Of a stretch of 64,000 bases of DNA, positions 1 to 64,000 are shown one piece after another. A program made the position numbers and the translations under genes. Origin of the DNA: Streptomyces sp. ISL-43 (GTDB lineage Bacteria; Actinomycetota; Actinomycetes; Streptomycetales; Streptomycetaceae); the NCBI RefSeq assembly GCF_018614195.1, contig NZ_JAGGOT010000012.1, positions 1-64,000 of the forward strand, given 5' to 3'. How positions within the stretch are numbered: the first letter of the stretch is position 1; each line of letters begins with the position of its first letter. The notes under the pieces are model-generated. The model was not told where the DNA came from. It did not search any database and saw only the letters and a list, made by a program, of their open reading frames with translations.

Positions 1-390
1 GAGCTTGCGAAGTCCACTGAGAACCCTCTCGAGCAGCGTTACGTCCGGAGTTCCGCCGGCCTCTCCATTGCCCGGCTGGTGGATGGCCACCATGCCGGCC
101 TCCGCCAGGTCGGCGACGAGGATCCGGGCGACACCGAGCGGCATCGACAGCAGCGCGGAGACCTCCGCGACCGACTTCACCTCACGGCAGAGCGTGCAGA
201 TGCGCTGGTGCTCCGGGAGCAGCCCGGACAGGTGCATCGGATCGGCCGTGGTGCTGACCAGGGCCTCGATGGCGAGCTGGTAGCGCGGTCGGGTCCGGCC
301 GCCGGTCATCGCGTACGGACGAACCAGCGGCTGGTCGCCATCCGAGTACGAGTCTCCGTACTGATCGGAATAGGCGGGGGGCGGGGTCAT
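1..390 (-). CDS. cvnC1: DUF742 conservon protein (CvnC-type), stop just beyond the left edge
   Basis: The frame runs from ATG at 390 to the window edge with no stop; 130 residues are visible and they end in ...GLRKL, which looks like the natural end of the family, so probably only the stop codon is missing. The sequence has a short acidic N-terminus, then the conserved DUF742 core (RPYxMTGGRTRP, a CxxC pair in RICTLCREV, and a winged-helix-like segment SVAEVSALLSMPLGVARILVADL). GGAGG lies 4-5 nt before the ATG. It is the third gene of a conservon after the kinase-like and roadblock genes. In conservons this protein is thought to work in a membrane-associated complex with the Ras-like GTPase CvnD, which should follow outside the window. 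The numbered symbol relies on recalled synteny. Confidence 0.85.
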   Translation of the reverse strand, partial: MTPPPAYSDQYGDSYSDGDQPLVRPYAMTGGRTRPRYQLAIEALVSTTADPMHLSGLLPEHQRICTLCREVKSVAEVSALLSMPLGVARILVADLAEAGMVAIHQPGNGEAGGTPDVTLLERVLSGLRKL

Positions 391-541
391 TGATCCTCCG
401 GGCTGGACAGCAGTGGTCAGCGTGCCGTCTGACGGGGCGGCCGGTGGGGGGACGGTATGACGGCCTGGCGGCGGTACTTGGTTCCGGGGCGGGCGCCCCG
501 GTCCCCCGGCCGGAAGTACCGTCCGGCCGGGAGAGCGTCAG

Positions 542-955
542 TCAGATGAGCAGGCTTCCCTGCAGTTCCGCGCGCAGGTCCGGGGTGAGGACACTGCCCG
601 CGCGGTCCACCAGGAGGGCCATCTCGTAGCCGACGAGGCCGATGTCGCAGTCGGGGTGCGCGAGCACGGCCAGCGAGGATCCGTCGGAGACGGACATGAG
701 GAAGAGGAATCCCCGGTCCATCTCGACCACGGTCTGGTTGACGGCGCCGCCCTCGAAGATGCGGGAGGCCCCGGCGGTCAGCGACGTCAGCCCGGAGGCC
801 ACGGCCGCCAGCTGGTCGGCGCGGTCGCGCGGGAATCCGTCGGACATCGCCAGAAGGAGGCCGTCGGCGGATACCACCACCGTGTGGGACACCCCAGGGG
901 TGTTGTCCACGAAGTTGGTGATCAACCAGTTCAGGTTCTGTGCCGCCTGGCTCAT
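542..955 (-). CDS. cvnB1: Roadblock/LC7 domain protein (CvnB-type)
   Basis: A 137-residue single-domain roadblock/LC7 protein (MSQAAQNLNWLITNFVDNTP...), the usual length for conservon CvnB. Family knowledge: roadblock proteins regulate small GTPases, here presumably the CvnD GTPase downstream. It sits between the cvnA-type kinase gene, whose TAG stop is at 965-967, and the DUF742 gene. Start choice is uncertain. ATG at 955 gives the family-standard N-terminus, but AGGAG at 971-975 is 15 nt away from it; a TTG at 964, directly after the cvnA stop, is only 6 nt from AGGAG and would add three residues (MSS). Either start means tight coupling with the upstream gene. Confidence 0.9.
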   Translation of the reverse strand: MSQAAQNLNWLITNFVDNTPGVSHTVVVSADGLLLAMSDGFPRDRADQLAAVASGLTSLTAGASRIFEGGAVNQTVVEMDRGFLFLMSVSDGSSLAVLAHPDCDIGLVGYEMALLVDRAGSVLTPDLRAELQGSLLI

Positions 956-964
956 CGAACTCAA

Positions 965-3900
965 CTATCGCTCCTGCTGGTAAGTGGGGTCGATCTGGTA
1001 ACTGCCGGTAGCCGGGCCGCTGTTGCCTGCCTGGCGTCCCTGCTGGATACCGCGTCGGAGGTTGGTCAGACGGCCGCGGACGTCGTCCGGCGCCCGCGAG
1101 ACCTGCGGACCTGCCTGCGCCTCGGACTGCTGCTGCGCGGTGCCGGCCACGAGGTTCGCCCGCGGTACCCGGCGGGGCAGCCCCGAAGTGGTGATGCCGC
1201 CGGCGGCGGGCTGGCGCACGCGCTCGGCCTGCCGCATCAGCTCGTCGTTCGGCGAGGAGCGCCAGCTGACGGTCGGCATCGCGCCCGTCTGCGTTTGCGG
1301 CGACTCCGCCGACCCGGCCGGTGTCTGTTCCTGGCCGCGCTGCGGCAGCGAAGGCTGCTGCGGGCGCTGGGGGGAGGCCGGAACGGGAGCCGTCGGGGCG
1401 GGCTGCTGCGACTGCTGGCCCTGGTTGGGTGCCGCCGTGGCCGGTCCTTGCGCGGGGGGCTGAGCGCCCTCCTGGCGGAACCAGTTCGACTCCAGCGTGT
1501 CGAAGATCGGGCTGCGGCCCTCGCCGGCGCCCGGGCCGGCCGGGGGCAGTGCCTCCGGCCGGGGCGCCTGCGGCAGCCGCGGAGCCTCCGCGCGCGGAGG
1601 CGGTACGGGGGCGTAGCCGGCCTGGCCCGGCTGGCCGTAGCCGCCGACACCGGGACCGCCGGGCCGCTGGCCCTGGAAGTCCGGTCGCGGGAACTGGCCG
1701 GTGGAGGCAGGGTCGGCGAAGTCCGGGCGGGGGAACTGGCCGGTGGAGGCAGGGTCGGCGAAGTCCGGGCGGGGGAACTGGCCCGTACCGCTGTTGTCGG
1801 TGTAGTCGGCCCGGCCGGCGCCGCCGAGGTTGCCGCCGGCCTGCGGGGCCGGGGCGTTGAAGTCGGGACGGGCGAACTCGGAGGTCGAGCCGGGGCCCGA
1901 CAGCTCGTCGTGGCCGCGCGGTACGTCGTGCCCGCGCTGGCCGGAGCCCCAGCTGGTCGTCTGCGGGATCCCGGTGGGGGAGGTTCCCGCCCCCGGGAGC
2001 TCCGGACGAGGAGCGCCACCGCGCGGCGGCAGCTGCGGCCGGGGGCCGCGCGCGGCCGGACCGGCGGGAGCCGGGGCCGCGGGGGCGCCGGTCTGCTGCT
2101 GCGCCTGCGGGGGCTGCTGCATCTGCTGCTGGGGCGGCTGCGGACGCTCGAAGCCGTTGCCCTGCGGGAAGCCGCCGGGCCCGGACGCCGTGGGAGCGCC
2201 GGCCGGGCGGGCCTGCGGACCACCGAAGCCGCCGGGAGCGCCGGGGCCGGAGGGGGCGCCGGGGCCGGAGGGGGCGCCGGGACCCGAGACCGGACCGCGG
2301 CCCGGCAGCGGGGCACCCGAGCCGAAGGTGCTCTGCGTCTGCCCGCCGGGAGCGCCCTGCTGGGGACGGCCTGCCTGCGGTCCCTGCGGACCGCCCTGCT
2401 GGCCGGGCCCCTGGGGACGCTGTCCGCCGGGGGCTCCGCTCTGGCCGGGCAGGGCCGCGCGCTGGGCGCCGCCGGCGACCTGGCCGCGCTGCGCGGCCGC
2501 GCCCACGGGGGCACGTACGCCGGGACCGGGAAGGGAACCCTGGGCCTGAGCGCCGGAACCGCCCTGACCGGGACCGCCCTGGCCGCCGGGACCGTTCTGG
2601 CCGGGCATCGGCGCCGGCTTCTTGCCGCCCTGGGCGACGTCCACCGGGAGCATGACGAGGGCCGTCGTACCGCCCGAGTCGGAGGGGCGCAGCTGGATGC
2701 GGATGCCGTGTCGCAGGGACAGGCGGCCGACCACGAACAGGCCCATGCGGCGGGAGACGGAGACGTCCACGGTCGGCGGCGAGGCGAGCCGCTCGTTGAT
2801 CGCGGCGAGGTCCTCGGGGGAGAGGCCGATGCCGGTGTCGTGGATCTCGACGAGCACGCGGCCGTCGGGAAGGGCGTGGCCGGTGACCTTGACCTTGGTC
2901 TGCGGGGAGGAGAACGAGGTGGCGTTCTCCAGCAGCTCGGCGAGCAGGTGCACGAGGTCGTTGACGACGCGGCCGGCGACATCGGTGCCGGGCACCGACG
3001 CGAGTTCGATGCGCTCGTACTGCTCCACCTCGGACGCCGCGGCGCGGAGCACGTCGACGAGCGGGACGGGGCGGGTCCACCGGCGGCCCGGCTCCTCACC
3101 CGCGAGGACGAGGAGGTTTTCGCCGTTACGGCGCATGCGGGTCGCGAGGTGGTCGAGCTTGAAGAGCGATGACAGCTGGTCCGGGTCGGCCTCGCGCGAC
3201 TCCAGCTCGGAGATGAGCGAGAGCTGACGCTGGATGAGGCCCTGCGAGCGGCGCGAGAGGTTGGTGAACATCGCGTTGACGTTGCCTCGCAGGAGGGCCT
3301 GCTCGGCGGCGAGGCGGACGGCCTCGCGGTGCACGTCGTCGAAGGCCGCGGCCACCTGGCCGATCTCGTCGCGGGTGTGCAGGCCGACGGACTCCACCGT
3401 CGTGTCCACGTCCTGCGGGTCGGACTCGGACAGCTGCTTGACGAGCTCGGGCAGGCGGTCCTGGGCGACGCGGGTCGCGGTGTCCTGCAGGCGGCGCAGC
3501 GAGCGGATCATCGAGCGGGCCATGACGAAGGCGCCGACGAGGGAGACGCCGAGGACGAGGAAGATCAGCGCACCGTTGATGATGGCGTCGCGCTGCGACT
3601 CGTTCTTGAGCTCGCGGGCCTTCTGCTCCATGTCCTCGAGCAGGGTGAGCTCGATGACCTTCATGGCCTGGAGCTTGGTGTCGTCCGCGTCGTACCAGTC
3701 CATCCAGGACCGGTTCTTCTCCTTGGCGAACTGGTCCTTGGTGTTCAGGACGCGGCGGGCGTAGTGGTCGGCGGTGCCGATCTCCTGGTTGCCGTCGCCG
3801 AGCACCGAGAGGAGTTCCTCGGGCTTGCCCTGGTAGACGAGTTCGAAGGTCTTCTTCGACTGCTCCTCGCCGCGGAGCGCGGAGAGGGCGTACAGCCGGT

Positions 3901-4798
3901 CGTTCTCGTTGAGGACGCCGCCCTTGGTGGGGTCCTCGGGGAGCGAGGCCGCGATGATCGCGCGCTGGATCGAGGCGTACTCCTTGGCGGAGGAGAACGC
4001 CGCCAGGGCGCGCGTGCGCTTGATCATCTCGGGGTTCGAGGTGGCCTGGGCCATGTCCTGCGAGAGCGAGAGCAGCGAGACGATCAGCGAGTTGTACTCG
4101 GTGACGGTCTGCTGGGCGCCGTTCTGGTACGCCTTCTTGCGGATTTCCTCGATGTTGGTGAGCTGGCGGCCGATCTGCAGGATGTTGTTGCGGATCGACT
4201 TGAGCGTCTCGTCCTTGTCCTCCGCGTTGTCGACCTTGTCGGTCGCGGCGGCGAAGGCCTTGGCGGCGGAGTCGGTCTGGTCGCGGACGCCCTGGACGAG
4301 GCTGTTGGGCTTGCCCGCCTGGCCGGGTACCGACAGCGGACCGGCGGAGTTGTCACGCTCGGCCTGCAGCATGGCGGCCAGGTTGGTGGCCTGCCGGGTC
4401 ATCGTCGTCAGCAGCTGCATGTGCTCCAGCTGCGCGATGTCGTTCATCGAGTCGTTGATGCGGAAGCCACCGAGCGTGGTGGCGGCGACGACCGGCAGGG
4501 TCAGCAGCGACACCAGTCGCGTGCTGATGCGCCAGTTCTGCATGGCGAGACGGGAACCGGACCCACTGGGGGCCTTGGGTATCGCCGTGTCGCGCTCGGC
4601 CGACTCGTCGTTGCCCCTGGGCGCGCCCTTGGGCTTGGCGCGTCCCTTCGCCTTCACCGCGACGGAGGCGTCGGGGCCCCCGCCTTCGACAGCCGGCCCG
4701 CGGTTTTGGGCGTGCTGGGGCGAGGAGCCACGGTCGGTCCCGCCGCGCGGCTCCTGCTCCGCCGCAGCGCTGCCATCCCTCTTGAATCGTCCCTGCAC
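965..4798 (-). CDS. cvnA1: Membrane sensor histidine kinase-like protein of a conservon (CvnA-type)
   Basis: I take GTG at 4798 as the start (protein begins VQGRFKRDGS, 1277 residues) with AGAGG upstream; the frame stays open to 5008 but the extra N-terminus is low-complexity and unlike the family. Order: basic, Ala/Gly-rich N-terminal tail (1-85); membrane segment near 92-111; extracytoplasmic nitrate/nitrite-sensing-type helical domain (about 120-400); second membrane segment near 406-428; HAMP (429-495); dimerisation helix with LDHLATRMRR (about 505-570); GHKL ATPase (605-720) with N box ELLENATSFS and G boxes DTGIGLS and MGLFVVGRLS. Residues 721-1277 form a long Pro/Gly/Gln-rich disordered tail containing a tandem repeat. 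It is first in the cvnABC(D) operon and probably signals through the roadblock, DUF742 and GTPase partners rather than a classical response regulator. Confidence 0.9.
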   Translation of the reverse strand: MQGRFKRDGSAAAEQEPRGGTDRGSSPQHAQNRGPAVEGGGPDASVAVKAKGRAKPKGAPRGNDESAERDTAIPKAPSGSGSRLAMQNWRISTRLVSLLTLPVVAATTLGGFRINDSMNDIAQLEHMQLLTTMTRQATNLAAMLQAERDNSAGPLSVPGQAGKPNSLVQGVRDQTDSAAKAFAAATDKVDNAEDKDETLKSIRNNILQIGRQLTNIEEIRKKAYQNGAQQTVTEYNSLIVSLLSLSQDMAQATSNPEMIKRTRALAAFSSAKEYASIQRAIIAASLPEDPTKGGVLNENDRLYALSALRGEEQSKKTFELVYQGKPEELLSVLGDGNQEIGTADHYARRVLNTKDQFAKEKNRSWMDWYDADDTKLQAMKVIELTLLEDMEQKARELKNESQRDAIINGALIFLVLGVSLVGAFVMARSMIRSLRRLQDTATRVAQDRLPELVKQLSESDPQDVDTTVESVGLHTRDEIGQVAAAFDDVHREAVRLAAEQALLRGNVNAMFTNLSRRSQGLIQRQLSLISELESREADPDQLSSLFKLDHLATRMRRNGENLLVLAGEEPGRRWTRPVPLVDVLRAAASEVEQYERIELASVPGTDVAGRVVNDLVHLLAELLENATSFSSPQTKVKVTGHALPDGRVLVEIHDTGIGLSPEDLAAINERLASPPTVDVSVSRRMGLFVVGRLSLRHGIRIQLRPSDSGGTTALVMLPVDVAQGGKKPAPMPGQNGPGGQGGPGQGGSGAQAQGSLPGPGVRAPVGAAAQRGQVAGGAQRAALPGQSGAPGGQRPQGPGQQGGPQGPQAGRPQQGAPGGQTQSTFGSGAPLPGRGPVSGPGAPSGPGAPSGPGAPGGFGGPQARPAGAPTASGPGGFPQGNGFERPQPPQQQMQQPPQAQQQTGAPAAPAPAGPAARGPRPQLPPRGGAPRPELPGAGTSPTGIPQTTSWGSGQRGHDVPRGHDELSGPGSTSEFARPDFNAPAPQAGGNLGGAGRADYTDNSGTGQFPRPDFADPASTGQFPRPDFADPASTGQFPRPDFQGQRPGGPGVGGYGQPGQAGYAPVPPPRAEAPRLPQAPRPEALPPAGPGAGEGRSPIFDTLESNWFRQEGAQPPAQGPATAAPNQGQQSQQPAPTAPVPASPQRPQQPSLPQRGQEQTPAGSAESPQTQTGAMPTVSWRSSPNDELMRQAERVRQPAAGGITTSGLPRRVPRANLVAGTAQQQSEAQAGPQVSRAPDDVRGRLTNLRRGIQQGRQAGNSGPATGSYQIDPTYQQER
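1669..1794 (-). repeat. Tandem 42-bp repeat in the tail of the CvnA-type protein
   Basis: Three consecutive units each encode about 14 residues of the type STGQFPRPDFADPA; the first two are nearly identical at the DNA level and the third diverges after PRPDF. It lies in frame within the disordered C-terminal tail, so it can expand or contract without breaking the protein. A looser related motif (EFARPDFNAPAP) occurs just upstream in the tail. Boundaries are approximate. Confidence 0.8.
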
Positions 4799-5400
4799 TA
4801 GCGTCGCAACCTCTGGACCAGGCGTCCCGCCGGGCGACCGGTGGGACGGTGTCGAGTCGTGGGGCAATGCGCCCCATGGTGGTCGTCGGTGACCGGCGCG
4901 TCTCCCTCTCCGTTGCCGCCGCGCTCGGCGCTGTCTCGCGCCACCTGCGCGCCGGCTGATTCCCGCGGCGGTCCCGCGAATTCCAGCACAGAGGCGGATC
5001 TCCAACAAGGTGCGAGTGTCGGCCCGGAGAGTCGGTCACGGCTTGCGACCGAGGCACTACCCGGCGTGGGGGCCAATTCATCTGTAATCGGACTTACGCC
5101 GCCCAAACTCCACGCCTGTCAAGGTGCCCTAGTCGAGATGATCAGGAGCGGAATGGCGCATTCAGTGGCGCAATGTCTGTTTTTTCGGGTGCAATTGACT
5201 GCCCGTAATGCCCGTAATGACCGGTCACGGGTGAGCAAACTCACATAGCCGTGGCCATTACTTCCCGGTTCAGCCGGGGATTCAGATGTTTAGCCTTGAG
5301 CTTTACAGGGTTGGCGCGTGCGACAAGCGGCACCCCCGAAGGCATCCCGGCGGCACCCGCCGCCGCCATCCGACCAGCGAGCCGAGGGCCCCACACTCCG
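4799..5400. other. Divergent intergenic region, no gene recognised
   Basis: Six hundred bases separate the cvn operon (minus) from the small gene at 5401 (plus). Short frames here lack the G/C-ending codon pattern of real Streptomyces genes. Visible elements: a 9-bp tandem repeat GCCCGTAAT at 5201-5218, an inverted repeat GTGAG/CTCAC at 5231-5244, and CCCGG/CCGGG at 5264-5278. The stretch around 5150-5215 is less GC-rich than its surroundings and is the most promoter-like part. I could not fix a convincing -10/-35 pair for either direction. Confidence 0.5.
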
Positions 5401-5586
5401 ATGAAGACGACGATGATGTTCCGCAACATAGCCAACCCGCGCCGCACCACCCTCGCGCACCTCAAGGACGCCGAGGAGCTGCAGGCCGTACCGGCCCCGG
5501 AGCACACCGTCGAGCTGCCGGGCCAGACCGCGAACCCGCGCCGCACCATCCTGATGGACGCGCCGGTCGCCGCCGCCGCGCAGTAG
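5401..5586 (+). CDS. Small protein of unknown function with repeated NPRRT motif
   Basis: A 61-residue frame from ATG 5401 to TAG. Nearly every third codon position is G or C, which is strong evidence that it is translated, while overlapping frames do not show this. The protein starts MKTTMMFRNI, carries ANPRRTTL near residues 11-18 and a second ANPRRTIL near 44-51, and ends in an Ala-rich DAPVAAAAQ. There are no cysteines, no signal peptide and no membrane segment. A weak GAGGG lies about 12 nt before the ATG. It stands alone between the conservon and the FAH-family gene. I do not recognise the family; basic RRT motifs could be protein- or nucleic-acid-binding or phosphorylation sites, but that is speculation. 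Confidence 0.7.
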   Translation: MKTTMMFRNIANPRRTTLAHLKDAEELQAVPAPEHTVELPGQTANPRRTILMDAPVAAAAQ

Positions 5587-5628
5587 GCCCCCGGCGAAAG
5601 CCGCGCGAAGCGTCGGCCCCCACCGCGT

Positions 5629-5652
5629 TAGCCTGGAGTCTGCAGACTCCAG
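5629..5652 (+). promoter_or_regulatory. Candidate promoter -10 with overlapping 20-bp perfect palindrome
   Basis: TAGCCT at 5629-5634 fits a Streptomyces -10 hexamer. It runs straight into CTGGAGTCTGCAGACTCCAG at 5633-5652, a perfect palindrome that would cover the expected transcription start, 32 nt before the FAH-family GTG at 5685. Dyads of this form at +1 usually bind a dimeric repressor. The cognate regulator is not identifiable from sequence. No clear -35 box is present. Confidence 0.55.
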
Positions 5653-5684
5653 CCAGCGGAAATACAGAGGGGCAGACGCAACAC

Positions 5685-6491
5685 GTGCGCATCGCCAGGT
5701 TCTCGATCGACGGCAATGTCGCGTTCGGCGTGGTCGAGGGCAGCACTGCCCCCGGCGCCGAAGGTGAGCTCGTCCTCGACATCATCAAGGGCATCCCGTT
5801 CGCGGACTTCGAGCTCTCCGGCACGAAGGTCCCGCTGAGCAAGGTCCGGCTGCTGCCGCCCGTGCTCCCCAACAAGGTCGTGGCCATCGGCCGCAACTAC
5901 GCGGAGCACGCGGCGGAGCTGGGCAACACCATCGTCGACAGCGAAGGCCGTCCGGACGCCCCGATCACGTTCTTCAAGCCCTCCACCTCGGTGGTCGGCC
6001 CGGGCGACCCGATCGCGTACCCCTCCTTCTCCCAGGACCTCCACCACGAGGCGGAACTCGCCGTGGTCATCGGACGCATGTGCCGCGAGGTCCCGCGCGA
6101 GCGGGTCAAGGACGTCATCCTCGGCTACACCTGCGCCAACGACGTCACCGCGCGCGACGTCCAGCAGCGCGAGAAGCAGTGGGCCCGCGCCAAGGGCTTC
6201 GACAGCGCCTGCCCCCTCGGCCCCTGGATCGAGACCGACCTCGACCCGAGCGACCTGACCATCCAGTGCACCGTCAACGGCGAACAGCGCCAGCTCGGCC
6301 GCACCAGTCAGATGATCCGCTCCATCGAGGACCTGATCGTGCACATCACCGAGGCCATGACGCTGCTCCCGGGCGACGTCATCCTCACGGGGACCCCGGC
6401 CGGAGTCGGCCCCCTCAACGTCGGCGACGAGGTCGCCGTCACCATCGAAGGCATCGGCACTCTCACCAACAAGGTGATCAAGCGTGGCTAA
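5685..6491 (+). CDS. Fumarylacetoacetate hydrolase family protein
   Basis: 268 residues from GTG 5685 ([15 protein letters not shown]), chosen because AGAGGGG precedes it and the family begins here; the open frame upstream is not family-like. FAH-fold hallmarks: [35 protein letters not shown], the metal-ligand segment [11 protein letters not shown], and [13 protein letters not shown]. Members are Mg/Mn-dependent C-C hydrolases, decarboxylases or isomerases acting on 2-keto acids (for example acylpyruvases or oxaloacetate decarboxylases); the exact substrate cannot be read from sequence. Its last 8 nt overlap the gltX start, so the two are co-transcribed and translationally coupled. A palindrome at the promoter suggests dedicated control. 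Confidence 0.88.
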
Positions 6492-7959
6492 CGCGAACGT
6501 CCGCGTACGTTTCTGTCCGTCCCCGACCGGCAACCCCCACGTGGGCCTGGTCCGCACGGCCCTCTTCAACTGGGCGTTCGCCCGCCACCACGGCGGTACG
6601 TTCGTCTTCCGCATCGAGGACACCGACGCGGCCCGCGACTCCGAGGAGTCGTACGGGCAGCTGCTCGACTCGCTGCGCTGGCTCGGCTTCACCTGGGACG
6701 AGGGTCCCGAGGTCGGCGGCCCGCACGCCCCGTACCGCCAGTCCGAGCGCATGGACATCTACAAGGATGTCGCGCAGAAGCTGCTCGACGGCGGTTACGC
6801 GTACCACTGCTACTGCACCACCGAGGAGCTCGACGCGCGCCGCGCCGCCGCCCGCGCGGCCGGCAAGCCCTCCGGCTACGACGGCCACTGCCGCGAGCTG
6901 ACCACCGTGCAGGTCGAGGCGTACCAGGGCGAGCACCGCTCCTCCATCGTCCGCTTCCGGATGCCCGAGGAGCCGATCACCTTCACGGACCTCGTCCGCG
7001 GCGAGCTGACCTTCACCCCGGACAACGTGCCGGACTTCGGCATCCTCCGGGCCAACGGCGCCCCGCTGTACACGCTGGTCAACCCGGTCGACGACGCGCT
7101 CATGGAGATCACCCACGTCCTGCGCGGCGAGGACCTGCTCTCCTCGACCCCCCGCCAGATCGCCCTGTACAAGGCGCTGATCGAGCTGGGCGTCGCCAAG
7201 ACCACCCCCGCCTTCGGCCACCTGCCGTACGTGATGGGCGAGGGCAACAAGAAGCTCTCCAAGCGCGACCCCGAGGCCTCCCTCAACCTGTACCGCGAGC
7301 GCGGCTTCCTGCCCGAGGGCCTGCTGAACTACCTCTCGCTGCTGGGATGGTCCTTCTCCAAGGACCAGGACATCTTCTCGATCGATGAGATGGTCGCGAA
7401 GTTCGACATTCCGGACGTCAACGCGAACCCGGCGCGCTTCGACCTCAAGAAGGCCGAGTCGATCAACGCGGACCACATCCGCATGCTGGACCCGAAGGCC
7501 TTCGCGGACGCCTGCGCCCCGTGGCTGACGGCCCCGCACGCCAACTGGGCCCCCGAGGACTTCGACGCCGCGGCCTGGGAGCGCATCGCGCCCTACGCCC
7601 AGACCCGCGTCACGGTCCTGTCTGACATCACGGCCAACGTCGACTTCCTGTTCCTGAAGGAGCCGGTGGAGGACCAGGCCTCGTGGGACAAGGCGATGAA
7701 GGGCGACCCGGCGGCCCTGCTGACGACGGCCCGCGAGAACCTGTCCGCCGCCGACTGGTCGGACCCCGAGTCCCTCAAGCAGGCGGTCCTGACCGCCGGC
7801 GAGACCCACGGCCTCAAGCTCGGCAAGGCCCAGGCTCCGGTCCGCGTCGCGGTCACCGGCCGCACGATCGGCCTCCCGCTCTTCGAGTCCCTGGAGATCC
7901 TGGGCAAGGACCGCTCCCTGTCCCGCATCGACGCGACCCTGGCGAAGCTCGCCGCGTAA
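6484..7959 (+). CDS. gltX: Glutamate--tRNA ligase
   Basis: Class I aminoacyl-tRNA synthetase, 491 residues, from GTG 6484 overlapping the FAH-family stop. The HIGH motif appears as [10 protein letters not shown] near residues 12-21 and the KMSKS-type motif as KKLSKRD near 256-262. The C-terminal helical anticodon-binding domain is present and length is normal. Family knowledge: in actinobacteria lacking GlnRS the enzyme is non-discriminating, charging both tRNA-Glu and tRNA-Gln with glutamate, the latter being corrected by GatCAB. The tRNA-Gln/tRNA-Glu cluster about 1 kb downstream fits this role. Followed by a strong hairpin. Confidence 0.97.
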
Positions 7960-7989
7960 GCGCACGGCGCGTACGCGCACCCGCACGCC

Positions 7990-8031
7990 CCGCAGGGGCG
8001 GCCACCGGACCTCCGGCGGCCGCCCCTGCGG
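7990..8031 (+). terminator. Intrinsic terminator after gltX
   Basis: A 14-bp GC-rich perfect stem (CCGCAGGGGCGGCC paired with GGCCGCCCCTGCGG, 14-nt loop) followed by CGTTTTC. It ends the FAH-gltX transcript before the HAD gene. Confidence 0.85.
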
Positions 8032-8082
8032 CGTTTTCGGCCCGACTTCCCCGTCGTGCCCGTGCCCGACGGGGCCGCGGCG

Positions 8083-8088
8083 TAGGGT
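8083..8088 (+). promoter_or_regulatory. Candidate -10 box of a leaderless HAD transcript
   Basis: TAGGGT ends 7 nt before the ATG at 8096 and there is no Shine-Dalgarno sequence between. Transcription would begin at or next to the A of the start codon. Confidence 0.5.
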
Positions 8089-8095
8089 CGGCCGT

Positions 8096-8824
8096 ATGGC
8101 GATACGCGCGGTGCTGTGGGACATCGACGACACCCTGTTCGACTACACCGGGGCCGACCGGGCCGGGCTCGCGGCGCACCTCGCCGACGAGGGGCTGGCC
8201 GAGCGGTACGGGACCGCGAGCGAGGCGCTCGCGCTCTGGCGGCGCATCACCGACCGGCACTGGGAGCGCTTCGCCGCCGGGGAGGGGACCTTCCAGGGGC
8301 AGCGCCGGGACCGGGTGCGGGAGTTCCTCGGGGCGCCCGCGCTGAGCGACGCGCAGGCCGACGACTGGTTCGGGCGGTACGTCGAGCACTACCAGGCCGC
8401 CTGGGAGCTGTTCCCCGACGTGGTGCCCGTACTGGACGCCCTGGCCGGCGGCTACCGGCACGGGGTGCTCTCCAACTCCTCCGTGGCCAACCAGGACCCC
8501 AAGCTGCGCCACCTGGGCCTGCGCGACCGCTTCGAGGTCCTCGTGTGCGCCGTGGAGCTGGGCGTCAGCAAGCCCGAGGCCGGCGCCTTCCTCGCCGCGT
8601 GCGCCGAGATGGGGCTGGAGCCCGGGGAAGTGGTCTACGTGGGGGACCAGCCGGAGATCGACGCGCGCGGTGCCCGTGACGCCGGACTGACGGCCGTCTG
8701 GCTCGACCGCGACGGGGAGCGCGGGCCGGGACCGGACGGAGTGCACCGGATCGCCGGACTCGACCGGCTCCCGCAGGTGCTGGCCGGGGATACCCGTTTT
8801 GGAGCACGGTCAGCCATCCGGTAA
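8096..8824 (+). CDS. HAD-superfamily hydrolase
   Basis: 242 residues. HAD motif I DIDDTLFDYTG near residues 10-20 (nucleophile and acid/base Asp), motif II NSS near 123-125, motif III Lys in GVSKPEAGAF, motif IV VYVGDQPEIDARGARDAG. The helical insert after motif I makes it a C1-cap enzyme like phosphoglycolate phosphatase or YjjG-type nucleotidases, so a small phosphorylated metabolite is the likely substrate. It stands alone between two terminator/promoter regions; the promoter of the tRNA cluster overlaps its last codons. No Shine-Dalgarno precedes the ATG, consistent with a leaderless mRNA. Confidence 0.88.
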   Translation: MAIRAVLWDIDDTLFDYTGADRAGLAAHLADEGLAERYGTASEALALWRRITDRHWERFAAGEGTFQGQRRDRVREFLGAPALSDAQADDWFGRYVEHYQAAWELFPDVVPVLDALAGGYRHGVLSNSSVANQDPKLRHLGLRDRFEVLVCAVELGVSKPEAGAFLAACAEMGLEPGEVVYVGDQPEIDARGARDAGLTAVWLDRDGERGPGPDGVHRIAGLDRLPQVLAGDTRFGARSAIR

Positions 8825-8827
8825 TGT
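8799..8827 (+). promoter_or_regulatory. Promoter of the Gln/Glu tRNA cluster
   Basis: TTGGAG at 8799-8804, 17-bp spacer, TAATGT at 8822-8827: a good vegetative-type promoter overlapping the end of the HAD gene and about 80 nt upstream of the first tRNA. The transcribed leader contains a GC-rich hairpin (CGGGCCGAAAGGCCGGGCCG region) before the first tRNA. Confidence 0.65.
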
Positions 8828-8910
8828 TCTTTCTGCGCCGCCCGCTCGGGCCGAAAGGCCGGGCCGGAGACGCTAACCGAACGAAAGTCCCTCAGGGTCT
8901 TGCGTTTTGG

Positions 8911-8982
8911 TGGGCTATAGTGTAATTGGCAACACGAGAGTTTCTGGTTCTCTTATTCTAGGTTCGAGTCCTGGTAGCCCAG
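8911..8982 (+). tRNA. tRNA-Gln (CTG)
   Basis: 72 nt with 7-bp acceptor stem TGGGCTA/TAGCCCA and discriminator G. The anticodon loop TTCTGGT reads CTG (Gln). The T-arm contains GGTTCGAGTCC. No CCA is encoded. Identical to the copy at 9240-9311. Confidence 0.95.
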
Positions 8983-9008
8983 CGCAGTTCAGCAGTAACG
9001 CAGTGCTT

Positions 9009-9081
9009 GCCCCCGTTGTGTAGCGGCCTAGCACGCCGCCCTCTCAAGGCGGTAGCGCCGGTTCGAATCCGGTCGGGGGTA
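9009..9081 (+). tRNA. tRNA-Glu (CTC)
   Basis: 73 nt, acceptor GCCCCCG/CGGGGGT (G-U closing pair) and discriminator A. Anticodon stem CCGCC/GGCGG with loop CTCTCAA gives anticodon CTC (Glu). First of three identical copies; CCA not encoded. Confidence 0.95.
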
Positions 9082-9142
9082 CAGATCCTTCCCGCGAGAT
9101 CTCCAGGGTCGCACCCGGATGTTTTGATGCAGGATCGCTAGG

Positions 9143-9215
9143 GCCCCCGTTGTGTAGCGGCCTAGCACGCCGCCCTCTCAAGGCGGTAGCGCCGGTTCGA
9201 ATCCGGTCGGGGGTA
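9143..9215 (+). tRNA. tRNA-Glu (CTC), second copy
   Basis: Identical in sequence to the tRNA-Glu at 9009-9081: same acceptor stem, CTC anticodon loop and T-arm. It breaks the otherwise alternating Gln-Glu order. Confidence 0.95.
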
Positions 9216-9239
9216 CGGTGTCTAGCTGGTCTAGACCTG

Positions 9240-9311
9240 TGGGCTATAGTGTAATTGGCAACACGAGAGTTTCTGGTTCTCTTATTCTAGGTTCGAGTCC
9301 TGGTAGCCCAG
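9240..9311 (+). tRNA. tRNA-Gln (CTG), second copy
   Basis: Identical to the tRNA-Gln at 8911-8982, including the trailing AGCGCAGT context, which points to duplication of a Gln-Glu unit. Confidence 0.95.
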
Positions 9312-9333
9312 CGCAGTACCGCAGTAGCAGCTA

Positions 9334-9406
9334 GCCCCCGTTGTGTAGCGGCCTAGCACGCCGCCCTCTCAAGGCGGTAGCGCCGGTTCGAATCCGGTCG
9401 GGGGTA
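9334..9406 (+). tRNA. tRNA-Glu (CTC), third copy
   Basis: Third identical copy of the CTC tRNA-Glu, last gene of the cluster, directly followed by an intrinsic terminator. Confidence 0.95.
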
Positions 9407-9415
9407 CGCACAGGA

Positions 9416-9446
9416 GAGGCCTTCCGCGTTCATCGCGGAGGGCCTC
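9416..9446 (+). terminator. Intrinsic terminator of the tRNA cluster
   Basis: 13-bp stem GAGGCCTTCCGCG/CGCGGAGGGCCTC with one G-U pair and a 5-nt loop, followed by TTCTTCGTTT. Placed 10 nt after the last tRNA. Confidence 0.9.
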
Positions 9447-9557
9447 TTCTTCGTTTCACGGACAAGGCGCACAAGTATGGGCCCGAAGGCGCGCGTTCGG
9501 ACGTGTGCGGCGTCGTGCGCGCCCCCGGGCCCGGGGGAGTGGTGGGAGGTCGGAAGG

Positions 9558-10274
9558 TCAGCTGGAGCGGCGCAGGGCCTCGGTCAGGCGGGCCGCCGCG
9601 TCGATGACGGCCTGGGCGTGCATGCGCCCCGGGTGCCGGGTCAGGCGCTCGATCGGTCCGGAGACCGACACGGAGGCCACCACCCGGTTCGAGGGGCCGC
9701 GCACCGGTGCCGATACGGAGGCCACGCCGGGCTCCCGCTCGCCGATCGACTGCGCCCAGCCGCGGCGCCGTACGCCCGAGAGCGCCGTCGCCGTGAAGCG
9801 CGCGCCCTGCAGGCCGCGGTGGAGCCGCTCGGGCTCCTCCCAGGCCATCAGGATCTGCGCGGCCGAGCCGGCCTTCATCGGAAGCGTGGAGCCCACCGGG
9901 ACGGTGTCCCGCAGGCCCGACAGCCGCTCGGCGGCCGCCACGCAGATGCGCATGTCGCCCTGACGCCGGTAGAGCTGCGCGCTCTCTCCCGTCACGTCCC
10001 GGAGGTGGGTGAGCACCGGTCCGGCCGTGGCCAGCAGGCGGTCCTCGCCGGCCGCGGCGGCGAGCTCCGCCAGCCGCGGTCCGAGGATGAACCGGCCCTG
10101 CATGTCCCTCGCCACCATCCGGTGGTGTTCCAGTGCCACGGCAAGGCGATGTGCCGTGGGTCGTGCGAGCCCTGTCGCCGCGACCAGCCCGGCGAGGGTG
10201 GCCGGACCGGACTCCAGTGCGCTCAATACCAGAGCTGCCTTGTCGAGAACGCCGACGCCGCTAGAGTTGTCCAT
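9558..10274 (-). CDS. ndgR: IclR-family transcriptional regulator NdgR
   Basis: 238 residues from ATG 10274 (MDNSSGVGVLDKAALVLSAL); the open frame 29 codons further upstream is ignored because it crosses the operator. N-terminal winged helix-turn-helix (about 8-70, LAGLVAATGLARPTAHRLAVAL), then the IclR effector domain (about 80-238). The sequence matches my memory of NdgR/AreB, an IclR regulator of amino-acid metabolism that controls leuCD in Streptomyces; divergence from leuC supports this. A 21-bp palindrome just upstream of its own start probably mediates autoregulation and leuC control. Confidence 0.93.
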   Translation of the reverse strand: MDNSSGVGVLDKAALVLSALESGPATLAGLVAATGLARPTAHRLAVALEHHRMVARDMQGRFILGPRLAELAAAAGEDRLLATAGPVLTHLRDVTGESAQLYRRQGDMRICVAAAERLSGLRDTVPVGSTLPMKAGSAAQILMAWEEPERLHRGLQGARFTATALSGVRRRGWAQSIGEREPGVASVSAPVRGPSNRVVASVSVSGPIERLTRHPGRMHAQAVIDAAARLTEALRRSS

Positions 10275-10286
10275 GAAACGATATTC

Positions 10287-10307
10287 GCGTCTCACACTGT
10301 GAAACGC
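10287..10307. promoter_or_regulatory. Palindromic operator between ndgR and leuC, likely NdgR site
   Basis: Inverted repeat GCGTCTCACA-C-TGTGAAACGC with a single mismatched pair out of ten. It lies 12 bp upstream of the ndgR ATG and about 150 bp upstream of leuC. IclR regulators bind such dyads in shared divergent promoters; assignment to NdgR is inference from position. Confidence 0.65.
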
Positions 10308-10458
10308 AAGTTCAATTTTTCCAAGAACGAGCGAGTCTGTATGTGCGGGTCCACGAACCACTGGGTCCGAGCCGTCGTCCGGGACGTGGGGTACGGGCGA
10401 TCAGGCGCACAAGATCTCTATGAAGCGCCGGCACAACCGGCCGGCCGGAGGGAAAGCG

Positions 10459-11883
10459 ATGGGTAGGACACTCGCGGAGAAGGTCTGGGACGACCATGTC
10501 GTCCGGCGCGCGGAGGGCGAGCCCGATCTCCTCTTCATCGATCTGCACCTGCTGCACGAGGTGACCAGCCCGCAGGCCTTCGAGGGTCTGCGCCAGGCCG
10601 GCCGCAAGGTCCGCCGTCTCGACCTCACCATCGCGACCGAGGACCACAACACCCCCACGATCGACATCGACAAGCCGATCGCGGATCCGGTCTCCCGGGC
10701 CCAGCTCGAGACGCTGCGGGCGAACTGCGCGGAGTTCGGCGTACGCCTGCACTCGCTGGGCGACGTGGAGCAGGGTGTCGTCCACGTCGTGGGGCCGCAG
10801 CTGGGCCTGACCCAGCCGGGCACCACGGTGGTCTGCGGCGACTCGCACACCTCCACGCACGGCGCCTTCGGCGCGCTGGCCTTCGGCATCGGCACGAGCC
10901 AGGTCGAGCACGTGCTGGCGACCCAGACGCTGCCCCTGGCCCGCCCCAAGACGATGGCGATCACCGTCACCGGCGCGCTGGCCGACGGCGTCACCGCCAA
11001 GGACCTGATCCTGGCGATCATCGCCAAGATCGGCACCGGCGGCGGCCAGGGCTACATCCTGGAGTACCGCGGCAAGGCCATCGAGCAGCTGTCGATGGAA
11101 GCCCGCATGACCATCTGCAACATGTCGATCGAGGCCGGCGCCCGCGCGGGCATGATCGCCCCCGACCAGACCACCTTCGACTACCTCCAGGGCCGCGACC
11201 ACGCCCCGGCGGGCGAGGACTGGGACGCGGCGGTCGCGTACTGGAAGACCCTGCGCACCGACGAGGACGCGGTCTTCGACGCCGAGGTCGTCATCGACGG
11301 CACCACGCTGTCCCCGTTCGTCACCTGGGGCACCAACCCGGGCCAGGGCGCGCCGCTGTCGGCCGACGTCCCCGACCCTGCTTCGTACGAGGACGCTTCG
11401 GAGCGCCACGCCGCCGAAAAGGCCCTGGAGTACATGGGGTTGACCGCCGGGCAGCCGCTGCGCGACATCAAGGTCGACACCGTCTTCGTAGGTTCCTGCA
11501 CCAACGGCCGCATCGAGGACCTGCGCGCCGTCGCCGGCATCATCGAGGGCCGCAAAGTCGCCGACGGCGTACGGATGCTGGTCGTCCCGGGCTCCGTCCG
11601 GGTCGCCCTGCAGGCCGTGGCGGAGGGCCTGGACAAGGTCTTCAAGGAGGCCGGCGCCGAATGGCGGCACGCGGGCTGCTCGATGTGTCTGGGCATGAAC
11701 CCCGACCAACTGGCGCCTGGTGAGCGCTCCGCGTCCACCTCCAACCGCAACTTCGAGGGCCGGCAGGGCAAGGGCGGGCGCACCCACCTGGTCTCCCCGC
11801 AGGTGGCCGCCGCCACCGCGGTGCTGGGCCACCTGGCCTCGCCCGCCGACCTGTCCGACGCCACCGCGACCGCCGGAGTCTGA
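10459..11883 (+). CDS. leuC: 3-isopropylmalate dehydratase large subunit
   Basis: 474 residues from ATG 10459 ([15 protein letters not shown]), preceded by GGAGGG at 6-7 nt; an in-frame ATG at 10420 lacks this and is not family-like. Aconitase-fold catalytic subunit with the three [4Fe-4S] cysteines in [11 protein letters not shown] and [12 protein letters not shown], plus [21 protein letters not shown]. With LeuD it isomerises 2-isopropylmalate to 3-isopropylmalate in leucine synthesis. First gene of leuCD, 5 nt before leuD, and probably under NdgR control. Confidence 0.97.
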
Positions 11884-11888
11884 GAACG

Positions 11889-12482
11889 ATGGAAGCCTTC
11901 ACCACCCACACCGGCCGGGCCGTCCCGCTGCGCCGCAGCAACGTCGACACCGACCAGATCATCCCGGCCCACTGGCTGAAGAAGATCACCCGCGACGGGT
12001 TCGAGGACGGGCTCTTCGAGGCCTGGCGCAAGGACCCGGAGTTCATCACGAACCGTCCGGAGCGCGAGGGTGCGACCGTCCTGGTCGCCGGTCCCGACTT
12101 CGGCACCGGCTCCTCGCGCGAACACGCCGTCTGGGCCCTGCAGAACTTCGGCTTCAAGGCGGTCATCTCCTCCCGCTACGCCGACATCTTCCGCGGCAAC
12201 TCGCTGAAGAACGGTCTGCTGACCGTCGTCCTGCCCCAGGAGACCGTCGAGCGGCTGTGGAAGCTGACCGAGGCCGACCCCACCGCCGAGATCACGGTCG
12301 ACCTGGTCGACCGCCAGGTTCGAGCCGAAGGCGTCGTCGCGGAGTTCGAACTCGACGACAATGCCCGCTGGCGGCTGCTGGAGGGTCTGGACGACATCTC
12401 GCTCACCCTTCAGAACGAAGCGGACATCGCCATTTACGAAAGCGGCCGGCCCACCTTCAAGCCGCGCACGATTCAGGCGTGA
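11889..12482 (+). CDS. leuD: 3-isopropylmalate dehydratase small subunit
   Basis: 197 residues, normal length. Swivelling domain with [15 protein letters not shown] near the N-terminus and the substrate-loop [17 protein letters not shown] near residues 63-79. Pairs with LeuC. Five nucleotides after the leuC stop, so co-transcribed; a 14-bp hairpin follows 50 nt downstream. Confidence 0.97.
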
Positions 12483-12532
12483 TTCCGGCCTGATCAGGGC
12501 TTATTCACCCTAGGGTGATCACATCGCCAACA

Positions 12533-12564
12533 CTGTGCCCCCTGCCTTCCGGCAGGGGGCACAG
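12533..12564 (+). terminator. Hairpin terminator after leuCD
   Basis: Perfect 14-bp stem CTGTGCCCCCTGCC/GGCAGGGGGCACAG with TTCC loop. No U tract follows, as is common in Streptomyces. Confidence 0.75.
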
Positions 12565-12619
12565 CTGTGTGTTGAGGCCCCGTGAGGCGACAACTCGCCC
12601 CAGATGGCACAATCTGTGC

Positions 12620-12847
12620 ATGGAACGCGACAGTCAACTTGAGCTCTACGAACTCGTCGCGGACCGATTGAAAGAAGCACACACAAGGGTGCGCGAACTG
12701 CAAGTCCCGGAGGGCGTAAGGATGGCGCTGTCCCGGAAGCTGTTGGTCGTCACGGCTGCGGCGAAGCATGATCTCGCCGATGCGGCAAGGCGCCTGGACA
12801 GGTTGATGAAGGACCTCGACGAGGGTCGATTCCCTGAAGGCGACTGA
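12620..12847 (+). CDS. Small conserved hypothetical protein
   Basis: 75 residues from ATG 12620 (MERDSQLELYELVADRLKEA). Charged, helix-rich, with heptad-like spacing across most of its length and no cysteines or membrane segment. Lies between leuD and hupS, as in other streptomycetes I recall. No Shine-Dalgarno is visible; CACAAT at 12608-12613 ends 6 nt before the ATG, fitting a leaderless transcript. Function unknown. Confidence 0.75.
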   Translation: MERDSQLELYELVADRLKEAHTRVRELQVPEGVRMALSRKLLVVTAAAKHDLADAARRLDRLMKDLDEGRFPEGD

Positions 12848-12992
12848 TGCGAAGGAACTCCGTAACGGCCTACAGCGTTGCGGCACTAGGGTGATAAGCC
12901 CGTTTCGTGTTTGATTTGCGGTATATATCCGCCTAACGTGCGAAATAAGCTTGAACACATTCGTTCTGGCGAAGTCTCCGAAGGGGAAGACG

Positions 12993-13676
12993 TTGAACAA
13001 GGCGCAGCTCGTAGAAGCGATTGCCGACAAGCTGGGCGGCCGTCAGCAGGCCGCGGACGCTGTCGACGCGGTACTGGACGCCATCGTCCGCGCGACCGTC
13101 GCGGGCGACCGGGTCTCGGTCACGGGCTTCGGCTCGTTCGAGAAGGTCGACCGCCCGGCCCGCTACGCACGCAACCCGCAGACGGGTGAGCGCGTCCGGG
13201 TCAAGAAGACCTCGGTTCCCCGCTTCCGTGCGGGCCAGGGGTTCAAGGATCTGGTCGCCGGCACCAAGAAGCTGCCCAAGGGCGGCGAGGTGTCGGTGAA
13301 GAAGGCACCCAAGGGCAGCCTCACGGGTGGCTCTTCCGCCGCCGCCGCCACGGTGAAGAAGGCCGCGGCGAAGAAGGCCACCACCGCCAAGAAGGCGGCT
13401 GCCAAGACCGCGGTCGCCAAGAAGGTCACGGCCAAGAAGGTCGCCACCACCGCCAAGAAGACGGCCGCGAAGACCGCCGTGGCGAAGAAGGCCGCGCCCG
13501 CGGCCAAGAAGGCGACCGTCAAGAAGGCCGCGGCGACGGCGAAGAAGGCCACCGCCACCGCGAAGAAGACCGCTCCGGCGGCCAAGAAGGCCACCGCCGC
13601 GACGAAGGCGCCCGCCAAGAAGACGGCGACGCGCAAGGCCACCGCGAAGAAGGCCACCGCCCGCAAGACCAAGTAG
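12993..13676 (+). CDS. hupS: HU-family nucleoid protein with Lys/Ala-rich tail (HupS)
   Basis: I start at TTG 12993 (LNKAQLVEAIADKLGG) because AAGGGGAAG sits at good spacing and HU begins here; the frame extends upstream to 12951. Residues 1-94 are a normal HU domain (GFGSFEKVDRPARYARNPQTGE, VPRFRAGQGFKDLV). The remaining ~130 residues are an actinobacterial histone-H1-like tail of repeated AAKKAT/VAKK units ending TARKTK. Two-domain HU proteins of this kind compact spore nucleoids in Streptomyces. 227 residues in total. A strong hairpin follows. Confidence 0.93.
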   Translation: MNKAQLVEAIADKLGGRQQAADAVDAVLDAIVRATVAGDRVSVTGFGSFEKVDRPARYARNPQTGERVRVKKTSVPRFRAGQGFKDLVAGTKKLPKGGEVSVKKAPKGSLTGGSSAAAATVKKAAAKKATTAKKAAAKTAVAKKVTAKKVATTAKKTAAKTAVAKKAAPAAKKATVKKAAATAKKATATAKKTAPAAKKATAATKAPAKKTATRKATAKKATARKTK

Positions 13677-13693
13677 GGCAGGAGTTCACGCGC

Positions 13694-13728
13694 CGGGCCG
13701 GCTTCCCCACCTCGGGGAAGCCGGCCCG
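13694..13728 (+). terminator. Terminator after hupS
   Basis: 15-bp perfect stem CGGGCCGGCTTCCCC/GGGGAAGCCGGCCCG with 5-nt loop, 18 nt after the hupS stop. It can also serve the converging cofC gene. Confidence 0.85.
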
Positions 13729-13805
13729 CGGTGCGTTAGCGCAGGTCGCGGCCGCCAAGCCCGCGGCCTTGAAGGCCGTGGCGGGGAAGGCCGCGGCGGG
13801 GGAAG

Positions 13806-14609
13806 TCAGAACGTCAGCAGCGTCACCAGGGTGATCCGCAGGCCCGCGCCCTCGCCGTCCGTCTCGATCCGGACCCGCTGCCCGGGGCGCAGCAGCCGCA
13901 GGCCGCCCGCGTCGAACGCCGGGGCCTCGAAGGGCACCGGGGTGCCGTCGTCCAGCAGCACACTGCCGCTGCGGGTCTGGGAGTCGTACGTGTACGCGGT
14001 CGCCTGCATACGGGCACTGTATCGGGCCGTGTGGGGCCCCACGCCGAGGGTGAGGGCCGTCCGCAGATCCGCCGCCGTGTCCACGTCCCGGCGCACGCTG
14101 TCGACGCCTTCCAAGGCCATTTCCACCGCCCCCGACGCCGAATGGCGGGCCCGTGACGGGCCGCCGAACGAGGGTGTCAATTCCACGTCCGGAGCAGCGG
14201 AAAGCAAGGTCGTCCCGATTCCCGCCGCATCCGCCAGAAATGCCCGGGGAAATACCGATGCGGTTTCGAGCACGCGTAGCAATTCGGGCGGCCGCAACGC
14301 CGGCAGGTCGGCATTCATCGCGGCCACCGCCGCCCCCGGCCTGCCCGTACGTATCTCCCGTGCCCCGTGGGCCAGTGCCGCGTTGAGCCCGGCCGCCGGG
14401 GAATCCGGCACGATCCGCGCCCCCAGCCGCGCCAGTTCCGCCCCGGCCGCGGGGTCGTCCGTGACGACCACCACATCGGCGACCGCCGCGCAGGCCAGCG
14501 CCCCCGCGACGGTGTCCAGCGCGAACGCCAGGGCCAGCCCCGGCCGGGATCCGCCGACGGCCTCCGCGAGACGGCTCTTGGCCACCGCCAAGGGCTTCAG
14601 CGGAACCAC
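13806..14609 (-). CDS. cofC: 2-phospho-L-lactate guanylyltransferase with extra C-terminal module
   Basis: 267 residues from GTG 14609. Residues 1-195 are CofC/FbiD-like (nucleotidyltransferase start VPLKPLAVAKSRL, then VVVVTDD, AMNADLPALRPPEL, PSFGGPSRARH), which activates phospholactate or PEP for coenzyme F420. Two oddities. The expected N-terminal residues NAVWSLV lie upstream in frame but have no ATG/GTG/TTG; GGAGGG at 14643-14648 is ideally spaced for a GTC codon at 14633. And with no stop after the CofC domain the frame continues through a 67-residue module starting MQATAYTYDS (ATG at 14009), a compact beta-rich cold-shock-like piece that may be an independently started gene. Convergent with hupS. 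Confidence 0.8.
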   Translation of the reverse strand: MVPLKPLAVAKSRLAEAVGGSRPGLALAFALDTVAGALACAAVADVVVVTDDPAAGAELARLGARIVPDSPAAGLNAALAHGAREIRTGRPGAAVAAMNADLPALRPPELLRVLETASVFPRAFLADAAGIGTTLLSAAPDVELTPSFGGPSRARHSASGAVEMALEGVDSVRRDVDTAADLRTALTLGVGPHTARYSARMQATAYTYDSQTRSGSVLLDDGTPVPFEAPAFDAGGLRLLRPGQRVRIETDGEGAGLRITLVTLLTF

Positions 14610-14853
14610 CAGACTCCAGACGGCGTTCGTGACGGACCCCTTCCCTCCGGTTGTGCTCGCGAGGCCGCGCAGACCATGCGCGGGTCATGACCTGGTCATG
14701 CGTGGGCCCATTGTCACCTCATGCCGGGCGACCCGGGGCCTGACCCGGGTGTGCGGGGCGTACGGTGTTCTCGACAGAGACCGGACCCGGGGCGACACTT
14801 GTCCGGCCCCGAGGCGCCCAAGCCGCGCACCGGTCCTAGAGGAAGGTGTCCGA

Positions 14854-15606
14854 GTGTCCCGCCGCAGAATCGGCTTCTGGTACCGCCTTGCGGCGGCCAT
14901 CGCGAAACCGCCGCTGGTAGTGCTGTTCAAGCGGGACTGGCGGGGAACGGAACATATTCCGGCCGAGGGCGGATTCATCACCGCCGTCAATCACAACTCG
15001 TATCTGGACCCGCTGTCCTACGCGCACTTCCAGTACAACACCGGCCGGGTGCCCCGATTGCTCGGCAAGGCGGCCCTCTTCGACGTCCCGATTGTCGGCG
15101 CGATCCTGCGCGGATCCGGCCAGATCCCCGTCTACCGGGAGTCCACCAACGCCCTGGACGCATTCCGGGCGGCCGTGGATGCGATCGAGAAGGGGGAATG
15201 CGTCGCTTTCTACCCGGAAGGCACCCTCACCCGCGACCCCGACATGTGGCCGATGGCCGGCAAGACCGGCGCCGCACGCGTGGCACTCATGACCAAGGCC
15301 CCCGTCATCCCGGTGGCCCAGTGGGGCGCGAACCTCGCGATGCCGCCCTACGCCAAGGAGAACAAGCTCAGCCTGTTCCCGCGCAAAACCCTCCAGGTCC
15401 TCGCCGGACCGCCCGTGGACCTCTCCGAGTACTACGACCGGGAACCCACCCCGGACGTGCTCAAGGACGTCACCGAAGTCATCATGGCGGCCGTCACCGG
15501 GCTGCTGGAGGAGCTGCGGGGAGAGAAGGCGCCCGCGCAGCCGTACGACCATCGCAAGGCCAGGGCGGAACAGCGGCGCAAAGCCGCGGGGGAGGGCAAC
15601 AAGTGA
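14854..15606 (+). CDS. 1-acyl-sn-glycerol-3-phosphate acyltransferase (PlsC family)
   Basis: 250 residues from GTG 14854 (VSRRRIGFWYRLAAA) with AGGAAGG at 8 nt. Acyltransferase motifs: NHNSYLDPL (HX4D catalytic pair) near residue 45, PVYRES, and YPEGTLTRD near 121. A hydrophobic helix near the N-terminus anchors it at the membrane. Family role: acylation of lysophosphatidate. Its stop overlaps the gpsA start (GTGA), placing glycerol-3-phosphate production and acylation in one operon, followed by ddl. Confidence 0.9.
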   Translation: MSRRRIGFWYRLAAAIAKPPLVVLFKRDWRGTEHIPAEGGFITAVNHNSYLDPLSYAHFQYNTGRVPRLLGKAALFDVPIVGAILRGSGQIPVYRESTNALDAFRAAVDAIEKGECVAFYPEGTLTRDPDMWPMAGKTGAARVALMTKAPVIPVAQWGANLAMPPYAKENKLSLFPRKTLQVLAGPPVDLSEYYDREPTPDVLKDVTEVIMAAVTGLLEELRGEKAPAQPYDHRKARAEQRRKAAGEGNK

Positions 15607-16613
15607 CACGTCCCGTGAAGGCAGCCGTATTCGGAACCGGCTCCTGGGGCACGGCCTTCGCCATGGTGCTCGCCGACGCCGGCTGCGAGGTGGTCCTGTG
15701 GGGCCGCCGCCAGGAGCTCGCCGACGCCGTCAACGACAGCCGGACCAACCCGGACTACCTGCCCGGCGTCGAACTCCCCGCGAACATCCGCGCCACCACC
15801 GACCCGGCCGAGGCCGCGGCGGGCGCCGACTTCACCGTCCTCGCCGTCCCCTCCCAGACCCTGCGCGGCAACCTCGCCGACTGGGCGCCGCTGCTCGCCC
15901 CCGACACCGTGCTCGTCTCCCTGATGAAGGGCGTCGAACTCGGCACCGCCAAGCGGATGAGCGAGGTCATCGAAGAGGTGGCCAAGGTCCCCGCCGGCCG
16001 CGTCGCCGTCGTCACCGGCCCCAACCTGGCCCGCGAGATCGCCGCCCGGCAGCCCGCCGCATCCGTGGTCGCCTGCGTGGACGAAGCAGTCGCCCGGCGC
16101 CTCCAGGCCGCCTGCCACACCCCGTACTTCCGCCCGTACACGAGCACCGACGTCGTCGGCTGCGAGCTCGGCGGCGCCGTCAAGAACGTCATCGGCCTGG
16201 CCGTCGGCATCGCGGACGGCATGGGCCTCGGCGACAACACCAAGGGCTCGCTCATCACCCGGGGCCTCGCCGAAGCCACCCGCCTGGGCCTGGCGATGGG
16301 CGCCGACCCGCTCACCTTCTCCGGCCTCGCGGGCCTCGGCGACCTCGTCGCCACCTGCTCCTCGCCGCTCTCCCGGAACCACACCTTCGGCACCAACCTC
16401 GGCCGCGGGATGACCCTGGAGGAGACCATCGCGGTCACCAAGCAGACCGCCGAGGGCGTCAAGTCCTGCCAGTCCGTGGCCGATCTGGCCCGCCGCCACG
16501 GGGTCGACATGCCGATCACCGACACCGTCGTCGACATCGTCCACCACGGCAAGCCCACCCTGGTCGCCCTCAAGGAACTCATGGGGCGCAGCGCCAAACC
16601 GGAACGGCGCTGA
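15603..16613 (+). CDS. gpsA: Glycerol-3-phosphate dehydrogenase [NAD(P)+]
   Basis: 336 residues from GTG 15603, overlapping the upstream stop by 4 nt. Rossmann motif GTGSWGTAFAMVLA near residues 11-24, catalytic region ELGGAVKNVIGLAVGIADG with the conserved Lys, and NTKGSLITRGLAEATRLG. It reduces dihydroxyacetone phosphate to sn-glycerol-3-phosphate for phospholipid synthesis. Second gene of the plsC-gpsA(-ddl) group. Confidence 0.96.
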   Translation: MTRPVKAAVFGTGSWGTAFAMVLADAGCEVVLWGRRQELADAVNDSRTNPDYLPGVELPANIRATTDPAEAAAGADFTVLAVPSQTLRGNLADWAPLLAPDTVLVSLMKGVELGTAKRMSEVIEEVAKVPAGRVAVVTGPNLAREIAARQPAASVVACVDEAVARRLQAACHTPYFRPYTSTDVVGCELGGAVKNVIGLAVGIADGMGLGDNTKGSLITRGLAEATRLGLAMGADPLTFSGLAGLGDLVATCSSPLSRNHTFGTNLGRGMTLEETIAVTKQTAEGVKSCQSVADLARRHGVDMPITDTVVDIVHHGKPTLVALKELMGRSAKPERR

Positions 16614-16637
16614 CTGCTTTCCGGACGTCCGAGCGGG

Positions 16638-16643
16638 TACCCT
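16638..16643 (+). promoter_or_regulatory. Candidate -10 box before ddl
   Basis: TACCCT ends 9 nt before the ddl ATG at 16653 and no Shine-Dalgarno intervenes, so ddl may have its own leaderless transcript besides read-through from gpsA. Confidence 0.45.
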
Positions 16644-16652
16644 CGTGGCGAT

Positions 16653-17810
16653 ATGAGCAGCGAGAACCTCCCCCAGACCCCTGAGCAGCAGGGCCGCAAG
16701 CCCCGCGTGGCCGTCGTGTTCGGCGGCCGCAGCTCGGAACACGCCATCTCGGTCGTCACCGCGGGCGCCGTCCTGCGCTCGATCGACCGCTCCAAGTACG
16801 AGGTGCTGCCCATCGGCATCACCACGGACGGCCGGTGGGCGCTGACCGCCGACGAGCCCTCCCGGATGGCCATCGCCGACCGGCAGCTCCCGAACGTCGA
16901 GCAGCTCGCGGACTCCGAGTACGGCGCCGTGGTGCTCTCCGTCGACCCGGCCAGCCGCGAGGTCGTCTACACCGAGCCCGGCGCCGTCCCCAAGGCCCTG
17001 GGCGAGGTCGACGTCGTCTTCCCCGTCCTGCACGGCCCGTACGGCGAGGACGGCACGCTCCAGGGCCTCCTGGAGCTCTCCGGCGTCCCGTACGTCGGCT
17101 CGGGCGTCCTCGCCTCGGCCGTCGGCCAGGACAAGGACTACATGAAGCGGGTCTTCACGTCCTTCGGGCTGCGCGTCGGCCCGTACGTGACCATCCGCCC
17201 CCGCGAGTGGGAGAACGACCGCGAGGGCGCCCTCGCCCGCATCACGGACTTCGCCGGCGAGCACGGCTGGCCGCTGTTCATCAAGCCCGCGCGGGCCGGC
17301 TCCTCGATCGGCATCACCAAGGTCGACGACGCCTCCGGGCTGGACGCCGCCATCCGCGAGGCCCGCCGCCACGACCCGAAGATCATCGTGGAGGCGCTGC
17401 TGCGCGGCCGCGAGATCGAGTGCGGGGTCCTGGAGTTCGAGGACGGGCCGCGCGCGAGCGTGCCCGCCGAGATCCCGCCGGTCTCCAGCCACGACTTCTA
17501 CGACTTCGAGGCGAAGTACATCGACTCCGCCTCCGGAATCGTGCCGGCCCCGCTCACCGCGGAGCAGACCGCCGAGGTGCAGAAGCTCGCGATCGAGGCC
17601 TTCGACGCCGCGTCCTGCGAGGGCCTGGTGCGCGCCGACTTCTTCCTCACCGAGGACGGCACCTTCGTCATCAACGAGATCAACACGATGCCGGGCTTCA
17701 CCCCGATCTCCATGTACCCGCGGATGTGGCAGGAGTCGGGCATCGAGTACCCGGAGCTGGTGGACTGCCTGATCCAGGCCGCCCTGCGCCGCTCCACCGG
17801 GCTGCGCTAG
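16653..17810 (+). CDS. ddl: D-alanine--D-alanine ligase
   Basis: 385 residues. ATP-grasp ligase: N-terminal VVFGGRSSEHAISV, HGPYGEDGTLQGLLEL, GSSIGITKV and the metal/C-terminal loop FFLTEDGTFVINEINTMPGFT. The EAKY tyrosine that specifies D-alanine is present in YDFEAKY, arguing against a D-Ala-D-Lac (vancomycin-resistance) ligase, which loses this tyrosine. Makes the dipeptide terminus of peptidoglycan precursors. Lies 39 nt after gpsA and ends at a bidirectional hairpin. Confidence 0.96.
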   Translation: MSSENLPQTPEQQGRKPRVAVVFGGRSSEHAISVVTAGAVLRSIDRSKYEVLPIGITTDGRWALTADEPSRMAIADRQLPNVEQLADSEYGAVVLSVDPASREVVYTEPGAVPKALGEVDVVFPVLHGPYGEDGTLQGLLELSGVPYVGSGVLASAVGQDKDYMKRVFTSFGLRVGPYVTIRPREWENDREGALARITDFAGEHGWPLFIKPARAGSSIGITKVDDASGLDAAIREARRHDPKIIVEALLRGREIECGVLEFEDGPRASVPAEIPPVSSHDFYDFEAKYIDSASGIVPAPLTAEQTAEVQKLAIEAFDAASCEGLVRADFFLTEDGTFVINEINTMPGFTPISMYPRMWQESGIEYPELVDCLIQAALRRSTGLR

Positions 17811-17844
17811 GGCCTAGGCCCTGGGCCGCGCGTTCTCCCGTACG

Positions 17845-17900
17845 CACAAGGACCGCCCGCCGCCCGCCCTGAAAAGGGTGGCCGGCGGGCGGTCCTTGTG
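17845..17900. terminator. Bidirectional terminator between ddl and the lipoprotein gene
   Basis: 18-bp perfect arms CACAAGGACCGCCCGCCG and CGGCGGGCGGTCCTTGTG separated by 20 nt. It lies between two converging genes and can terminate both. Confidence 0.85.
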
Positions 17901-17947
17901 AGCGGCGGGCGGCGGGCGGGTGCGAAACCCGTACGCCGCCGCGGGCC

Positions 17948-18445
17948 TCAGTACGAGGAGATGCCCTTCGGAACGGTCTTGGCGATCGCGGCGGACAGGC
18001 CCACCAGCATGCCTGCATCCGTGGCATGCTCCTTGTCGACCCGGACCTCCGTGTACGCCAGCCGCGTCCCGGTGGTGAACCGGAAGCCGCCGTCGTCCAG
18101 CTTCTCCAGGAGCCAGCCGACACCGTTCACGTCGATGCCGTCCTGCGCCTCGTCCGCCATCTTCTCGGGTCTGGCGATACCGCACCGCAGTACGATCGCC
18201 GAGCCGCCCCACGCGGCGGTCAGATCGGACGCCGGAACCGCCGGGGTCCGGTCCAGGCCGGACACCGTCGCGGGGAGCTCCTTGTGCAGCGCCGCACACA
18301 AGTCCGCGACCTTGGCGGGCGGAGCGGACGGCGGATTCACACGGGCTTCGGAACCACCCGGCGAACAGCCCGCGAGGGCCGCCGGAGCGGCCAGCGCGGT
18401 CAGTGCGGCGAGCAGAGAGAAGGGCCGGCGGTGTCGTGACATCAC
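17948..18445 (-). CDS. DUF3515-type lipoprotein
   Basis: 165 residues. Lipoprotein signal with basic start (MSRHRRPF), hydrophobic helix and lipobox LAGC near residue 26. The mature part (VADLCAALHKELPATVSGL...) resembles the actinobacterial DUF3515 family found beside ddl; function unknown. Start: GTG 18445 (followed by ATG 18442). TACTCT on the minus strand (18452-18457) ends 6 nt before the GTG with no Shine-Dalgarno, so the GTG may start a leaderless mRNA. It converges on ddl. Confidence 0.82.
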   Translation of the reverse strand: MMSRHRRPFSLLAALTALAAPAALAGCSPGGSEARVNPPSAPPAKVADLCAALHKELPATVSGLDRTPAVPASDLTAAWGGSAIVLRCGIARPEKMADEAQDGIDVNGVGWLLEKLDDGGFRFTTGTRLAYTEVRVDKEHATDAGMLVGLSAAIAKTVPKGISSY

Positions 18446-18465
18446 CGGCCAAGAGTAGACGGGGG

Positions 18466-18699
18466 CTACAGATGGACCACCGGGCAGGTCAAGGTGCGGG
18501 TGATCCCCTCCACCTGCTGGACCTTGGCCACGACCATGCGGCCGAGTTCGTCCACGGTGTCGGCCTGGGCGCGCACGATCACGTCGTACGGGCCCGTCAC
18601 GTCCTCGGCCTGGATCACCCCCGCGATCTGCGCGATGGACTCGGCGACGAACGACGCCTTGCCCACCTCGGTCTGGATGAGGATGTACGCCTGTACCAC
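18466..18699 (-). CDS. Lrp/AsnC ligand-binding (RAM) domain protein
   Basis: 77 residues from GTG 18699 (VVQAYILIQTEVGKAS) with GGAGG 4-5 nt upstream; the open frame further upstream is low-complexity. It consists only of the alpha-beta RAM domain of Lrp/AsnC regulators (AGVIQAEDVTGPYDVIVRAQADTVDELGRMVV) and lacks a helix-turn-helix. Stand-alone RAM proteins can bind amino acids or join full-length Lrp proteins; the ligand is unknown. Divergent from thiL across 245 bp. Confidence 0.88.
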   Translation of the reverse strand: MVQAYILIQTEVGKASFVAESIAQIAGVIQAEDVTGPYDVIVRAQADTVDELGRMVVAKVQQVEGITRTLTCPVVHL

Positions 18700-18944
18700 G
18701 GAACCTCCAGGGCGGCCACGAGGATCATTTCCCCTACCCTTCGGGTGGGCCCGGGGATCACGGGTGGGCCCGGGGAAGAAGGGACGCCACGGTACCGCGT
18801 CGCCGAGCGCCGCGGGGAGACCCGCGGGTCCGGCTCCACGCACAGCGGGGCGTACGAAGAGCAGAAGTTGACGTATCTGTTGACGGTACCCAGAGCTGTG
18901 ACGGCTCGCGACCGCAAGCGGACTGGGCAAGAAGGGGCACAGCG

Positions 18945-19928
18945 ATGAAGGGCACTGTGGGCGAGCTGGGGGAGTTCGGGCTCATTCGAGAGCTCACCTC
19001 ACGGCTCACCACCACCCCGGCGGTCCGGCTCGGACCGGGCGATGACGCCGCGGTCGTGTCGGCCCCCGACCGGCGGGTCGTGGCGAGCACGGACATCCTG
19101 CTGGAGGGCCGGCACTTCCGCCGCGACTGGTCCACCGCCTACGACGTCGGCCGCAAGGCCGCCGCGCAGAACCTCGCGGACATCGCCGCCATGGGCGCGG
19201 TGCCGACCGCGCTGCTGCTCGGCCTCGTCGTCCCGGCCGAGCTGCCGGTCACCTGGCCCACCGAGCTGATGGACGGCATCCGCGACGAGTGCCAGGTCGC
19301 CGGCGCGGCGGTGGTCGGCGGGGACGTGGTCCGCGGCGACACCATCACCGTCGCCATCACCGCCCTCGGCGACCTGCGCAACCGCGAGCCCGTGCTGCGC
19401 TCCGGCGCCCAGCCCGGCGACGTCGTGGCGGTCACCGGCTGGCTCGGCTGGTCCGCGGCCGGCTTCGCGGTGCTCTCGCGCGGCTTCCGCTCGCCGCGGG
19501 CCTTCGTGGAGGCCCACCGGCGCCCCGAGCCGCCCTACCACGCGGGCCCCGCGGCCGCCGGGCTCGGCGCCACCGCCATGACCGACGTCAGCGACGGCCT
19601 GATCGCCGACCTCGGGCACATCGCCGAGGCCAGCAAGGTACGGATCGACCTGCGCTCGGCGGCCGTCGACATCCCGACGCAGATGCACGACATCGGGCAG
19701 GCCGTCGGAGTGGACCCGCTCCAGTGGGTCCTCACCGGGGGAGAGGACCACGCCATCGTGGCCACCTTCCCGCCCGACGTGAAGCTCCCCGCCCGCTGGA
19801 AGGTGATCGGGGAGGTGCAGAACCGCTCCGCGCTGCCCCAGGTGACCGTGGACGGCGCCCCCTGGACCAGCACCGGCGGCTGGGACCACTTCGGCGGCGA
19901 CCAGGCCGCCGAGGAGTCCCCGCGTTGA
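18945..19928 (+). CDS. thiL: Thiamine-monophosphate kinase
   Basis: 327 residues, preceded by AAGGGG. PurM-like ATP-binding fold with GPGDDAAVV near residue 30, [15 protein letters not shown] near 49, [19 protein letters not shown] near 212 and [13 protein letters not shown] near 263. Phosphorylates thiamine phosphate to thiamine pyrophosphate. The stop overlaps the thiD start, giving a two-gene thiamine operon. Confidence 0.95.
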
Positions 19929-20743
19929 CCGGGGCCCCCCCAGGCCGCCCGCACCCGCCGCTGTGCCTGACCGTCGCCGGATCCGACTCCGGCGGCGGCG
20001 CGGGCATCCAGGCCGACCTCAAGACGATGCTCGCGCTCGGGGTCCACGGGATGAGCGTGGTGACCGCTGTGACCGCGCAGAACTCGCTGGGCGTCAAAGG
20101 CGTCTGGGAACTGCCCGCCGAGGCCGTCAGGGGCCAGTACAGGGCCGTGGTGGACGACATCGGCGTCCAGGCCGTGAAGACGGGCATGCTGTCCAGCGCC
20201 GAACTCGTGGAAACCGTCGCCGAGCTGCTGGCCGGGACCCGTGCCCCGGCCGTCGTGGACCCGGTCGGAGTCTCCAAGCACGGGGACGCGCTGCTCGCCG
20301 CCACGGCGCTGGACGCCGTACGCGGGGAACTGCTGCCCCGGGCCACCGTGGCGACCCCGAACCTCGACGAGGTGACCCAGCTCACCGGCGTCGTCGTGGA
20401 GGGCGAGGACGACATGCGCCGGGCCGCCGACGCCGTCCTCGCGTACGGGCCCGCGTGGGTGCTGATCAAGGGCGGCCACCTCGCCGCGCACGGGGGCGAG
20501 GCCGTGGACCTGCTGACGGACGGGACCGCCGAGCACTGGCTGCGCGCCCCCCGCCACGGCAACCGGCACACGCACGGCACCGGCTGCACCCTGGCCAGCG
20601 CGATCACGGCGGGCCTGGCGAAGGGCCTGGAGGTCCCGGAAGCGGTCACGGCGGCCAAGGAGTACGTCACGGGCGCCATCGCGGCCGGTTTCGCGCTGGG
20701 CGCGGGCATCGGACCGGTCGACCACGCGTGGCGTTGGCGCTGA
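19925..20743 (+). CDS. thiD: Hydroxymethylpyrimidine (phosphate) kinase
   Basis: 272 residues from TTG 19925 in a TTGA overlap with the thiL stop. Ribokinase fold: [19 protein letters not shown] near residues 17-35, [19 protein letters not shown] and the anion-hole/base motif [11 protein letters not shown]. Phosphorylates HMP and HMP-P for thiamine synthesis. No fused ThiE or TenA domain. Followed by a hairpin. Confidence 0.95.
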
Positions 20744-20753
20744 AACGCCTGTA

Positions 20754-20795
20754 GGGCCTGCTTCACCGCGTGAGTTCACGAGGTGAGGCAGGCCC
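20754..20795 (+). terminator. Terminator after thiLD
   Basis: Arms GGGCCTGCTTCACC (20754-20767) and GGTGAGGCAGGCCC (20782-20795) pair with one G-U; it starts 11 nt after the thiD stop. Confidence 0.8.
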
Positions 20796-20820
20796 CACAG
20801 GTTCGATCAGGCAAAGCAAG

Positions 20821-20847
20821 AGGCCGGCCCACCAGGTGGACCGGCCT
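20821..20847 (-). terminator. Terminator of rpmB
   Basis: AGGCCGGCCC/GGACCGGCCT arms with 7-nt loop, 40 nt beyond the rpmB stop; on the minus strand it is followed by CTTGCTTTGCC. Confidence 0.7.
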
Positions 20848-20886
20848 TCTCAGCAACCGGAAAGGGCTGCGCTACGACGGGAGGCG

Positions 20887-21072
20887 TCAGCGCGAGACCT
20901 TGCCGGCCTTGATGCACGAGGTGCAGGCGTTGAGGCGCTTCGGCGTCCCATTGACCACGGCACGGACGCGCTGGATGTTCGGGTTCCAGCGACGCGAGGT
21001 GCGGCGGTGCGAGTGGGAAATGCTGTTGCCGAAGCTCGGCCCCTTGGCGCAAACGTCGCAGTTGGCAGCCAC
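20887..21072 (-). CDS. rpmB: 50S ribosomal protein L28, zinc-binding form
   Basis: 61 residues ([16 protein letters not shown]...). CxxC near residues 5-8 and CTSC near 50-53 form a zinc ribbon, so this is the C+ (zinc-dependent) paralogue; streptomycetes usually carry a zinc-free copy elsewhere under Zur control. Divergent from the FakA-like gene, as rpmB is near fakA/yloV and recG in Firmicutes. Confidence 0.95.
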
Positions 21073-21315
21073 AGGTCACTCCAAAGACTTCAGATGCACT
21101 TACAGTGAATTCCGGCGCACCGGAATCAGGGAGTCTGAAGTGGTTTGCCGGAGGAATGGCCCGACTCTCATCGGGCAACCGGAGCAGCATACAACGCCTG
21201 CCTCGGTCCAAGAAAACTACCATGGCCGCCGCCACCCCCGCCCCGGGGTCCCGCCTCCCCGGCAGTCCTTCGTTACCCTGCGGTGAACCCTGGCCCGCAC
21301 AAGGAGGAACGCCCG

Positions 21316-22968
21316 GTGGCGCACGAGCCTCAGCCGTACCCCCTCGACGCCCTCGACGCCGAAGCGGTGCGCACCTGGAGCTCGCTGGCCCTGGCCGCAC
21401 TGGGCCGGGCCCGCGAGGACATCGACGCGATCAACGTCTACCCCGTCGCGGACGCGGACACCGGAACCAACCTCTACCTGACCGCCGAATCGGCCGACCG
21501 GGAGCTCGGGGAAGCCTTCGCCGGAGTGACGGACGGCACAGCGGAAGCCTCCCTGCCCCGGGCCGTACGGGCCTTCGCGCACGGCGCCCTCATAGGCGCC
21601 CGGGGCAACTCCGGGACGATCCTCGCGCAGCTGCTGCGCGGAGTCGCCGACGTACTCGGTGACGAGCCCGCCGGTCGCGGGCCGGCGAGCCTGCTCGCGC
21701 AGGCGCTGGACCGGGCCGCCGAGGAGGCGTACCAGGCCGTCGCGCACCCGGTGGAGGGCACGATGCTCACCGTCGCCGCCGCCGCCGCGCAGGCCGCCGT
21801 CATCGCCGAGGCTGACGCCGGGACCGCCGCCGACGTGGCCCGGGCCGCCTACGACGGGGCCCGCGCGGCCCTGGAGCGGACCCCCGGGCAGCTGGCCGTA
21901 CTGGGCCGGGCCGGGGTGGTGGACGCCGGGGGCTGCGGACTGGTCGCGGTCCTCGGAGCCCTGTGGCAGGCGCTGTCCGGGCAGGTGCCCGCCCCCGAGC
22001 CGGTGCGCGGCCGGGCCGTGTCCGTACCGCGGCCGCCCGAGCCCTGCGCGCAGGAGGGCGGCGGGCCCGGGTACGAGGTGGTGTACCTGCTGGAGGCCTC
22101 CGAGGCGGCGGTCGGGGGGCTGCGCACGCGGCTCGACCGACTCGGCGACTCCCTGGTGGTGGTCGGCGGCGACGAACTGTGGAACGTCCACGTGCACGTC
22201 GACGACCCCGGCGCGGCCGTGGAGGCCGGCGTGGTCGCCGGGCGGCCGTACCGGATCCGCATCACGCACTTCGGCGACGAGCGGCGGCGGGCCCGCGGCG
22301 AGCGCGTCCAACGGGCCGTCGTCGCCGTGGTCCAGGGCGAGGGACTGGCCCGCCTGTGCGAGGAGGCGGGCGCCACCACCGTGCTCGCCCGGCCCGACGG
22401 ACCGCCGGCCGTCGCCGAACTGGCCGCCGCCGTCCGCCGGGCGCACGCACGCGAGGTGGTGCTGCTGCCGAACGACACCGAACTGCGGGCGGTGGCGGCC
22501 GCCGCCGCCGAGCAGGCCCGCGCCGACGGCGTACGGGTCGCCGTGATCCCCACCCGCTCCGAGGTCCAGGGCCTGGCCGCGCTCGCCGTGCATGACGCCG
22601 ACGGCACCTTCGACGAGGACGTGGTCGCCATGACCGCGGCCGCCGGAGCCACCCGCTACGGCGAACTCGCCGTCGCCGAACGGCAGTCCTTCACCTCGGC
22701 CGGCATCTGCCAGGCCGGCGACGTGCTCGGGCTCATCGACGGCGACGTGGCCGTCATCGGCCAGGGCCTGCCCGAGACCGCCGAAGCCGTCCTGGCCCGG
22801 ATGCTCGGATCCGGCGGCGAACTCGTCACGCTGGTCCTGGGACCCGAGGTCCCGGACGCGCTGGCCGAGCGGCTGGAGGCGTACGTCCAGCACGGGCACC
22901 TGGCCGTCGACACCGTGACCTACCGGGGCGGGCGCTGGTCGGCGCCGCTGCTCATCGGGGTGGAATAG
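21316..22968 (+). CDS. DhaL/DegV domain protein, FakA-like kinase
   Basis: 550 residues from GTG 21316 with AAGGAGG at 8 nt; upstream open frame rejected. N-terminal DhaL (DAK2) ATP-binding domain (about 10-215) with the metal-binding NVYPVADADTGTNLYLT and GARGNSGTILAQLLRG. The central and C-terminal parts (about 250-550) carry the degenerate DegV-like region of the FakA/YloV family (VVLLPNDTELRAVAAAAAEQ, VIPTRSEVQGLAAL). In Firmicutes FakA phosphorylates fatty acids held by FakB; the same activity here is inference from architecture, length and the rpmB-yloV-recG synteny. Confidence 0.85.
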   Translation: MAHEPQPYPLDALDAEAVRTWSSLALAALGRAREDIDAINVYPVADADTGTNLYLTAESADRELGEAFAGVTDGTAEASLPRAVRAFAHGALIGARGNSGTILAQLLRGVADVLGDEPAGRGPASLLAQALDRAAEEAYQAVAHPVEGTMLTVAAAAAQAAVIAEADAGTAADVARAAYDGARAALERTPGQLAVLGRAGVVDAGGCGLVAVLGALWQALSGQVPAPEPVRGRAVSVPRPPEPCAQEGGGPGYEVVYLLEASEAAVGGLRTRLDRLGDSLVVVGGDELWNVHVHVDDPGAAVEAGVVAGRPYRIRITHFGDERRRARGERVQRAVVAVVQGEGLARLCEEAGATTVLARPDGPPAVAELAAAVRRAHAREVVLLPNDTELRAVAAAAAEQARADGVRVAVIPTRSEVQGLAALAVHDADGTFDEDVVAMTAAAGATRYGELAVAERQSFTSAGICQAGDVLGLIDGDVAVIGQGLPETAEAVLARMLGSGGELVTLVLGPEVPDALAERLEAYVQHGHLAVDTVTYRGGRWSAPLLIGVE

Positions 22969-22984
22969 CCGGGTTGTCGGCGCC

Positions 22985-25210
22985 ATGGTGTGCAATGAAC
23001 ACGTGCCCGCGCTCGACGAAGACCTCAAGAAGACCCTCGGCCCCGCCACCGCCAAGGTGCTGGCCGAGCAGCTCGGCCTGCACACGGCCCTGGACCTGCT
23101 CCACCACTACCCCCGGCGGTACGCGGAGCGCGGCGAGCTGACCTCCCTGGCCGAACTCGCCGACCAGATCGACGAGCACGTCACGGTCGTCGCGCAGGTC
23201 GCCGACGCGCGGCTGATGACCTACCAGGGCAGCCGCGGCGGCGGCAAACGCCTCGAAGTCACCATCACCGACGGCAGCGGGCGGCTCCAGCTCGTCTTCT
23301 TCGGGTCGGGCGTCCACAAACCGCACAAGGACCTGCTGCCCGGCAGCCGGGCGATGTTCGCCGGCAAGGTCTCGAAGTTCAACCACAAGCTCCAGCTCGC
23401 CCACCCCGCCTACGAGCCGCTGGGCGCGGAGGCCGGCGAGTCCGACGCGGCGGCCGCCTTCGCGAACCAGCTGATCCCCATCTACCCGGCCTGCGCGAAG
23501 CTGGAGTCCTGGAAGATCGCCAAGTGCGTGGACGCGGTGCTGCCCAGGGCCCAGGAGGTCGTGGACCCGCTGCCCGGCGCTCTGCGCGAGGGCCGCGGGC
23601 TGGTCCCGCTCACCGACGCCCTGCTGAAGATCCACCGCCCTGCGACCAAGGCCGACATCGAGGACGCCCGCGGGCGCCTGAAGTGGGACGAGGCCTTCGT
23701 CCTCCAGGTCGCCCTGGCCCGCCGCCGCCGCGCCGACTCCCAGCTCCCGGCCGTCCCGCGCCGCCCCGCGCCCGGCGGCCTCCTCGACTCCTTCGACGTG
23801 AAGCTCCCCTTCACCCTCACCGAAGGCCAGCAGGCCGTCTCGAAGGAGATCTTCGACGACCTCGCCACCGAGCACCCCATGCACCGCCTTCTCCAGGGCG
23901 AGGTCGGAAGCGGCAAGACGCTGGTCGCCCTGCGCGCGATGCTCGCCGTCGTGGACTGCGGCGGGCAGGCCGCGATGCTCGCGCCCACCGAGGTGCTCGC
24001 TCAGCAGCACCACCGGTCCATCACCGAGATGATGGGCGAGCTCGCCGAGGGCGGGATGCTGGGCGGCTCCGACCGGGGCACCAAGGTCGTGCTGCTCACC
24101 GGCTCCATGGGGATGCCCGCGCGCCGTCAGGCGCTGCTCGACCTGATCACCGGCGAGGCCGGGATCGTGATCGGCACCCACGCGCTGATCGAGGACAAGG
24201 TGCAGTTCCACGACCTCGGCCTGGTCGTCGTCGACGAACAGCACCGCTTCGGCGTGGAACAGCGCGACGCCCTGCGCTCCAAGGGCAAGCAGCCGCCGCA
24301 CCTGCTCGTCATGACCGCCACCCCGATCCCGCGCACGGTCGCCATGACCGTCTTCGGTGATCTGGAGACCTCCGTCCTGGACCAGTTGCCGGCCGGCCGC
24401 TCCCCGATCGCCACCCACGTGGTGCCCGCCAAGGACAAGCCGCACTTCCTGGCCCGGGCCTGGGAGCGGGTCCGCGAGGAAGTCGAGAACGGCCACCAGG
24501 CGTACGTGGTCTGCCCGCGCATCGGCGACGGGGAGGACGATGCGAAGAACGGCAAGAACGCCAAGAAGAAGGCGGCCGAGGAGGACGGCGACAAGCGGCC
24601 CCCGCTCGCGGTGCTGGAGATCGCCGAGCAGCTCACCCGCGGCCCCCTCGCCGGGCTGTCCGTCGAGGTGCTGCACGGGCGGATGGACCCCGCCGACAAG
24701 GACGACGTCATGCGCCGCTTCACCGCCGGCGAGGTCAAGGTGCTGGTCGCCACCACCGTCATCGAGGTCGGGGTGAACGTCCCGAACTCCACCGTCATGG
24801 TGATCATGGACGCGGACCGCTTCGGCGTCTCCCAGCTCCACCAGCTGCGCGGCCGCGTCGGCCGCGGCTCCGCCCCCGGACTGTGCCTGCTGGTCAGCGA
24901 GATGCACGAGGCCAGCCCCGCCCGCGCCCGACTCGCCGCCGTCGCCGCCACCCTGGACGGCTTCGAGCTCTCCCGCATCGACCTGGAGCAGCGCCGTGAG
25001 GGCGACGTCCTCGGCCAGGCCCAGTCCGGAGTCCGCTCCTCGCTGCGCATGCTCGCGGTCATCGAGGACGAGGAGGTCATCACGCAAGCCCGCGAGGAGG
25101 CCACCCGCGTGGTCGCCGCCGACCCCGAGCTCGCGCGGCTGCCGGGCCTGCGGACGGCCCTGGAGGCGCTGCTGGACACCGAGCGCGAGCAGTACCTGGA
25201 GAAGGGATGA
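22985..25210 (+). CDS. recG: ATP-dependent DNA helicase RecG
   Basis: 741 residues from ATG 22985 (GTG at 23003, VPALDEDLKK, is an alternative start; neither has a clear Shine-Dalgarno). N-terminal wedge/OB domain (about 50-160), then SF2 helicase: Walker A GEVGSGKTLVAL near residue 305, APTEVLAQQHH, DEQHRFG box, TATPIPRT, and C-terminal DADRFGVSQLHQLRGRVGRG. A Lys/Glu-rich insert (DAKNGKNAKKKAAEEDGDK) near residue 525 sits between motifs and is typical of actinobacterial copies. Remodels stalled forks and Holliday junctions. 16 nt after the FakA-like gene. Confidence 0.95.
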   Translation: MVCNEHVPALDEDLKKTLGPATAKVLAEQLGLHTALDLLHHYPRRYAERGELTSLAELADQIDEHVTVVAQVADARLMTYQGSRGGGKRLEVTITDGSGRLQLVFFGSGVHKPHKDLLPGSRAMFAGKVSKFNHKLQLAHPAYEPLGAEAGESDAAAAFANQLIPIYPACAKLESWKIAKCVDAVLPRAQEVVDPLPGALREGRGLVPLTDALLKIHRPATKADIEDARGRLKWDEAFVLQVALARRRRADSQLPAVPRRPAPGGLLDSFDVKLPFTLTEGQQAVSKEIFDDLATEHPMHRLLQGEVGSGKTLVALRAMLAVVDCGGQAAMLAPTEVLAQQHHRSITEMMGELAEGGMLGGSDRGTKVVLLTGSMGMPARRQALLDLITGEAGIVIGTHALIEDKVQFHDLGLVVVDEQHRFGVEQRDALRSKGKQPPHLLVMTATPIPRTVAMTVFGDLETSVLDQLPAGRSPIATHVVPAKDKPHFLARAWERVREEVENGHQAYVVCPRIGDGEDDAKNGKNAKKKAAEEDGDKRPPLAVLEIAEQLTRGPLAGLSVEVLHGRMDPADKDDVMRRFTAGEVKVLVATTVIEVGVNVPNSTVMVIMDADRFGVSQLHQLRGRVGRGSAPGLCLLVSEMHEASPARARLAAVAATLDGFELSRIDLEQRREGDVLGQAQSGVRSSLRMLAVIEDEEVITQAREEATRVVAADPELARLPGLRTALEALLDTEREQYLEKG

Positions 25211-25272
25211 GCGGTACGACCTATCGTTGAGGGCCTGCACCACCTCCCCGCTCGCCTCACGAAGGACCCCAG

Positions 25273-25851
25273 ATGACCCGCGTGATCGCCGGAAGCGCCG
25301 GCGGGCGACGCCTCGCCGTACCGCCCGGCACCGGCACCCGCCCGACCTCGGACCGGATGCGCGAAGGCCTGTTCTCCACCTGGGAGTCGCTGCACGGAGT
25401 CGAGGGGGCCCGCGTGCTCGACCTCTACGCGGGCTCCGGCGCCGTCGGCCTGGAGGCGCTCTCCCGCGGCGCCGGCCACGCGCTGCTGGTCGAGCCCGAC
25501 GCCAAGGCGGCCAAGGCCATCCGGGACAACATCAAGGCCATCGGCCTGCCCGGCGCCGAATTCCGGGCCGGCAGGGCCGAGCAGATCGCGGCGCTCCCCC
25601 TGCACGGGGAGCCGTACGACGTGGTCTTCCTGGACCCGCCGTACGACGTCGAGCACGACGATCTTCGCGAGATCCTGCTCACACTCCGGTCCAATGGCTG
25701 GCTCACCGGCGATGCGCTCGTCACCGTGGAGCGCAGGACGAGGAGCGGCGCCTTCCCGTGGCCCGAGGGCTTCGAGCCGCTCCGGTCCCGGAAGTACGGC
25801 GAAGGCACCCTTTGGTACGGTCGCGCCGCCTTCACCGGCGAAGAGTCATGA
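25273..25851 (+). CDS. rsmD: 16S rRNA (guanine(966)-N(2))-methyltransferase
   Basis: 192 residues. SAM-binding DLYAGSGAVGLEALSRGA near residues 50-67 and catalytic DPPY near 120, with N-terminal MTRVIAGSAGGRRLAVPPG typical of RsmD. Methylates G966 of 16S rRNA in the small-subunit head. Preceded by GAAGGA; its stop overlaps an ATG that could start coaD (ATGA), the usual rsmD-coaD pairing. Confidence 0.95.
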   Translation: MTRVIAGSAGGRRLAVPPGTGTRPTSDRMREGLFSTWESLHGVEGARVLDLYAGSGAVGLEALSRGAGHALLVEPDAKAAKAIRDNIKAIGLPGAEFRAGRAEQIAALPLHGEPYDVVFLDPPYDVEHDDLREILLTLRSNGWLTGDALVTVERRTRSGAFPWPEGFEPLRSRKYGEGTLWYGRAAFTGEES

Positions 25852-25880
25852 AGCCCGCACCCGGGAGCGAGGGAATCCAG

Positions 25881-26360
25881 TTGCGCCGCGCCGTCTGTCC
25901 GGGGTCGTTCGACCCCATCACCAACGGTCACCTCGACATCATCGGCAGGGCCTCCAGGCTCTACGACGTGGTCCACGTGGCCGTGATGATCAACCAGTCC
26001 AAGCAGGGGCTGTTCACCGTCGACGAGCGGATCGAGCTGATCCGCGAGGCGACCGCCGACTACGGCAACATCGAGGTCGAGTCCTTCCACGGACTCCTCG
26101 TCGACTTCTGCAAGCAGCGGGACATCCCGGCCATCGTCAAGGGCCTGCGGGCCGTCAGCGACTTCGACTACGAGCTGCAGATGGCCCAGATGAACATGGG
26201 GCTGTCGGGCGTCGAGACGCTCTTCGTCCCGACCAACCCCACCTACAGCTTCCTGTCCTCCTCGCTGGTCAAGGAAGTGGCCGCCTGGGGCGGCGACGTC
26301 GCCCACCTGCTGCCCGCGCACGTGCACGCGGCGCTGATGGAGCGCCTGGCCGACCGCTGA
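25881..26360 (+). CDS. coaD: Phosphopantetheine adenylyltransferase
   Basis: 159 residues from TTG 25881 (LRRAVCPGSFDPITNGHLDII), the standard length, with GAGGGAA 6 nt upstream. An alternative ATG at 25848, overlapping the rsmD stop, would add eleven residues unlike the family. Nucleotidyltransferase motifs: SFDPITNGH (substrate/ATP binding) and the C-terminal PTNPTYSFLSSSLVKE. Converts 4'-phosphopantetheine to dephospho-CoA, the penultimate CoA step. Confidence 0.95.
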   Translation: MRRAVCPGSFDPITNGHLDIIGRASRLYDVVHVAVMINQSKQGLFTVDERIELIREATADYGNIEVESFHGLLVDFCKQRDIPAIVKGLRAVSDFDYELQMAQMNMGLSGVETLFVPTNPTYSFLSSSLVKEVAAWGGDVAHLLPAHVHAALMERLADR

Positions 26361-26455
26361 GAGGGCATCGGCCGTTGCCGGGTCCCGGCCCGGTGGCCTT
26401 AAAGTCGTCCCGTCCGTCTCGGGAACCGCCCGAGGCCGAGAGAGTGCGAGCCCCC

Positions 26456-27505
26456 ATGGACGTGCAGAAGAAGCTCGACGAGATCGTCGCGGCCGTCGGC
26501 AGTGCCCGCTCCATGCCCATGTCGGCCTCGTGCGTGATCAACCGCGCCGAGCTGCTCGCCCAGCTCGAAGAGGTGCGCGGGGCCCTGCCGGGCTCGCTCG
26601 CGCAGGCTCAGGAGCTCATCGGCGGCCGGGAGCAGATGGTCGAGGAGGCCCGCCGCGAGGCGGAGCGGATCATCGAGTCGGCGCACGCCCAGCGCGGTTC
26701 GCTGATCTCCGACACCGAGGTCGCGCGCCGCTCCCAGGACGAGGCGGACCGGATCCTGGGCGAGGCCCGCCGGGAGGCCGAGGAGATCCGGGCCGAGGCC
26801 GACGACTACGTCGACAGCAAGCTCGCGAACTTCGAGGTCGTGCTCACCAAGACCATCGGCTCCGTGGACCGCGGCCGCGAGAAGCTGTTGGGCCGCGGAC
26901 CCGGGCTCGACGAGCAGGGCTATCCCGACGCGGAGGCGCCCGAGCGCAGCCACGACCCGCAGACGCAGCGCGAGCAGGCGGACGCGTACGTGGACACCAA
27001 GCTGGCGACCTTCGAGGCGGTGCTCTCCAAGACCCTGGAGGCCGTCGGGCGGGGCCGGCAGAAGCTCCTCGGCCAGGTGGCCACCGACGACCTCGGCGCG
27101 CACATGGCCGCCCAGGACGCGGCCGGGATCCAGCAGTCGCGCTCGGCGAGCGACGCGGACTTCCTGGCGGGCCTGGCCGAGCCGCAGGCGCCGCTGATCC
27201 CCGCGCAGTCACAGGCGCGGGTCCACGCCCAGCCGCAGCAGGAGCCGGTGTACGACACGTACTCCTACCAGCAGCCCGTCCAGCAGGACGCCTACGGCTA
27301 TCAGGACCCCTACGGGAACTACCAGCAGGTCCAGCAGCCGGACCCCTACGCGGTCTCCTACGAGCAGCAGCCCGACCCGTACGGGGGCTACCAGCAGCCG
27401 CAGCAGGGCACGCAGGAGCAGCAGGCGGCGCTGGACGAGACCAGCTTCTTCGACACGAGCATGATCAACTTGGAGCAGCTGCGCCAGTACGAGCAGGGCC
27501 GCTGA
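26456..27505 (+). CDS. Coiled-coil protein with DivIVA-like architecture and internal duplication
   Basis: 349 residues from ATG 26456. N-terminal part (1-110) is a charged coiled coil (EARREAERIIESAHAQR, then EARREAEEIRAEADDYVDSKLANFE) resembling actinobacterial DivIVA-type or ATP-synthase b-like stalks. A ~33-residue block (YVDSKLANFEVVLTKTIGSVDRGREKLLG) is repeated later as YVDTKLATFEAVLSKTLEAVGRGRQKLLG. The C-terminus (about 235-320) is Gln/Tyr/Pro-rich low complexity. No signal peptide or membrane helix. Conserved position next to DUF177-rpmF-rnc in Streptomyces; function unknown to me, plausibly a cytoskeletal or membrane-associated scaffold. Confidence 0.8.
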   Translation: MDVQKKLDEIVAAVGSARSMPMSASCVINRAELLAQLEEVRGALPGSLAQAQELIGGREQMVEEARREAERIIESAHAQRGSLISDTEVARRSQDEADRILGEARREAEEIRAEADDYVDSKLANFEVVLTKTIGSVDRGREKLLGRGPGLDEQGYPDAEAPERSHDPQTQREQADAYVDTKLATFEAVLSKTLEAVGRGRQKLLGQVATDDLGAHMAAQDAAGIQQSRSASDADFLAGLAEPQAPLIPAQSQARVHAQPQQEPVYDTYSYQQPVQQDAYGYQDPYGNYQQVQQPDPYAVSYEQQPDPYGGYQQPQQGTQEQQAALDETSFFDTSMINLEQLRQYEQGR

Positions 27506-27639
27506 GCGCTCCTCGGGGCCTGGATTGGGCTCAGGGCGAAGCGGCGGGTATCCTGGCTCTTCGGTCGCGCGTATGCACCGCGATCCATGCTGCCCTTGAG
27601 TGGCGGAATTCTTGATCTTCAGCAGTCTCCAGTGATTTT

Positions 27640-28305
27640 GTGAAAGCAGGAACGGCCCTGAATACCCGCCTCGACCACCACAACCCCCTCGTGTTCGACA
27701 CGCACGAGCTGGGTCGGCGTCCTGGTGCCATGCTGCGGCTGTCCCGTGAGATCGCGGCACCGGCGGACCTCGGTCTCGCCGGCGTCATCGGAGTGCCGGA
27801 AGGCAACCGGCTGAACATCAAGCTCCGCCTCGAGTCGGTCATGGAAGGGGTGCTTGTCACAGGCACCGTCCGTGGAATGGCCGCAGGGGAGTGCGTAAGG
27901 TGTCTGGAGGCCGTCGAGAGCGAGCTCAAGGCGGACTTCCAGGAGATGTTCTCGTACCCTGACGCCGACGACCGGATCCGCTCGAAGGCGGAGCCGGCCG
28001 ACGACGCCGAGGACGACGAGGACACGCTCTTTCTCGAGGACGGCTTGTTCGACCTCGAACCCGTGCTGCGCGACGTGGTGGTGCTCGCACTGCCGCTGCA
28101 GCCGGTGTGCCGGGAGGACTGTCTCGGACTGTGCCCCGATTGCGGGCTCAGCCTGAACGACGACCCGGACCACCACCATGACGCCGTCGACATCCGTTGG
28201 GCGGCATTGCAAGGACTCGTCACCGATCAGGGCGTCGAGAAGGACAACATGAGCGGCACTGCGTCTGACGGAGTTCAGAGCGCCGCCGAGAAGCAGGAGA
28301 AGTAG
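27640..28305 (+). CDS. DUF177 (YceD-like) protein
   Basis: 221 residues from GTG 27640. DUF177 signature: [37 protein letters not shown], then an acidic linker and a second metal-type cluster [13 protein letters not shown] near 167-179. Members form an operon with rpmF in most bacteria and are implicated in 23S rRNA/large-subunit biogenesis. Start uncertain: a CTG at 27658 ([13 protein letters not shown]) lies 7 nt after AGGAA and matches where homologues begin. It ends 2 nt before rpmF. Confidence 0.88.
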
Positions 28306-28307
28306 CC

Positions 28308-28481
28308 GTGGCTGTTCCGAAGCGGAAGATGTCGCGCAGCAACACGCGCCACCGCCGGTCGCAGTGGAAGGCTGCGGTCCCCACCTTGGTTTCGTGTGAG
28401 CGTTGCCAGGAGCCGAAGCTCCAGCACATTGCGTGCCCGAGCTGCGGCACCTACAACAAGCGCCAGGTCCTCGAGGTCTGA
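28308..28481 (+). CDS. rpmF: 50S ribosomal protein L32, zinc-binding form
   Basis: 57 residues from GTG 28308: [20 protein letters not shown], then CERC near residues 30-33 and CPSC near 43-46, a zinc ribbon (C+ form). Preceded by CAGGAGAAG inside the DUF177 end. Middle gene of DUF177-rpmF-rnc. Confidence 0.95.
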
Positions 28482-28500
28482 GCGGCTGGTGAGAGGCGCA

Positions 28501-29280
28501 ATGTCTGAGCTGTCCAACGCTGAGAAGCAGGCAGACAGTAAGAACGCGGCCTCGTCCCACACGCTTCTGGAAGGGCGGCTCGGGTATCACCTCGAGTCCG
28601 CCCTTCTGGTGCGTGCGCTGACCCACCGTTCGTACGCGTACGAGAACGGCGGTCTGCCCACCAACGAGCGGCTGGAGTTCCTCGGGGACTCAGTGCTGGG
28701 CCTGGTGGTCACGGACACGCTGTATACGACCCACCCCGATCTGCCGGAAGGCCAACTGGCCAAACTGCGGGCCGCGGTAGTCAACTCGCGTGCACTTGCG
28801 GAGGTCAGCCGCGGCCTCCAACTCGGCTCCTTCATCCGGCTCGGCCGGGGCGAAGAGGGCACGGGCGGCCGGGACAAGGCGTCCATCCTCGCCGACACCC
28901 TTGAAGCGGTGATCGGCGCGGTCTACCTCGACCAGGGCCTCGACGCGGCCTCGGAGCTGGTTCACCGGCTCTTCGACCCGCTCATCGAGAAGTCCTCGAA
29001 CCTCGGTGCCGGCCTGGACTGGAAGACCAGTCTCCAGGAGCTCACGGCAGCCGAAGGTCTTGGTGTGCCGGAATACCTGGTCACCGAGACCGGTCCGGAC
29101 CACGAGAAGACCTTCACCGCTGCCGCTCGCGTCGGTGGTGTCTCGTACGGCACCGGCACCGGCCGCAGCAAGAAGGAAGCTGAACAGCAGGCGGCGGAGT
29201 CCGCGTGGCGCGGTATCCGTACCGCGGCGGACGAGCGGATCGCGGCGCAGACGCCCGTCGACCCGGCGCCCGGAGCCTGA
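28501..29280 (+). CDS. rnc: Ribonuclease III
   Basis: 259 residues from ATG 28501 ([10 protein letters not shown]) with GAGAGG upstream. RNase III signature [16 protein letters not shown] near residues 53-68 with the catalytic Glu/Asp, second acidic cluster [15 protein letters not shown], and a C-terminal double-stranded-RNA-binding domain ([17 protein letters not shown] ... [18 protein letters not shown]). Processes rRNA precursors and structured mRNAs; in S. coelicolor the orthologue is absB, needed for antibiotic production. Follows rpmF by 19 nt. Confidence 0.96.
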
Positions 29281-29300
29281 CGCTTTCTTCCGGATTTCAC

Positions 29301-29331
29301 CCGCCCGCCCTCGCACCGCGAGGGCGGGCGG
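29301..29331 (+). terminator. Terminator after rnc
   Basis: 14-bp perfect stem CCGCCCGCCCTCGC/GCGAGGGCGGGCGG with a 3-nt loop followed by ACCCGTTTCC. Confidence 0.8.
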
Positions 29332-29405
29332 ACCCGTTTCCGGACGCCGCCGGGAAGGCCGGTACGCTCGCCGTGAGAGCCACCGCACCCTTCCGGAGGA
29401 AACCC

Positions 29406-30275
29406 GTGCCCGAGCTGCCCGAAGTCGAAGTGGTGCGGCGCGGCCTGGAGCGCTGGGTGGCCGGGCGGACCGTCGAGGCCGTCGAGGTGCTGCATCCGCG
29501 TGCGGTACGCCGCCACGCGGGCGGTGGCGCCGACTTCGCGGCGCGGCTCGCGGGGGAGACCTTCGCGGTGCCCCGGCGCCGCGGGAAGTACCTGTGGCTG
29601 CCGCTGGCGGAGCGGGACCTGTCCGTGCTCGGCCACCTCGGGATGAGCGGGCAGCTGCTCGTGCAGCCCGCGGACGCGCCGGACGAGAAGCACCTGCGCG
29701 TCAGGGTGCGGTTCCAGGACGACGCCGGGACCGAGCTGCGCTTCGTGGACCAGCGGACCTTCGGCGGGCTGTCGCTGCACGAGTGCGTCGCCGACAGCGC
29801 GGACGGGCTGCCCGACGTCATCGCGCACATCGCGCGGGACCCGCTGGACGCGCTCTTCGACGAGGAGGCCTACCACCGGGCGCTGCGCGCCAAGCGCACC
29901 ACGGTGAAGCGGGCGCTGCTCGACCAGTCGCTGATCAGCGGGGTCGGCAACATCTACGCGGACGAGGCGCTGTGGCGCGCCAGATTGCACTACGAGCGCC
30001 CGACGGCCACCCTCACGCGCCCCGTGAGCACCGAGCTCCTCGGCCATGTCCGGGACGTCATGAACGCGGCCCTCGCCGTCGGCGGCACCAGCTTCGACAG
30101 CCTCTACGTGAACGTCAACGGCGAGTCCGGCTACTTCGACCGGTCCCTCGACGCCTACGGGCGCGAGGACGAGCCCTGCCGCCGCTGCGGCACCCCGATA
30201 CGGCGCCGGCCGTGGATGAACCGGTCGAGCTACTTCTGCCCGCGCTGTCAGCGCCGGCCGCGCGAAGCGTCGTAG
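29406..30275 (+). CDS. mutM: Formamidopyrimidine-DNA glycosylase
   Basis: 289 residues from GTG 29406 with CGGAGGAAAC upstream. N-terminal (M)[13 protein letters not shown] provides the catalytic Pro1 and Glu2 after Met removal; Lys of GKYLW and the helix-two-turn-helix [18 protein letters not shown] are present, and the C-terminal zinc finger is CRRCG...CPRCQ. Excises oxidised purines such as 8-oxoG. Its last 28 nt overlap, tail to tail, the HxlR regulator gene. Confidence 0.96.
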
Positions 30276-30661
30276 ACGGCCCTGGACGAGAGCACCGCCG
30301 GCATCCTGCCTTCGAGCAGCTCGATGAGCGTGATCAGGCGTTCCGCGATCTCGGCGCCCAGGGGGGTCAGCTCGTAGTCGACCCGGGGCGGGTTGGTCGG
30401 CTGGGCCTCGCGCAGGACGAGGCCGTCGCGTTCGAGTGCCTGCAAGGTCTGGGACAGCATCTTCTCGCTGATGCCGTCCACGCGGCGGCGCAGCTCGTTG
30501 AAGCGGCACGGGCTTTCACGCAGGGCGCCCAAGGTGAGGCTGCCCCAGCGACCGGTGACGTGCTCCAGCGTCTCGCGGGACGGACAGTCGCGAGCGAACA
30601 CGTCGAATGATTGATCGGCGGCGCCGTCGTCCTCGGCTTCGCCGCAGGCTGCAGTCTGCAT
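30248..30661 (-). CDS. HxlR-family transcriptional regulator
   Basis: 137 residues. HxlR winged helix with [58 protein letters not shown] Cys in ARDCPS, at the position redox-sensing members (HypR/QorR/YodB) use, suggests thiol-based sensing of quinones or aldehydes. Divergent from a flavodoxin-like oxidoreductase, its probable target. TAGGCT on the minus strand (30668-30673) ends 6 nt before the ATG, so the mRNA may be leaderless. Overlaps the mutM 3' end by 28 nt. Confidence 0.9.
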
Positions 30662-30752
30662 GGTTTCAGCCTACTCCTACGCAGCGCCAGCCATTCTGCT
30701 TGCGCTTTCCAAAAGTTAGTGGTTGGCTCCTTCTCGTCACATCACGCCGTAC

Positions 30753-30776
30753 AACACCGTGACCCACCACGGTGTT
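30753..30776. promoter_or_regulatory. Inverted repeat upstream of the flavodoxin-like gene, candidate HxlR operator
   Basis: Perfect 9-bp arms AACACCGTG and CACGGTGTT separated by 6 nt, ending 17 nt before the TTG start at 30794 and lying within the divergent promoter region. It could be a repressor site or a leader hairpin. Confidence 0.5.
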
Positions 30777-30793
30777 CTTCGAGGGAGCCCGCC

Positions 30794-31399
30794 TTGTCCG
30801 GTCTTACGTACACCCCTGTTGTCTCGATCGCCTACCACTCCGGCTACGGCCACACCACCGTCATCGCCGAGGCCGTCCGTGCGGGCGCCGTCGACGCCGG
30901 TGCGACGGTTCACCTGATCAAGGTCGACGAGATCGACGACGCGCAGTGGGAGCTTCTGACCGCGTCCGACGCGATCGTCTTCGGCGCCCCCACCTACATG
31001 GGCACCGCCTCGGGCGCCTTCCACGTCTTCGCCGAGGCCACCTCCAAGATCTGGTTCACGGCCGGCTGGCAGGACAAGGTCGCCGCGGGCTTCACCAACT
31101 CCGGTTCCAAGTCCGGCGACAAGGGCAACACCCTCGACTTCTTCCAGACGCTGGCCTCGCAGCACGGCATGAGCTGGGTCAACCTGGGTCTGAAGCCGGG
31201 CTGGAACTCCAGCACCGCTTCCGAGAACGACCTCAACCGCCTCGGCTTCTTCGACGGCGCCGCCGCCCAGTCCAACAGCGACCAGGGTGCCGAGGGCGTC
31301 CACAAGGCCGACATCGCGACCGCCGAGCACCTCGGCCGCCGCGTCACCGAGCAGACCCGCGTCCTCCTCGCCGGCCGCGCCGCCCTGGCCTCCGCCTGA
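30794..31399 (+). CDS. Flavodoxin-like NAD(P)H:quinone oxidoreductase
   Basis: 201 residues from TTG 30794 (LSGLTYTPVVSIAYHSGYGHT) with GAGGGAG 7 nt upstream. Flavodoxin fold of the WrbA/FMN-reductase type: FMN phosphate loop YHSGYGHTTVIAEAV near residues 13-27, FGAPTYMGTASGAFHVFAE, and FTNSGSKSGDKGNTL near 92-106. Expected role: two-electron reduction of quinones or related electrophiles. Divergent pairing with an HxlR regulator is typical for quinone or electrophile detoxification. Confidence 0.88.
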   Translation: MSGLTYTPVVSIAYHSGYGHTTVIAEAVRAGAVDAGATVHLIKVDEIDDAQWELLTASDAIVFGAPTYMGTASGAFHVFAEATSKIWFTAGWQDKVAAGFTNSGSKSGDKGNTLDFFQTLASQHGMSWVNLGLKPGWNSSTASENDLNRLGFFDGAAAQSNSDQGAEGVHKADIATAEHLGRRVTEQTRVLLAGRAALASA

Positions 31400-31420
31400 G
31401 GCACTGCCTGAAGGCAGACA

Positions 31421-31463
31421 GGGACACGGCCGTGCGCGGCAGGAAGGCGCGCGGCCGTGTCCC
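31421..31463. terminator. Terminator between converging genes
   Basis: 12-bp arms GGGACACGGCCG and CGGCCGTGTCCC with a 19-nt loop, placed between the flavodoxin-like and aldo/keto reductase genes; a smaller CTGCC/GGCAG hairpin sits at 31404-31417. Confidence 0.75.
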
Positions 31464-31469
31464 GCGTTC

Positions 31470-32405
31470 TCACGCCGGTCCGTGGTGGGCCGACTCCAGC
31501 AGGGCCAGATCGGCCTGCGACAGCCGGATCGCCGCCGCCGCCACATTGGAGGCGAGGTGGACCGGGTCGCCGGTGCCGGGGATGGCCAGGACGTGCGGCC
31601 CGCGGTGCAGGGTCCACGCCAGCCGGATCTGCGCCGCGCTCGCCCCGTGCGCCCGGGCGACGGCCCGTACCTCCTGCATCTCGTCCGCGTCCGCTCCGTC
31701 CGCTCCGCCCGCTCCGCCCGCCCCCGCCTGCCGGCCCGGGCCGGCGATCGAGTAGAACGGGACGAAGGCGATGCCCTGCTCCCCGCAGGTGCGGACGAAC
31801 TCGTCCTGATCGGGGCGCATGCCGATCCCGTACGGGTTCTGCACGCACACGACGGGCGCGATGGCCCGGGCCTCGGCGAGGTGTCCGGGTGTCACGTTGG
31901 AAATGCCCAGGTGGCGGATGAGCCCGGCCTCGCGCAGTTCGGCCAGCGCGCCGAACCGCTCGGCGATCGAAGCGGTCCCGACCACGCGCAGGTTGACCAC
32001 GTCGAGGTGGTCGCGGCCGAGCTGGCGCAGATTCTCCTCGACCTGGCCGCGCAGCAGACCGGGGGTCGCGTGGGGCAGCCACGCCCCCGACGGGTCGCGG
32101 CCCGGCCCGACCTTCGTCGTGATGACGAGGTCCTTCGGGTACGGGGCCAGGGCGCGGCTGATCAGCTCGTTGGCCGAGCGCAGCGGCGAGAAGTAGAACG
32201 CGGCGGTGTCGATGTGGTTGACGCCGAGCTCGACGGCGCGGCGCAGCACCTCGACCGCCTGGCCGCGCCCGCGCGAAGCGGCGCCGGCCGTGAGCGCTTC
32301 ACCGGTCTGAGGCAGGCGCATCGCGCCGAAGCCCATCCGGTTGATCTCCAGGTCGCCCAGTTTCCAGGTGCCCGACGCCTTCGTGGTGATCGTGTCCGAG
32401 GTCAT
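31470..32405 (-). CDS. Aldo/keto reductase, YdbC/PdxI-like
   Basis: 311 residues, TIM-barrel AKR. Seen: DTAAFYF (catalytic Asp and Tyr) near residue 67, TTKVGPG (Lys) near 97, and the cofactor region AIPGTGDPVHLASN near 277. The position usually occupied by the catalytic His reads VVNLRVV, as I recall in the E. coli YdbC/PdxI subgroup that reduces pyridoxal; the substrate assignment is therefore tentative. A Gly/Ala-rich insert (GGAGGADGADADE) follows the seventh strand. Single gene, converging on the flavodoxin-like gene. Confidence 0.85.
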   Translation of the reverse strand: MTSDTITTKASGTWKLGDLEINRMGFGAMRLPQTGEALTAGAASRGRGQAVEVLRRAVELGVNHIDTAAFYFSPLRSANELISRALAPYPKDLVITTKVGPGRDPSGAWLPHATPGLLRGQVEENLRQLGRDHLDVVNLRVVGTASIAERFGALAELREAGLIRHLGISNVTPGHLAEARAIAPVVCVQNPYGIGMRPDQDEFVRTCGEQGIAFVPFYSIAGPGRQAGAGGAGGADGADADEMQEVRAVARAHGASAAQIRLAWTLHRGPHVLAIPGTGDPVHLASNVAAAAIRLSQADLALLESAHHGPA

Positions 32406-32516
32406 GGAGGCATGATCCGCGCGCCACGGGGGAGAGCGCCATTGATTCAGTCGTGACCGAATCCTCGATGGGCACCTGTGGCGACGGAAGCGGGCCCGCG
32501 AGGGTCCGCAAGACCT

Positions 32517-33386
32517 CTAGAAGCCGAAGTCCTGGGTCCACCACGGGCCGCCGGAGGCGTTGTACACGCCGACGCCCAAGGTGCGGAACTCGCAGTTGAG
32601 GATGTTCGCCTTGTGGCCCGGGCTGTCCATCCAGGCCTTCATGACCGCCTGCGCGTCACCCTGGCCGCGCGCGATGTTCTCGCCGCCCATGCCCGAGAGG
32701 CCGGCCTTGGTGGCCCGGTCCCACGGCGTGTTGCCGTCGGGGTCCGTGTGGTCGAAGAAGCCCCGGACGGCCATGTCCTTGCTGAAGGCTCCGGCCAGCG
32801 CCGCCAGCGGCGGGTTCGCCCGGACCGGACCGCACCCGGCCTGCGCGCGCTCCTGGTTGACCAGGGTGAGTACGGCGGCCTCCTCGGCGGAGTGCCCGGT
32901 GGCGACCGTCGGGGCCGCGGGGGTGGCGGGCTTCGGGGCGGCCGGCTTCGGAGCGGCCGGCTTCGGGGCGGCCGGCTTCGGCGGGGTGGGGGTGGGGCTC
33001 GACTGCGGGGTCTTCGAGGGCTCCGCCGAGGGCGTCGGGGAAGGCGAGGCCGACGGGGAGGGCGAGGCGGAGGGGGACGCCGAAGGGGAGGCCGAGCCGG
33101 AGCCCGGGCCGGCGGAGGCGCGGCCGGAGAGGTTGGCGAGGCCGCCCTGCTGCTCCAGCGAGCGGCCGGGGCTCGGCGAGGCCTGGGCCTTGGCCTCGGT
33201 CTTCGTACCGGAGCCCGCACCCTCGACCCCTACGTAGGGGAAGGAGGAGCCGACCGGGACGACGCCCGTGGTGACGGCCGCGGTGCCGAGGACCACGGCC
33301 ACGCAGGCGCCGAGGAGGCTGCCGCGCACGACGGTGCGGCGCTTCGCGCCGCCGCGGGGTGCGGCTTGGAGTCGGTGGCGTCCCAT
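32517..33386 (-). CDS. Secreted or membrane-anchored CAP/SCP-domain protein
   Basis: 289 residues. Basic N-terminus, hydrophobic helix near 22-41 (signal peptide or anchor), then a long Ser/Pro/Lys-rich wall-spanning linker with repeated PKPAA units, then a CAP domain (about 165-289): LVNQERAQAGCGPVRANPPLAALA, FFDHTDPDGNTPWDRA, GGENIARGQGDAQAVMKAWMDSPGHKANIL, GGPWWTQDFGF. The CAP histidines and glutamate are present. Bacterial CAP proteins are extracellular with poorly known roles. GGAAGG lies upstream. Confidence 0.9.
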   Translation of the reverse strand: MGRHRLQAAPRGGAKRRTVVRGSLLGACVAVVLGTAAVTTGVVPVGSSFPYVGVEGAGSGTKTEAKAQASPSPGRSLEQQGGLANLSGRASAGPGSGSASPSASPSASPSPSASPSPTPSAEPSKTPQSSPTPTPPKPAAPKPAAPKPAAPKPATPAAPTVATGHSAEEAAVLTLVNQERAQAGCGPVRANPPLAALAGAFSKDMAVRGFFDHTDPDGNTPWDRATKAGLSGMGGENIARGQGDAQAVMKAWMDSPGHKANILNCEFRTLGVGVYNASGGPWWTQDFGF

Positions 33387-33424
33387 CTCGGCTTGCCTTC
33401 CTCGCAGTTCAAGATCAACCTTTA

Positions 33425-33442
33425 CTCACCCAAATGGGTGAG
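33425..33442. promoter_or_regulatory. Palindrome between CAP and acylphosphatase genes
   Basis: CTCACCC-AAAT-GGGTGAG, perfect 7-bp arms, 39 nt upstream of the CAP start and about 80 nt upstream of the acylphosphatase ATG. Candidate operator for one or both divergent genes; regulator unknown. Confidence 0.45.
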
Positions 33443-33520
33443 CTCATTGGTGCGCGACTGTACGCCATGGCGCCAGGGGGCGACGTGACCCGAAAACGCT
33501 TGCCCGGTTAGCGTTCCGGC

Positions 33521-33802
33521 ATGAATGAAGATGTCCGGATGACCGCCTGGGTGCGCGGCCGTGTACAGGGAGTGGGCTTCCGCTGGTTCACCAGGGCCAA
33601 TGCTCTGGAGATCGGCGGACTGGCCGGCTTCGCGCTCAACCTCGACGACGGCCGAGTACAGGTGGTGGCCGAAGGTCAACGTGAGAATTGCCACCGGCTC
33701 CTGCAGTGGCTGCACGGAACCGACACGCCCGGGCGGGTGGACGGGGTGACAGAGATCTGGGGAACACCGCGCGGTGGCTACGACGGGTTCGCGATCCGGT
33801 GA
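33521..33802 (+). CDS. Acylphosphatase
   Basis: 93 residues with the family signature [16 protein letters not shown] near residues 14-29 (catalytic Arg) and the catalytic Asn in [17 protein letters not shown]. Hydrolyses acyl phosphates such as carbamoyl phosphate. TAGCGT at 33509-33514 ends 6 nt before the ATG, with GTGACC 18 bp further upstream and no Shine-Dalgarno: a likely leaderless mRNA. Confidence 0.93.
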
Positions 33803-34159
33803 CCGATCGACTGATCATGCACTGAACAGATCTCCGGATGGTCCGCAGGCGGTCGGATCTGCGCATTCACCGCCGAGGCGTTGCCGACCGGCGCGATCCG
33901 TGGAAGGCTCGGAGACGAGGATGATCTCCACGCCCCTTGCGGGGCCCGGGCTGCCCGCCGATACGGGGCGTGATCGTGTTGACCGTCAAACTTTTTGGTG
34001 AGACGCTGGAAGCCCCGCGCACCTGAGCTGTTTGGCAGTGGTGGCAGTAGCCATAGAACGCGCGCAGTGACTGACTGTCGCTGCCGGACATCCGCGGGTG
34101 CGATTCCCTCACGACCCACACCGCTTCGGTCGGTCACTCAGTGTGGAGGACCATCCATC
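33803..34159 (+). other. Intergenic region upstream of the small coiled-coil gene, no gene recognised
   Basis: No frame here shows the G/C third-position pattern on either strand. Local AT-richer patches at 33970-34005 (TTGACC at 33979-33984) and 34025-34060 are promoter-like, but I cannot pair a -35 with a good -10. The long spacing suggests a leader of 100 nt or more before the gene at 34160. Confidence 0.4.
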
Positions 34160-34375
34160 ATGGCAAAGGCGCTTCTCGGTTACGTCGGCGGTTCCGACCC
34201 GCGACTCCTCGCCGAGATGCGACGGCTTCAGCAGCGCGTCCAGGACCTCGAGTCCGAGCTCGGACGAATCCAGTCCGAGAACGACGCACTGAACGCGGCC
34301 GCCGCACAGCACGGAGACTCGTTGCTTGACGGCATCGACCTCGACGTACCCCAGGCGGAGCCTGCGCTCACCTGA
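34160..34375 (+). CDS. Small coiled-coil protein of unknown function
   Basis: 71 residues from ATG 34160, with GGAGGA upstream. N-terminal MAKALLGYVGGSDPRLLAEM, then a heptad pattern (MRRLQQRVQDLESELGRIQSENDAL), ending in an acidic tail DGIDLDVPQAEPALT. No cysteines or membrane segment. I recall close homologues throughout Streptomyces but no function. A strong terminator follows, so it is a one-gene unit separate from smc. Confidence 0.82.
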   Translation: MAKALLGYVGGSDPRLLAEMRRLQQRVQDLESELGRIQSENDALNAAAAQHGDSLLDGIDLDVPQAEPALT

Positions 34376-34416
34376 TCCGCGCTCCCTCGTCGCTCGATAA
34401 CCCCAGCATGATCTGC

Positions 34417-34438
34417 AAGGGACGCTTCGGCGTCCCTT
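34417..34438 (+). terminator. Intrinsic terminator with U-rich tail
   Basis: AAGGGACGC-TTCG-GCGTCCCTT, a perfect 9-bp stem with a UUCG tetraloop followed by CTTTCTTTCCC: the most canonical rho-independent terminator in the window. Confidence 0.92.
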
Positions 34439-34561
34439 CTTTCTTTCCCGCACGTGGGCGCCGGGCGGCGTTGCGCCAGGTGGGGGGCCGGTTCCTTTAA
34501 CGTCTGATGTGCCCTGCACCTTCATGGGTGAAACCGAACGTGAAAGGTAGAGTCCGGCGGC

Positions 34562-37500
34562 GTGCACCTCAAGTCCCTGACCCTGCGCGGCTTCAAATCC
34601 TTCGCCTCCGCCACCACCCTGCGCTTCGAGCCGGGTATCACCTGTGTCGTGGGCCCCAACGGCTCCGGCAAGTCCAATGTGGTGGACGCGCTCTCCTGGG
34701 TCATGGGTGAACAAGGGGCCAAATCCCTGCGCGGCGGGAAGATGGAAGACGTCATCTTCGCCGGCACGACCGGCCGCCCCCCGCTCGGGCGCGCCGAGGT
34801 CTCGCTGACCATCGACAACTCCGACGGCGCGCTGCCCATCGACTACGCCGAAGTCACCATCACGCGGATCATGTTCCGCGGCGGCAGCAGCGAGTACCAG
34901 ATCAACGGGGACACCTGCCGCCTCCTCGACATCCAGGAACTGCTCTCCGACTCCGGCATCGGCCGGGAGATGCACGTCATCGTCGGACAGGGCCAGCTGG
35001 ACTCCGTACTGCACGCCGATCCGATGGGCCGCCGCGCCTTCATCGAGGAAGCGGCCGGGGTGTTGAAGCACCGCAAACGCAAAGAGAAGGCACTGCGCAA
35101 ACTCGACGCGATGCAGGCCAATCTCGCGCGCGTGCAGGACCTGGGCGACGAACTGCGCCGCCAGCTCAAGCCGCTCGGGCGGCAGGCGGCGGTGGCCCGG
35201 CGGGCCGCCGTGATCCAGGCCGATCTGCGCGACGCGCGACTGCGGCTGCTCGCCGACGACCTCGTGACGCTCAAGGGCGCGCTCGACGCGGAGATCGCGG
35301 ACGAGGCAGCCCTGAAGGAGCGCAAGGAGGCCGCCGAGGCGCAGCTCGCGGCGGCGGCGGGGCGGGAAGCGGAGCTGGAGGAAGCCGTACGGGAACTCGC
35401 GCCGCGGCTCCAGCGCGCGCAGCAGACCTGGTTCGAGCTGTCGCAGCTGGCCGAGCGGGTACGGGGGACCGCGTCCCTGGCGGACGCACGGGTCACGTCG
35501 GCTTCGGCACCGGCCGAGGAGGAGCGGCGCGGCCGCGACCCGGAGGACATGGAGAAGGAGGCCGCGCGGATCCGCGAGCAGGAAGCGGAGCTGACGGCCG
35601 CGCTGGAGGCGGCTTCGCGGGCGCTGGAGGACACCGTCTCCCACCGGGCCGAGCTGGAACGGTCGCTGGCGGACGAGGAACGGCGGCTGCGGGACGCGGC
35701 CCGGGCCATCGCCGACCGGCGCGAAGGGCTGGCGCGGCTGACGGGCCGGCTGGGCGCGGCCCGCTCCCGGGCGGGCGCGGCACAGGCGGAGATCGACCGG
35801 CTGGTGGCGGCGCGGGACGAGGCGGAGGCCCGGGCGGTCGCGGCGCGCGAGGAGTACGAGGCGCTGGCGGAGGACGTCGGGGAGCCGGGGGCCTCGTCGG
35901 GGTCGGCGTCGGGTGCGGTGTCTTTGGACGAGGAGTACGAGGCCGCGCGGGCCGGGCTGAGGGAGGCGGAAGCCGGACTGGGCGCGGCCCGGGACGCCTT
36001 GGCGGCCGCGGAGCGCTCGCGGGCGGCGGTGTCGGCGCGCCGGGACGCGCTGTCGATGGGGCTGCGCCGCAAGGACGGCACGGCCGCGCTGCTCGCGGCG
36101 CGACTGGAGGGGCTGCTGGGCCCCGCCGCGGAACGGTTGTCGGTGACCCCGGGGTACGAGACCGCGGTGGCGGCGGCGCTCGGCGCGGCGGCGGACGCGG
36201 TGGCCGTCGCGTCGGGCTCGTCGGCGGCGCGGGCGATCCGCCATCTGCGTACCGCGGACGCCGGGCGGGCCACGTTCCTGATCACCCCGCCGGTGGGCTG
36301 CGCCGCTGTTCCGGGACAGGGCGGGGGCCCTGACGGGGCGGCGGGAGGTGCCGCGGGCCCGGGCCGGGCTCCGGCCTCGGACCAGGGCGTCGGCCGTGAG
36401 GCCCAGGTGCCCGGCCCGGGATCCGGATCGCCCGGCGGGGCCGGGCCGAGTGTGCCGGGCCCTGTCGCTCAGGTGTCGGACGGGGCCCGGGGGGCGGTCG
36501 CGACGGCTCTGCGTGCCGGGGGGCTCGTGCACGGGGATGCCGAGGTCGTGCGGGCCGCGGCCTGGGTGTTGCGGGACTTCGTGGTCGTCGACGGCCTCGA
36601 CGACGCCGAGGCGCTGGTCGCCGCGCGGCCCGACCTGGTGGCCGTGACGGCCGACGGTGACGTGCTCGGGGCGCACCTCGCGCACGGCGGGTCCGCCGGG
36701 GTGCCCAGCCTGATCGAGGTGCAGGCCGCCGTCGACGAGGCCGCGGCGGAGCTGGCCCGGCTGGACGAGCAGTGCCTGCTGCTGGCTGCCGGGAAGGAGG
36801 CCGCGGACACCCGCCGGGCTCTGGCCGGCGCCCGCGTCGAGGAGCTCGGGGAGCTGCGCCGGGCCGCCGAACAGGCCCGGGCCGGGGTCGCGCAGCAGCT
36901 CGGGCGGCTCGCCGGGCAGGCGAAGGGGGCGCTGGGCGAGGCCGAGCGTGCCGCCGCGGCCGCGGCCAAGGCCCAGGACGCGCTGGAGCAGGCGCTGGCC
37001 GAGGTGGAGGAATGCGCGGAGCGGCTCGCGGTCGCCGAGGAAATGCCTGTGGAAGAGGAGCCGGACACCTCCCGCCGGGACCGGCTCGCGGCTGACGGTG
37101 CGAACGCGCGGCAGACCGAGATGGAGGCCCGGCTGCAGCTCAGGACCCACGAGGAGCGGGTCAAGGGCTTGGCGGGACGGGCCGACTCCCTCGATCGCGC
37201 GGCCCGTGCCGAGCGGGAGGCACGCGCCCGGGCGGAGCGCCGCCGCGCGCGGCTGCGGTACGAGGCCGAGGTGGCGGGGGCCGTCGCCGACGGAGCCCGG
37301 CAGCTGCTCGCGCACATCGAGGTGTCGCTGACCCGCGCGGCCGAGGAGCGCACGGCCGCCGAGTACGCGAAGGGCCTGCGCGAGCGCGAGCTCGGCGAGG
37401 CCCGCACCCGGGGCCGTGACCTCAAGGCCGAGCTCGACAAGCTCACGGACTCCGTGCACCGCGGCGAGGTGCTCGGCGCCGAGAAGCGCATGCGGATCGA

Positions 37501-38290
37501 GCAGGTGGAAGGCCGCGCGCTGGAGGAGTTCGGGATCGGTGGGGCAGAGCTCGTCGCCGAGTACGGGCCCGATCAGCCGGTGCCGCCGAGTCCGCCCGCG
37601 GACGGCGAGGCGCCGGACGGTGACGCCGAGCCGGGACCCTTCGTACGGGCTCGGCAGGAGAAGCGGCTGAAGGCGGCCGAACGCGCGTACGAGCAGCTCG
37701 GCAAGGTCAATCCGCTGGCGCTGGAGGAGTTCGCGGCGCTGGAGGAGCGGCACAAATTCCTGAGCGAACAGCTGGAAGATCTGCGCAAGACCCGGTCCGA
37801 CCTCCTTCAGGTCGTGAAGGAGGTCGACGCACGGGTCGAGCAGGTGTTCACGGAGGCCTACCGGGACACGGCCCGGCAGTTCGAGGGGGTCTTCTCGCGG
37901 TTGTTCCCCGGCGGCGAGGGCCGGCTGGTCCTCACGGATCCCGACAACATGCTGACCACCGGCGTCGACGTCGAGGCCCGCCCGCCGGGCAAGAAGGTCA
38001 AGCGGCTGTCGCTGCTGTCGGGCGGCGAGCGCTCGCTGACCGCCGTGGCGCTGCTGGTCTCCATCTTCAAGGCCCGGCCCAGTCCGTTCTACGTGATGGA
38101 CGAGGTCGAGGCGGCGCTCGACGACACCAACCTGCAGCGGCTGATCCGGATCATGGAGGAGCTCCAGGAGAGCTCGCAGCTGATCGTGATCACGCACCAG
38201 AAGCGGACGATGGAGGTCGCCGACGCGCTGTACGGCGTCTCGATGCAGGGCGACGGCGTCTCGAAGGTCATCAGCCAGCGCCTGCGATGA
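34562..38290 (+). CDS. smc: Chromosome segregation protein SMC
   Basis: 1242 residues from GTG 34562 (VHLKSLTLRGFKSFASATTL). Walker A GPNGSGKS at 31-38, two long Ala/Arg/Glu-rich coiled coils, hinge (about 510-700), ABC signature LSLLSGGERSLTAVALL near 1150 and Walker B FYVMDEVEAALDD near 1177. It is longer than the ~1190 residues typical of bacterial SMC because of a ~60-residue Gly/Pro-rich insert within the hinge region (about 580-640). Condenses and segregates chromosomes with ScpAB. TAGAGT at 34548-34553 ends 8 nt before the GTG and there is no Shine-Dalgarno, suggesting a leaderless mRNA. Confidence 0.96.
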   Translation: MHLKSLTLRGFKSFASATTLRFEPGITCVVGPNGSGKSNVVDALSWVMGEQGAKSLRGGKMEDVIFAGTTGRPPLGRAEVSLTIDNSDGALPIDYAEVTITRIMFRGGSSEYQINGDTCRLLDIQELLSDSGIGREMHVIVGQGQLDSVLHADPMGRRAFIEEAAGVLKHRKRKEKALRKLDAMQANLARVQDLGDELRRQLKPLGRQAAVARRAAVIQADLRDARLRLLADDLVTLKGALDAEIADEAALKERKEAAEAQLAAAAGREAELEEAVRELAPRLQRAQQTWFELSQLAERVRGTASLADARVTSASAPAEEERRGRDPEDMEKEAARIREQEAELTAALEAASRALEDTVSHRAELERSLADEERRLRDAARAIADRREGLARLTGRLGAARSRAGAAQAEIDRLVAARDEAEARAVAAREEYEALAEDVGEPGASSGSASGAVSLDEEYEAARAGLREAEAGLGAARDALAAAERSRAAVSARRDALSMGLRRKDGTAALLAARLEGLLGPAAERLSVTPGYETAVAAALGAAADAVAVASGSSAARAIRHLRTADAGRATFLITPPVGCAAVPGQGGGPDGAAGGAAGPGRAPASDQGVGREAQVPGPGSGSPGGAGPSVPGPVAQVSDGARGAVATALRAGGLVHGDAEVVRAAAWVLRDFVVVDGLDDAEALVAARPDLVAVTADGDVLGAHLAHGGSAGVPSLIEVQAAVDEAAAELARLDEQCLLLAAGKEAADTRRALAGARVEELGELRRAAEQARAGVAQQLGRLAGQAKGALGEAERAAAAAAKAQDALEQALAEVEECAERLAVAEEMPVEEEPDTSRRDRLAADGANARQTEMEARLQLRTHEERVKGLAGRADSLDRAARAEREARARAERRRARLRYEAEVAGAVADGARQLLAHIEVSLTRAAEERTAAEYAKGLRERELGEARTRGRDLKAELDKLTDSVHRGEVLGAEKRMRIEQVEGRALEEFGIGGAELVAEYGPDQPVPPSPPADGEAPDGDAEPGPFVRARQEKRLKAAERAYEQLGKVNPLALEEFAALEERHKFLSEQLEDLRKTRSDLLQVVKEVDARVEQVFTEAYRDTARQFEGVFSRLFPGGEGRLVLTDPDNMLTTGVDVEARPPGKKVKRLSLLSGGERSLTAVALLVSIFKARPSPFYVMDEVEAALDDTNLQRLIRIMEELQESSQLIVITHQKRTMEVADALYGVSMQGDGVSKVISQRLR

Positions 38291-38380
38291 CACGCGTCAG
38301 CCCCTCATCTGTTCAAGAAGTGAATCTCAAGTCCTCTCATCCCTGGATGTGATGCGTGGAAATCAGACTCCCTTGAACTC

Positions 38381-38408
38381 TTGACTTCAAGAAATGAACA
38401 CATAGGCT
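38381..38408 (+). promoter_or_regulatory. glcP promoter with overlapping repeats
   Basis: TTGACT at 38381-38386, 16-bp spacer, TAGGCT at 38403-38408. A 13-bp direct repeat TTCAAGAAGTGAA (38312-38324) / TTCAAGAAATGAA (38386-38398) overlaps the spacer, and CTTGAA/TTCAAG (38372-38391) forms an inverted repeat over the -35. Likely operator for sugar-dependent control; regulator unknown. Confidence 0.6.
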
Positions 38409-38515
38409 CGCTCCCGCTGCCCTTCCTTCGGGTGGTGCCCGATCTTGACCTGTGCGCCACTGGAAGGAATCACCCCACCCGCCCGCCACCGCAGCCGGGC
38501 ACGCAGGAGCAGACC

Positions 38516-39952
38516 TTGACCAGCAGCAGCACAGCGCGGGCCTCGGCGTCAGGCGGCGGCCGCGCGTCCCAGCCCGACCACCTCGAGCACGTCATCTTCA
38601 TCACCGCGGCCGCCGCCATGGGCGGTTTCCTCTTCGGCTACGACAGCTCGGTCATCAACGGCGCCGTCGTCGCGATCCAGGACCGCTTCGACGTCGGCTC
38701 GGGCACCCTCGCCCAGGTGATCGCCGCCGCGCTGATCGGCTGCGCTCTCGGCGCCGCCACCGCCGGCCGCATCGCCGACCGGATCGGCCGCATCCGCTGC
38801 ATGCAGATCGCCGCGGCCCTCTTCACGGCGAGCGCGGTCGGCTCGGCCCTGCCCTTCGCCCTCTGGGACCTCGCCCTCTGGCGGGTCATCGGCGGCTTCG
38901 GCATCGGCATGGCCTCCGTCATCGGCCCGGCCTACATCGCCGAAGTGTCCCCGCCCGCGTACCGCGGCCGGCTGGCCTCCTTCCAGCAGGCGGCGATCGT
39001 CATCGGCATCGCCATCTCCCAGCTGGTGAACTGGGGGATCCTGAACCTCGCGGGCGGCGAGCAGCGCGGCGAGATCGGCGGCCTGGAAGCCTGGCAGTGG
39101 ATGCTCGGCGTCATGGTGGTCCCGGCCGTGCTCTACGGACTGATGTCCTTCGTCATCCCGGAGTCCCCGCGCTTCCTGATCTCCGTCGGCCGCAACGCCG
39201 AGGCCAAGAAGGTGCTCAGCGAGGTCGAGGGCGCGCACATCGACCTCGACGTGCGCGTCGGGGAAATCGAGCACGCCATGCGTTCCGAGCACAAGTCCAC
39301 CTTCAAGGACCTGCTCGGCGGCAAGTTCGGCTTCCTGCCGATCGTCTGGATCGGCATCGGCCTGTCGGTCTTCCAGCAGCTCGTCGGCATCAACGTGATC
39401 TTCTACTACAGCTCTTCTCTGTGGCAGTCGGTCGGCATCGACCCGAGCGCCTCGTTCCTGTACTCCTTCGAGACCTCGGTCGTGAACATCATCGGCACGG
39501 TGATCGCGATGATCTTCGTGGACCGGATCGGCCGCAAGCCGCTCGCGCTGATCGGCTCCGTCGGCATGGCGATCTCGCTGGGTCTGGCCGCCTGGGCCTT
39601 CTCGTCCAAGTCCGGCACCGGGGACGACATCGCGCTGCCGCACGCGCAGGGCATCGTGGCCCTGGTCGCGGCCAACTGCTTCGTCCTCTTCTTCGCGCTG
39701 TCCTGGGGCGTGGTCGTCTGGGTGCTGCTCGGGGAGATGTTCCCCGGCCGCATCCGCGCCGCCGCCCTCGGGGTCGCCGCCGCCGCCCAGTGGGTCGCCA
39801 ACTGGGTCATCACCGTGTCGTTCCCGACCTTGTCGGACTGGAACCTGTCCGGCGCCTACGTGATCTACACCGTCTTCGCCGTGCTCTCGATCCCCTTCAT
39901 CCTCAAATGGGTGCCGGAGACCAAGGGCAAGGCGTTGGAGGAGATGGGCTGA
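38516..39952 (+). CDS. glcP: MFS glucose permease (GlcP-type)
   Basis: 478 residues from TTG 38516 (LTSSSTARASASGGG) with AGGAG 6 nt upstream; the open frame to 38381 overlaps the promoter and is rejected. Sugar-porter family with twelve membrane segments: GGFLFGYDSSVINGAV, GRIADRIGRIRCM, PESPRFLI, QQLVGINVIFYYSSSLW, DRIGRKPL and PETKGKALEEM. S. coelicolor GlcP, the main glucose uptake system feeding glucose kinase, has the same start and length as far as I recall. The substrate is inferred from that similarity. Confidence 0.88.
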   Translation: MTSSSTARASASGGGRASQPDHLEHVIFITAAAAMGGFLFGYDSSVINGAVVAIQDRFDVGSGTLAQVIAAALIGCALGAATAGRIADRIGRIRCMQIAAALFTASAVGSALPFALWDLALWRVIGGFGIGMASVIGPAYIAEVSPPAYRGRLASFQQAAIVIGIAISQLVNWGILNLAGGEQRGEIGGLEAWQWMLGVMVVPAVLYGLMSFVIPESPRFLISVGRNAEAKKVLSEVEGAHIDLDVRVGEIEHAMRSEHKSTFKDLLGGKFGFLPIVWIGIGLSVFQQLVGINVIFYYSSSLWQSVGIDPSASFLYSFETSVVNIIGTVIAMIFVDRIGRKPLALIGSVGMAISLGLAAWAFSSKSGTGDDIALPHAQGIVALVAANCFVLFFALSWGVVVWVLLGEMFPGRIRAAALGVAAAAQWVANWVITVSFPTLSDWNLSGAYVIYTVFAVLSIPFILKWVPETKGKALEEMG

Positions 39953-39980
39953 CCACCCCGCCACAGCCCCTCTCCTCTCG

Positions 39981-40036
39981 GAACGGGTACTGCCCCGCTC
40001 GGCGCTTCAGCCCTTGAGCCGGGGCAGTACCCGTTC
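39981..40036. terminator. Bidirectional hairpin between glcP and the luciferase-like gene
   Basis: 17-bp perfect arms GAACGGGTACTGCCCCG (39981-39997) and CGGGGCAGTACCCGTTC (40020-40036) separated by 22 nt. The right arm lies inside the last codons of the converging flavin-enzyme gene (stop at 40007-40009). Confidence 0.75.
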
Positions 40037-40993
40037 GCACAGCAGCTGCAGGCTCCGCCAGCCCTCGTCGACGGGCATCCCGCCGCAGAGCGGGTGCAGC
40101 ACCAGGTTCCCCGCCTCGCCGGCGCCGCGCGCGTACGCGACCGCCTCGTCCGGGGTGAGGATGCGGTACACGCCCTCCGCCCGGAGCTCCTCCACCGTGT
40201 GCGCGCCCGACCGTACGGCGCTGCGGATGTCTTTGGACTGCCAGGACGCGTACATCCCGGCCTCGTGGAGGAAGCGCTCGCCGTGCTCGGCCCACACCTG
40301 GTCCGGGTCCTCGGCGATGTGCAGCAGCGGGGTCTCGGCCGCCGGCATCATGCAGAAGCCCTCCGTGCCGTACTCCGCGAGCTTCGCGTTGTAGTACGCC
40401 TCCAGCTCGGGCAGGTGCGCGCTGGGGAAGAACGGCAGCCCCAGCCGGGCCGCGCGGCGGGCCGCCGCCTCGGAGCTGCCGCCGACCAGGAGCAGCGGGT
40501 GCGGCTGGGTGAACGGCCGCGGGGTGACCCGTACGGTACGGCCCCGGAACTCGAACGGCTCGCCGGTCCACGCCTTCAGCAGCGTCTCCAGCAGCTCGTC
40601 CTGGAGCTTGCCGCGCCGGCCCCACTCCACGCCGTGCTGCTCGTACTCCTCGGGCCGGTAGCCGATGCCGGCCACCGTGACGAGGCGGCCGCCGCTGAGC
40701 AGGTCGAGGACCGCGATGTCCTCGGCGACCTTCAGGGGGTCGTACAGCGGGCCGATGATCGCCGAGACGGTGACCGCGATCCGGCGGGTGGCGCCGAAGA
40801 CCGCGCCCGCGAAGGCGAAGGGGGAGGGCAGCCAGTTGTTGTCGGTGCCGTGGTGCTCCTCGGTCTGGATGGTGTCGATCCCGCGGTCGTCCGCGTACTT
40901 CGCCATCTCCAGCGCGGCCCTGTAGCGGGCGGAGAGGGTTTCCGGGGTGCCGTTCGGATCGATGAGGTTGAACCGGGCCACGGTGATGGGCAT
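40007..40993 (-). CDS. LLM-class flavin-dependent oxidoreductase
   Basis: 328 residues, bacterial luciferase-like TIM barrel: MPITVARFNLIDPNG, IQTEEHHGTDNNWLPSPFAFAGAVFGATRRIAV, DLLSGGRLVTVAGIGYRPEEYEQHG, PLLLVGGSSEAAARRAARLGLPFF. Uses FMNH2 or F420H2; substrate unknown. Second gene after an NCS1 nucleobase permease (63-nt gap), so a role in heterocycle catabolism is possible. Its Shine-Dalgarno AAGGGGGA is buried in a 13-bp hairpin. F420 use is also possible given cofC in the window. Confidence 0.85.
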   Translation of the reverse strand: MPITVARFNLIDPNGTPETLSARYRAALEMAKYADDRGIDTIQTEEHHGTDNNWLPSPFAFAGAVFGATRRIAVTVSAIIGPLYDPLKVAEDIAVLDLLSGGRLVTVAGIGYRPEEYEQHGVEWGRRGKLQDELLETLLKAWTGEPFEFRGRTVRVTPRPFTQPHPLLLVGGSSEAAARRAARLGLPFFPSAHLPELEAYYNAKLAEYGTEGFCMMPAAETPLLHIAEDPDQVWAEHGERFLHEAGMYASWQSKDIRSAVRSGAHTVEELRAEGVYRILTPDEAVAYARGAGEAGNLVLHPLCGGMPVDEGWRSLQLLCERVLPRLKG

Positions 40994-40999
40994 GGAGAA

Positions 41000-41040
41000 G
41001 TCCCCCTTCGCCGGATGTGGGTGGGCGGGCGAAGGGGGAC
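41000..41040 (-). promoter_or_regulatory. Hairpin sequestering the ribosome-binding site of the LLM gene
   Basis: On the minus-strand transcript, GTCCCCCTTCGCC (41040-41028) pairs perfectly with GGCGAAGGGGGAC (41012-41000) across a 15-nt loop. The 3' arm contains AAGGGGGA, the Shine-Dalgarno 7-8 nt before ATG 40993. The stem would block translation, or act as an attenuator, between permease and enzyme genes. Confidence 0.7.
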
Positions 41041-41056
41041 GTTAGCTGACGTGGCG

Positions 41057-42526
41057 TCAGTTGGACAGGGATCCGGCGGGGGCCGGCTCGACCTCGGCGA
41101 CCTCGGCGACCTCCACCGCTTCCGCGGCCGCCCGCTCCGGGGCCGGCGTGCGCGGGAGGATCGCGTACAGGGCCGCCGAGGTGATGATGCCCGCCGCCCA
41201 GCCCAGGCCGTTCTCGCCGATCCACGTGGTGGCCAGCGGGCCGCTGAACCAGTCGACCTTCGTGAACAGCAGGCCCACCACCAGGGCGAGGCCCCAGGCG
41301 GTCATGGCCTGCCAGGCGAAGCCGCCCTTGTACCAGTAGGCACTGGTCCGCGTGGTGTCCAGGAGCGCGGCGCCGTCGTAGGACGGGCGGCGCAGCATGT
41401 CGACGCCGAAGACGCCGATCCACGCGGAGAAGGCCACGGCCAGCAGCGTCAGGAAGGAGATGAACGAGCCGAAGAAGCTGGTGGCGACCACCATCAGCAG
41501 GAAGCCGAAGACCAGGCTGATGACGGCGTTGACGCTGACCGCCGCCGCGCGCGGGACCTTGATGCCGAGGGTCTGCGCGGTGAAGCCGGCCGAGTACATG
41601 GACATCGAGTTGATGAGCAGCATGCCGATCAGCGCGATCAGCAGGTACGGGACGGCGATCCAGATCGGCAGCAGTTCGCCGATGAAGGAGACCGGGTCCT
41701 GGGCGGTGGCCAGGTCGGGGGTGGCGACCGCCATCACCGCGCCCATCAGCACCATCGGGATCACCACGACGGCCGCGCCGCCGATGGTCGCGCCGACCAT
41801 GCCCCTGGCGGAGGCGGTGCGGGGCAGGTAGCGCGTGAAGTCGGGGCCGGACGGGACCCAGCTGATGCCGCCGGCCGCGATGGTGCCGATGCCCGCGATC
41901 GTCATCGCGGTGGAGCCGGCGGGCTTGGCGAAGACGGCCGACCAGTCGGTCTCGGCGATCAGGTAGCCCAGGACGAGCACGCTGAAGGCGCCGAAGAGGT
42001 ACGTGGACCACTTGGAGCAGACGCGCAGCGCGTTGATGCCGAGCCCGGAGACGAGGAAGGTGCAGCCGACGAAGAAGAGGAGGGTCACGACGATCAGGGC
42101 GGTGTTCTTCTTCACGCCGAAGACCAGGTCGAGGACGGTCAGGACGGCGTAGGCGCCGCTGACCGCGTTGATGGTCTCCCAGCCCCAGCGTGCGACCCAG
42201 ATCAGGGCGCCGGGGAAGAGGTTGCCGCGCTGGCCGAAGACGGCCCGGGAGAGGGCCATGCCGGGGGAGCCGCCGCGCTTGCCCGCGATGGATATGAGCC
42301 CGACGATCCCGTAGGAGACGACGGGCGCGGCGATCGCGACGACGAGCACCTGCCAGAAGTTCAGCTTGTTGAAGATGACCAGGCCGGCGCCCATGGTCAG
42401 CAGCAGCACGCTGATGTTGGCCGCGACCCAGGTCGGGACGAGCTCGCGGACCCGGCCGCGGCGCTCGGCGTCCGGGACGGGCTCCAGGCCGCGTGACTCG
42501 ACGGCGACGGCGGTCTCGGCGGGCAT
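41057..42526 (-). CDS. NCS1-family cytosine/purine/hydantoin-type permease
   Basis: 489 residues with about twelve membrane segments. NCS1 features: RVRELVPTWVAANISVLLLTMGAGLVIF, ALSRAVFGQRGNLFPGALIWVARWGWETINAVSGAYAV, ISWVPSGPDFTRYLPRTAS. The closest general match is CodB-like cytosine permease; exact substrate (cytosine, hydantoin, allantoin, thiamine precursors) cannot be decided. GGAG lies 8 nt upstream of ATG 42526. First gene of a two-gene unit with the LLM enzyme. The C-terminus has an EVAEVAEVEPA low-complexity tail. Confidence 0.88.
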   Translation of the reverse strand: MPAETAVAVESRGLEPVPDAERRGRVRELVPTWVAANISVLLLTMGAGLVIFNKLNFWQVLVVAIAAPVVSYGIVGLISIAGKRGGSPGMALSRAVFGQRGNLFPGALIWVARWGWETINAVSGAYAVLTVLDLVFGVKKNTALIVVTLLFFVGCTFLVSGLGINALRVCSKWSTYLFGAFSVLVLGYLIAETDWSAVFAKPAGSTAMTIAGIGTIAAGGISWVPSGPDFTRYLPRTASARGMVGATIGGAAVVVIPMVLMGAVMAVATPDLATAQDPVSFIGELLPIWIAVPYLLIALIGMLLINSMSMYSAGFTAQTLGIKVPRAAAVSVNAVISLVFGFLLMVVATSFFGSFISFLTLLAVAFSAWIGVFGVDMLRRPSYDGAALLDTTRTSAYWYKGGFAWQAMTAWGLALVVGLLFTKVDWFSGPLATTWIGENGLGWAAGIITSAALYAILPRTPAPERAAAEAVEVAEVAEVEPAPAGSLSN

Positions 42527-42671
42527 AGGTGTACTCCGTGGGGGGAGGCGGGCGTGGGGAGCTGTTCATCATCGTAGATTTGCCGCAAAAAGTATAAACA
42601 GAGGCTTACGTCCTGGTGTGAAGCTCCGAGGTCCACGTCCCTGGGTGCGCGTGGCCGATACTGGGTGGGTT

Positions 42672-43895
42672 ATGACAGACATCCTCATCCTTGCCGTAGT
42701 CATCGCCCTGGTCGCGGTCGGCGTGATCAGCGGGCTCGTGGTCAGCAGCCGCAAGAAGAAGCAGCTGCCCCCGACGCCGCCCAGCACGCCGACCATCACT
42801 GCCCCGCCCGCCGAACCGCAGGTGGGGGAGGACGCCGCACCGACGGCGCAAGAGCCGCGCCGCACGATCGAGGAGGTCGCCCTTCCCGACGCGGAGACCG
42901 CCCTCGAATCGCCGGTCGCGGTCGAGGACCCGGTCGTCGAGGCCCCGCCCGCCCCCGAGATCGAGGTGCCCGAGCCCACCGCCGGCCGCCTGGTCCGGCT
43001 GCGCTCCCGCCTCGCCCGGTCGCAGAACTCGCTCGGCAAGGGGCTGCTCACGCTGCTCTCCCGCGAGCACCTCGACGAGGACACCTGGGAGGAGATCGAG
43101 GAGACCCTCCTCATCGCCGACGTCGGTGTCGCGCCGACCCAGGAACTGGTGGACCGGCTCCGCGAGCGGGTCAAGGTGCTCGGCACCCGCACCCCCGCCG
43201 ATCTGCGCGCGCTGCTCAAGGAGGAGCTGGTCGCGCTTCTCGGCACCGACTTCGACCGCGCCGTGAAAACCGAGAGCGGTGTGGACACCCCCGCCGTCGT
43301 GATGGTCGTCGGCGTGAACGGCACCGGCAAGACCACCACCACCGGCAAGCTCGCCCGCGTGCTCGTCGCCGACGGGCGCAGCGTCGTGCTCGGCGCGGCC
43401 GACACCTTCCGCGCCGCCGCCGCCGACCAGCTCCAGACCTGGGGCGACCGGGTCGGCGCGCGCACGGTGCGCGGCCCCGAGGGCGGCGACCCGGCCTCGA
43501 TCGCCTACGACGCGGTCAAGGAGGGCATCGCCGAGGGCGCCGACGTGGTGCTCATCGACACCGCCGGCCGTCTGCACACCAAGACCGGCCTGATGGACGA
43601 GCTCGGCAAGGTCAAGCGCGTCGTGGAGAAGCACGGCCCGCTCGACGAGATCCTGCTGGTCCTGGACGCCACCACCGGACAGAACGGCCTGACCCAGGCC
43701 CGCGTCTTCGCGGAGGTCGTCGACATCACCGGCATCGTCCTGACCAAGCTCGACGGCACCGCCAAGGGCGGCATCGTCATCGCCGTCCAGCGCGCGCTGG
43801 GCGTCCCGGTCAAGCTCGTCGGCCTCGGCGAGGGCGCGGACGACCTGGCGCCCTTCGAGCCGGAAGCCTTCGTGGACGCCCTGATCGGCGACTGA
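42672..43895 (+). CDS. ftsY: Signal recognition particle receptor FtsY
   Basis: 407 residues from ATG 42672. N-terminal membrane helix (ILILAVVIALVAVGVISGLVV), an acidic/Pro-rich A region (about 35-115), then NG domain: GVNGTGKTTTTGKLA (G1) near 216-230, DTFRAAAADQL, DTAGRLHTK, TKLDGTAKGG and GLGEGADDL. It docks the SRP-ribosome complex at the membrane; its partner Ffh is encoded 7.5 kb downstream. No Shine-Dalgarno is visible. A strong hairpin follows. Confidence 0.96.
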   Translation: MTDILILAVVIALVAVGVISGLVVSSRKKKQLPPTPPSTPTITAPPAEPQVGEDAAPTAQEPRRTIEEVALPDAETALESPVAVEDPVVEAPPAPEIEVPEPTAGRLVRLRSRLARSQNSLGKGLLTLLSREHLDEDTWEEIEETLLIADVGVAPTQELVDRLRERVKVLGTRTPADLRALLKEELVALLGTDFDRAVKTESGVDTPAVVMVVGVNGTGKTTTTGKLARVLVADGRSVVLGAADTFRAAAADQLQTWGDRVGARTVRGPEGGDPASIAYDAVKEGIAEGADVVLIDTAGRLHTKTGLMDELGKVKRVVEKHGPLDEILLVLDATTGQNGLTQARVFAEVVDITGIVLTKLDGTAKGGIVIAVQRALGVPVKLVGLGEGADDLAPFEPEAFVDALIGD

Positions 43896-43934
43896 CCGAA
43901 GCCCCCGGGGCGTTCGAAACGCCTCTACGCCGCC

Positions 43935-43970
43935 CAGCGCCCCCGCGGTCCACCGGACCCGGGGGCGCTG
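43935..43970 (+). terminator. Terminator after ftsY
   Basis: CAGCGCCCCCG/CGGGGGCGCTG outer stem with inner GGTCC/GGACC and one bulged base; 39 nt after the ftsY stop, before the converging prim-pol gene. Confidence 0.82.
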
Positions 43971-44024
43971 CCGTAGGCGGAGCCAAGGGCTGTCGCGTGA
44001 TCCGGGACAGCCCTTAGGCCACCC

Positions 44025-44696
44025 TTAGGCCCGCCGCAGCCGGTGGCAGAGATAGGCGAGGGTGCCGAGCAGGAGCCGGGCCTGGGGTGGATCCCCGGCC
44101 GAGTCCAGCGACGGCGTGCGCAGCCAGCTCACCGGGCCGTGACCCGCGAAGTCGGACGGCGGGGCGGTGACGTAGGCCCCGTGGCCCAGTGCGCGCAGAT
44201 CGAGGCCGGCGTCGTCCCAGCCCATCCGGTACAGCAGCTGCGGCAGCCCGTCCGCGGCACCCGGGGCCACGAAGAACTGGGCGCGGCCGTCGGGGGTCGC
44301 GGTGACCGGGCCCAGCGGCAGGCCCATCCGCTCCAGGCGGACCAGCGCCCGGCGCCCGGCCTCCTCGGCCACCTCGATGACGTCGAAGGAGCGGCCGACG
44401 GGGAGCAGCACCGCCGCCCCCGGGTACTCGCTCCAGGTCTCGGTGACCTCGTCGAGGGTGGCTCCGGCCGGCACCGTCGGTGCGAGGGCCAGCGGATGCG
44501 CCCCCGGCGCGCCACAACTCGTATGACCGCAGGAGCAGTCGCGCGCCGGCGCCGCGGCCCGGGCGCCCGGGACCACGTCCCAGCCCCACAGTCCGGTGTA
44601 CTCCGCCACCGCCGTGCACTCCGACATCCGGCCCCGGCGCCGAGCGCCGGAACGGAACTCCTTGGTGCCGCGGCTGCCGCCGATCGTGAAGCCCAT
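44025..44696 (-). CDS. Degenerate bifunctional primase/polymerase N-terminal (prim-pol) domain protein
   Basis: 223 residues from ATG 44696 (MGFTIGGSRGTKEF); an ATG two codons upstream (44702) is closer to GGAGGGGG and also possible. The region AEYTGLWGWDVVPGARAA, CSCGHTSCGAPGAHPL and ETWSEYPGAAVLLPVGRSFDVIEV resembles plasmid/phage prim-pol domains. The catalytic acidic pair appears altered (FDVIEV where active enzymes have a DxD-type motif) and no helicase domain follows. The histidine/cysteine cluster may bind zinc. Conserved beside nsdA in Streptomyces as I recall; probably a non-catalytic relative of unknown role. Confidence 0.75.
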   Translation of the reverse strand: MGFTIGGSRGTKEFRSGARRRGRMSECTAVAEYTGLWGWDVVPGARAAAPARDCSCGHTSCGAPGAHPLALAPTVPAGATLDEVTETWSEYPGAAVLLPVGRSFDVIEVAEEAGRRALVRLERMGLPLGPVTATPDGRAQFFVAPGAADGLPQLLYRMGWDDAGLDLRALGHGAYVTAPPSDFAGHGPVSWLRTPSLDSAGDPPQARLLLGTLAYLCHRLRRA

Positions 44697-44702
44697 GCCC
44701 AT

Positions 44703-45120
44703 GCCCCCTCCAACGGGTCGGACGTGCGGGTGGTTACGACGTCGGCGCAACCGGATGCCGGCCGGGCGAGGCGCCCGGGCGGCATCCGGTCCGCCCGGTC
44801 CGCCCGTCGGGCGCCCGGCGCACTCCTCGCCGCGCGCGCCCCGAGCGCACCTCTGCCCAGCCGATCCGTTTCGCCTTCCTGTCAAGTGAATCGCGCCTGG
44901 CCGGTGGCGAGTTCATTCGAAGGGGTGGCGAATGGTGGCGTTTCCGGGATCGACCTCGCCGAAGGGGTGATCGTAGGATTACTTTCGGTGCACGAAGAGC
45001 GAAGGCAGGCCCATCCGTGGGTATGCCGGAGGCAAGGTGTGGAGGACCTGTGAAGACCCGTCCCCTCACCGCCTCCGACGCGGTTTCGTGTCGAAGACGC
45101 AGAGGGATGGGGGCGTTCCA
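44703..45120 (+). other. Divergent intergenic region upstream of nsdA
   Basis: About 420 bp without a gene between the prim-pol gene (minus) and nsdA (plus). The left third is GC-rich and continues as an open frame on the minus strand, but its composition and lack of family similarity argue against coding. The right part holds a promoter-like element at 44950-44979 and a ~130-nt leader to nsdA. Confidence 0.45.
44950..44979 (+). promoter_or_regulatory. Candidate nsdA promoter
   Basis: TCGACC at 44950-44955, 18-bp spacer and TAGGAT at 44974-44979, in a locally AT-richer patch 140 nt upstream of the nsdA GTG. Confidence 0.45.
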
Positions 45121-46647
45121 GTGAGCGGCAACGGCGCAAGCGGAACGAACGCGGAGTCCGATCTGTCCTCCGCCGAGGCGCCGGAGCAGGGGGCCACCGC
45201 CCGCAACGAGCAGCTGACTTCGTGGTTCGTGCGCAGCGGCTGGTCCAAGGGCGAGCTCGCCCGCCAGGTCAACCGCCGCGCCCGCCAGATGGGCGCCCAC
45301 CACATCAGCACCGACACCTCCCGGGTCCGCCGCTGGCTCGACGGCGAACAGCCCCGCGAGCCCGTCCCGCGGATCCTGTCCGAGCTGTTCTCCGAACGCT
45401 TCGGATCCGTCGTCGCCATCGAGCACCTCGGCCTGCGCACCGCCCACCAGACCCCCTCCGTCTCCGGCGTCGACCTGCCCTGGGCGGGCCCGCGGACCGT
45501 CGAACTGCTCGGCGAGTTCTCCCGCAGCGACCTGATGCTGGCCCGCCGCGGCTTCCTCGGGACCTCGCTCGCCCTCTCCGCCGGCCCCGCCCTCATCGAG
45601 CCAATGCAGCGCTGGCTCGTCCCGGTCCCGGCCGCCGACCCGGGGCCGCGCGAGGCGGGGCCGGCGGGCGCCCTCGGCGGCCACCGGCCGCCCCGGCTCT
45701 CCGGGTCCGAGGTCGACCTCCTCGAAGCCACCACCGTGATGTTCCGCCAGTGGGACGCCCAGTGCGGCGGCGGACTGCGCCGCAAGGCGGTCGTCGGCCA
45801 GCTCCACGAGGTCACCGACCTGCTCCAGGAGAACCACCCGGCCCCGATCATGAAGCGGCTCTTCAAGGTCGCCGCCGAGCTCGCCGAGCTCGCCGGCTGG
45901 ATGAGTTACGACATCGGCCTGCACCCGACGGCGCAGAAGTACTTCGTCCTCGCGCTGCACGCCGCCAAGCAGGGCGGCGACAAGCCGCTCGGCTCGTACA
46001 TCCTCTCCAGCATGAGCCGCCAGATGATCCACCTGGGCCGCCCCGAGGACGCCTTGGAGCTCATCCACCTCGCCCAGTACGGCAGCCGCGACTGCGCGGG
46101 GCCCCGTACGCAGGCCATGCTGTATGCGATGGAGGCGCGCGCCTACGCCAACATGGGCCAGCCCAGCCGCTGCAAGCGGGCCGTGCGGATGGCCGAGGAC
46201 ACCTTCTCCGACGTCGGTTTCGGCGGCGAGCCCGAACCCGACTGGATCCGCTTCTTCTCCGAGGCCGAGCTCAACGGCGAGAACTCCCACTCGTACCGCG
46301 ACCTGGCCTACGTCGCCGGCCGCAGCCCCATGTACGCCTCCCTCGCCGAGCCGGTCATGGAGCGTGCCGTCGAGCTCTTCGAGAAGGACGAGGAGCACCA
46401 GCGCTCCTACGCGCTCAACCTCATCGGCATGGCCACCGTGCACCTGCTCCAGCGCGAGCCCGAGCAGGCCACCGTCCTCGTCGGCCGTGCCCTCGACGTG
46501 GCGGGAAAGGTGCGGTCCGAACGGGTCAACACCCGGCTGCGCAAGACCGTCGACACCGCCGCGCGTGAGTACGGCGACGTCGCCGACGTGGTGCGCCTGA
46601 CCGACCACCTCGCCTCCCGGCTCCCCGAAGCCGCGGAGGCCGTCTGA
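45121..46647 (+). CDS. nsdA: Differentiation/antibiotic regulator NsdA
   Basis: 508 residues from GTG 45121. The N-terminal region (about 25-90) looks like an XRE-type DNA-binding segment (TSWFVRSGWSKGELARQVNRRARQMG ... TDTSRVRRWLDGEQP), followed by a hydrophobic stretch (RRGFLGTSLALSAGPALI) and a helical TPR-like C-terminal half (LGSYILSSMSRQMIHLGRPEDALELIHLAQYG, AMEARAYANMGQPSRCKRAVRMAED). NsdA negatively regulates sporulation and antibiotic production in S. coelicolor. The assignment is by sequence memory and by position before amtB. Confidence 0.9.
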   Translation: MSGNGASGTNAESDLSSAEAPEQGATARNEQLTSWFVRSGWSKGELARQVNRRARQMGAHHISTDTSRVRRWLDGEQPREPVPRILSELFSERFGSVVAIEHLGLRTAHQTPSVSGVDLPWAGPRTVELLGEFSRSDLMLARRGFLGTSLALSAGPALIEPMQRWLVPVPAADPGPREAGPAGALGGHRPPRLSGSEVDLLEATTVMFRQWDAQCGGGLRRKAVVGQLHEVTDLLQENHPAPIMKRLFKVAAELAELAGWMSYDIGLHPTAQKYFVLALHAAKQGGDKPLGSYILSSMSRQMIHLGRPEDALELIHLAQYGSRDCAGPRTQAMLYAMEARAYANMGQPSRCKRAVRMAEDTFSDVGFGGEPEPDWIRFFSEAELNGENSHSYRDLAYVAGRSPMYASLAEPVMERAVELFEKDEEHQRSYALNLIGMATVHLLQREPEQATVLVGRALDVAGKVRSERVNTRLRKTVDTAAREYGDVADVVRLTDHLASRLPEAAEAV

Positions 46648-46762
46648 CGGCCCTCGCGGCCGCCCCCCAGGCCCCGGCCGCGGCAGTCACCCCGTGAAGC
46701 CCGATCAGGCTCCCCCAGCCAGGACCTCCGGGTACCGCCGCGGCCGGTTTCGGCACGCGCGT

Positions 46763-46783
46763 CCATGAACCACTCGTTCATGG
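46763..46783. promoter_or_regulatory. Perfect inverted repeat upstream of amtB
   Basis: CCATGAAC-CACTC-GTTCATGG, perfect 8-bp arms, directly upstream of the GlnR-like half-sites. Candidate binding site or nsdA-end hairpin. Confidence 0.45.
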
Positions 46784-46787
46784 GCGC

Positions 46788-46823
46788 GTAACACGCCGGA
46801 CCTCTTCGTCATCGACGCGAAAC
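46788..46823 (+). promoter_or_regulatory. Candidate GlnR binding site of the amtB operon
   Basis: GTCAT-N6-GAAAC at 46808-46823 fits the GlnR a-site/b-site pattern (GTnAC-N6-GAAAC) at nine of ten defined bases; a second a-site-like GTAAC at 46788-46792 precedes it with a weaker partner GACCT. GlnR is the known activator of amtB in Streptomyces. Confidence 0.6.
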
Positions 46824-46979
46824 ACCCAGCGGCGCCGCCGGAAACCGGCCTGCGCGAATCTCAGGGCCATTAACCGGCCAGCCCCCAGGCCGGCCCCCTC
46901 AGGCCTGATTCAAAAACCAGCGCCGCCCAGGTTTTCACGATCGCCCGCACGCGAACGTACCGACGACGAGGAGACGCCG

Positions 46980-48661
<1,682 letters not shown>

Positions 48662-48709
48662 AGCCCGGCACGATCGACCGGACAGGCCCAAACGGACGGG
48701 AGCTCCTGG

Positions 48710-51136
48710 GTGACGAGCGTCGAAGAGACCACGGACGACAACACGGCCGGCTCGGGACCCAGCGGCTACGCCGCGGCCCGGCTGCGACTCCTCCAGGAGG
48801 AGTCGCGGTCCGGGCCTTCCCGGCGTTCCGCCCTGGCCGCCCTGACCGACGACTGGCTGAAGGCGCTGTTCGCCACGGCCGTACGGGAGACGGGCGTGCG
48901 GGGCGCCACCCTCGTCGCCGTCGGCGGCTACGGCCGCGCCGAACTCTCCCCGCGCAGCGACCTCGACCTGGTCCTGCTCCACGACGGCAGGGCCGAACCC
49001 CGCGCCCTGGCCGCCCTGGCCGACCGGCTCTGGTACCCCGTCTGGGACATGGGCCTCGCCCTCGACCACTCGGTCCGCACCCCCGCGGAAGCCCGCAAGA
49101 CGGCCTCCGAAGACCTCAAGGTGCACCTCGGGCTGCTGGACGCCCGGCCCGTCGCGGGCGACGTCGGACTCCTCGCCGGACTGCGCACCTCCGTCCTGGC
49201 CGACTGGCGCAACCTTGCCGCCAAGCGGCTCCCGCAGCTGCACTCCCTGTGCCTGGAGCGGGCGGAGCGCGCCGGCGAGCTCCGCTTCCTCCTCGAACCC
49301 GACCTCAAGGAGGCCCGCGGGGGCCTGCGCGACGTCACCGCGCTGCGGGCCGTCGCCGCGTCGTGGCTGGCGGACGCCCCGCGCGAGGGCCTCACCGAAG
49401 CCCGGCGCCGGCTGCTCGACGCCCGCGACGCCCTGCACCTGGTGACCGGCCGCGCCACCGAGCGGCTCTCCCTGCAGGAGCAGACGCCGGTCGCGGCGCA
49501 GCTGGGGCTGCTCGACGCCGACGCCCTGCTCAGGGAGGTGTACGAGGCCGCGCGCGTGGTCTCGTACGCCGGTGACGTGACCTGGCGCGAGGTCGGGCGC
49601 GTGCTGCGGGCCCGGTCCGCGCGACCGCGGCTGCGGGGCCTGCTCGGCACCCGTGGCGCCGTCTCCGAGCGGGCACCGCTCGCCGAGGGCGTCGTGGAGT
49701 CCGACGGCGAGGCCGTACTCGCCCTGGCCGCGCGCCCGGACCGCGACCCCGTGCTGCCGCTGCGGTTCGGCGCGGCGGCAGCGCAGGCGGGACTGCCCGT
49801 CTCGCTGCACGCCGTACGAAGGCTCGCGGCGCAGGCCAAGCCGCTGCCCGTGCCGTGGCCGGCCGAGGCCCGGGAGCAGCTGCTGACCCTGCTGGGCGCG
49901 GGGGAGCCGACGGTGGCCGTCTGGGAGGCGCTGGAGGCCGAGGGGATCATCACCAAGCTGCTGCCCGACTGGGAGCGGGTGCGGTGCCGGCCGCAGCGCA
50001 ACCCGGTGCACACCTGGACCGTGGACCGGCACCTGGTCGAGACGGCGGTGCGCGCCTCGGCACTGACCCGCCGGGTGAGCCGCCCCGACCTCCTCCTCAT
50101 GGCCGCGCTGCTGCACGACATCGGCAAGGGCTGGCCCGGCGACCACTCGGTGGCGGGCGAGACGATCGCGCGCGACGTGGCGGTGCGGGTCGGCTTCGAC
50201 TCGGAGGACGTCGCCGTGCTGGGCGTGCTCGTACGCCACCACCTGCTGCTGATCGACACCGCGACGCGCAGGGACCTGGACGATCCGGCGACGGTGAAGG
50301 CGGTCGCGGAGGCCGTGGGCTCGCCGGGCACCCTGGAGATCCTGCACGCGCTGACGGAGGCCGACGCGCTGGCGACGGGGCCGGCGGCGTGGAGCGCGTG
50401 GCGGGGCTCGCTGGTGGCGGACCTGGTCGCGCGGGTCGCCGCCGTGCTGCGGGGTGCGGCGCCGGCGGTGACGGAGCTGGAGATCCCGACGACGGAACAA
50501 GAACGCCTCGCGGTCGAGGCGCTGCGCACCCGGGAGCCCGTCCTGGCCCTGCACGCCCGCCAGGAGGAGGACGCGGTCGGGGTGGAGCTGGTGGTGGCCG
50601 TCCCCGACCAGCCGGGGGTCCTGCCCGCGGTGGCGGGTGTGCTGGCCCTGCACCGCCTGACGGTGCGGGCGGCGGACCTGCGCTCGCTGGAGCTCCCGGA
50701 CCGGCTGGGCGAGGTACTGGTGCTGCGGTGGCGGGTGGCCGCGGAGTACGGGTCCCTGCCCCAGGCGGCCCGGCTGCGCACGGACCTGGTGCGGGCGCTG
50801 GACGGCTCGCTCGACGTCCCGGCGAAGCTGGCGGACCGCGAGGCGGCGTATCCGCGCCGGCGCGGTGTCGTCCCGCCGCCGCCCCGGGTCACGGTGGTCC
50901 CGGAGGTTTCCACGCTGGCCACGGTCCTGGAGGTCCGAGCCCCCGACGCGGTCGGGCTGCTGCACCGGATCGGCCGCGCGCTGGAGGCGTCCGGAGTGCG
51001 GGTGCGCAGCGCGCACGTCTCCACGCTCGGCGCGAACGCGGTGGACACGCTGTACGTGACCACGGTGGACGGCAAACCGCTGGACCCCGCGGACGCGGCG
51101 GCCTTGGCCGCGTCGGTCGAGTCGACCCTGGCGTAG
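48710..51136 (+). CDS. glnD: PII-modifying bifunctional nucleotidyltransferase GlnD
   Basis: 808 residues from GTG 48710 with GGGAGCT upstream. Nucleotidyltransferase motif GGYGRAELSPRSDLDLVLLHD near residues 72-92, central HD domain (VDRHLVETAVRAS ... LLMAALLHDIGKGWPGDHSV) and two C-terminal ACT domains (VAVPDQPGVLPAVAGVLALHRL and EVRAPDAVGLLHRIGRALEASG). In actinobacteria the enzyme adenylylates rather than uridylylates GlnK. Third gene of amtB-glnK-glnD. Confidence 0.95.
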   Translation: MTSVEETTDDNTAGSGPSGYAAARLRLLQEESRSGPSRRSALAALTDDWLKALFATAVRETGVRGATLVAVGGYGRAELSPRSDLDLVLLHDGRAEPRALAALADRLWYPVWDMGLALDHSVRTPAEARKTASEDLKVHLGLLDARPVAGDVGLLAGLRTSVLADWRNLAAKRLPQLHSLCLERAERAGELRFLLEPDLKEARGGLRDVTALRAVAASWLADAPREGLTEARRRLLDARDALHLVTGRATERLSLQEQTPVAAQLGLLDADALLREVYEAARVVSYAGDVTWREVGRVLRARSARPRLRGLLGTRGAVSERAPLAEGVVESDGEAVLALAARPDRDPVLPLRFGAAAAQAGLPVSLHAVRRLAAQAKPLPVPWPAEAREQLLTLLGAGEPTVAVWEALEAEGIITKLLPDWERVRCRPQRNPVHTWTVDRHLVETAVRASALTRRVSRPDLLLMAALLHDIGKGWPGDHSVAGETIARDVAVRVGFDSEDVAVLGVLVRHHLLLIDTATRRDLDDPATVKAVAEAVGSPGTLEILHALTEADALATGPAAWSAWRGSLVADLVARVAAVLRGAAPAVTELEIPTTEQERLAVEALRTREPVLALHARQEEDAVGVELVVAVPDQPGVLPAVAGVLALHRLTVRAADLRSLELPDRLGEVLVLRWRVAAEYGSLPQAARLRTDLVRALDGSLDVPAKLADREAAYPRRRGVVPPPPRVTVVPEVSTLATVLEVRAPDAVGLLHRIGRALEASGVRVRSAHVSTLGANAVDTLYVTTVDGKPLDPADAAALAASVESTLA

Positions 51137-51142
51137 CGGGCC

Positions 51143-51210
51143 GGACCCTGTCCGCGAACGCCGGACGGGCCGGATTTTCCCGCCCCGCCGGCGTTCGGGG
51201 CGCGGGGTCC
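51143..51210 (+). repeat. Intergenic GC-rich inverted repeat after glnD, Streptomyces repeat-like
   Basis: Nested inverted repeat: outer GGACCC/GGGTCC (51143-51148, 51205-51210) and inner CGAACGCCGG/CCGGCGTTCG (51155-51164, 51188-51197). The right flank GGGGTCCGGGGCGGAGCCC has the look of the degenerate palindromic repeats dispersed between Streptomyces genes. It begins 7 nt after the glnD stop and probably terminates the operon. Confidence 0.6.
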
Positions 51211-51337
51211 GGGGCGGAGCCCGGGGAAAGGGGAAAGGGCGGGGTGGGGGATTGCGGCCCGCAGGGCCAGGCCGGTGGCGCGGCCCGATACCCTGGGGGC
51301 GACCACACCGCCCCCGACCCGAGGAATCGCGACCACC

Positions 51338-52912
51338 GTGTTCGATACGCTTTCCGACCGCCTCAGCGCGACCTTCAAGTCCCTCCGGGGCAAAGGCCGC
51401 CTCTCCGAGCAGGACATCGACGCTGCGGCGCGGGAAATCCGTATCGCCCTCCTCGAGGCCGACGTCGCACTCCCCGTCGTCCGCTCCTTCATCGCGAACG
51501 TCAAGGAGCGCGCCCGCGGCGAAGAGGTCTCCAAGGCCCTGAACCCGGGCCAGCAGGTCCTCAAGATCGTCAACGACGAGCTGGTCTCCATCCTCGGCGG
51601 CGAGACCCGGCGGCTGCGCTTCGCCAAGACCGCGCCCACCGTGATCATGCTCGCCGGCCTCCAGGGTGCGGGTAAGACCACCCTCGCCGGAAAGCTCGGC
51701 CTGTGGCTGAAGGGGCAGGGCCACACCCCGCTCCTCGTCGCGTGCGACCTCCAGCGCCCCAACGCCGTCAACCAGCTCTCGGTCGTCGCCGAGCGCGCCG
51801 GCGTGGCCGTCTACGCGCCCGCCCCCGGCAACGGCGTCGGCGACCCGGTCCAGGTCGCCAAGGACTCCATCGAGTACGCCCGTACCAAGCAGTACGACGT
51901 CGTCATCGTCGACACCGCCGGCCGCCTCGGCATCGACGAGGAGCTGATGCGCCAGGCCGCGGACATCCGCGACGCCGTCAGCCCCGACGAGATCCTCTTC
52001 GTCGTCGACGCCATGATCGGCCAGGACGCGGTCAACACCGCCGAGGCCTTCCGCGACGGCGTCGGCTTCGACGGCGTCGTGCTCTCCAAGCTCGACGGCG
52101 ACGCCCGAGGCGGTGCCGCGCTCTCCATCGCGCACGTCACCGGCAAGCAGATCATCTTCGCCTCGAACGGCGAGAAGCTCGACGAGTTCGACGCCTTCCA
52201 CCCGGACCGCATGGCGGGCCGGATCCTCGACATGGGTGACATGCTCACCCTCATCGAGCAGGCCGAGAAGACCTTCAGCCAGGCCGAAGCCGAGAAGATG
52301 GCGGCCAAGCTGGCGAAGGGCCCCAAGGAGTTCACGCTCGACGACTTCCTGGCGCAGATGGAGCAGGTCCGCAAGATGGGCTCCATCTCCAAGCTGCTCG
52401 GCATGCTGCCCGGCATGGGGCAGATCAAGGACCAGATCAACAACATCGACGAGCGCGACGTCGACCGCACCGCCGCGATCATCAAGTCGATGACCCCGGC
52501 CGAGCGCCATGACCCGCACATCATCAACGGCTCGCGCCGCGCCCGTATCGCCAAGGGCTCCGGTGTCGAGGTCAGCGCCGTCAAGTCGCTCGTCGAGCGG
52601 TTCTTCGAGGCCCGCAAGATGATGTCCCGCATGGCCCAGGGCGGCGGCATGCCGGGCATGCCCGGCATCCCCGGGATGGGCGGCGGCCCCGGCCGGCAGA
52701 AGAAGCAGGTCAAGCAGGCCAAGGGCAAGCGCAAGAGCGGCAACCCGATGAAGCGCAGGGAAGAGGAGGCCGCGGCGGCCGCGCGCCGCGAGGCCGGTCC
52801 GCAGGCGGTCGAGCCCGCCGCCGGCGGCAACCCGTTCGGCCTTCCGGCGGGTGGCGGTCAGGCCGGCGAGGACTTCGACCTCCCGGACGAGTTCAAGAAG
52901 TTCATGAAGTAG
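51338..52912 (+). CDS. ffh: Signal recognition particle protein Ffh
   Basis: 524 residues from GTG 51338 (VFDTLSDRLSATFKSLRG), GAGGA 12 nt upstream. N domain, then G domain with GLQGAGKTTLAGKLG near 107-121, DTAGRLGIDEEL, SKLDGDARGG, and a C-terminal M domain (about 300-440) containing GSISKLLGMLPGM and RMAQGGGMPGMPGIPGMGGGPG, the Met/Gly-rich signal-peptide-binding loop. A basic tail ends in DEFKKFMK. Binds 4.5S RNA and signal peptides; partner of FtsY. Confidence 0.96.
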   Translation: MFDTLSDRLSATFKSLRGKGRLSEQDIDAAAREIRIALLEADVALPVVRSFIANVKERARGEEVSKALNPGQQVLKIVNDELVSILGGETRRLRFAKTAPTVIMLAGLQGAGKTTLAGKLGLWLKGQGHTPLLVACDLQRPNAVNQLSVVAERAGVAVYAPAPGNGVGDPVQVAKDSIEYARTKQYDVVIVDTAGRLGIDEELMRQAADIRDAVSPDEILFVVDAMIGQDAVNTAEAFRDGVGFDGVVLSKLDGDARGGAALSIAHVTGKQIIFASNGEKLDEFDAFHPDRMAGRILDMGDMLTLIEQAEKTFSQAEAEKMAAKLAKGPKEFTLDDFLAQMEQVRKMGSISKLLGMLPGMGQIKDQINNIDERDVDRTAAIIKSMTPAERHDPHIINGSRRARIAKGSGVEVSAVKSLVERFFEARKMMSRMAQGGGMPGMPGIPGMGGGPGRQKKQVKQAKGKRKSGNPMKRREEEAAAAARREAGPQAVEPAAGGNPFGLPAGGGQAGEDFDLPDEFKKFMK

Positions 52913-52924
52913 GCACGCAGGTGC

Positions 52925-52960
52925 GGCGAAGGGCCCCGACGGGTGTCGGGGCCCTTCGCC
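52925..52960 (+). terminator. Terminator after ffh
   Basis: 16-bp perfect stem GGCGAAGGGCCCCGAC/GTCGGGGCCCTTCGCC with GGGT loop, 12 nt after the ffh stop. Confidence 0.88.
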
Positions 52961-53081
52961 GTGTCCGGGCCGGGCGCACCCCGGGACATTCCGGCCGGGC
53001 ACCCCGGTCGGAGGCGCGCACCCGAGCGACGGTCCCATTTGTCGCTTATGGTCGGCCGGGAGGACGGCAGAAGGAGGCCAC

Positions 53082-55004
<1,923 letters not shown>

Positions 55005-55007
55005 CCG

Positions 55008-55051
55008 CGAAGCCGGGGCGGAACCGGATCCTCCGGCCCGCCCCGGCTTCG
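55008..55051 (+). terminator. Terminator after ftsH
   Basis: 14-bp arms CGAAGCCGGGGCGG and CCGCCCCGGCTTCG with a 16-nt loop, 4 nt beyond the ftsH stop; faces the converging methyltransferase gene. Confidence 0.82.
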
Positions 55052-55076
55052 GCGAAGTCCTTGCCGGCGGCCGCCG

Positions 55077-55757
55077 TTACGCCGTCCGGGCGATCACGTA
55101 CCGGAAGATGTTCGGCAGCCACACGGCCCCATCACCCCGCTCGTACGGGTGAAGTGCCTCGGCCAACTCCTTCTCCGTCAGGACCGGATCGGCCGAGCCG
55201 TCGTACAGCCCGGTCGACAGCAGCCCCCGTACCGCGCTGTCCACGTCCGCGTACCCGAAGGGGCAGAACACCCTGCCCGAACCGTCCGGCACCAGTCCCG
55301 CGGCGGCCGCCACCGCGTCCAGGTCGCGGGCCACCGGCCCGCCGCCCAGGACCGACGGCACCGTGCACCGTTCCATGGGGCCCCAGTCGGCCAGCACCAC
55401 CACCCCGCCGGGCCTGCGCAGCGCCGGCAGGGCCGCCGCCAGGGCGCCCGGAGCGGGCGAGAAGGCCAGCAGCACGTCGTACGGCACCACGGGCGCCGGC
55501 GGGGCCGCCAGCACCTCCAGCAGCCGTTCCCGCGCCAGCGTCCGCCGCGCGGGATCCGCCTCCACACCCGTGGCCAGGGCTCCCCGCCCCGAGGCCAGCA
55601 GCAGCGGCAGCCCGGCCCCGCAGTCGAGGCCCAGCAGCCGGTCGCCCGGCCCGACCTCCAGCCGGTCGTAGACCGCCTCGTACAGCGGTACCAGCATCCG
55701 TTCCTGGATTTCCGCCCAGTCCCGGGCGACAAGCGTCGCCGTCGGCGTCGGTGTCAT
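55077..55757 (-). CDS. SAM-dependent methyltransferase-like protein
   Basis: 226 residues. N-terminal ARDWAEIQERMLVPLYEAVYDRL, motif I LLGLDCGAGLPLLLASGRG near residues 41-59, acidic end of strand 2 TGVEADPARR, then YDVLLAF and the post-motif GGVVVLADWGP. Class I fold; similar to ubiquinone/menaquinone-type (UbiE-like) methyltransferases, substrate unknown. AGGAG 11 nt upstream of ATG 55757. Divergent from proS. Confidence 0.82.
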   Translation of the reverse strand: MTPTPTATLVARDWAEIQERMLVPLYEAVYDRLEVGPGDRLLGLDCGAGLPLLLASGRGALATGVEADPARRTLARERLLEVLAAPPAPVVPYDVLLAFSPAPGALAAALPALRRPGGVVVLADWGPMERCTVPSVLGGGPVARDLDAVAAAAGLVPDGSGRVFCPFGYADVDSAVRGLLSTGLYDGSADPVLTEKELAEALHPYERGDGAVWLPNIFRYVIARTA

Positions 55758-55886
55758 CGAAAGAGCGCTCCTGATTCCGTTTCGCCCCCATGCCCCCGTT
55801 GCCAGGGAACTCCCGATTCGCCCTCGCGTCCAGAGGAGCGCGCCACCCGATTCACACCCGATTCACGCTCGGCACGCCGGGCGCCG

Positions 55887-55892
55887 TACCAT
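55887..55892 (+). promoter_or_regulatory. Candidate -10 box of a leaderless proS transcript
   Basis: TACCAT ends 7 nt before the proS ATG at 55900; no Shine-Dalgarno lies between. Confidence 0.5.
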
Positions 55893-55899
55893 TCGCGCC

Positions 55900-57312
55900 A
55901 TGGCAAAGGCACCCGTTCTCACCCCCCAGGCGGAGGATTTCCCCCGCTGGTACCAGGATCTGATCAACAAGGCCGAGCTGGCCGACAACGGTCCGGTACG
56001 CGGCACCATGGTCATCCGACCGTACGGCTACGGGCTGTGGGAGCGGATGCAGCAGGAGATGGACGCGCGCATCAAGGACGCGGGCGCCCAGAACGCGTAC
56101 TTCCCGCTGTTCATCCCGCAGTCGTACCTGACCAGGGAAGCCGAGCACGTAGAGGGCTTCGCCCCCGAGCTCGCGGTCGTCACGCACGGCGGCGGCAAGG
56201 AGCTCGACGAGCCGGTCGTCGTCCGGCCCACCTCCGAGACGATCATCAACGAATACTTCTCCAAGTGGGTCCAGAGCTACCGCGACCTGCCCCTGCTGAT
56301 CAACCAGTGGGCGAACGTGGTCCGCTGGGAGATGCGCCCGCGCGTGTTCCTCCGTACGAGCGAGTTCCTCTGGCAGGAGGGCCACACGGCCCACGTCTCC
56401 TACGAGGACGCCCGCGACTACGCGTCGCGCATCCACCGCGACGTCTACGGCGACTTCATGACGAACGTGCTCGGCATCGACGTCGTGCTCGGCCGCAAGA
56501 CCGCCAAGGAGCGCTTCGCCGGCGCCATCAACACCCTCACCCTCGAGGGCATGATGGGTGACGGCAAGGCCCTGCAGCTGGGCACGAGCCACGAGCTCGG
56601 CACCAACTTCGCCAAGGCCTTCAACACGCAGTACCTGTCGAAGGAAGGCAAGCAGGAGCTCGTCTGGCAGACCTCCTGGGGCGTCTCGACCCGCATGGTC
56701 GGCGGCCTGATCATGTCGCACGGCGACGACAACGGCCTGCGGGTCCCGCCGCGCCTCGCGCACGTCCAGGTCGTCGTCATGGCGATCAAGGGCGACGAGG
56801 CCGTGGCGAAGGTCCGCGAGCTGGGCGCCCAGCTCAAGGCCGCGGGCCTGCGGGTCTTCATCGACGACCGCGTCGACACCCCCTTCGGCCGCCGTGCCGT
56901 GGACTGGGAGCTCAAGGGCGTACCGGTCCGCGTCGAGATCGGCCCCCGCGACCTGGAGGCCGGCACCGCGATGCTGGCCCGCCGGATCCCGGGCGGCAAG
57001 GAGGCCGTGCAGATCGCCGACCTCGCCGCCCTGCTGCCCAAGGTGCTGGAGGAGGACCAGGCGCAGCTGCTGCGAGAGTCCCGCGAGCGCCGCGAGTCCC
57101 GTACGTCCGACGTCGCCACCATCGAGGAGGCCGCCGAGGCCGCCATCGCCGGCGGCTGGGCGCGCATCCCGTGGGCCGACCTGGGCCCCGAGGGCGAGGC
57201 GAAGCTCGCCGAGCAGGCCGTCTCCGTACGCTGCCTCGTCGCCGCGGACGGGTCGGTTCCGGAGGCGGACGACACCCCCGGCAACCTCGCCATCGTCGCC
57301 CGCTCGTACTAG
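55900..57312 (+). CDS. proS: Prolyl-tRNA synthetase, archaeal/eukaryote-like type
   Basis: 470 residues. Class II synthetase: N-terminal EDFPRWYQDLINKAELADNGPVRGTMVIRPYGYGLWERMQQEMD, motif 2 MRPRVFLRTSEFLWQEGHTAH, motif 3 GLIMSHGDDNGLRVPPRLA, anticodon-binding domain (about 285-390) and a C-terminal extension ending IVARSY. It lacks the ~180-residue editing insertion (INS) of bacterial-type ProRS between motifs 2 and 3, so it belongs to the archaeal/eukaryote-like group. A bacterial-type proS is expected elsewhere in a Streptomyces genome, making this a possible second copy. No Shine-Dalgarno; likely leaderless. Confidence 0.93.
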   Translation: MAKAPVLTPQAEDFPRWYQDLINKAELADNGPVRGTMVIRPYGYGLWERMQQEMDARIKDAGAQNAYFPLFIPQSYLTREAEHVEGFAPELAVVTHGGGKELDEPVVVRPTSETIINEYFSKWVQSYRDLPLLINQWANVVRWEMRPRVFLRTSEFLWQEGHTAHVSYEDARDYASRIHRDVYGDFMTNVLGIDVVLGRKTAKERFAGAINTLTLEGMMGDGKALQLGTSHELGTNFAKAFNTQYLSKEGKQELVWQTSWGVSTRMVGGLIMSHGDDNGLRVPPRLAHVQVVVMAIKGDEAVAKVRELGAQLKAAGLRVFIDDRVDTPFGRRAVDWELKGVPVRVEIGPRDLEAGTAMLARRIPGGKEAVQIADLAALLPKVLEEDQAQLLRESRERRESRTSDVATIEEAAEAAIAGGWARIPWADLGPEGEAKLAEQAVSVRCLVAADGSVPEADDTPGNLAIVARSY

Positions 57313-57333
57313 CCGGTCCGGCTGACGGCATCT

Positions 57334-57374
57334 CACGCCCCGGCGTGCGGCTCGCGCCGCGCGCCGGGGCCGTG
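57334..57374 (+). terminator. Terminator after proS
   Basis: GCCCCGGCG (57337-57345) pairs with CGCCGGGGC (57362-57370), with inner GCGG/CCGC pairs and outer CACG/CGTG; 22 nt beyond the stop. Confidence 0.78.
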
Positions 57375-57525
57375 TTGTCGATAGCCCTCGTTACGTACCG
57401 ACTCCTCCTGAGATCTGCGCACCCGTCCTCGTCGGGACGCATCAGACTGAACTGACTGGTACGTGCAAAAAATTTGGAATGGCCCGGAATCGGAACACCG
57501 GGGCACCCCGGCTCGTTGTCACGAC

Positions 57526-58125
57526 GTGAGCACGACACCACCTGTCCTCGCCGCAGAGCTGGCGCAGGCGTGGGCCGATATTCAGCGGTACCACTCCGAG
57601 CTGCCTGACCTTGCCGCGCCCGAGTCCCTGATCGGAGAGTCCTCGTCCGCCTGCGGCGCCGAGCTCTCCTTCGAGCGACTGCTGCACGAGGCAGTCCACG
57701 GCATCGCCGCCGCACGCGGAGTGCGTGACACCTCGCGCGCCGGCCGCTACCACAACCGCAGGTTCCTCGCGATCGCCGAGGAGATGGGCCTGGACCACGC
57801 CGACGAGCCGCACGCGAGCAGCGGCTTCTCGCTGGTCTCGCTCAACCCGGAGGCCAAGACGCGCTACCGCCCCACGATGGAGCGCCTCCAGCGAGCGCTG
57901 AAGGCCCACACGGTCGCGACGTCCGCCGACACCAAGCGCAGCTTCCGCGGTCCTGCCGCCCGGCACGGATCCTCCGGCGGCGGTGTCCGGGTCAAGGCGG
58001 TCTGCGACTGCGGGCGCAACGTGCGGGTGGTCCCCTCCGTGCTGGCCCAGGCCCCGATCGTGTGCGGCGGCTGCATGAAGCCGTTCCGCATTCCCGACAT
58101 CGCGGTGTCCGCCGCCGCTTCCTGA
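57526..58125 (+). CDS. SprT-like zinc metallopeptidase-family protein
   Basis: 199 residues from GTG 57526 (VSTTPPVLAAELAQAWADIQ). HEAVHGIA near residue 59 is an HExxH-type zinc site and GRYHNRRFLAIAEEMG supplies the third histidine, matching the SprT/Spartan spacing. The C-terminus has a CxC...CxxC ribbon (VCDCGRNVRVV ... VCGGCMKPF). A basic linker (about 115-145) joins the two. SprT relatives act on DNA-protein crosslinks in eukaryotes; bacterial function is largely unknown. Lone gene between proS and the rpsP operon; no clear ribosome-binding site. Confidence 0.8.
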   Translation: MSTTPPVLAAELAQAWADIQRYHSELPDLAAPESLIGESSSACGAELSFERLLHEAVHGIAAARGVRDTSRAGRYHNRRFLAIAEEMGLDHADEPHASSGFSLVSLNPEAKTRYRPTMERLQRALKAHTVATSADTKRSFRGPAARHGSSGGGVRVKAVCDCGRNVRVVPSVLAQAPIVCGGCMKPFRIPDIAVSAAAS

Positions 58126-58295
58126 CCGGGGCGGACGGGGTGCCCCGGGCATGTGGCACAATGGCTAGCTGTACTCGACAGTCGCATAGGACCCCTCTCT
58201 CCTCCGGCTGACGCGTCCATCGGGCACCCGAGTACCGCAACCCCACGTGGCATCTCATGTGCCCAACCACGTCAAGTTCAGGAGACACCACTCCA

Positions 58296-58739
58296 GTGGC
58301 AGTCAAGATCAAGCTCAAGCGCCTCGGCAAGATTCGCCAGCCGCACTACCGCATCGTCGTCGCCGACTCGCGCACCCGCCGCGATGGTCGCGCGATCGAA
58401 GAGATCGGTCTGTACCACCCGACCTACAACCCGTCGCGCATCGAGGTCAACGCCGAGCGTGCGCAGTACTGGCTGTCGGTCGGCGCCCAGCCCACCGAGG
58501 CTGTGCTCGCCATCCTGAAGCTCACCGGTGACTGGCAGGCGCACAAGGGCCTCCCGGCCCCCGCGCCGCTGCTCCAGCCGGAGACGAAGGAAAGCAAGCG
58601 TCGCACCTTCGACGAGTTCGCCAAGGCCCTCGAGGGCATCGGCGAGGGCAAGGGCGAAGCCATCACCCAGAAGGCGAAGAAGGCCGACAAGAAGGCGGAC
58701 GAGGCTGAGGCCGAGACCGCCGAGTCGACCGAGGCCTGA
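58296..58739 (+). CDS. rpsP: 30S ribosomal protein S16
   Basis: 147 residues from GTG 58296 ([21 protein letters not shown]), AGGAG 11 nt upstream; the frame to 58257 is non-family. The core S16 domain (1-80) is followed by an actinobacterial acidic/Lys-rich tail ([20 protein letters not shown]). First gene of rpsP-khpA-rimM-trmD-rplS, 2 nt before khpA. Confidence 0.96.
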
Positions 58740-58741
58740 GC

Positions 58742-58981
58742 ATGCTCGAGGAGGCTCTTGAGCACCTCGTGAAGGGCATCGTGGACAACCCCGACGAAGT
58801 GCAGGTCGCCTCGCGCAACCTGCGTCGCGGGCAGGTGCTCGAGGTTCGGGTTCACCCCGACGACCTCGGCAAGGTGATCGGCCGCAACGGCCGCACCGCA
58901 CGTGCTCTGCGTACCGTCGTGGGCGCCATCGGCGGCCGGGGGATCCGCGTCGACCTCGTCGACGTGGACCAGGTCCGCTGA
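58742..58981 (+). CDS. khpA: KH-domain RNA-binding protein KhpA
   Basis: 79 residues (MLEEALEHLVKGIVDNPDEVQV). Single KH domain with GKVIGRNGRTARALRTVV (GxxG loop) and C-terminal VDLVDVDQVR. KhpA, often with KhpB, binds structured RNAs and affects cell envelope and division control in other bacteria. Two nucleotides after rpsP; a large hairpin separates it from rimM. Confidence 0.94.
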   Translation: MLEEALEHLVKGIVDNPDEVQVASRNLRRGQVLEVRVHPDDLGKVIGRNGRTARALRTVVGAIGGRGIRVDLVDVDQVR

Positions 58982-59007
58982 GTCCATTGCAGGATTGAAT
59001 CACCGGC

Positions 59008-59044
59008 ACGGGCCGGGGAGGGCATTGTGCCCGCCCCGGCCCGT
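59008..59044 (+). terminator. Intercistronic hairpin between khpA and rimM
   Basis: 17-bp stem with one A-G mismatch: ACGGGCCGGGG-A-GGGCA against TGCCC-G-CCCCGGCCCGT, 3-nt loop. Likely attenuates the operon so that rpsP-khpA are made in excess over rimM-trmD. Confidence 0.7.
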
Positions 59045-59070
59045 CGTCGTCTGAACAGGAGAGACACACA

Positions 59071-59640
59071 GTGCAGCTGGTAGTCGCGCGGATCGGCCGC
59101 GCCCACGGGATCAAGGGTGAGGTCACCGTCGAGGTGCGGACCGACGAGCCCGAGCTGCGGCTCGGGCCCGGTGCCGTGCTCCAGACCGAGCCGGCGTCGG
59201 CGGGACCGCTGACCATCGAGACGGGCCGGGTGCACAGCGGAAGGCTGCTCCTGCGCTTCGAGGGCGTCAAGGACCGCACCGGCGCCGAGGCGCTGCGCAA
59301 CATCCTGCTGATCGCGGAAGTGGACCCGGCGGCGCTGCCGGAGGAGCCCGACGAGTACTACGACCACCAGCTGATGGACCTGGACGTGGTCCTCGCCGAC
59401 GGCACCGAGATCGGCCGGATCACCGAGATCTCGCACCTGGCCTCGCAGGACCTCTTCATCGTCGAGCGGCCGGACGGCTCCGAGGTGATGATCCCCTTCG
59501 TCGAGGAGATCGTCGCCGAGATCGACCTGGAGGAGCAGCGCTGCGTCATCACCCCGCCGCCCGGGCTGATCGACGAGAGCGAAGCGGTCGTCGACTCGAC
59601 ACGAGACGAGGACTCCCAGGGCTCCGGGGACGAAGCCTGA
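59071..59640 (+). CDS. rimM: Ribosome maturation factor RimM
   Basis: 189 residues from GTG 59071 with AGGAGAG upstream. N-terminal [25 protein letters not shown] and PRC-barrel region [48 protein letters not shown]. Acts in 30S assembly near S19. Acidic C-terminal tail. Stop overlaps the trmD ATG by one nucleotide (TGATG). Confidence 0.96.
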
Positions 59641-60461
59641 TGCGGCTGGACGTCGTCACGATCTTCCCCGAGTACCTGGAGCCGCTCAACGTCTCCCTGG
59701 TCGGCAAGGCGCGGGCGCGCGGGCAGCTCGACGTGCACGTCCACGACCTGCGGGACTGGACGTACGACCGGCACAACACGGTGGACGACACCCCGTACGG
59801 CGGCGGCCCCGGCATGGTCATGAAGACCGAGCCGTGGGGCGAGGCCCTCGACGCGGCGCTGGCCGACGGCTACGAGGCGGGCGCGCACGGGCCCGTCATG
59901 GTCGTACCCACCCCCAGCGGCCGTCCGTTCACCCAGGAACTGGCGGTCGAGCTCTCCGAGCGCCCGTGGCTGATCTTCACCCCGGCCCGCTACGAGGGCA
60001 TCGACCGCCGGGTCATGGACGAGTACGCCACCCGGATCCCGGTCTACGAGGTCTCCATCGGCGACTACGTGCTGGCCGGCGGCGAGGCGGCCGTCCTGGT
60101 CGTGACCGAGGCCGTGGCCCGGCTGCTGCCCGGGGTGCTCGGCAACGCCGAATCGCACCGCGACGACTCCTTCGCGCCCGGCGACATGGCCAACCTGCTG
60201 GAAGGGCCCGTCTACACCAAGCCCCCGCAGTGGCGCGGCCACGGCATCCCGGACGTGCTGGTCAGCGGCCACCACGGGAAGATCGCCCGGTGGCGCCGGG
60301 ACGAGGCCTTCCGCCGCACCGCGAGCAACCGCCCGGATCTGATCGAGCGCTGCGAGGCCTCCGCCTTCGACAAGAAGGACCGTGAGCTGCTGAGCATCCT
60401 CGGCTGGAAGCCGACGGCCGACGGCCGATTTTGGCGTAGGCCGCAGGCCGTGGAAGAATAG
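59640..60461 (+). CDS. trmD: tRNA (guanine(37)-N(1))-methyltransferase
   Basis: 273 residues. SPOUT trefoil-knot enzyme: [45 protein letters not shown] and the knot [17 protein letters not shown]. Methylates G37 next to the anticodon to prevent +1 frameshifting. Translationally coupled to rimM. Confidence 0.97.
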
Positions 60462-60594
60462 GCGGCTGCTGTGTGCTCGTGTACGCCCCTGCCACAGGGG
60501 GACAGTCGTCCGCGAGTCCCGCAGCTCCCGAATTCTCTACGGAAACCCCGCACCGGCGGCCTGTGGCGTCGTGCGAAGAAAGCAGACGAATCAC

Positions 60595-60945
60595 ATGTCT
60601 CACCTGCTCGATGGCGTCAACGCCGCCACGCTGCGCTCGGACGTCCCGGCCTTCCGCCCGGGTGACACGGTCAACGTGCACGTCCGCGTGATCGAGGGCA
60701 ACCGCTCCCGTATCCAGCAGTTCAAGGGTGTCGTCATCCGCCGCCAGGGCGCCGGCGTCTCCGAGACCTTCACGGTCCGCAAGGTTTCCTTCAGCGTCGG
60801 CGTGGAGCGTACCTTCCCGGTCCACTCCCCGATCTTCGAGAAGATCGAGCTCGTCACCCGCGGTGACGTGCGTCGCGCCAAGCTGTACTTCCTCCGTGAG
60901 CTCCGCGGCAAGGCCGCGAAGATCAAGGAGAAGCGCGACCGCTGA
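60595..60945 (+). CDS. rplS: 50S ribosomal protein L19
   Basis: 116 residues from ATG 60595 ([20 protein letters not shown]); eight upstream in-frame codons ignored. L19 signature [70 protein letters not shown] region upstream serves as ribosome-binding site. Last gene of the rpsP group. Confidence 0.97.
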
Positions 60946-60975
60946 TCTGCTCTCGGGGTTCCGGGGCAGGCCGGA

Positions 60976-60981
60976 TAGGCT
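60976..60981 (+). promoter_or_regulatory. Candidate -10 box of a leaderless sipW transcript
   Basis: TAGGCT ends 8 nt before the ATG at 60990, no Shine-Dalgarno between. It would give the sip cluster its own promoter. Confidence 0.45.
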
Positions 60982-60989
60982 CGCCCCCG

Positions 60990-61835
60990 ATGGACACCGA
61001 AGCACCTCACACGCAGCGCGGCCACTCTTCCCCCGACGAGGGGGAGGGGCGGCCGCGTTTCGCGTTTTCCGACGGCGGCTCCACGGGCGCCGATGACGGG
61101 GCGGGCCAGGGCGACGAGGCCGGCCAGGGCGAGGCCGCGGGCCAGGACGAGGGCCAGGGCGAGGGCCAGGACGCGACGGCCGCGGGCGGGGCGGGCGGGT
61201 GGCTGACCTGGCGCCGGGCCGGTCTGCTGGGCGTGGCCTGCACCGTCTTCCTGCTGCTGCTCAGCAATTTCGTGCTCCAGCCCTTCCTGATCCCGAGCCG
61301 CTCGATGGAGCCGACGCTCGAGGTCGGCGACCGGGTGCTGGTCAACAAGCTGGCGTACCGTTTCGGCGACCAGCCCCGGCGCGGCGACGTCGTGGTCTTC
61401 GACGGCACGGGCTCCTTCGTGCCGCAGGGCCCGGACGGCAATCCGGTCGGCGACGCCCTGCACGGCGCGGCCTCCGCGCTCGGGCTCGCCGAGCCCTCGG
61501 ACACCGACTTCGTGAAGCGGGTCGTGGGCGTGGGCGGAGACGACGTGGTCTGCGACGAGAACGGCCGGATCAAGGTCAACGGCGTCCCGCTGGAGGAGCC
61601 GTACCTGTTCCCCGGCGACTCGGGGTCGAGAGTGCCCTTCCGGATCGTCGTACCCCTTGGGACCCTGTGGGTCATGGGTGATCATCGTTCCCAGTCCCGG
61701 GACTCCCGGGACCACCTGGGCGAACCGGGCGGGGGGATGGTGCCGGTGGAGAAGGTGATCGGGCGGGCCGACTGGATCGGCTGGCCTGTTTCGCGCTGGG
61801 GCGTCGTGGACTCGGCGGGCGGCGGACGTGGGTAG
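60990..61835 (+). CDS. sipW: Type I signal peptidase (first of four)
   Basis: 281 residues. Acidic/Gly/Gln-rich cytoplasmic N-terminus (1-68), one membrane segment near 76-92, catalytic Ser in IPSRSMEPTLEVGDRVLVNKL and catalytic Lys in DFVKRVVGVGGDDV, then box E GDHRSQSRDSRDH. Only one membrane segment, no C-terminal anchor. Cleaves signal peptides from Sec/Tat substrates on the outer face of the membrane. Overlaps the next gene by 8 nt. Confidence 0.93.
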   Translation: MDTEAPHTQRGHSSPDEGEGRPRFAFSDGGSTGADDGAGQGDEAGQGEAAGQDEGQGEGQDATAAGGAGGWLTWRRAGLLGVACTVFLLLLSNFVLQPFLIPSRSMEPTLEVGDRVLVNKLAYRFGDQPRRGDVVVFDGTGSFVPQGPDGNPVGDALHGAASALGLAEPSDTDFVKRVVGVGGDDVVCDENGRIKVNGVPLEEPYLFPGDSGSRVPFRIVVPLGTLWVMGDHRSQSRDSRDHLGEPGGGMVPVEKVIGRADWIGWPVSRWGVVDSAGGGRG

Positions 61836-62697
61836 CCGGGGGCGCCCGAGAGGCGACTGGGACGAGGACGCCGGCGCCGACCCGGAGCCCGAGGACGCGG
61901 TCGGTGGCGGCCCGGCGGAGGCCGGCGGCCGTGCCGAGCGGCGCCGGCTGGCCCGCCGGGTCCGGCGCAGGCGCCGTACCCGCCGGGTGGGGGAGCTGCC
62001 CCTGCTCGTGGTGGTCGCGCTGTGCATCGCGCTGATCCTCAAGACCTTCCTGGTGCAGGCGTTCTTCATCCCGTCGGGCTCCATGGAGCAGACGATCCAG
62101 ATCGGCGACCGGGTCCTGGTGGACAAGCTGACCCCGTGGTTCGGCGCCAAGGTCGAGCGTGGCGAGGTCGTCGTGTTCAAGGACCCCGGGGACTGGCTCG
62201 GCGGCGAGATCGCCCGCCCGGCACCGGATCCGGTGGGGGTCAAGCAGGTCAAGCAGACCCTCACCTTCATCGGCCTGCTGCCCTCGGCCGACGAACAGGA
62301 CCTGATCAAGCGGGCCATCGGAGTCGGCGGGGACACCGTCAAGTGCTGCGACGCCCGGGGCCGGGTCAGCGTCAACGGATCGCCGCTGGACGAGCCGTAC
62401 CTGAACCCGGGGAACGTGCCTTCGGAAATCCGCTTCGAGGTGCACGTGCCCGCCGGGCGGCTCTTCGTCATGGGCGACCACCGGGCGAACTCGGCCGATT
62501 CCCGCTACCACCTCGACGAGCCCTTCCAGGGCACGATCGACGAGAAGGACGTGGTCGGCCAAGCCGTGGTGATCGCCTGGCCCTTCGGGCACTGGCACCG
62601 GCTGGAACAGCCCGCCACCTTCCGCATGGTGCCCGACCAGGCGCGCGCCGGACGCCGCGCGCCCCGTCGGCGCCGACGGGGCGCGTCGTTCGCATAG
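61828..62697 (+). CDS. sipX: Type I signal peptidase (second of four)
   Basis: 289 residues from GTG 61828, overlapping the sipW end. Long N-terminus, acidic then strongly basic (RRLARRVRRRRRTRR), one membrane segment near 57-72, Ser in IPSGSMEQTIQIGDRVLVDKL, Lys in LIKRAIGVGGDTV, and GDHRANSADSRYH. Basic C-terminus. Paralogue of the flanking sip genes. Confidence 0.93.
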   Translation: MGSRGRPRGDWDEDAGADPEPEDAVGGGPAEAGGRAERRRLARRVRRRRRTRRVGELPLLVVVALCIALILKTFLVQAFFIPSGSMEQTIQIGDRVLVDKLTPWFGAKVERGEVVVFKDPGDWLGGEIARPAPDPVGVKQVKQTLTFIGLLPSADEQDLIKRAIGVGGDTVKCCDARGRVSVNGSPLDEPYLNPGNVPSEIRFEVHVPAGRLFVMGDHRANSADSRYHLDEPFQGTIDEKDVVGQAVVIAWPFGHWHRLEQPATFRMVPDQARAGRRAPRRRRRGASFA

Positions 62698-62806
62698 TGT
62701 GTCCTCGGTCTCCCGCGCCTTTGGGAACTCCCGCTCGTTAGGGGAGGGGAGGGCCCGTGCCCGATCCGGCATGGGCGGATTTCCGATTTCCGACTGAGGA
62801 GTGGAT

Positions 62807-63742
62807 GTGGGGGATGTGGCGGTAGGCGCACGGTCCGGACGCGATGAAGGTGAAGAGCGGCCGGACGACGCCGTCGAGCGCGATGCCGTCGAGCGCGATG
62901 CGAAGGACGGCGACGCGAAGGCCGACGGCGCCGTCAAGCGCCCGCACCGCTCGTTCTGGAAGGAGCTGCCGCTCCTGGTCGGTATCGCCCTGCTGCTCGC
63001 TCTGCTGATCAAGACCTTCCTGGTGCAGGCGTTCTCGATCCCCTCCGACTCGATGCAGAACACCCTGCAGCGGGGCGACCGGGTGCTCGTGGACAAGCTG
63101 ACGCCGTGGTTCGGCTCCGAGCCCGATCGTGGGGAGGTCGTGGTCTTCCACGATCCCGCGAACTGGCTGAGCGGGGAGGCCGCCCCGGAGCCCAACATCG
63201 CGCAGAAGGTCCTCTTCTGGATCGGCCTGATGCCGTCCGCCGAGGAGAAGGACCTGATCAAGCGGACGATCGCGATCGGCGGTGACACGGTCGAATGCAA
63301 GAAGGGCGGACCGGTCGTCGTCAACGGCAAGGAGCTCGACGAGCCGTACATCTTCCCCGGCAACACCCCTTGCGACGACTTCCCCTTCGGCCCGCTCACG
63401 GTGCCCAAGGGCAAGATCTGGGTGATGGGCGACCACCGGCAGAACTCCCAGGACTCCCGCTGGCACCAGCAGGACGAGACCCACGGCTTCGTGCCCGTCG
63501 ACGAAGTCGTCGGGCGTGCCGTGGTCGTCGCGTGGCCGGTCACCCGCTGGTCCACGCTGCCGGTCCCGGAGACCTTCGACCAGCCGGGCATCGGCACCCA
63601 GGCCGCGGCCACCGCGCTCGGTCTCGGGGCCTCCGGACTGGCTCCGGTCGGGCTCGGCCCGGCCGCCCTCGGCTTCGCCGGAGCGGTTCCGGTCGTGCTG
63701 TGGCGCAGGCGGAGGCTGACTGCCGGGCGTACCGGCAGGTAG
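62807..63742 (+). CDS. sipY: Type I signal peptidase (third of four), with C-terminal membrane anchor
   Basis: 311 residues from GTG 62807; GTG 62801 is also in frame but touches the GAGGA ribosome-binding site. N-terminal duplicated AVERDAVERDAKDGDAKADG segment, membrane segment near 52-70, Ser in IPSDSMQNTLQRGDRVLVDKL, Lys in LIKRTIAIGGDTV, GDHRQNSQDSRWH, and an additional hydrophobic C-terminal segment (GLAPVGLGPAALGFAGAVPVVLW) followed by RRRR. In S. lividans SipY is the major signal peptidase. Confidence 0.93.
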   Translation: MGDVAVGARSGRDEGEERPDDAVERDAVERDAKDGDAKADGAVKRPHRSFWKELPLLVGIALLLALLIKTFLVQAFSIPSDSMQNTLQRGDRVLVDKLTPWFGSEPDRGEVVVFHDPANWLSGEAAPEPNIAQKVLFWIGLMPSAEEKDLIKRTIAIGGDTVECKKGGPVVVNGKELDEPYIFPGNTPCDDFPFGPLTVPKGKIWVMGDHRQNSQDSRWHQQDETHGFVPVDEVVGRAVVVAWPVTRWSTLPVPETFDQPGIGTQAAATALGLGASGLAPVGLGPAALGFAGAVPVVLWRRRRLTAGRTGR

Positions 63743-63785
63743 GGTGCCGCCCAGGTCGACGATCTCCGAGGGTGGGGGCGCTCCA

Positions 63786-64000
63786 ATGGGCGGAAAACGA
63801 GCAATACGAGCAGGTGACGGCGATGGCCGCGGCGGCTTCGGCAACATGTTGTCGGGAATCGCCGTGGCCATCGGCTTTGTGCTCTTCCTTGGCGGGTTCG
63901 TGTGGGGAGCCGTCGTGTACCAGCCCTACACGGTGCCGACCGACTCGATGGTGCCGACGGTGAAGCCCGGGGACCGGGTGCTGGCACAGCGCATCGACGG
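63786..64000 (+). CDS. sipZ: Type I signal peptidase (fourth of four), cut by the right edge
   Basis: The first 71 codons from ATG 63786: MGGKRAIRAGDGDGRGGFGN, membrane segment near 24-43 and the catalytic-serine motif VPTDSMVPTVKPGDRVL. The frame is open to the end of the window; the lysine half lies beyond. GAGGGTGGGGG region upstream. Fourth paralogue in the cluster. Confidence 0.9.
   Translation, partial: MGGKRAIRAGDGDGRGGFGNMLSGIAVAIGFVLFLGGFVWGAVVYQPYTVPTDSMVPTVKPGDRVLAQRID

Follow-up and report, generated by a model that had tools for sequence, protein, structure and literature searches.

How is a gene translated when its ribosome-binding site is folded into a stable stem directly behind another gene on the same strand? 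Such a case occurs in the window studied here (the whole 64,000-nt stretch of Streptomyces sp. ISL-43 DNA), in which a GC-rich hairpin between a permease gene and an LLM (luciferase-like) oxidoreductase gene covers the Shine-Dalgarno (SD) sequence of the latter. Genes that neighbor each other on one strand are commonly assumed to form operons; the two in this case appear to be kept separate by a compact element, at the level of both RNA and protein. The natural gain and loss of either neighbor amounts to a built-in experiment on the purpose of the hairpin. Based on sequence comparison and predicted folds, we think it rather probable that the stem is a one-way insulator, separating neighbors under independent control and closing only on RNA that reads through from the permease.

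Gene arrangement at the locus

The coding sequence of the NCS1-type permease (positions 41057 to 42526; Pfam Transp_cyt_pur, E value of 6.7e-92) is followed, after a gap of 63 nt, by the codirectional coding sequence of the LLM oxidoreductase (40007 to 40993; Pfam Bac_luciferase, E value of 1.1e-44), as the first-pass annotation of this DNA had proposed. Both genes and the hairpin lie on the minus strand, which that annotation had left unspecified. The permease scored below the cut-off of the NCBIfam ncs1 model, and the LLM protein had 20 NCBIfam matches, every one under its cut-off. We take SCO5579 to be the locus tag tied to this locus. A pyrimidine-oxygenase link for the LLM protein was dropped, since a RutA-type model was absent from its 20 matches, all of which were below cut-off. 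A strong inverted repeat at positions 39981 to 40036 spans the 3' end of the LLM gene, which is convergent with a sugar transporter gene, and is possibly a two-way terminator.

The permease and LLM genes had been read as a functional pair, which is doubtful in view of their distribution: among 256 Streptomyces genomes, with E value cut-offs of 1e-120 and 1e-150 for gene presence, 78 had both genes, 93 had only the LLM gene, and 42 had only the permease gene. Permease matches with internal stop codons were seen in some genomes (G006, G163, and others); these could be alignments that run past the true end of the gene or decaying permease copies.

A hairpin over the Shine-Dalgarno sequence

The perfect 13-bp GC-rich stem was confirmed. 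Read 5' to 3' on the minus strand, GTCCCCCTTCGCC (41040 to 41028) pairs perfectly with GGCGAAGGGGGAC (41012 to 41000), with G-C pairs at 10 of the 13 positions, around a 15-nt loop (41013 to 41027). The 3' arm, seen in both the sequence and the predicted fold, contains the whole of the LLM SD sequence, AAGGGGGA (41001 to 41008; best anti-SD duplex, -11.5 kcal/mol), and the stem ends 6 nt ahead of the ATG, again as first described. A 101-nt coding-sense RNA folded at -39.4 kcal/mol, compared to a mean of -26.3 kcal/mol for shuffled sequences (z score of -4.1; 1 of 200 shuffles as low). When the 5' side of the window's leader was shuffled with the SD retained, none of 40 shuffles matched the depth of SD burial (z score of 6.4).

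The 64-kb window held 32 overlapping matches to a perfect 13-bp stem, at about ten places including the SD stem, whereas simulation gave a mean of 0.4 and a maximum of 6 (60 first-order Markov runs). A strong stem by itself is therefore unremarkable in this window, since about nine other places hold perfect stems of at least 13 bp, the one viewed in its gene context being the repeat at a gene end at 39981 to 40036; what is unusual about this hairpin is its overlap with the SD, the adjoining predicted promoter, and its conservation. A comparison with Rfam gave no match near a curated cut-off, the three matches obtained being at chance level and all far below. The stem is followed by the tail UUCUCC, with no U-run 3' of the stem, and a terminator scan found no terminator-like site; a canonical intrinsic terminator was dropped on these grounds.

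Orthologous loci compared

The comparison covered 228 loci. Besides the window, named genomes supplied the best 80 of 193 loci, and further Streptomyces genomes supplied 147; some species are present in both sets. The LLM gene was found in 171 of the 256 genomes, and 147 loci were used among the matches listed; G139 and G032, at contig ends, were skipped. By class label, 118 loci had the permease directly upstream, 108 did not, and 2 had permease remnants (L031 and L033) and were excluded from the two-class counts. Wrongly placed among the 108 was L234, which has the permease just upstream in its genome and was excluded from the energy counts. In 100 of the 108 loci labeled permease-free, ftsY lies divergently upstream of the LLM gene; the remaining eight comprise L234, three loci whose upstream DNA is short, and four in a different context. 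Three loci (L080, L166, and L220) were counted as permease-free though their upstream DNA is too short for a permease call; the genomes of L166 (G201) and L220 (G219) show no permease. Of the 57 permease-bearing loci in the named-genome set, 56 were aligned with the window, L054 being excluded for a mis-set start.

A predicted promoter and palindrome adjoin the hairpin

Although the hairpin of the first-pass annotation proved real, that annotation lacked the predicted promoter around a palindrome that adjoins it. Directly 5' of the stem, the minus strand carries CTGTCC (41063 to 41068), the predicted -35 of an LLM promoter, and, after 18 bp, TAACGT (41039 to 41044), a conserved TANNNT motif and the predicted -10; the latter's final two bases also begin the 5' arm (41028 to 41040). 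Between them lies the palindrome CTGACGN3CGTCAG (CTGACGCCACGTCAG, 41046 to 41060), which is conserved at orthologous loci and is a probable operator. The permease stop codon, at 41059 to 41057 on the minus strand, sits within this palindrome, as the TGA of its first half, and ends 16 nt ahead of the stem; in 68 of the 91 distinct permease-bearing leaders, the window included, the stop is no more than 5 nt from the palindrome start.

These motifs resemble those of other streptomycetes: a study of S. coelicolor gives TANNNT as the -10, NTGACC as the -35, and 30 to 39 nt as the commonest leader length (PMC4895711), and a study of S. lividans gives TANNNT and TGAC as promoter motifs (PMC6742748). 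In the window, a start 7 to 10 nt after the -10 (41029 to 41032) would yield a leader of 36 to 39 nt (distance, 45 nt). The start of LLM transcription is thereby predicted to fall in the inner 5' arm, close to the start in the loop or 3' arm that the first-pass annotation had named as counting against its own reading. A generic sigma-70 scan found no promoter-like site here because it requires the E. coli consensus.

The first T, the A, and the last T of the -10 are 100% conserved in both classes (192 distinct sequences), and the -35 T is kept in 100% of 92 permease-bearing and 99% of 100 permease-free distinct sequences. Scored at 15 positions, the palindrome and TANNNT motif matched at 13 or more of them in 227 of the 228 Streptomyces loci, whether or not the permease was there; the single miss, L234, carries the palindrome and the -10 too, its LLM start having been wrongly placed. 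Since the motifs are kept in permease-bearing and permease-free loci alike, they travel with the LLM gene and not with the permease. When palindrome, -10, and 5' arm were combined into a pattern of 30 bases (up to two mismatches), 25 of 200 family genomes matched, 24 within the genus and one, weakly, outside it, this pattern being so strict that it also missed diverged forms within Streptomyces.

SD accessibility with and without the permease

The cost of opening the SD was calculated for each locus as a free energy, both in read-through RNA and in RNA starting 7 to 10 nt after the -10. The cost in the window was 22.6 kcal/mol for the read-through RNA versus 8.0 to 8.6 kcal/mol for the LLM gene's own RNA. 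In the predicted fold, read-through RNA from the permease keeps all 13 pairs; a start 7 to 10 nt after the -10 falls inside the 5' arm, and so no more than 5 of the 13 would remain in the own RNA. Among the orthologues, the median cost in read-through RNA was 21.5 kcal/mol with the permease (n = 91 distinct leaders) and 11.4 kcal/mol without it (n = 95), a difference with a P value of 2e-20 in a Mann-Whitney test, which ignores relatedness. In the own RNA, the median was 8.4 kcal/mol in both classes (P = 0.37).

The burial first noticed in the window goes far beyond what composition gives and is kept in most permease-bearing loci. Compared to shuffles of the leader, 79 of the 91 distinct permease-bearing leaders had z scores above 2 (median, 4.45), versus 23 of the 95 permease-free leaders (median, 0.52). 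All 13 positions were paired in 51 of the 91 and 2 of the 95, respectively, and the 5' arm is retained mainly where the permease lies upstream. Exceptions to the association between permease and stem run in both directions; the 12 permease-bearing leaders with z scores of 2 or less were L020, L041, L043, L127, L140, L141, L143, L153, L164, L173, L174, and L177. In L153, an intact stem lies upstream of the SD that is used, with 54 nt between the stem and the LLM start and a second SD-like sequence.

Relatedness and covariation

The hairpin tracks the presence of the permease, an association that is supported by regression on a tree and is not significant in a conservative pairs test. The tree was a quick one-gene tree of FtsY DNA, across which permease state changed 22 times. 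It comprised 194 rows, 192 of them with a class, after removal of 28 rows (of 227) that lacked a usable ftsY and of 5 duplicates. In a Pagel's lambda regression over the 192 rows, the permease added 4.1 kcal/mol to the opening cost in read-through RNA (P = 1.5e-6) and 0.2 kcal/mol in the own RNA (P = 0.45). Regression on the z score gave a P value of 8.5e-6, or 4.8e-5 when the window's own clade was removed. In the independent-pairs test (10 supported pairs), 4.7 pairs agreed and 0.6 opposed at a threshold of 16 kcal (median P = 0.22), and thresholds of 13, 15, and 18 and z scores of 2 and 3 gave median P values of 0.38 to 1; the trend was in the expected direction but was nearly gone at the lowest energy threshold (3.4 versus 2.4). 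Of 14 sister comparisons, 6 gave a clearly higher value for the permease-bearing side and 4 a lower one, the remaining 4 being close.

In the alignment of permease-bearing loci, the arms are conserved and the loop varies in sequence and length, a pattern more in keeping with paired RNA than with an operator in DNA. In the covariation analysis proposed by the first-pass annotation, pairing was kept but covariation was weak: 97.0% of cells were paired, compared to 96.8% after shuffling, with 4 double-changed cells. The covariation score was equaled in 7 of 500 shuffles, and reshuffling of whole arms gave 0.902 versus the observed 0.905. The permease-bearing sequences are too conserved for covariation to carry the case.

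A proposed one-way insulator

From the computed stem and the SD that it overlaps, the conservation of palindrome and promoter motifs, the association with the permease, and the predicted SD accessibility, we infer a start site, a block to translation, a role at the permease 3' end, and an operator with its regulator. The LLM gene would be transcribed from its own promoter at the permease/LLM junction, with the palindromic operator between the -35 and the -10. Its RNA would start inside the 5' arm and would therefore form no full hairpin, leaving the SD open. RNA polymerase arriving from the permease would instead transcribe the whole stem and the SD would be locked in that RNA, so that stray read-through would make no LLM enzyme. 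The same stem probably serves the permease 3' end as well, through RNA end protection or termination. The earlier expectation that the enzyme would be poorly made is not supported, given that the gene has a conserved predicted promoter of its own, with a predicted start that would remove most of the 5' arm.

It can be envisioned, more tentatively, that one short segment plays four roles, as a stop codon placed in an operator, a promoter, a terminator or 3'-end stem, and a ribosome-binding site. It would form a one-way gate at which polymerase can start and whose product is silenced when the gate is entered from upstream, and it would persist with the upstream gene and decay, or become a plain terminator, when a neighbor is lost. 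If true, this gate would be a natural example of how an independently regulated gene is insulated directly behind another.

Permease 3' ends without the LLM gene

Of the 42 permease-only genomes, 40 were examined (G102 and G152 were left out), with LLM absence judged by the cut-offs used; one locus chosen as LLM-less, L304, carries a diverged LLM gene. Counting G-U pairs, stems 13 pairs or longer lay within 180 nt past the permease stop at 24 of the 40 loci, compared to 1.5 expected from shuffles, and stems 10 pairs or longer at 35, compared to 14.5. Most of these stems do not seem related to the SD stem. Eight of the LLM-less loci were marked as SD-stem-like by a crude pattern, and, judged by eye, the stems of L302, L305, L311, L312, and L316 are likely remnants of the SD hairpin where the LLM gene has been lost. 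In L302, the palindrome is retained and TCTTT comes after the derived stem; in L305 and L311, the stem is retained with ATGCCC behind it; and one likely relic stem has been enlarged to 29 pairs. Strong stems at LLM-less permease ends imply that the stem probably serves the permease in its own right, which in turn favors a shared element that would act as both permease 3' end and SD lock in read-through RNA and would be missing from RNA of the LLM promoter; the stem at the intact locus may thus also form the permease 3' end. Relic stems that outlast the LLM gene favor a permease-side role over SD locking.

These observations bear on the alternative that survives best, that the stem is only a terminator or 3'-end stabilizer of the permease, its overlap with the SD being an accident of the 63-nt gap and the burial unselected. 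The association of the stem with the permease agrees with this explanation, as do the excess of long stems at LLM-less loci, a few of them apparently derived from the SD stem, the one derived stem followed by TCTTT, and the lack of any second structure predicted in the window's gap other than a 6-bp palindrome. We nevertheless regard it as rather unlikely, given the absence of a U-run and of a terminator-like site and the 15 of 91 leaders in which the permease stop lies 25 to 123 nt upstream of the palindrome and a strong stem is still on the SD.

A regulated switch, in which the main LLM mRNA would carry the full hairpin until a ligand, a protein, temperature, or permease translation opened it, would account for an SD burial that is very stable and conserved among permease-bearing loci. 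It is improbable, however, since the stem is mostly missing where there is no permease, although the LLM gene and its promoter motifs remain. The attenuator opened by permease translation that had been suggested is unsupported and was dropped, since the stop codon precedes the stem by 16 nt in the window and lies still farther upstream in the 15 strong-stem leaders just mentioned. The suggested small-molecule or protein-binding RNA is unsupported too, as the loop is conserved in neither sequence nor length and there is no Rfam family; a riboswitch or other Rfam element was dropped as well. A reading of the inverted repeat as a second operator, bound by a protein at the DNA level, is highly improbable and was dropped: the repeat does adjoin the -10, but its loop length differs widely among orthologues while the arms are kept, so that half-site spacing is inconstant, unlike that of the CTGACGN3CGTCAG palindrome, and permease-free loci keep the promoter motifs but far less of the 5' arm.

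Comparison with known systems

The proposed insulator is reminiscent of the fold-back control of the IS10 and IS50 transposases, in which the SD is hidden in RNA that enters from outside and is exposed in transcripts that begin at the element's promoter. The same difference between entering and own-promoter RNA is predicted here; unlike IS10 and IS50, however, no mobile element was seen, and the arrangement is conserved at one chromosomal locus beside ftsY. According to PMC2988022, the SD hairpin of T4 I-TevI forms only in RNA from upstream promoters, and RNA from an internal promoter that is overlain by an operator is too short for the hairpin. Stable hairpins also sequester the SDs of I-TevII, I-TevIII, segB, Aeh1 mobE, and several genes of T4, including soc and e, with similar arrangements in segB, mobE, and those T4 genes (PMC2988022). 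The proposed insulator would work in this way: as in I-TevI, a stable hairpin is predicted, from computed folds, to sequester the SD in upstream RNA. Conserved -35 and -10 motifs lie at a fitting place for a putative internal promoter, and the internal start is predicted from them. The present locus differs in that it belongs to a bacterial chromosome and to metabolic genes, with no phage time program, and in that its stem may also serve the 3' end of the upstream gene.

The element shares with intrinsic terminators a GC-rich stem after a stop codon, and the LLM-less L302 has the derived stem and TCTTT; in the window, unlike in a terminator, there is no U-run, the 3' arm is the SD, and promoter motifs lie just upstream. 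It shares with translational riboswitches and RNA thermometers an SD within a stem but, unlike them, has no conserved sensing domain, an unconserved loop, and no Rfam match. An internal promoter should be looked for before SD-burying hairpins are called riboswitches or thermometers.

Palindrome copies elsewhere in the genome

In the open-access literature that was searched, we found no description of the palindrome, its regulon, or this locus. The window's genome (G000) contains 11 copies of CTGACGN3CGTCAG (L091 to L101, of which L095 is the window's copy), compared to none of a reversed control. These copies mark a candidate catabolic regulon, on which the palindrome would provide a handle in Streptomyces. 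Genes beside them encode an F420-type LLM protein (above the NCBIfam cut-off), short-chain dehydrogenases, a Pfam amidohydrolase, and, both below cut-offs, a steroid-CoA-ligase-like enzyme and a ring-dioxygenase-type ferredoxin reductase; these neighbors hint at a catabolic role directed at steroid-like or aromatic-like compounds, not pyrimidines.
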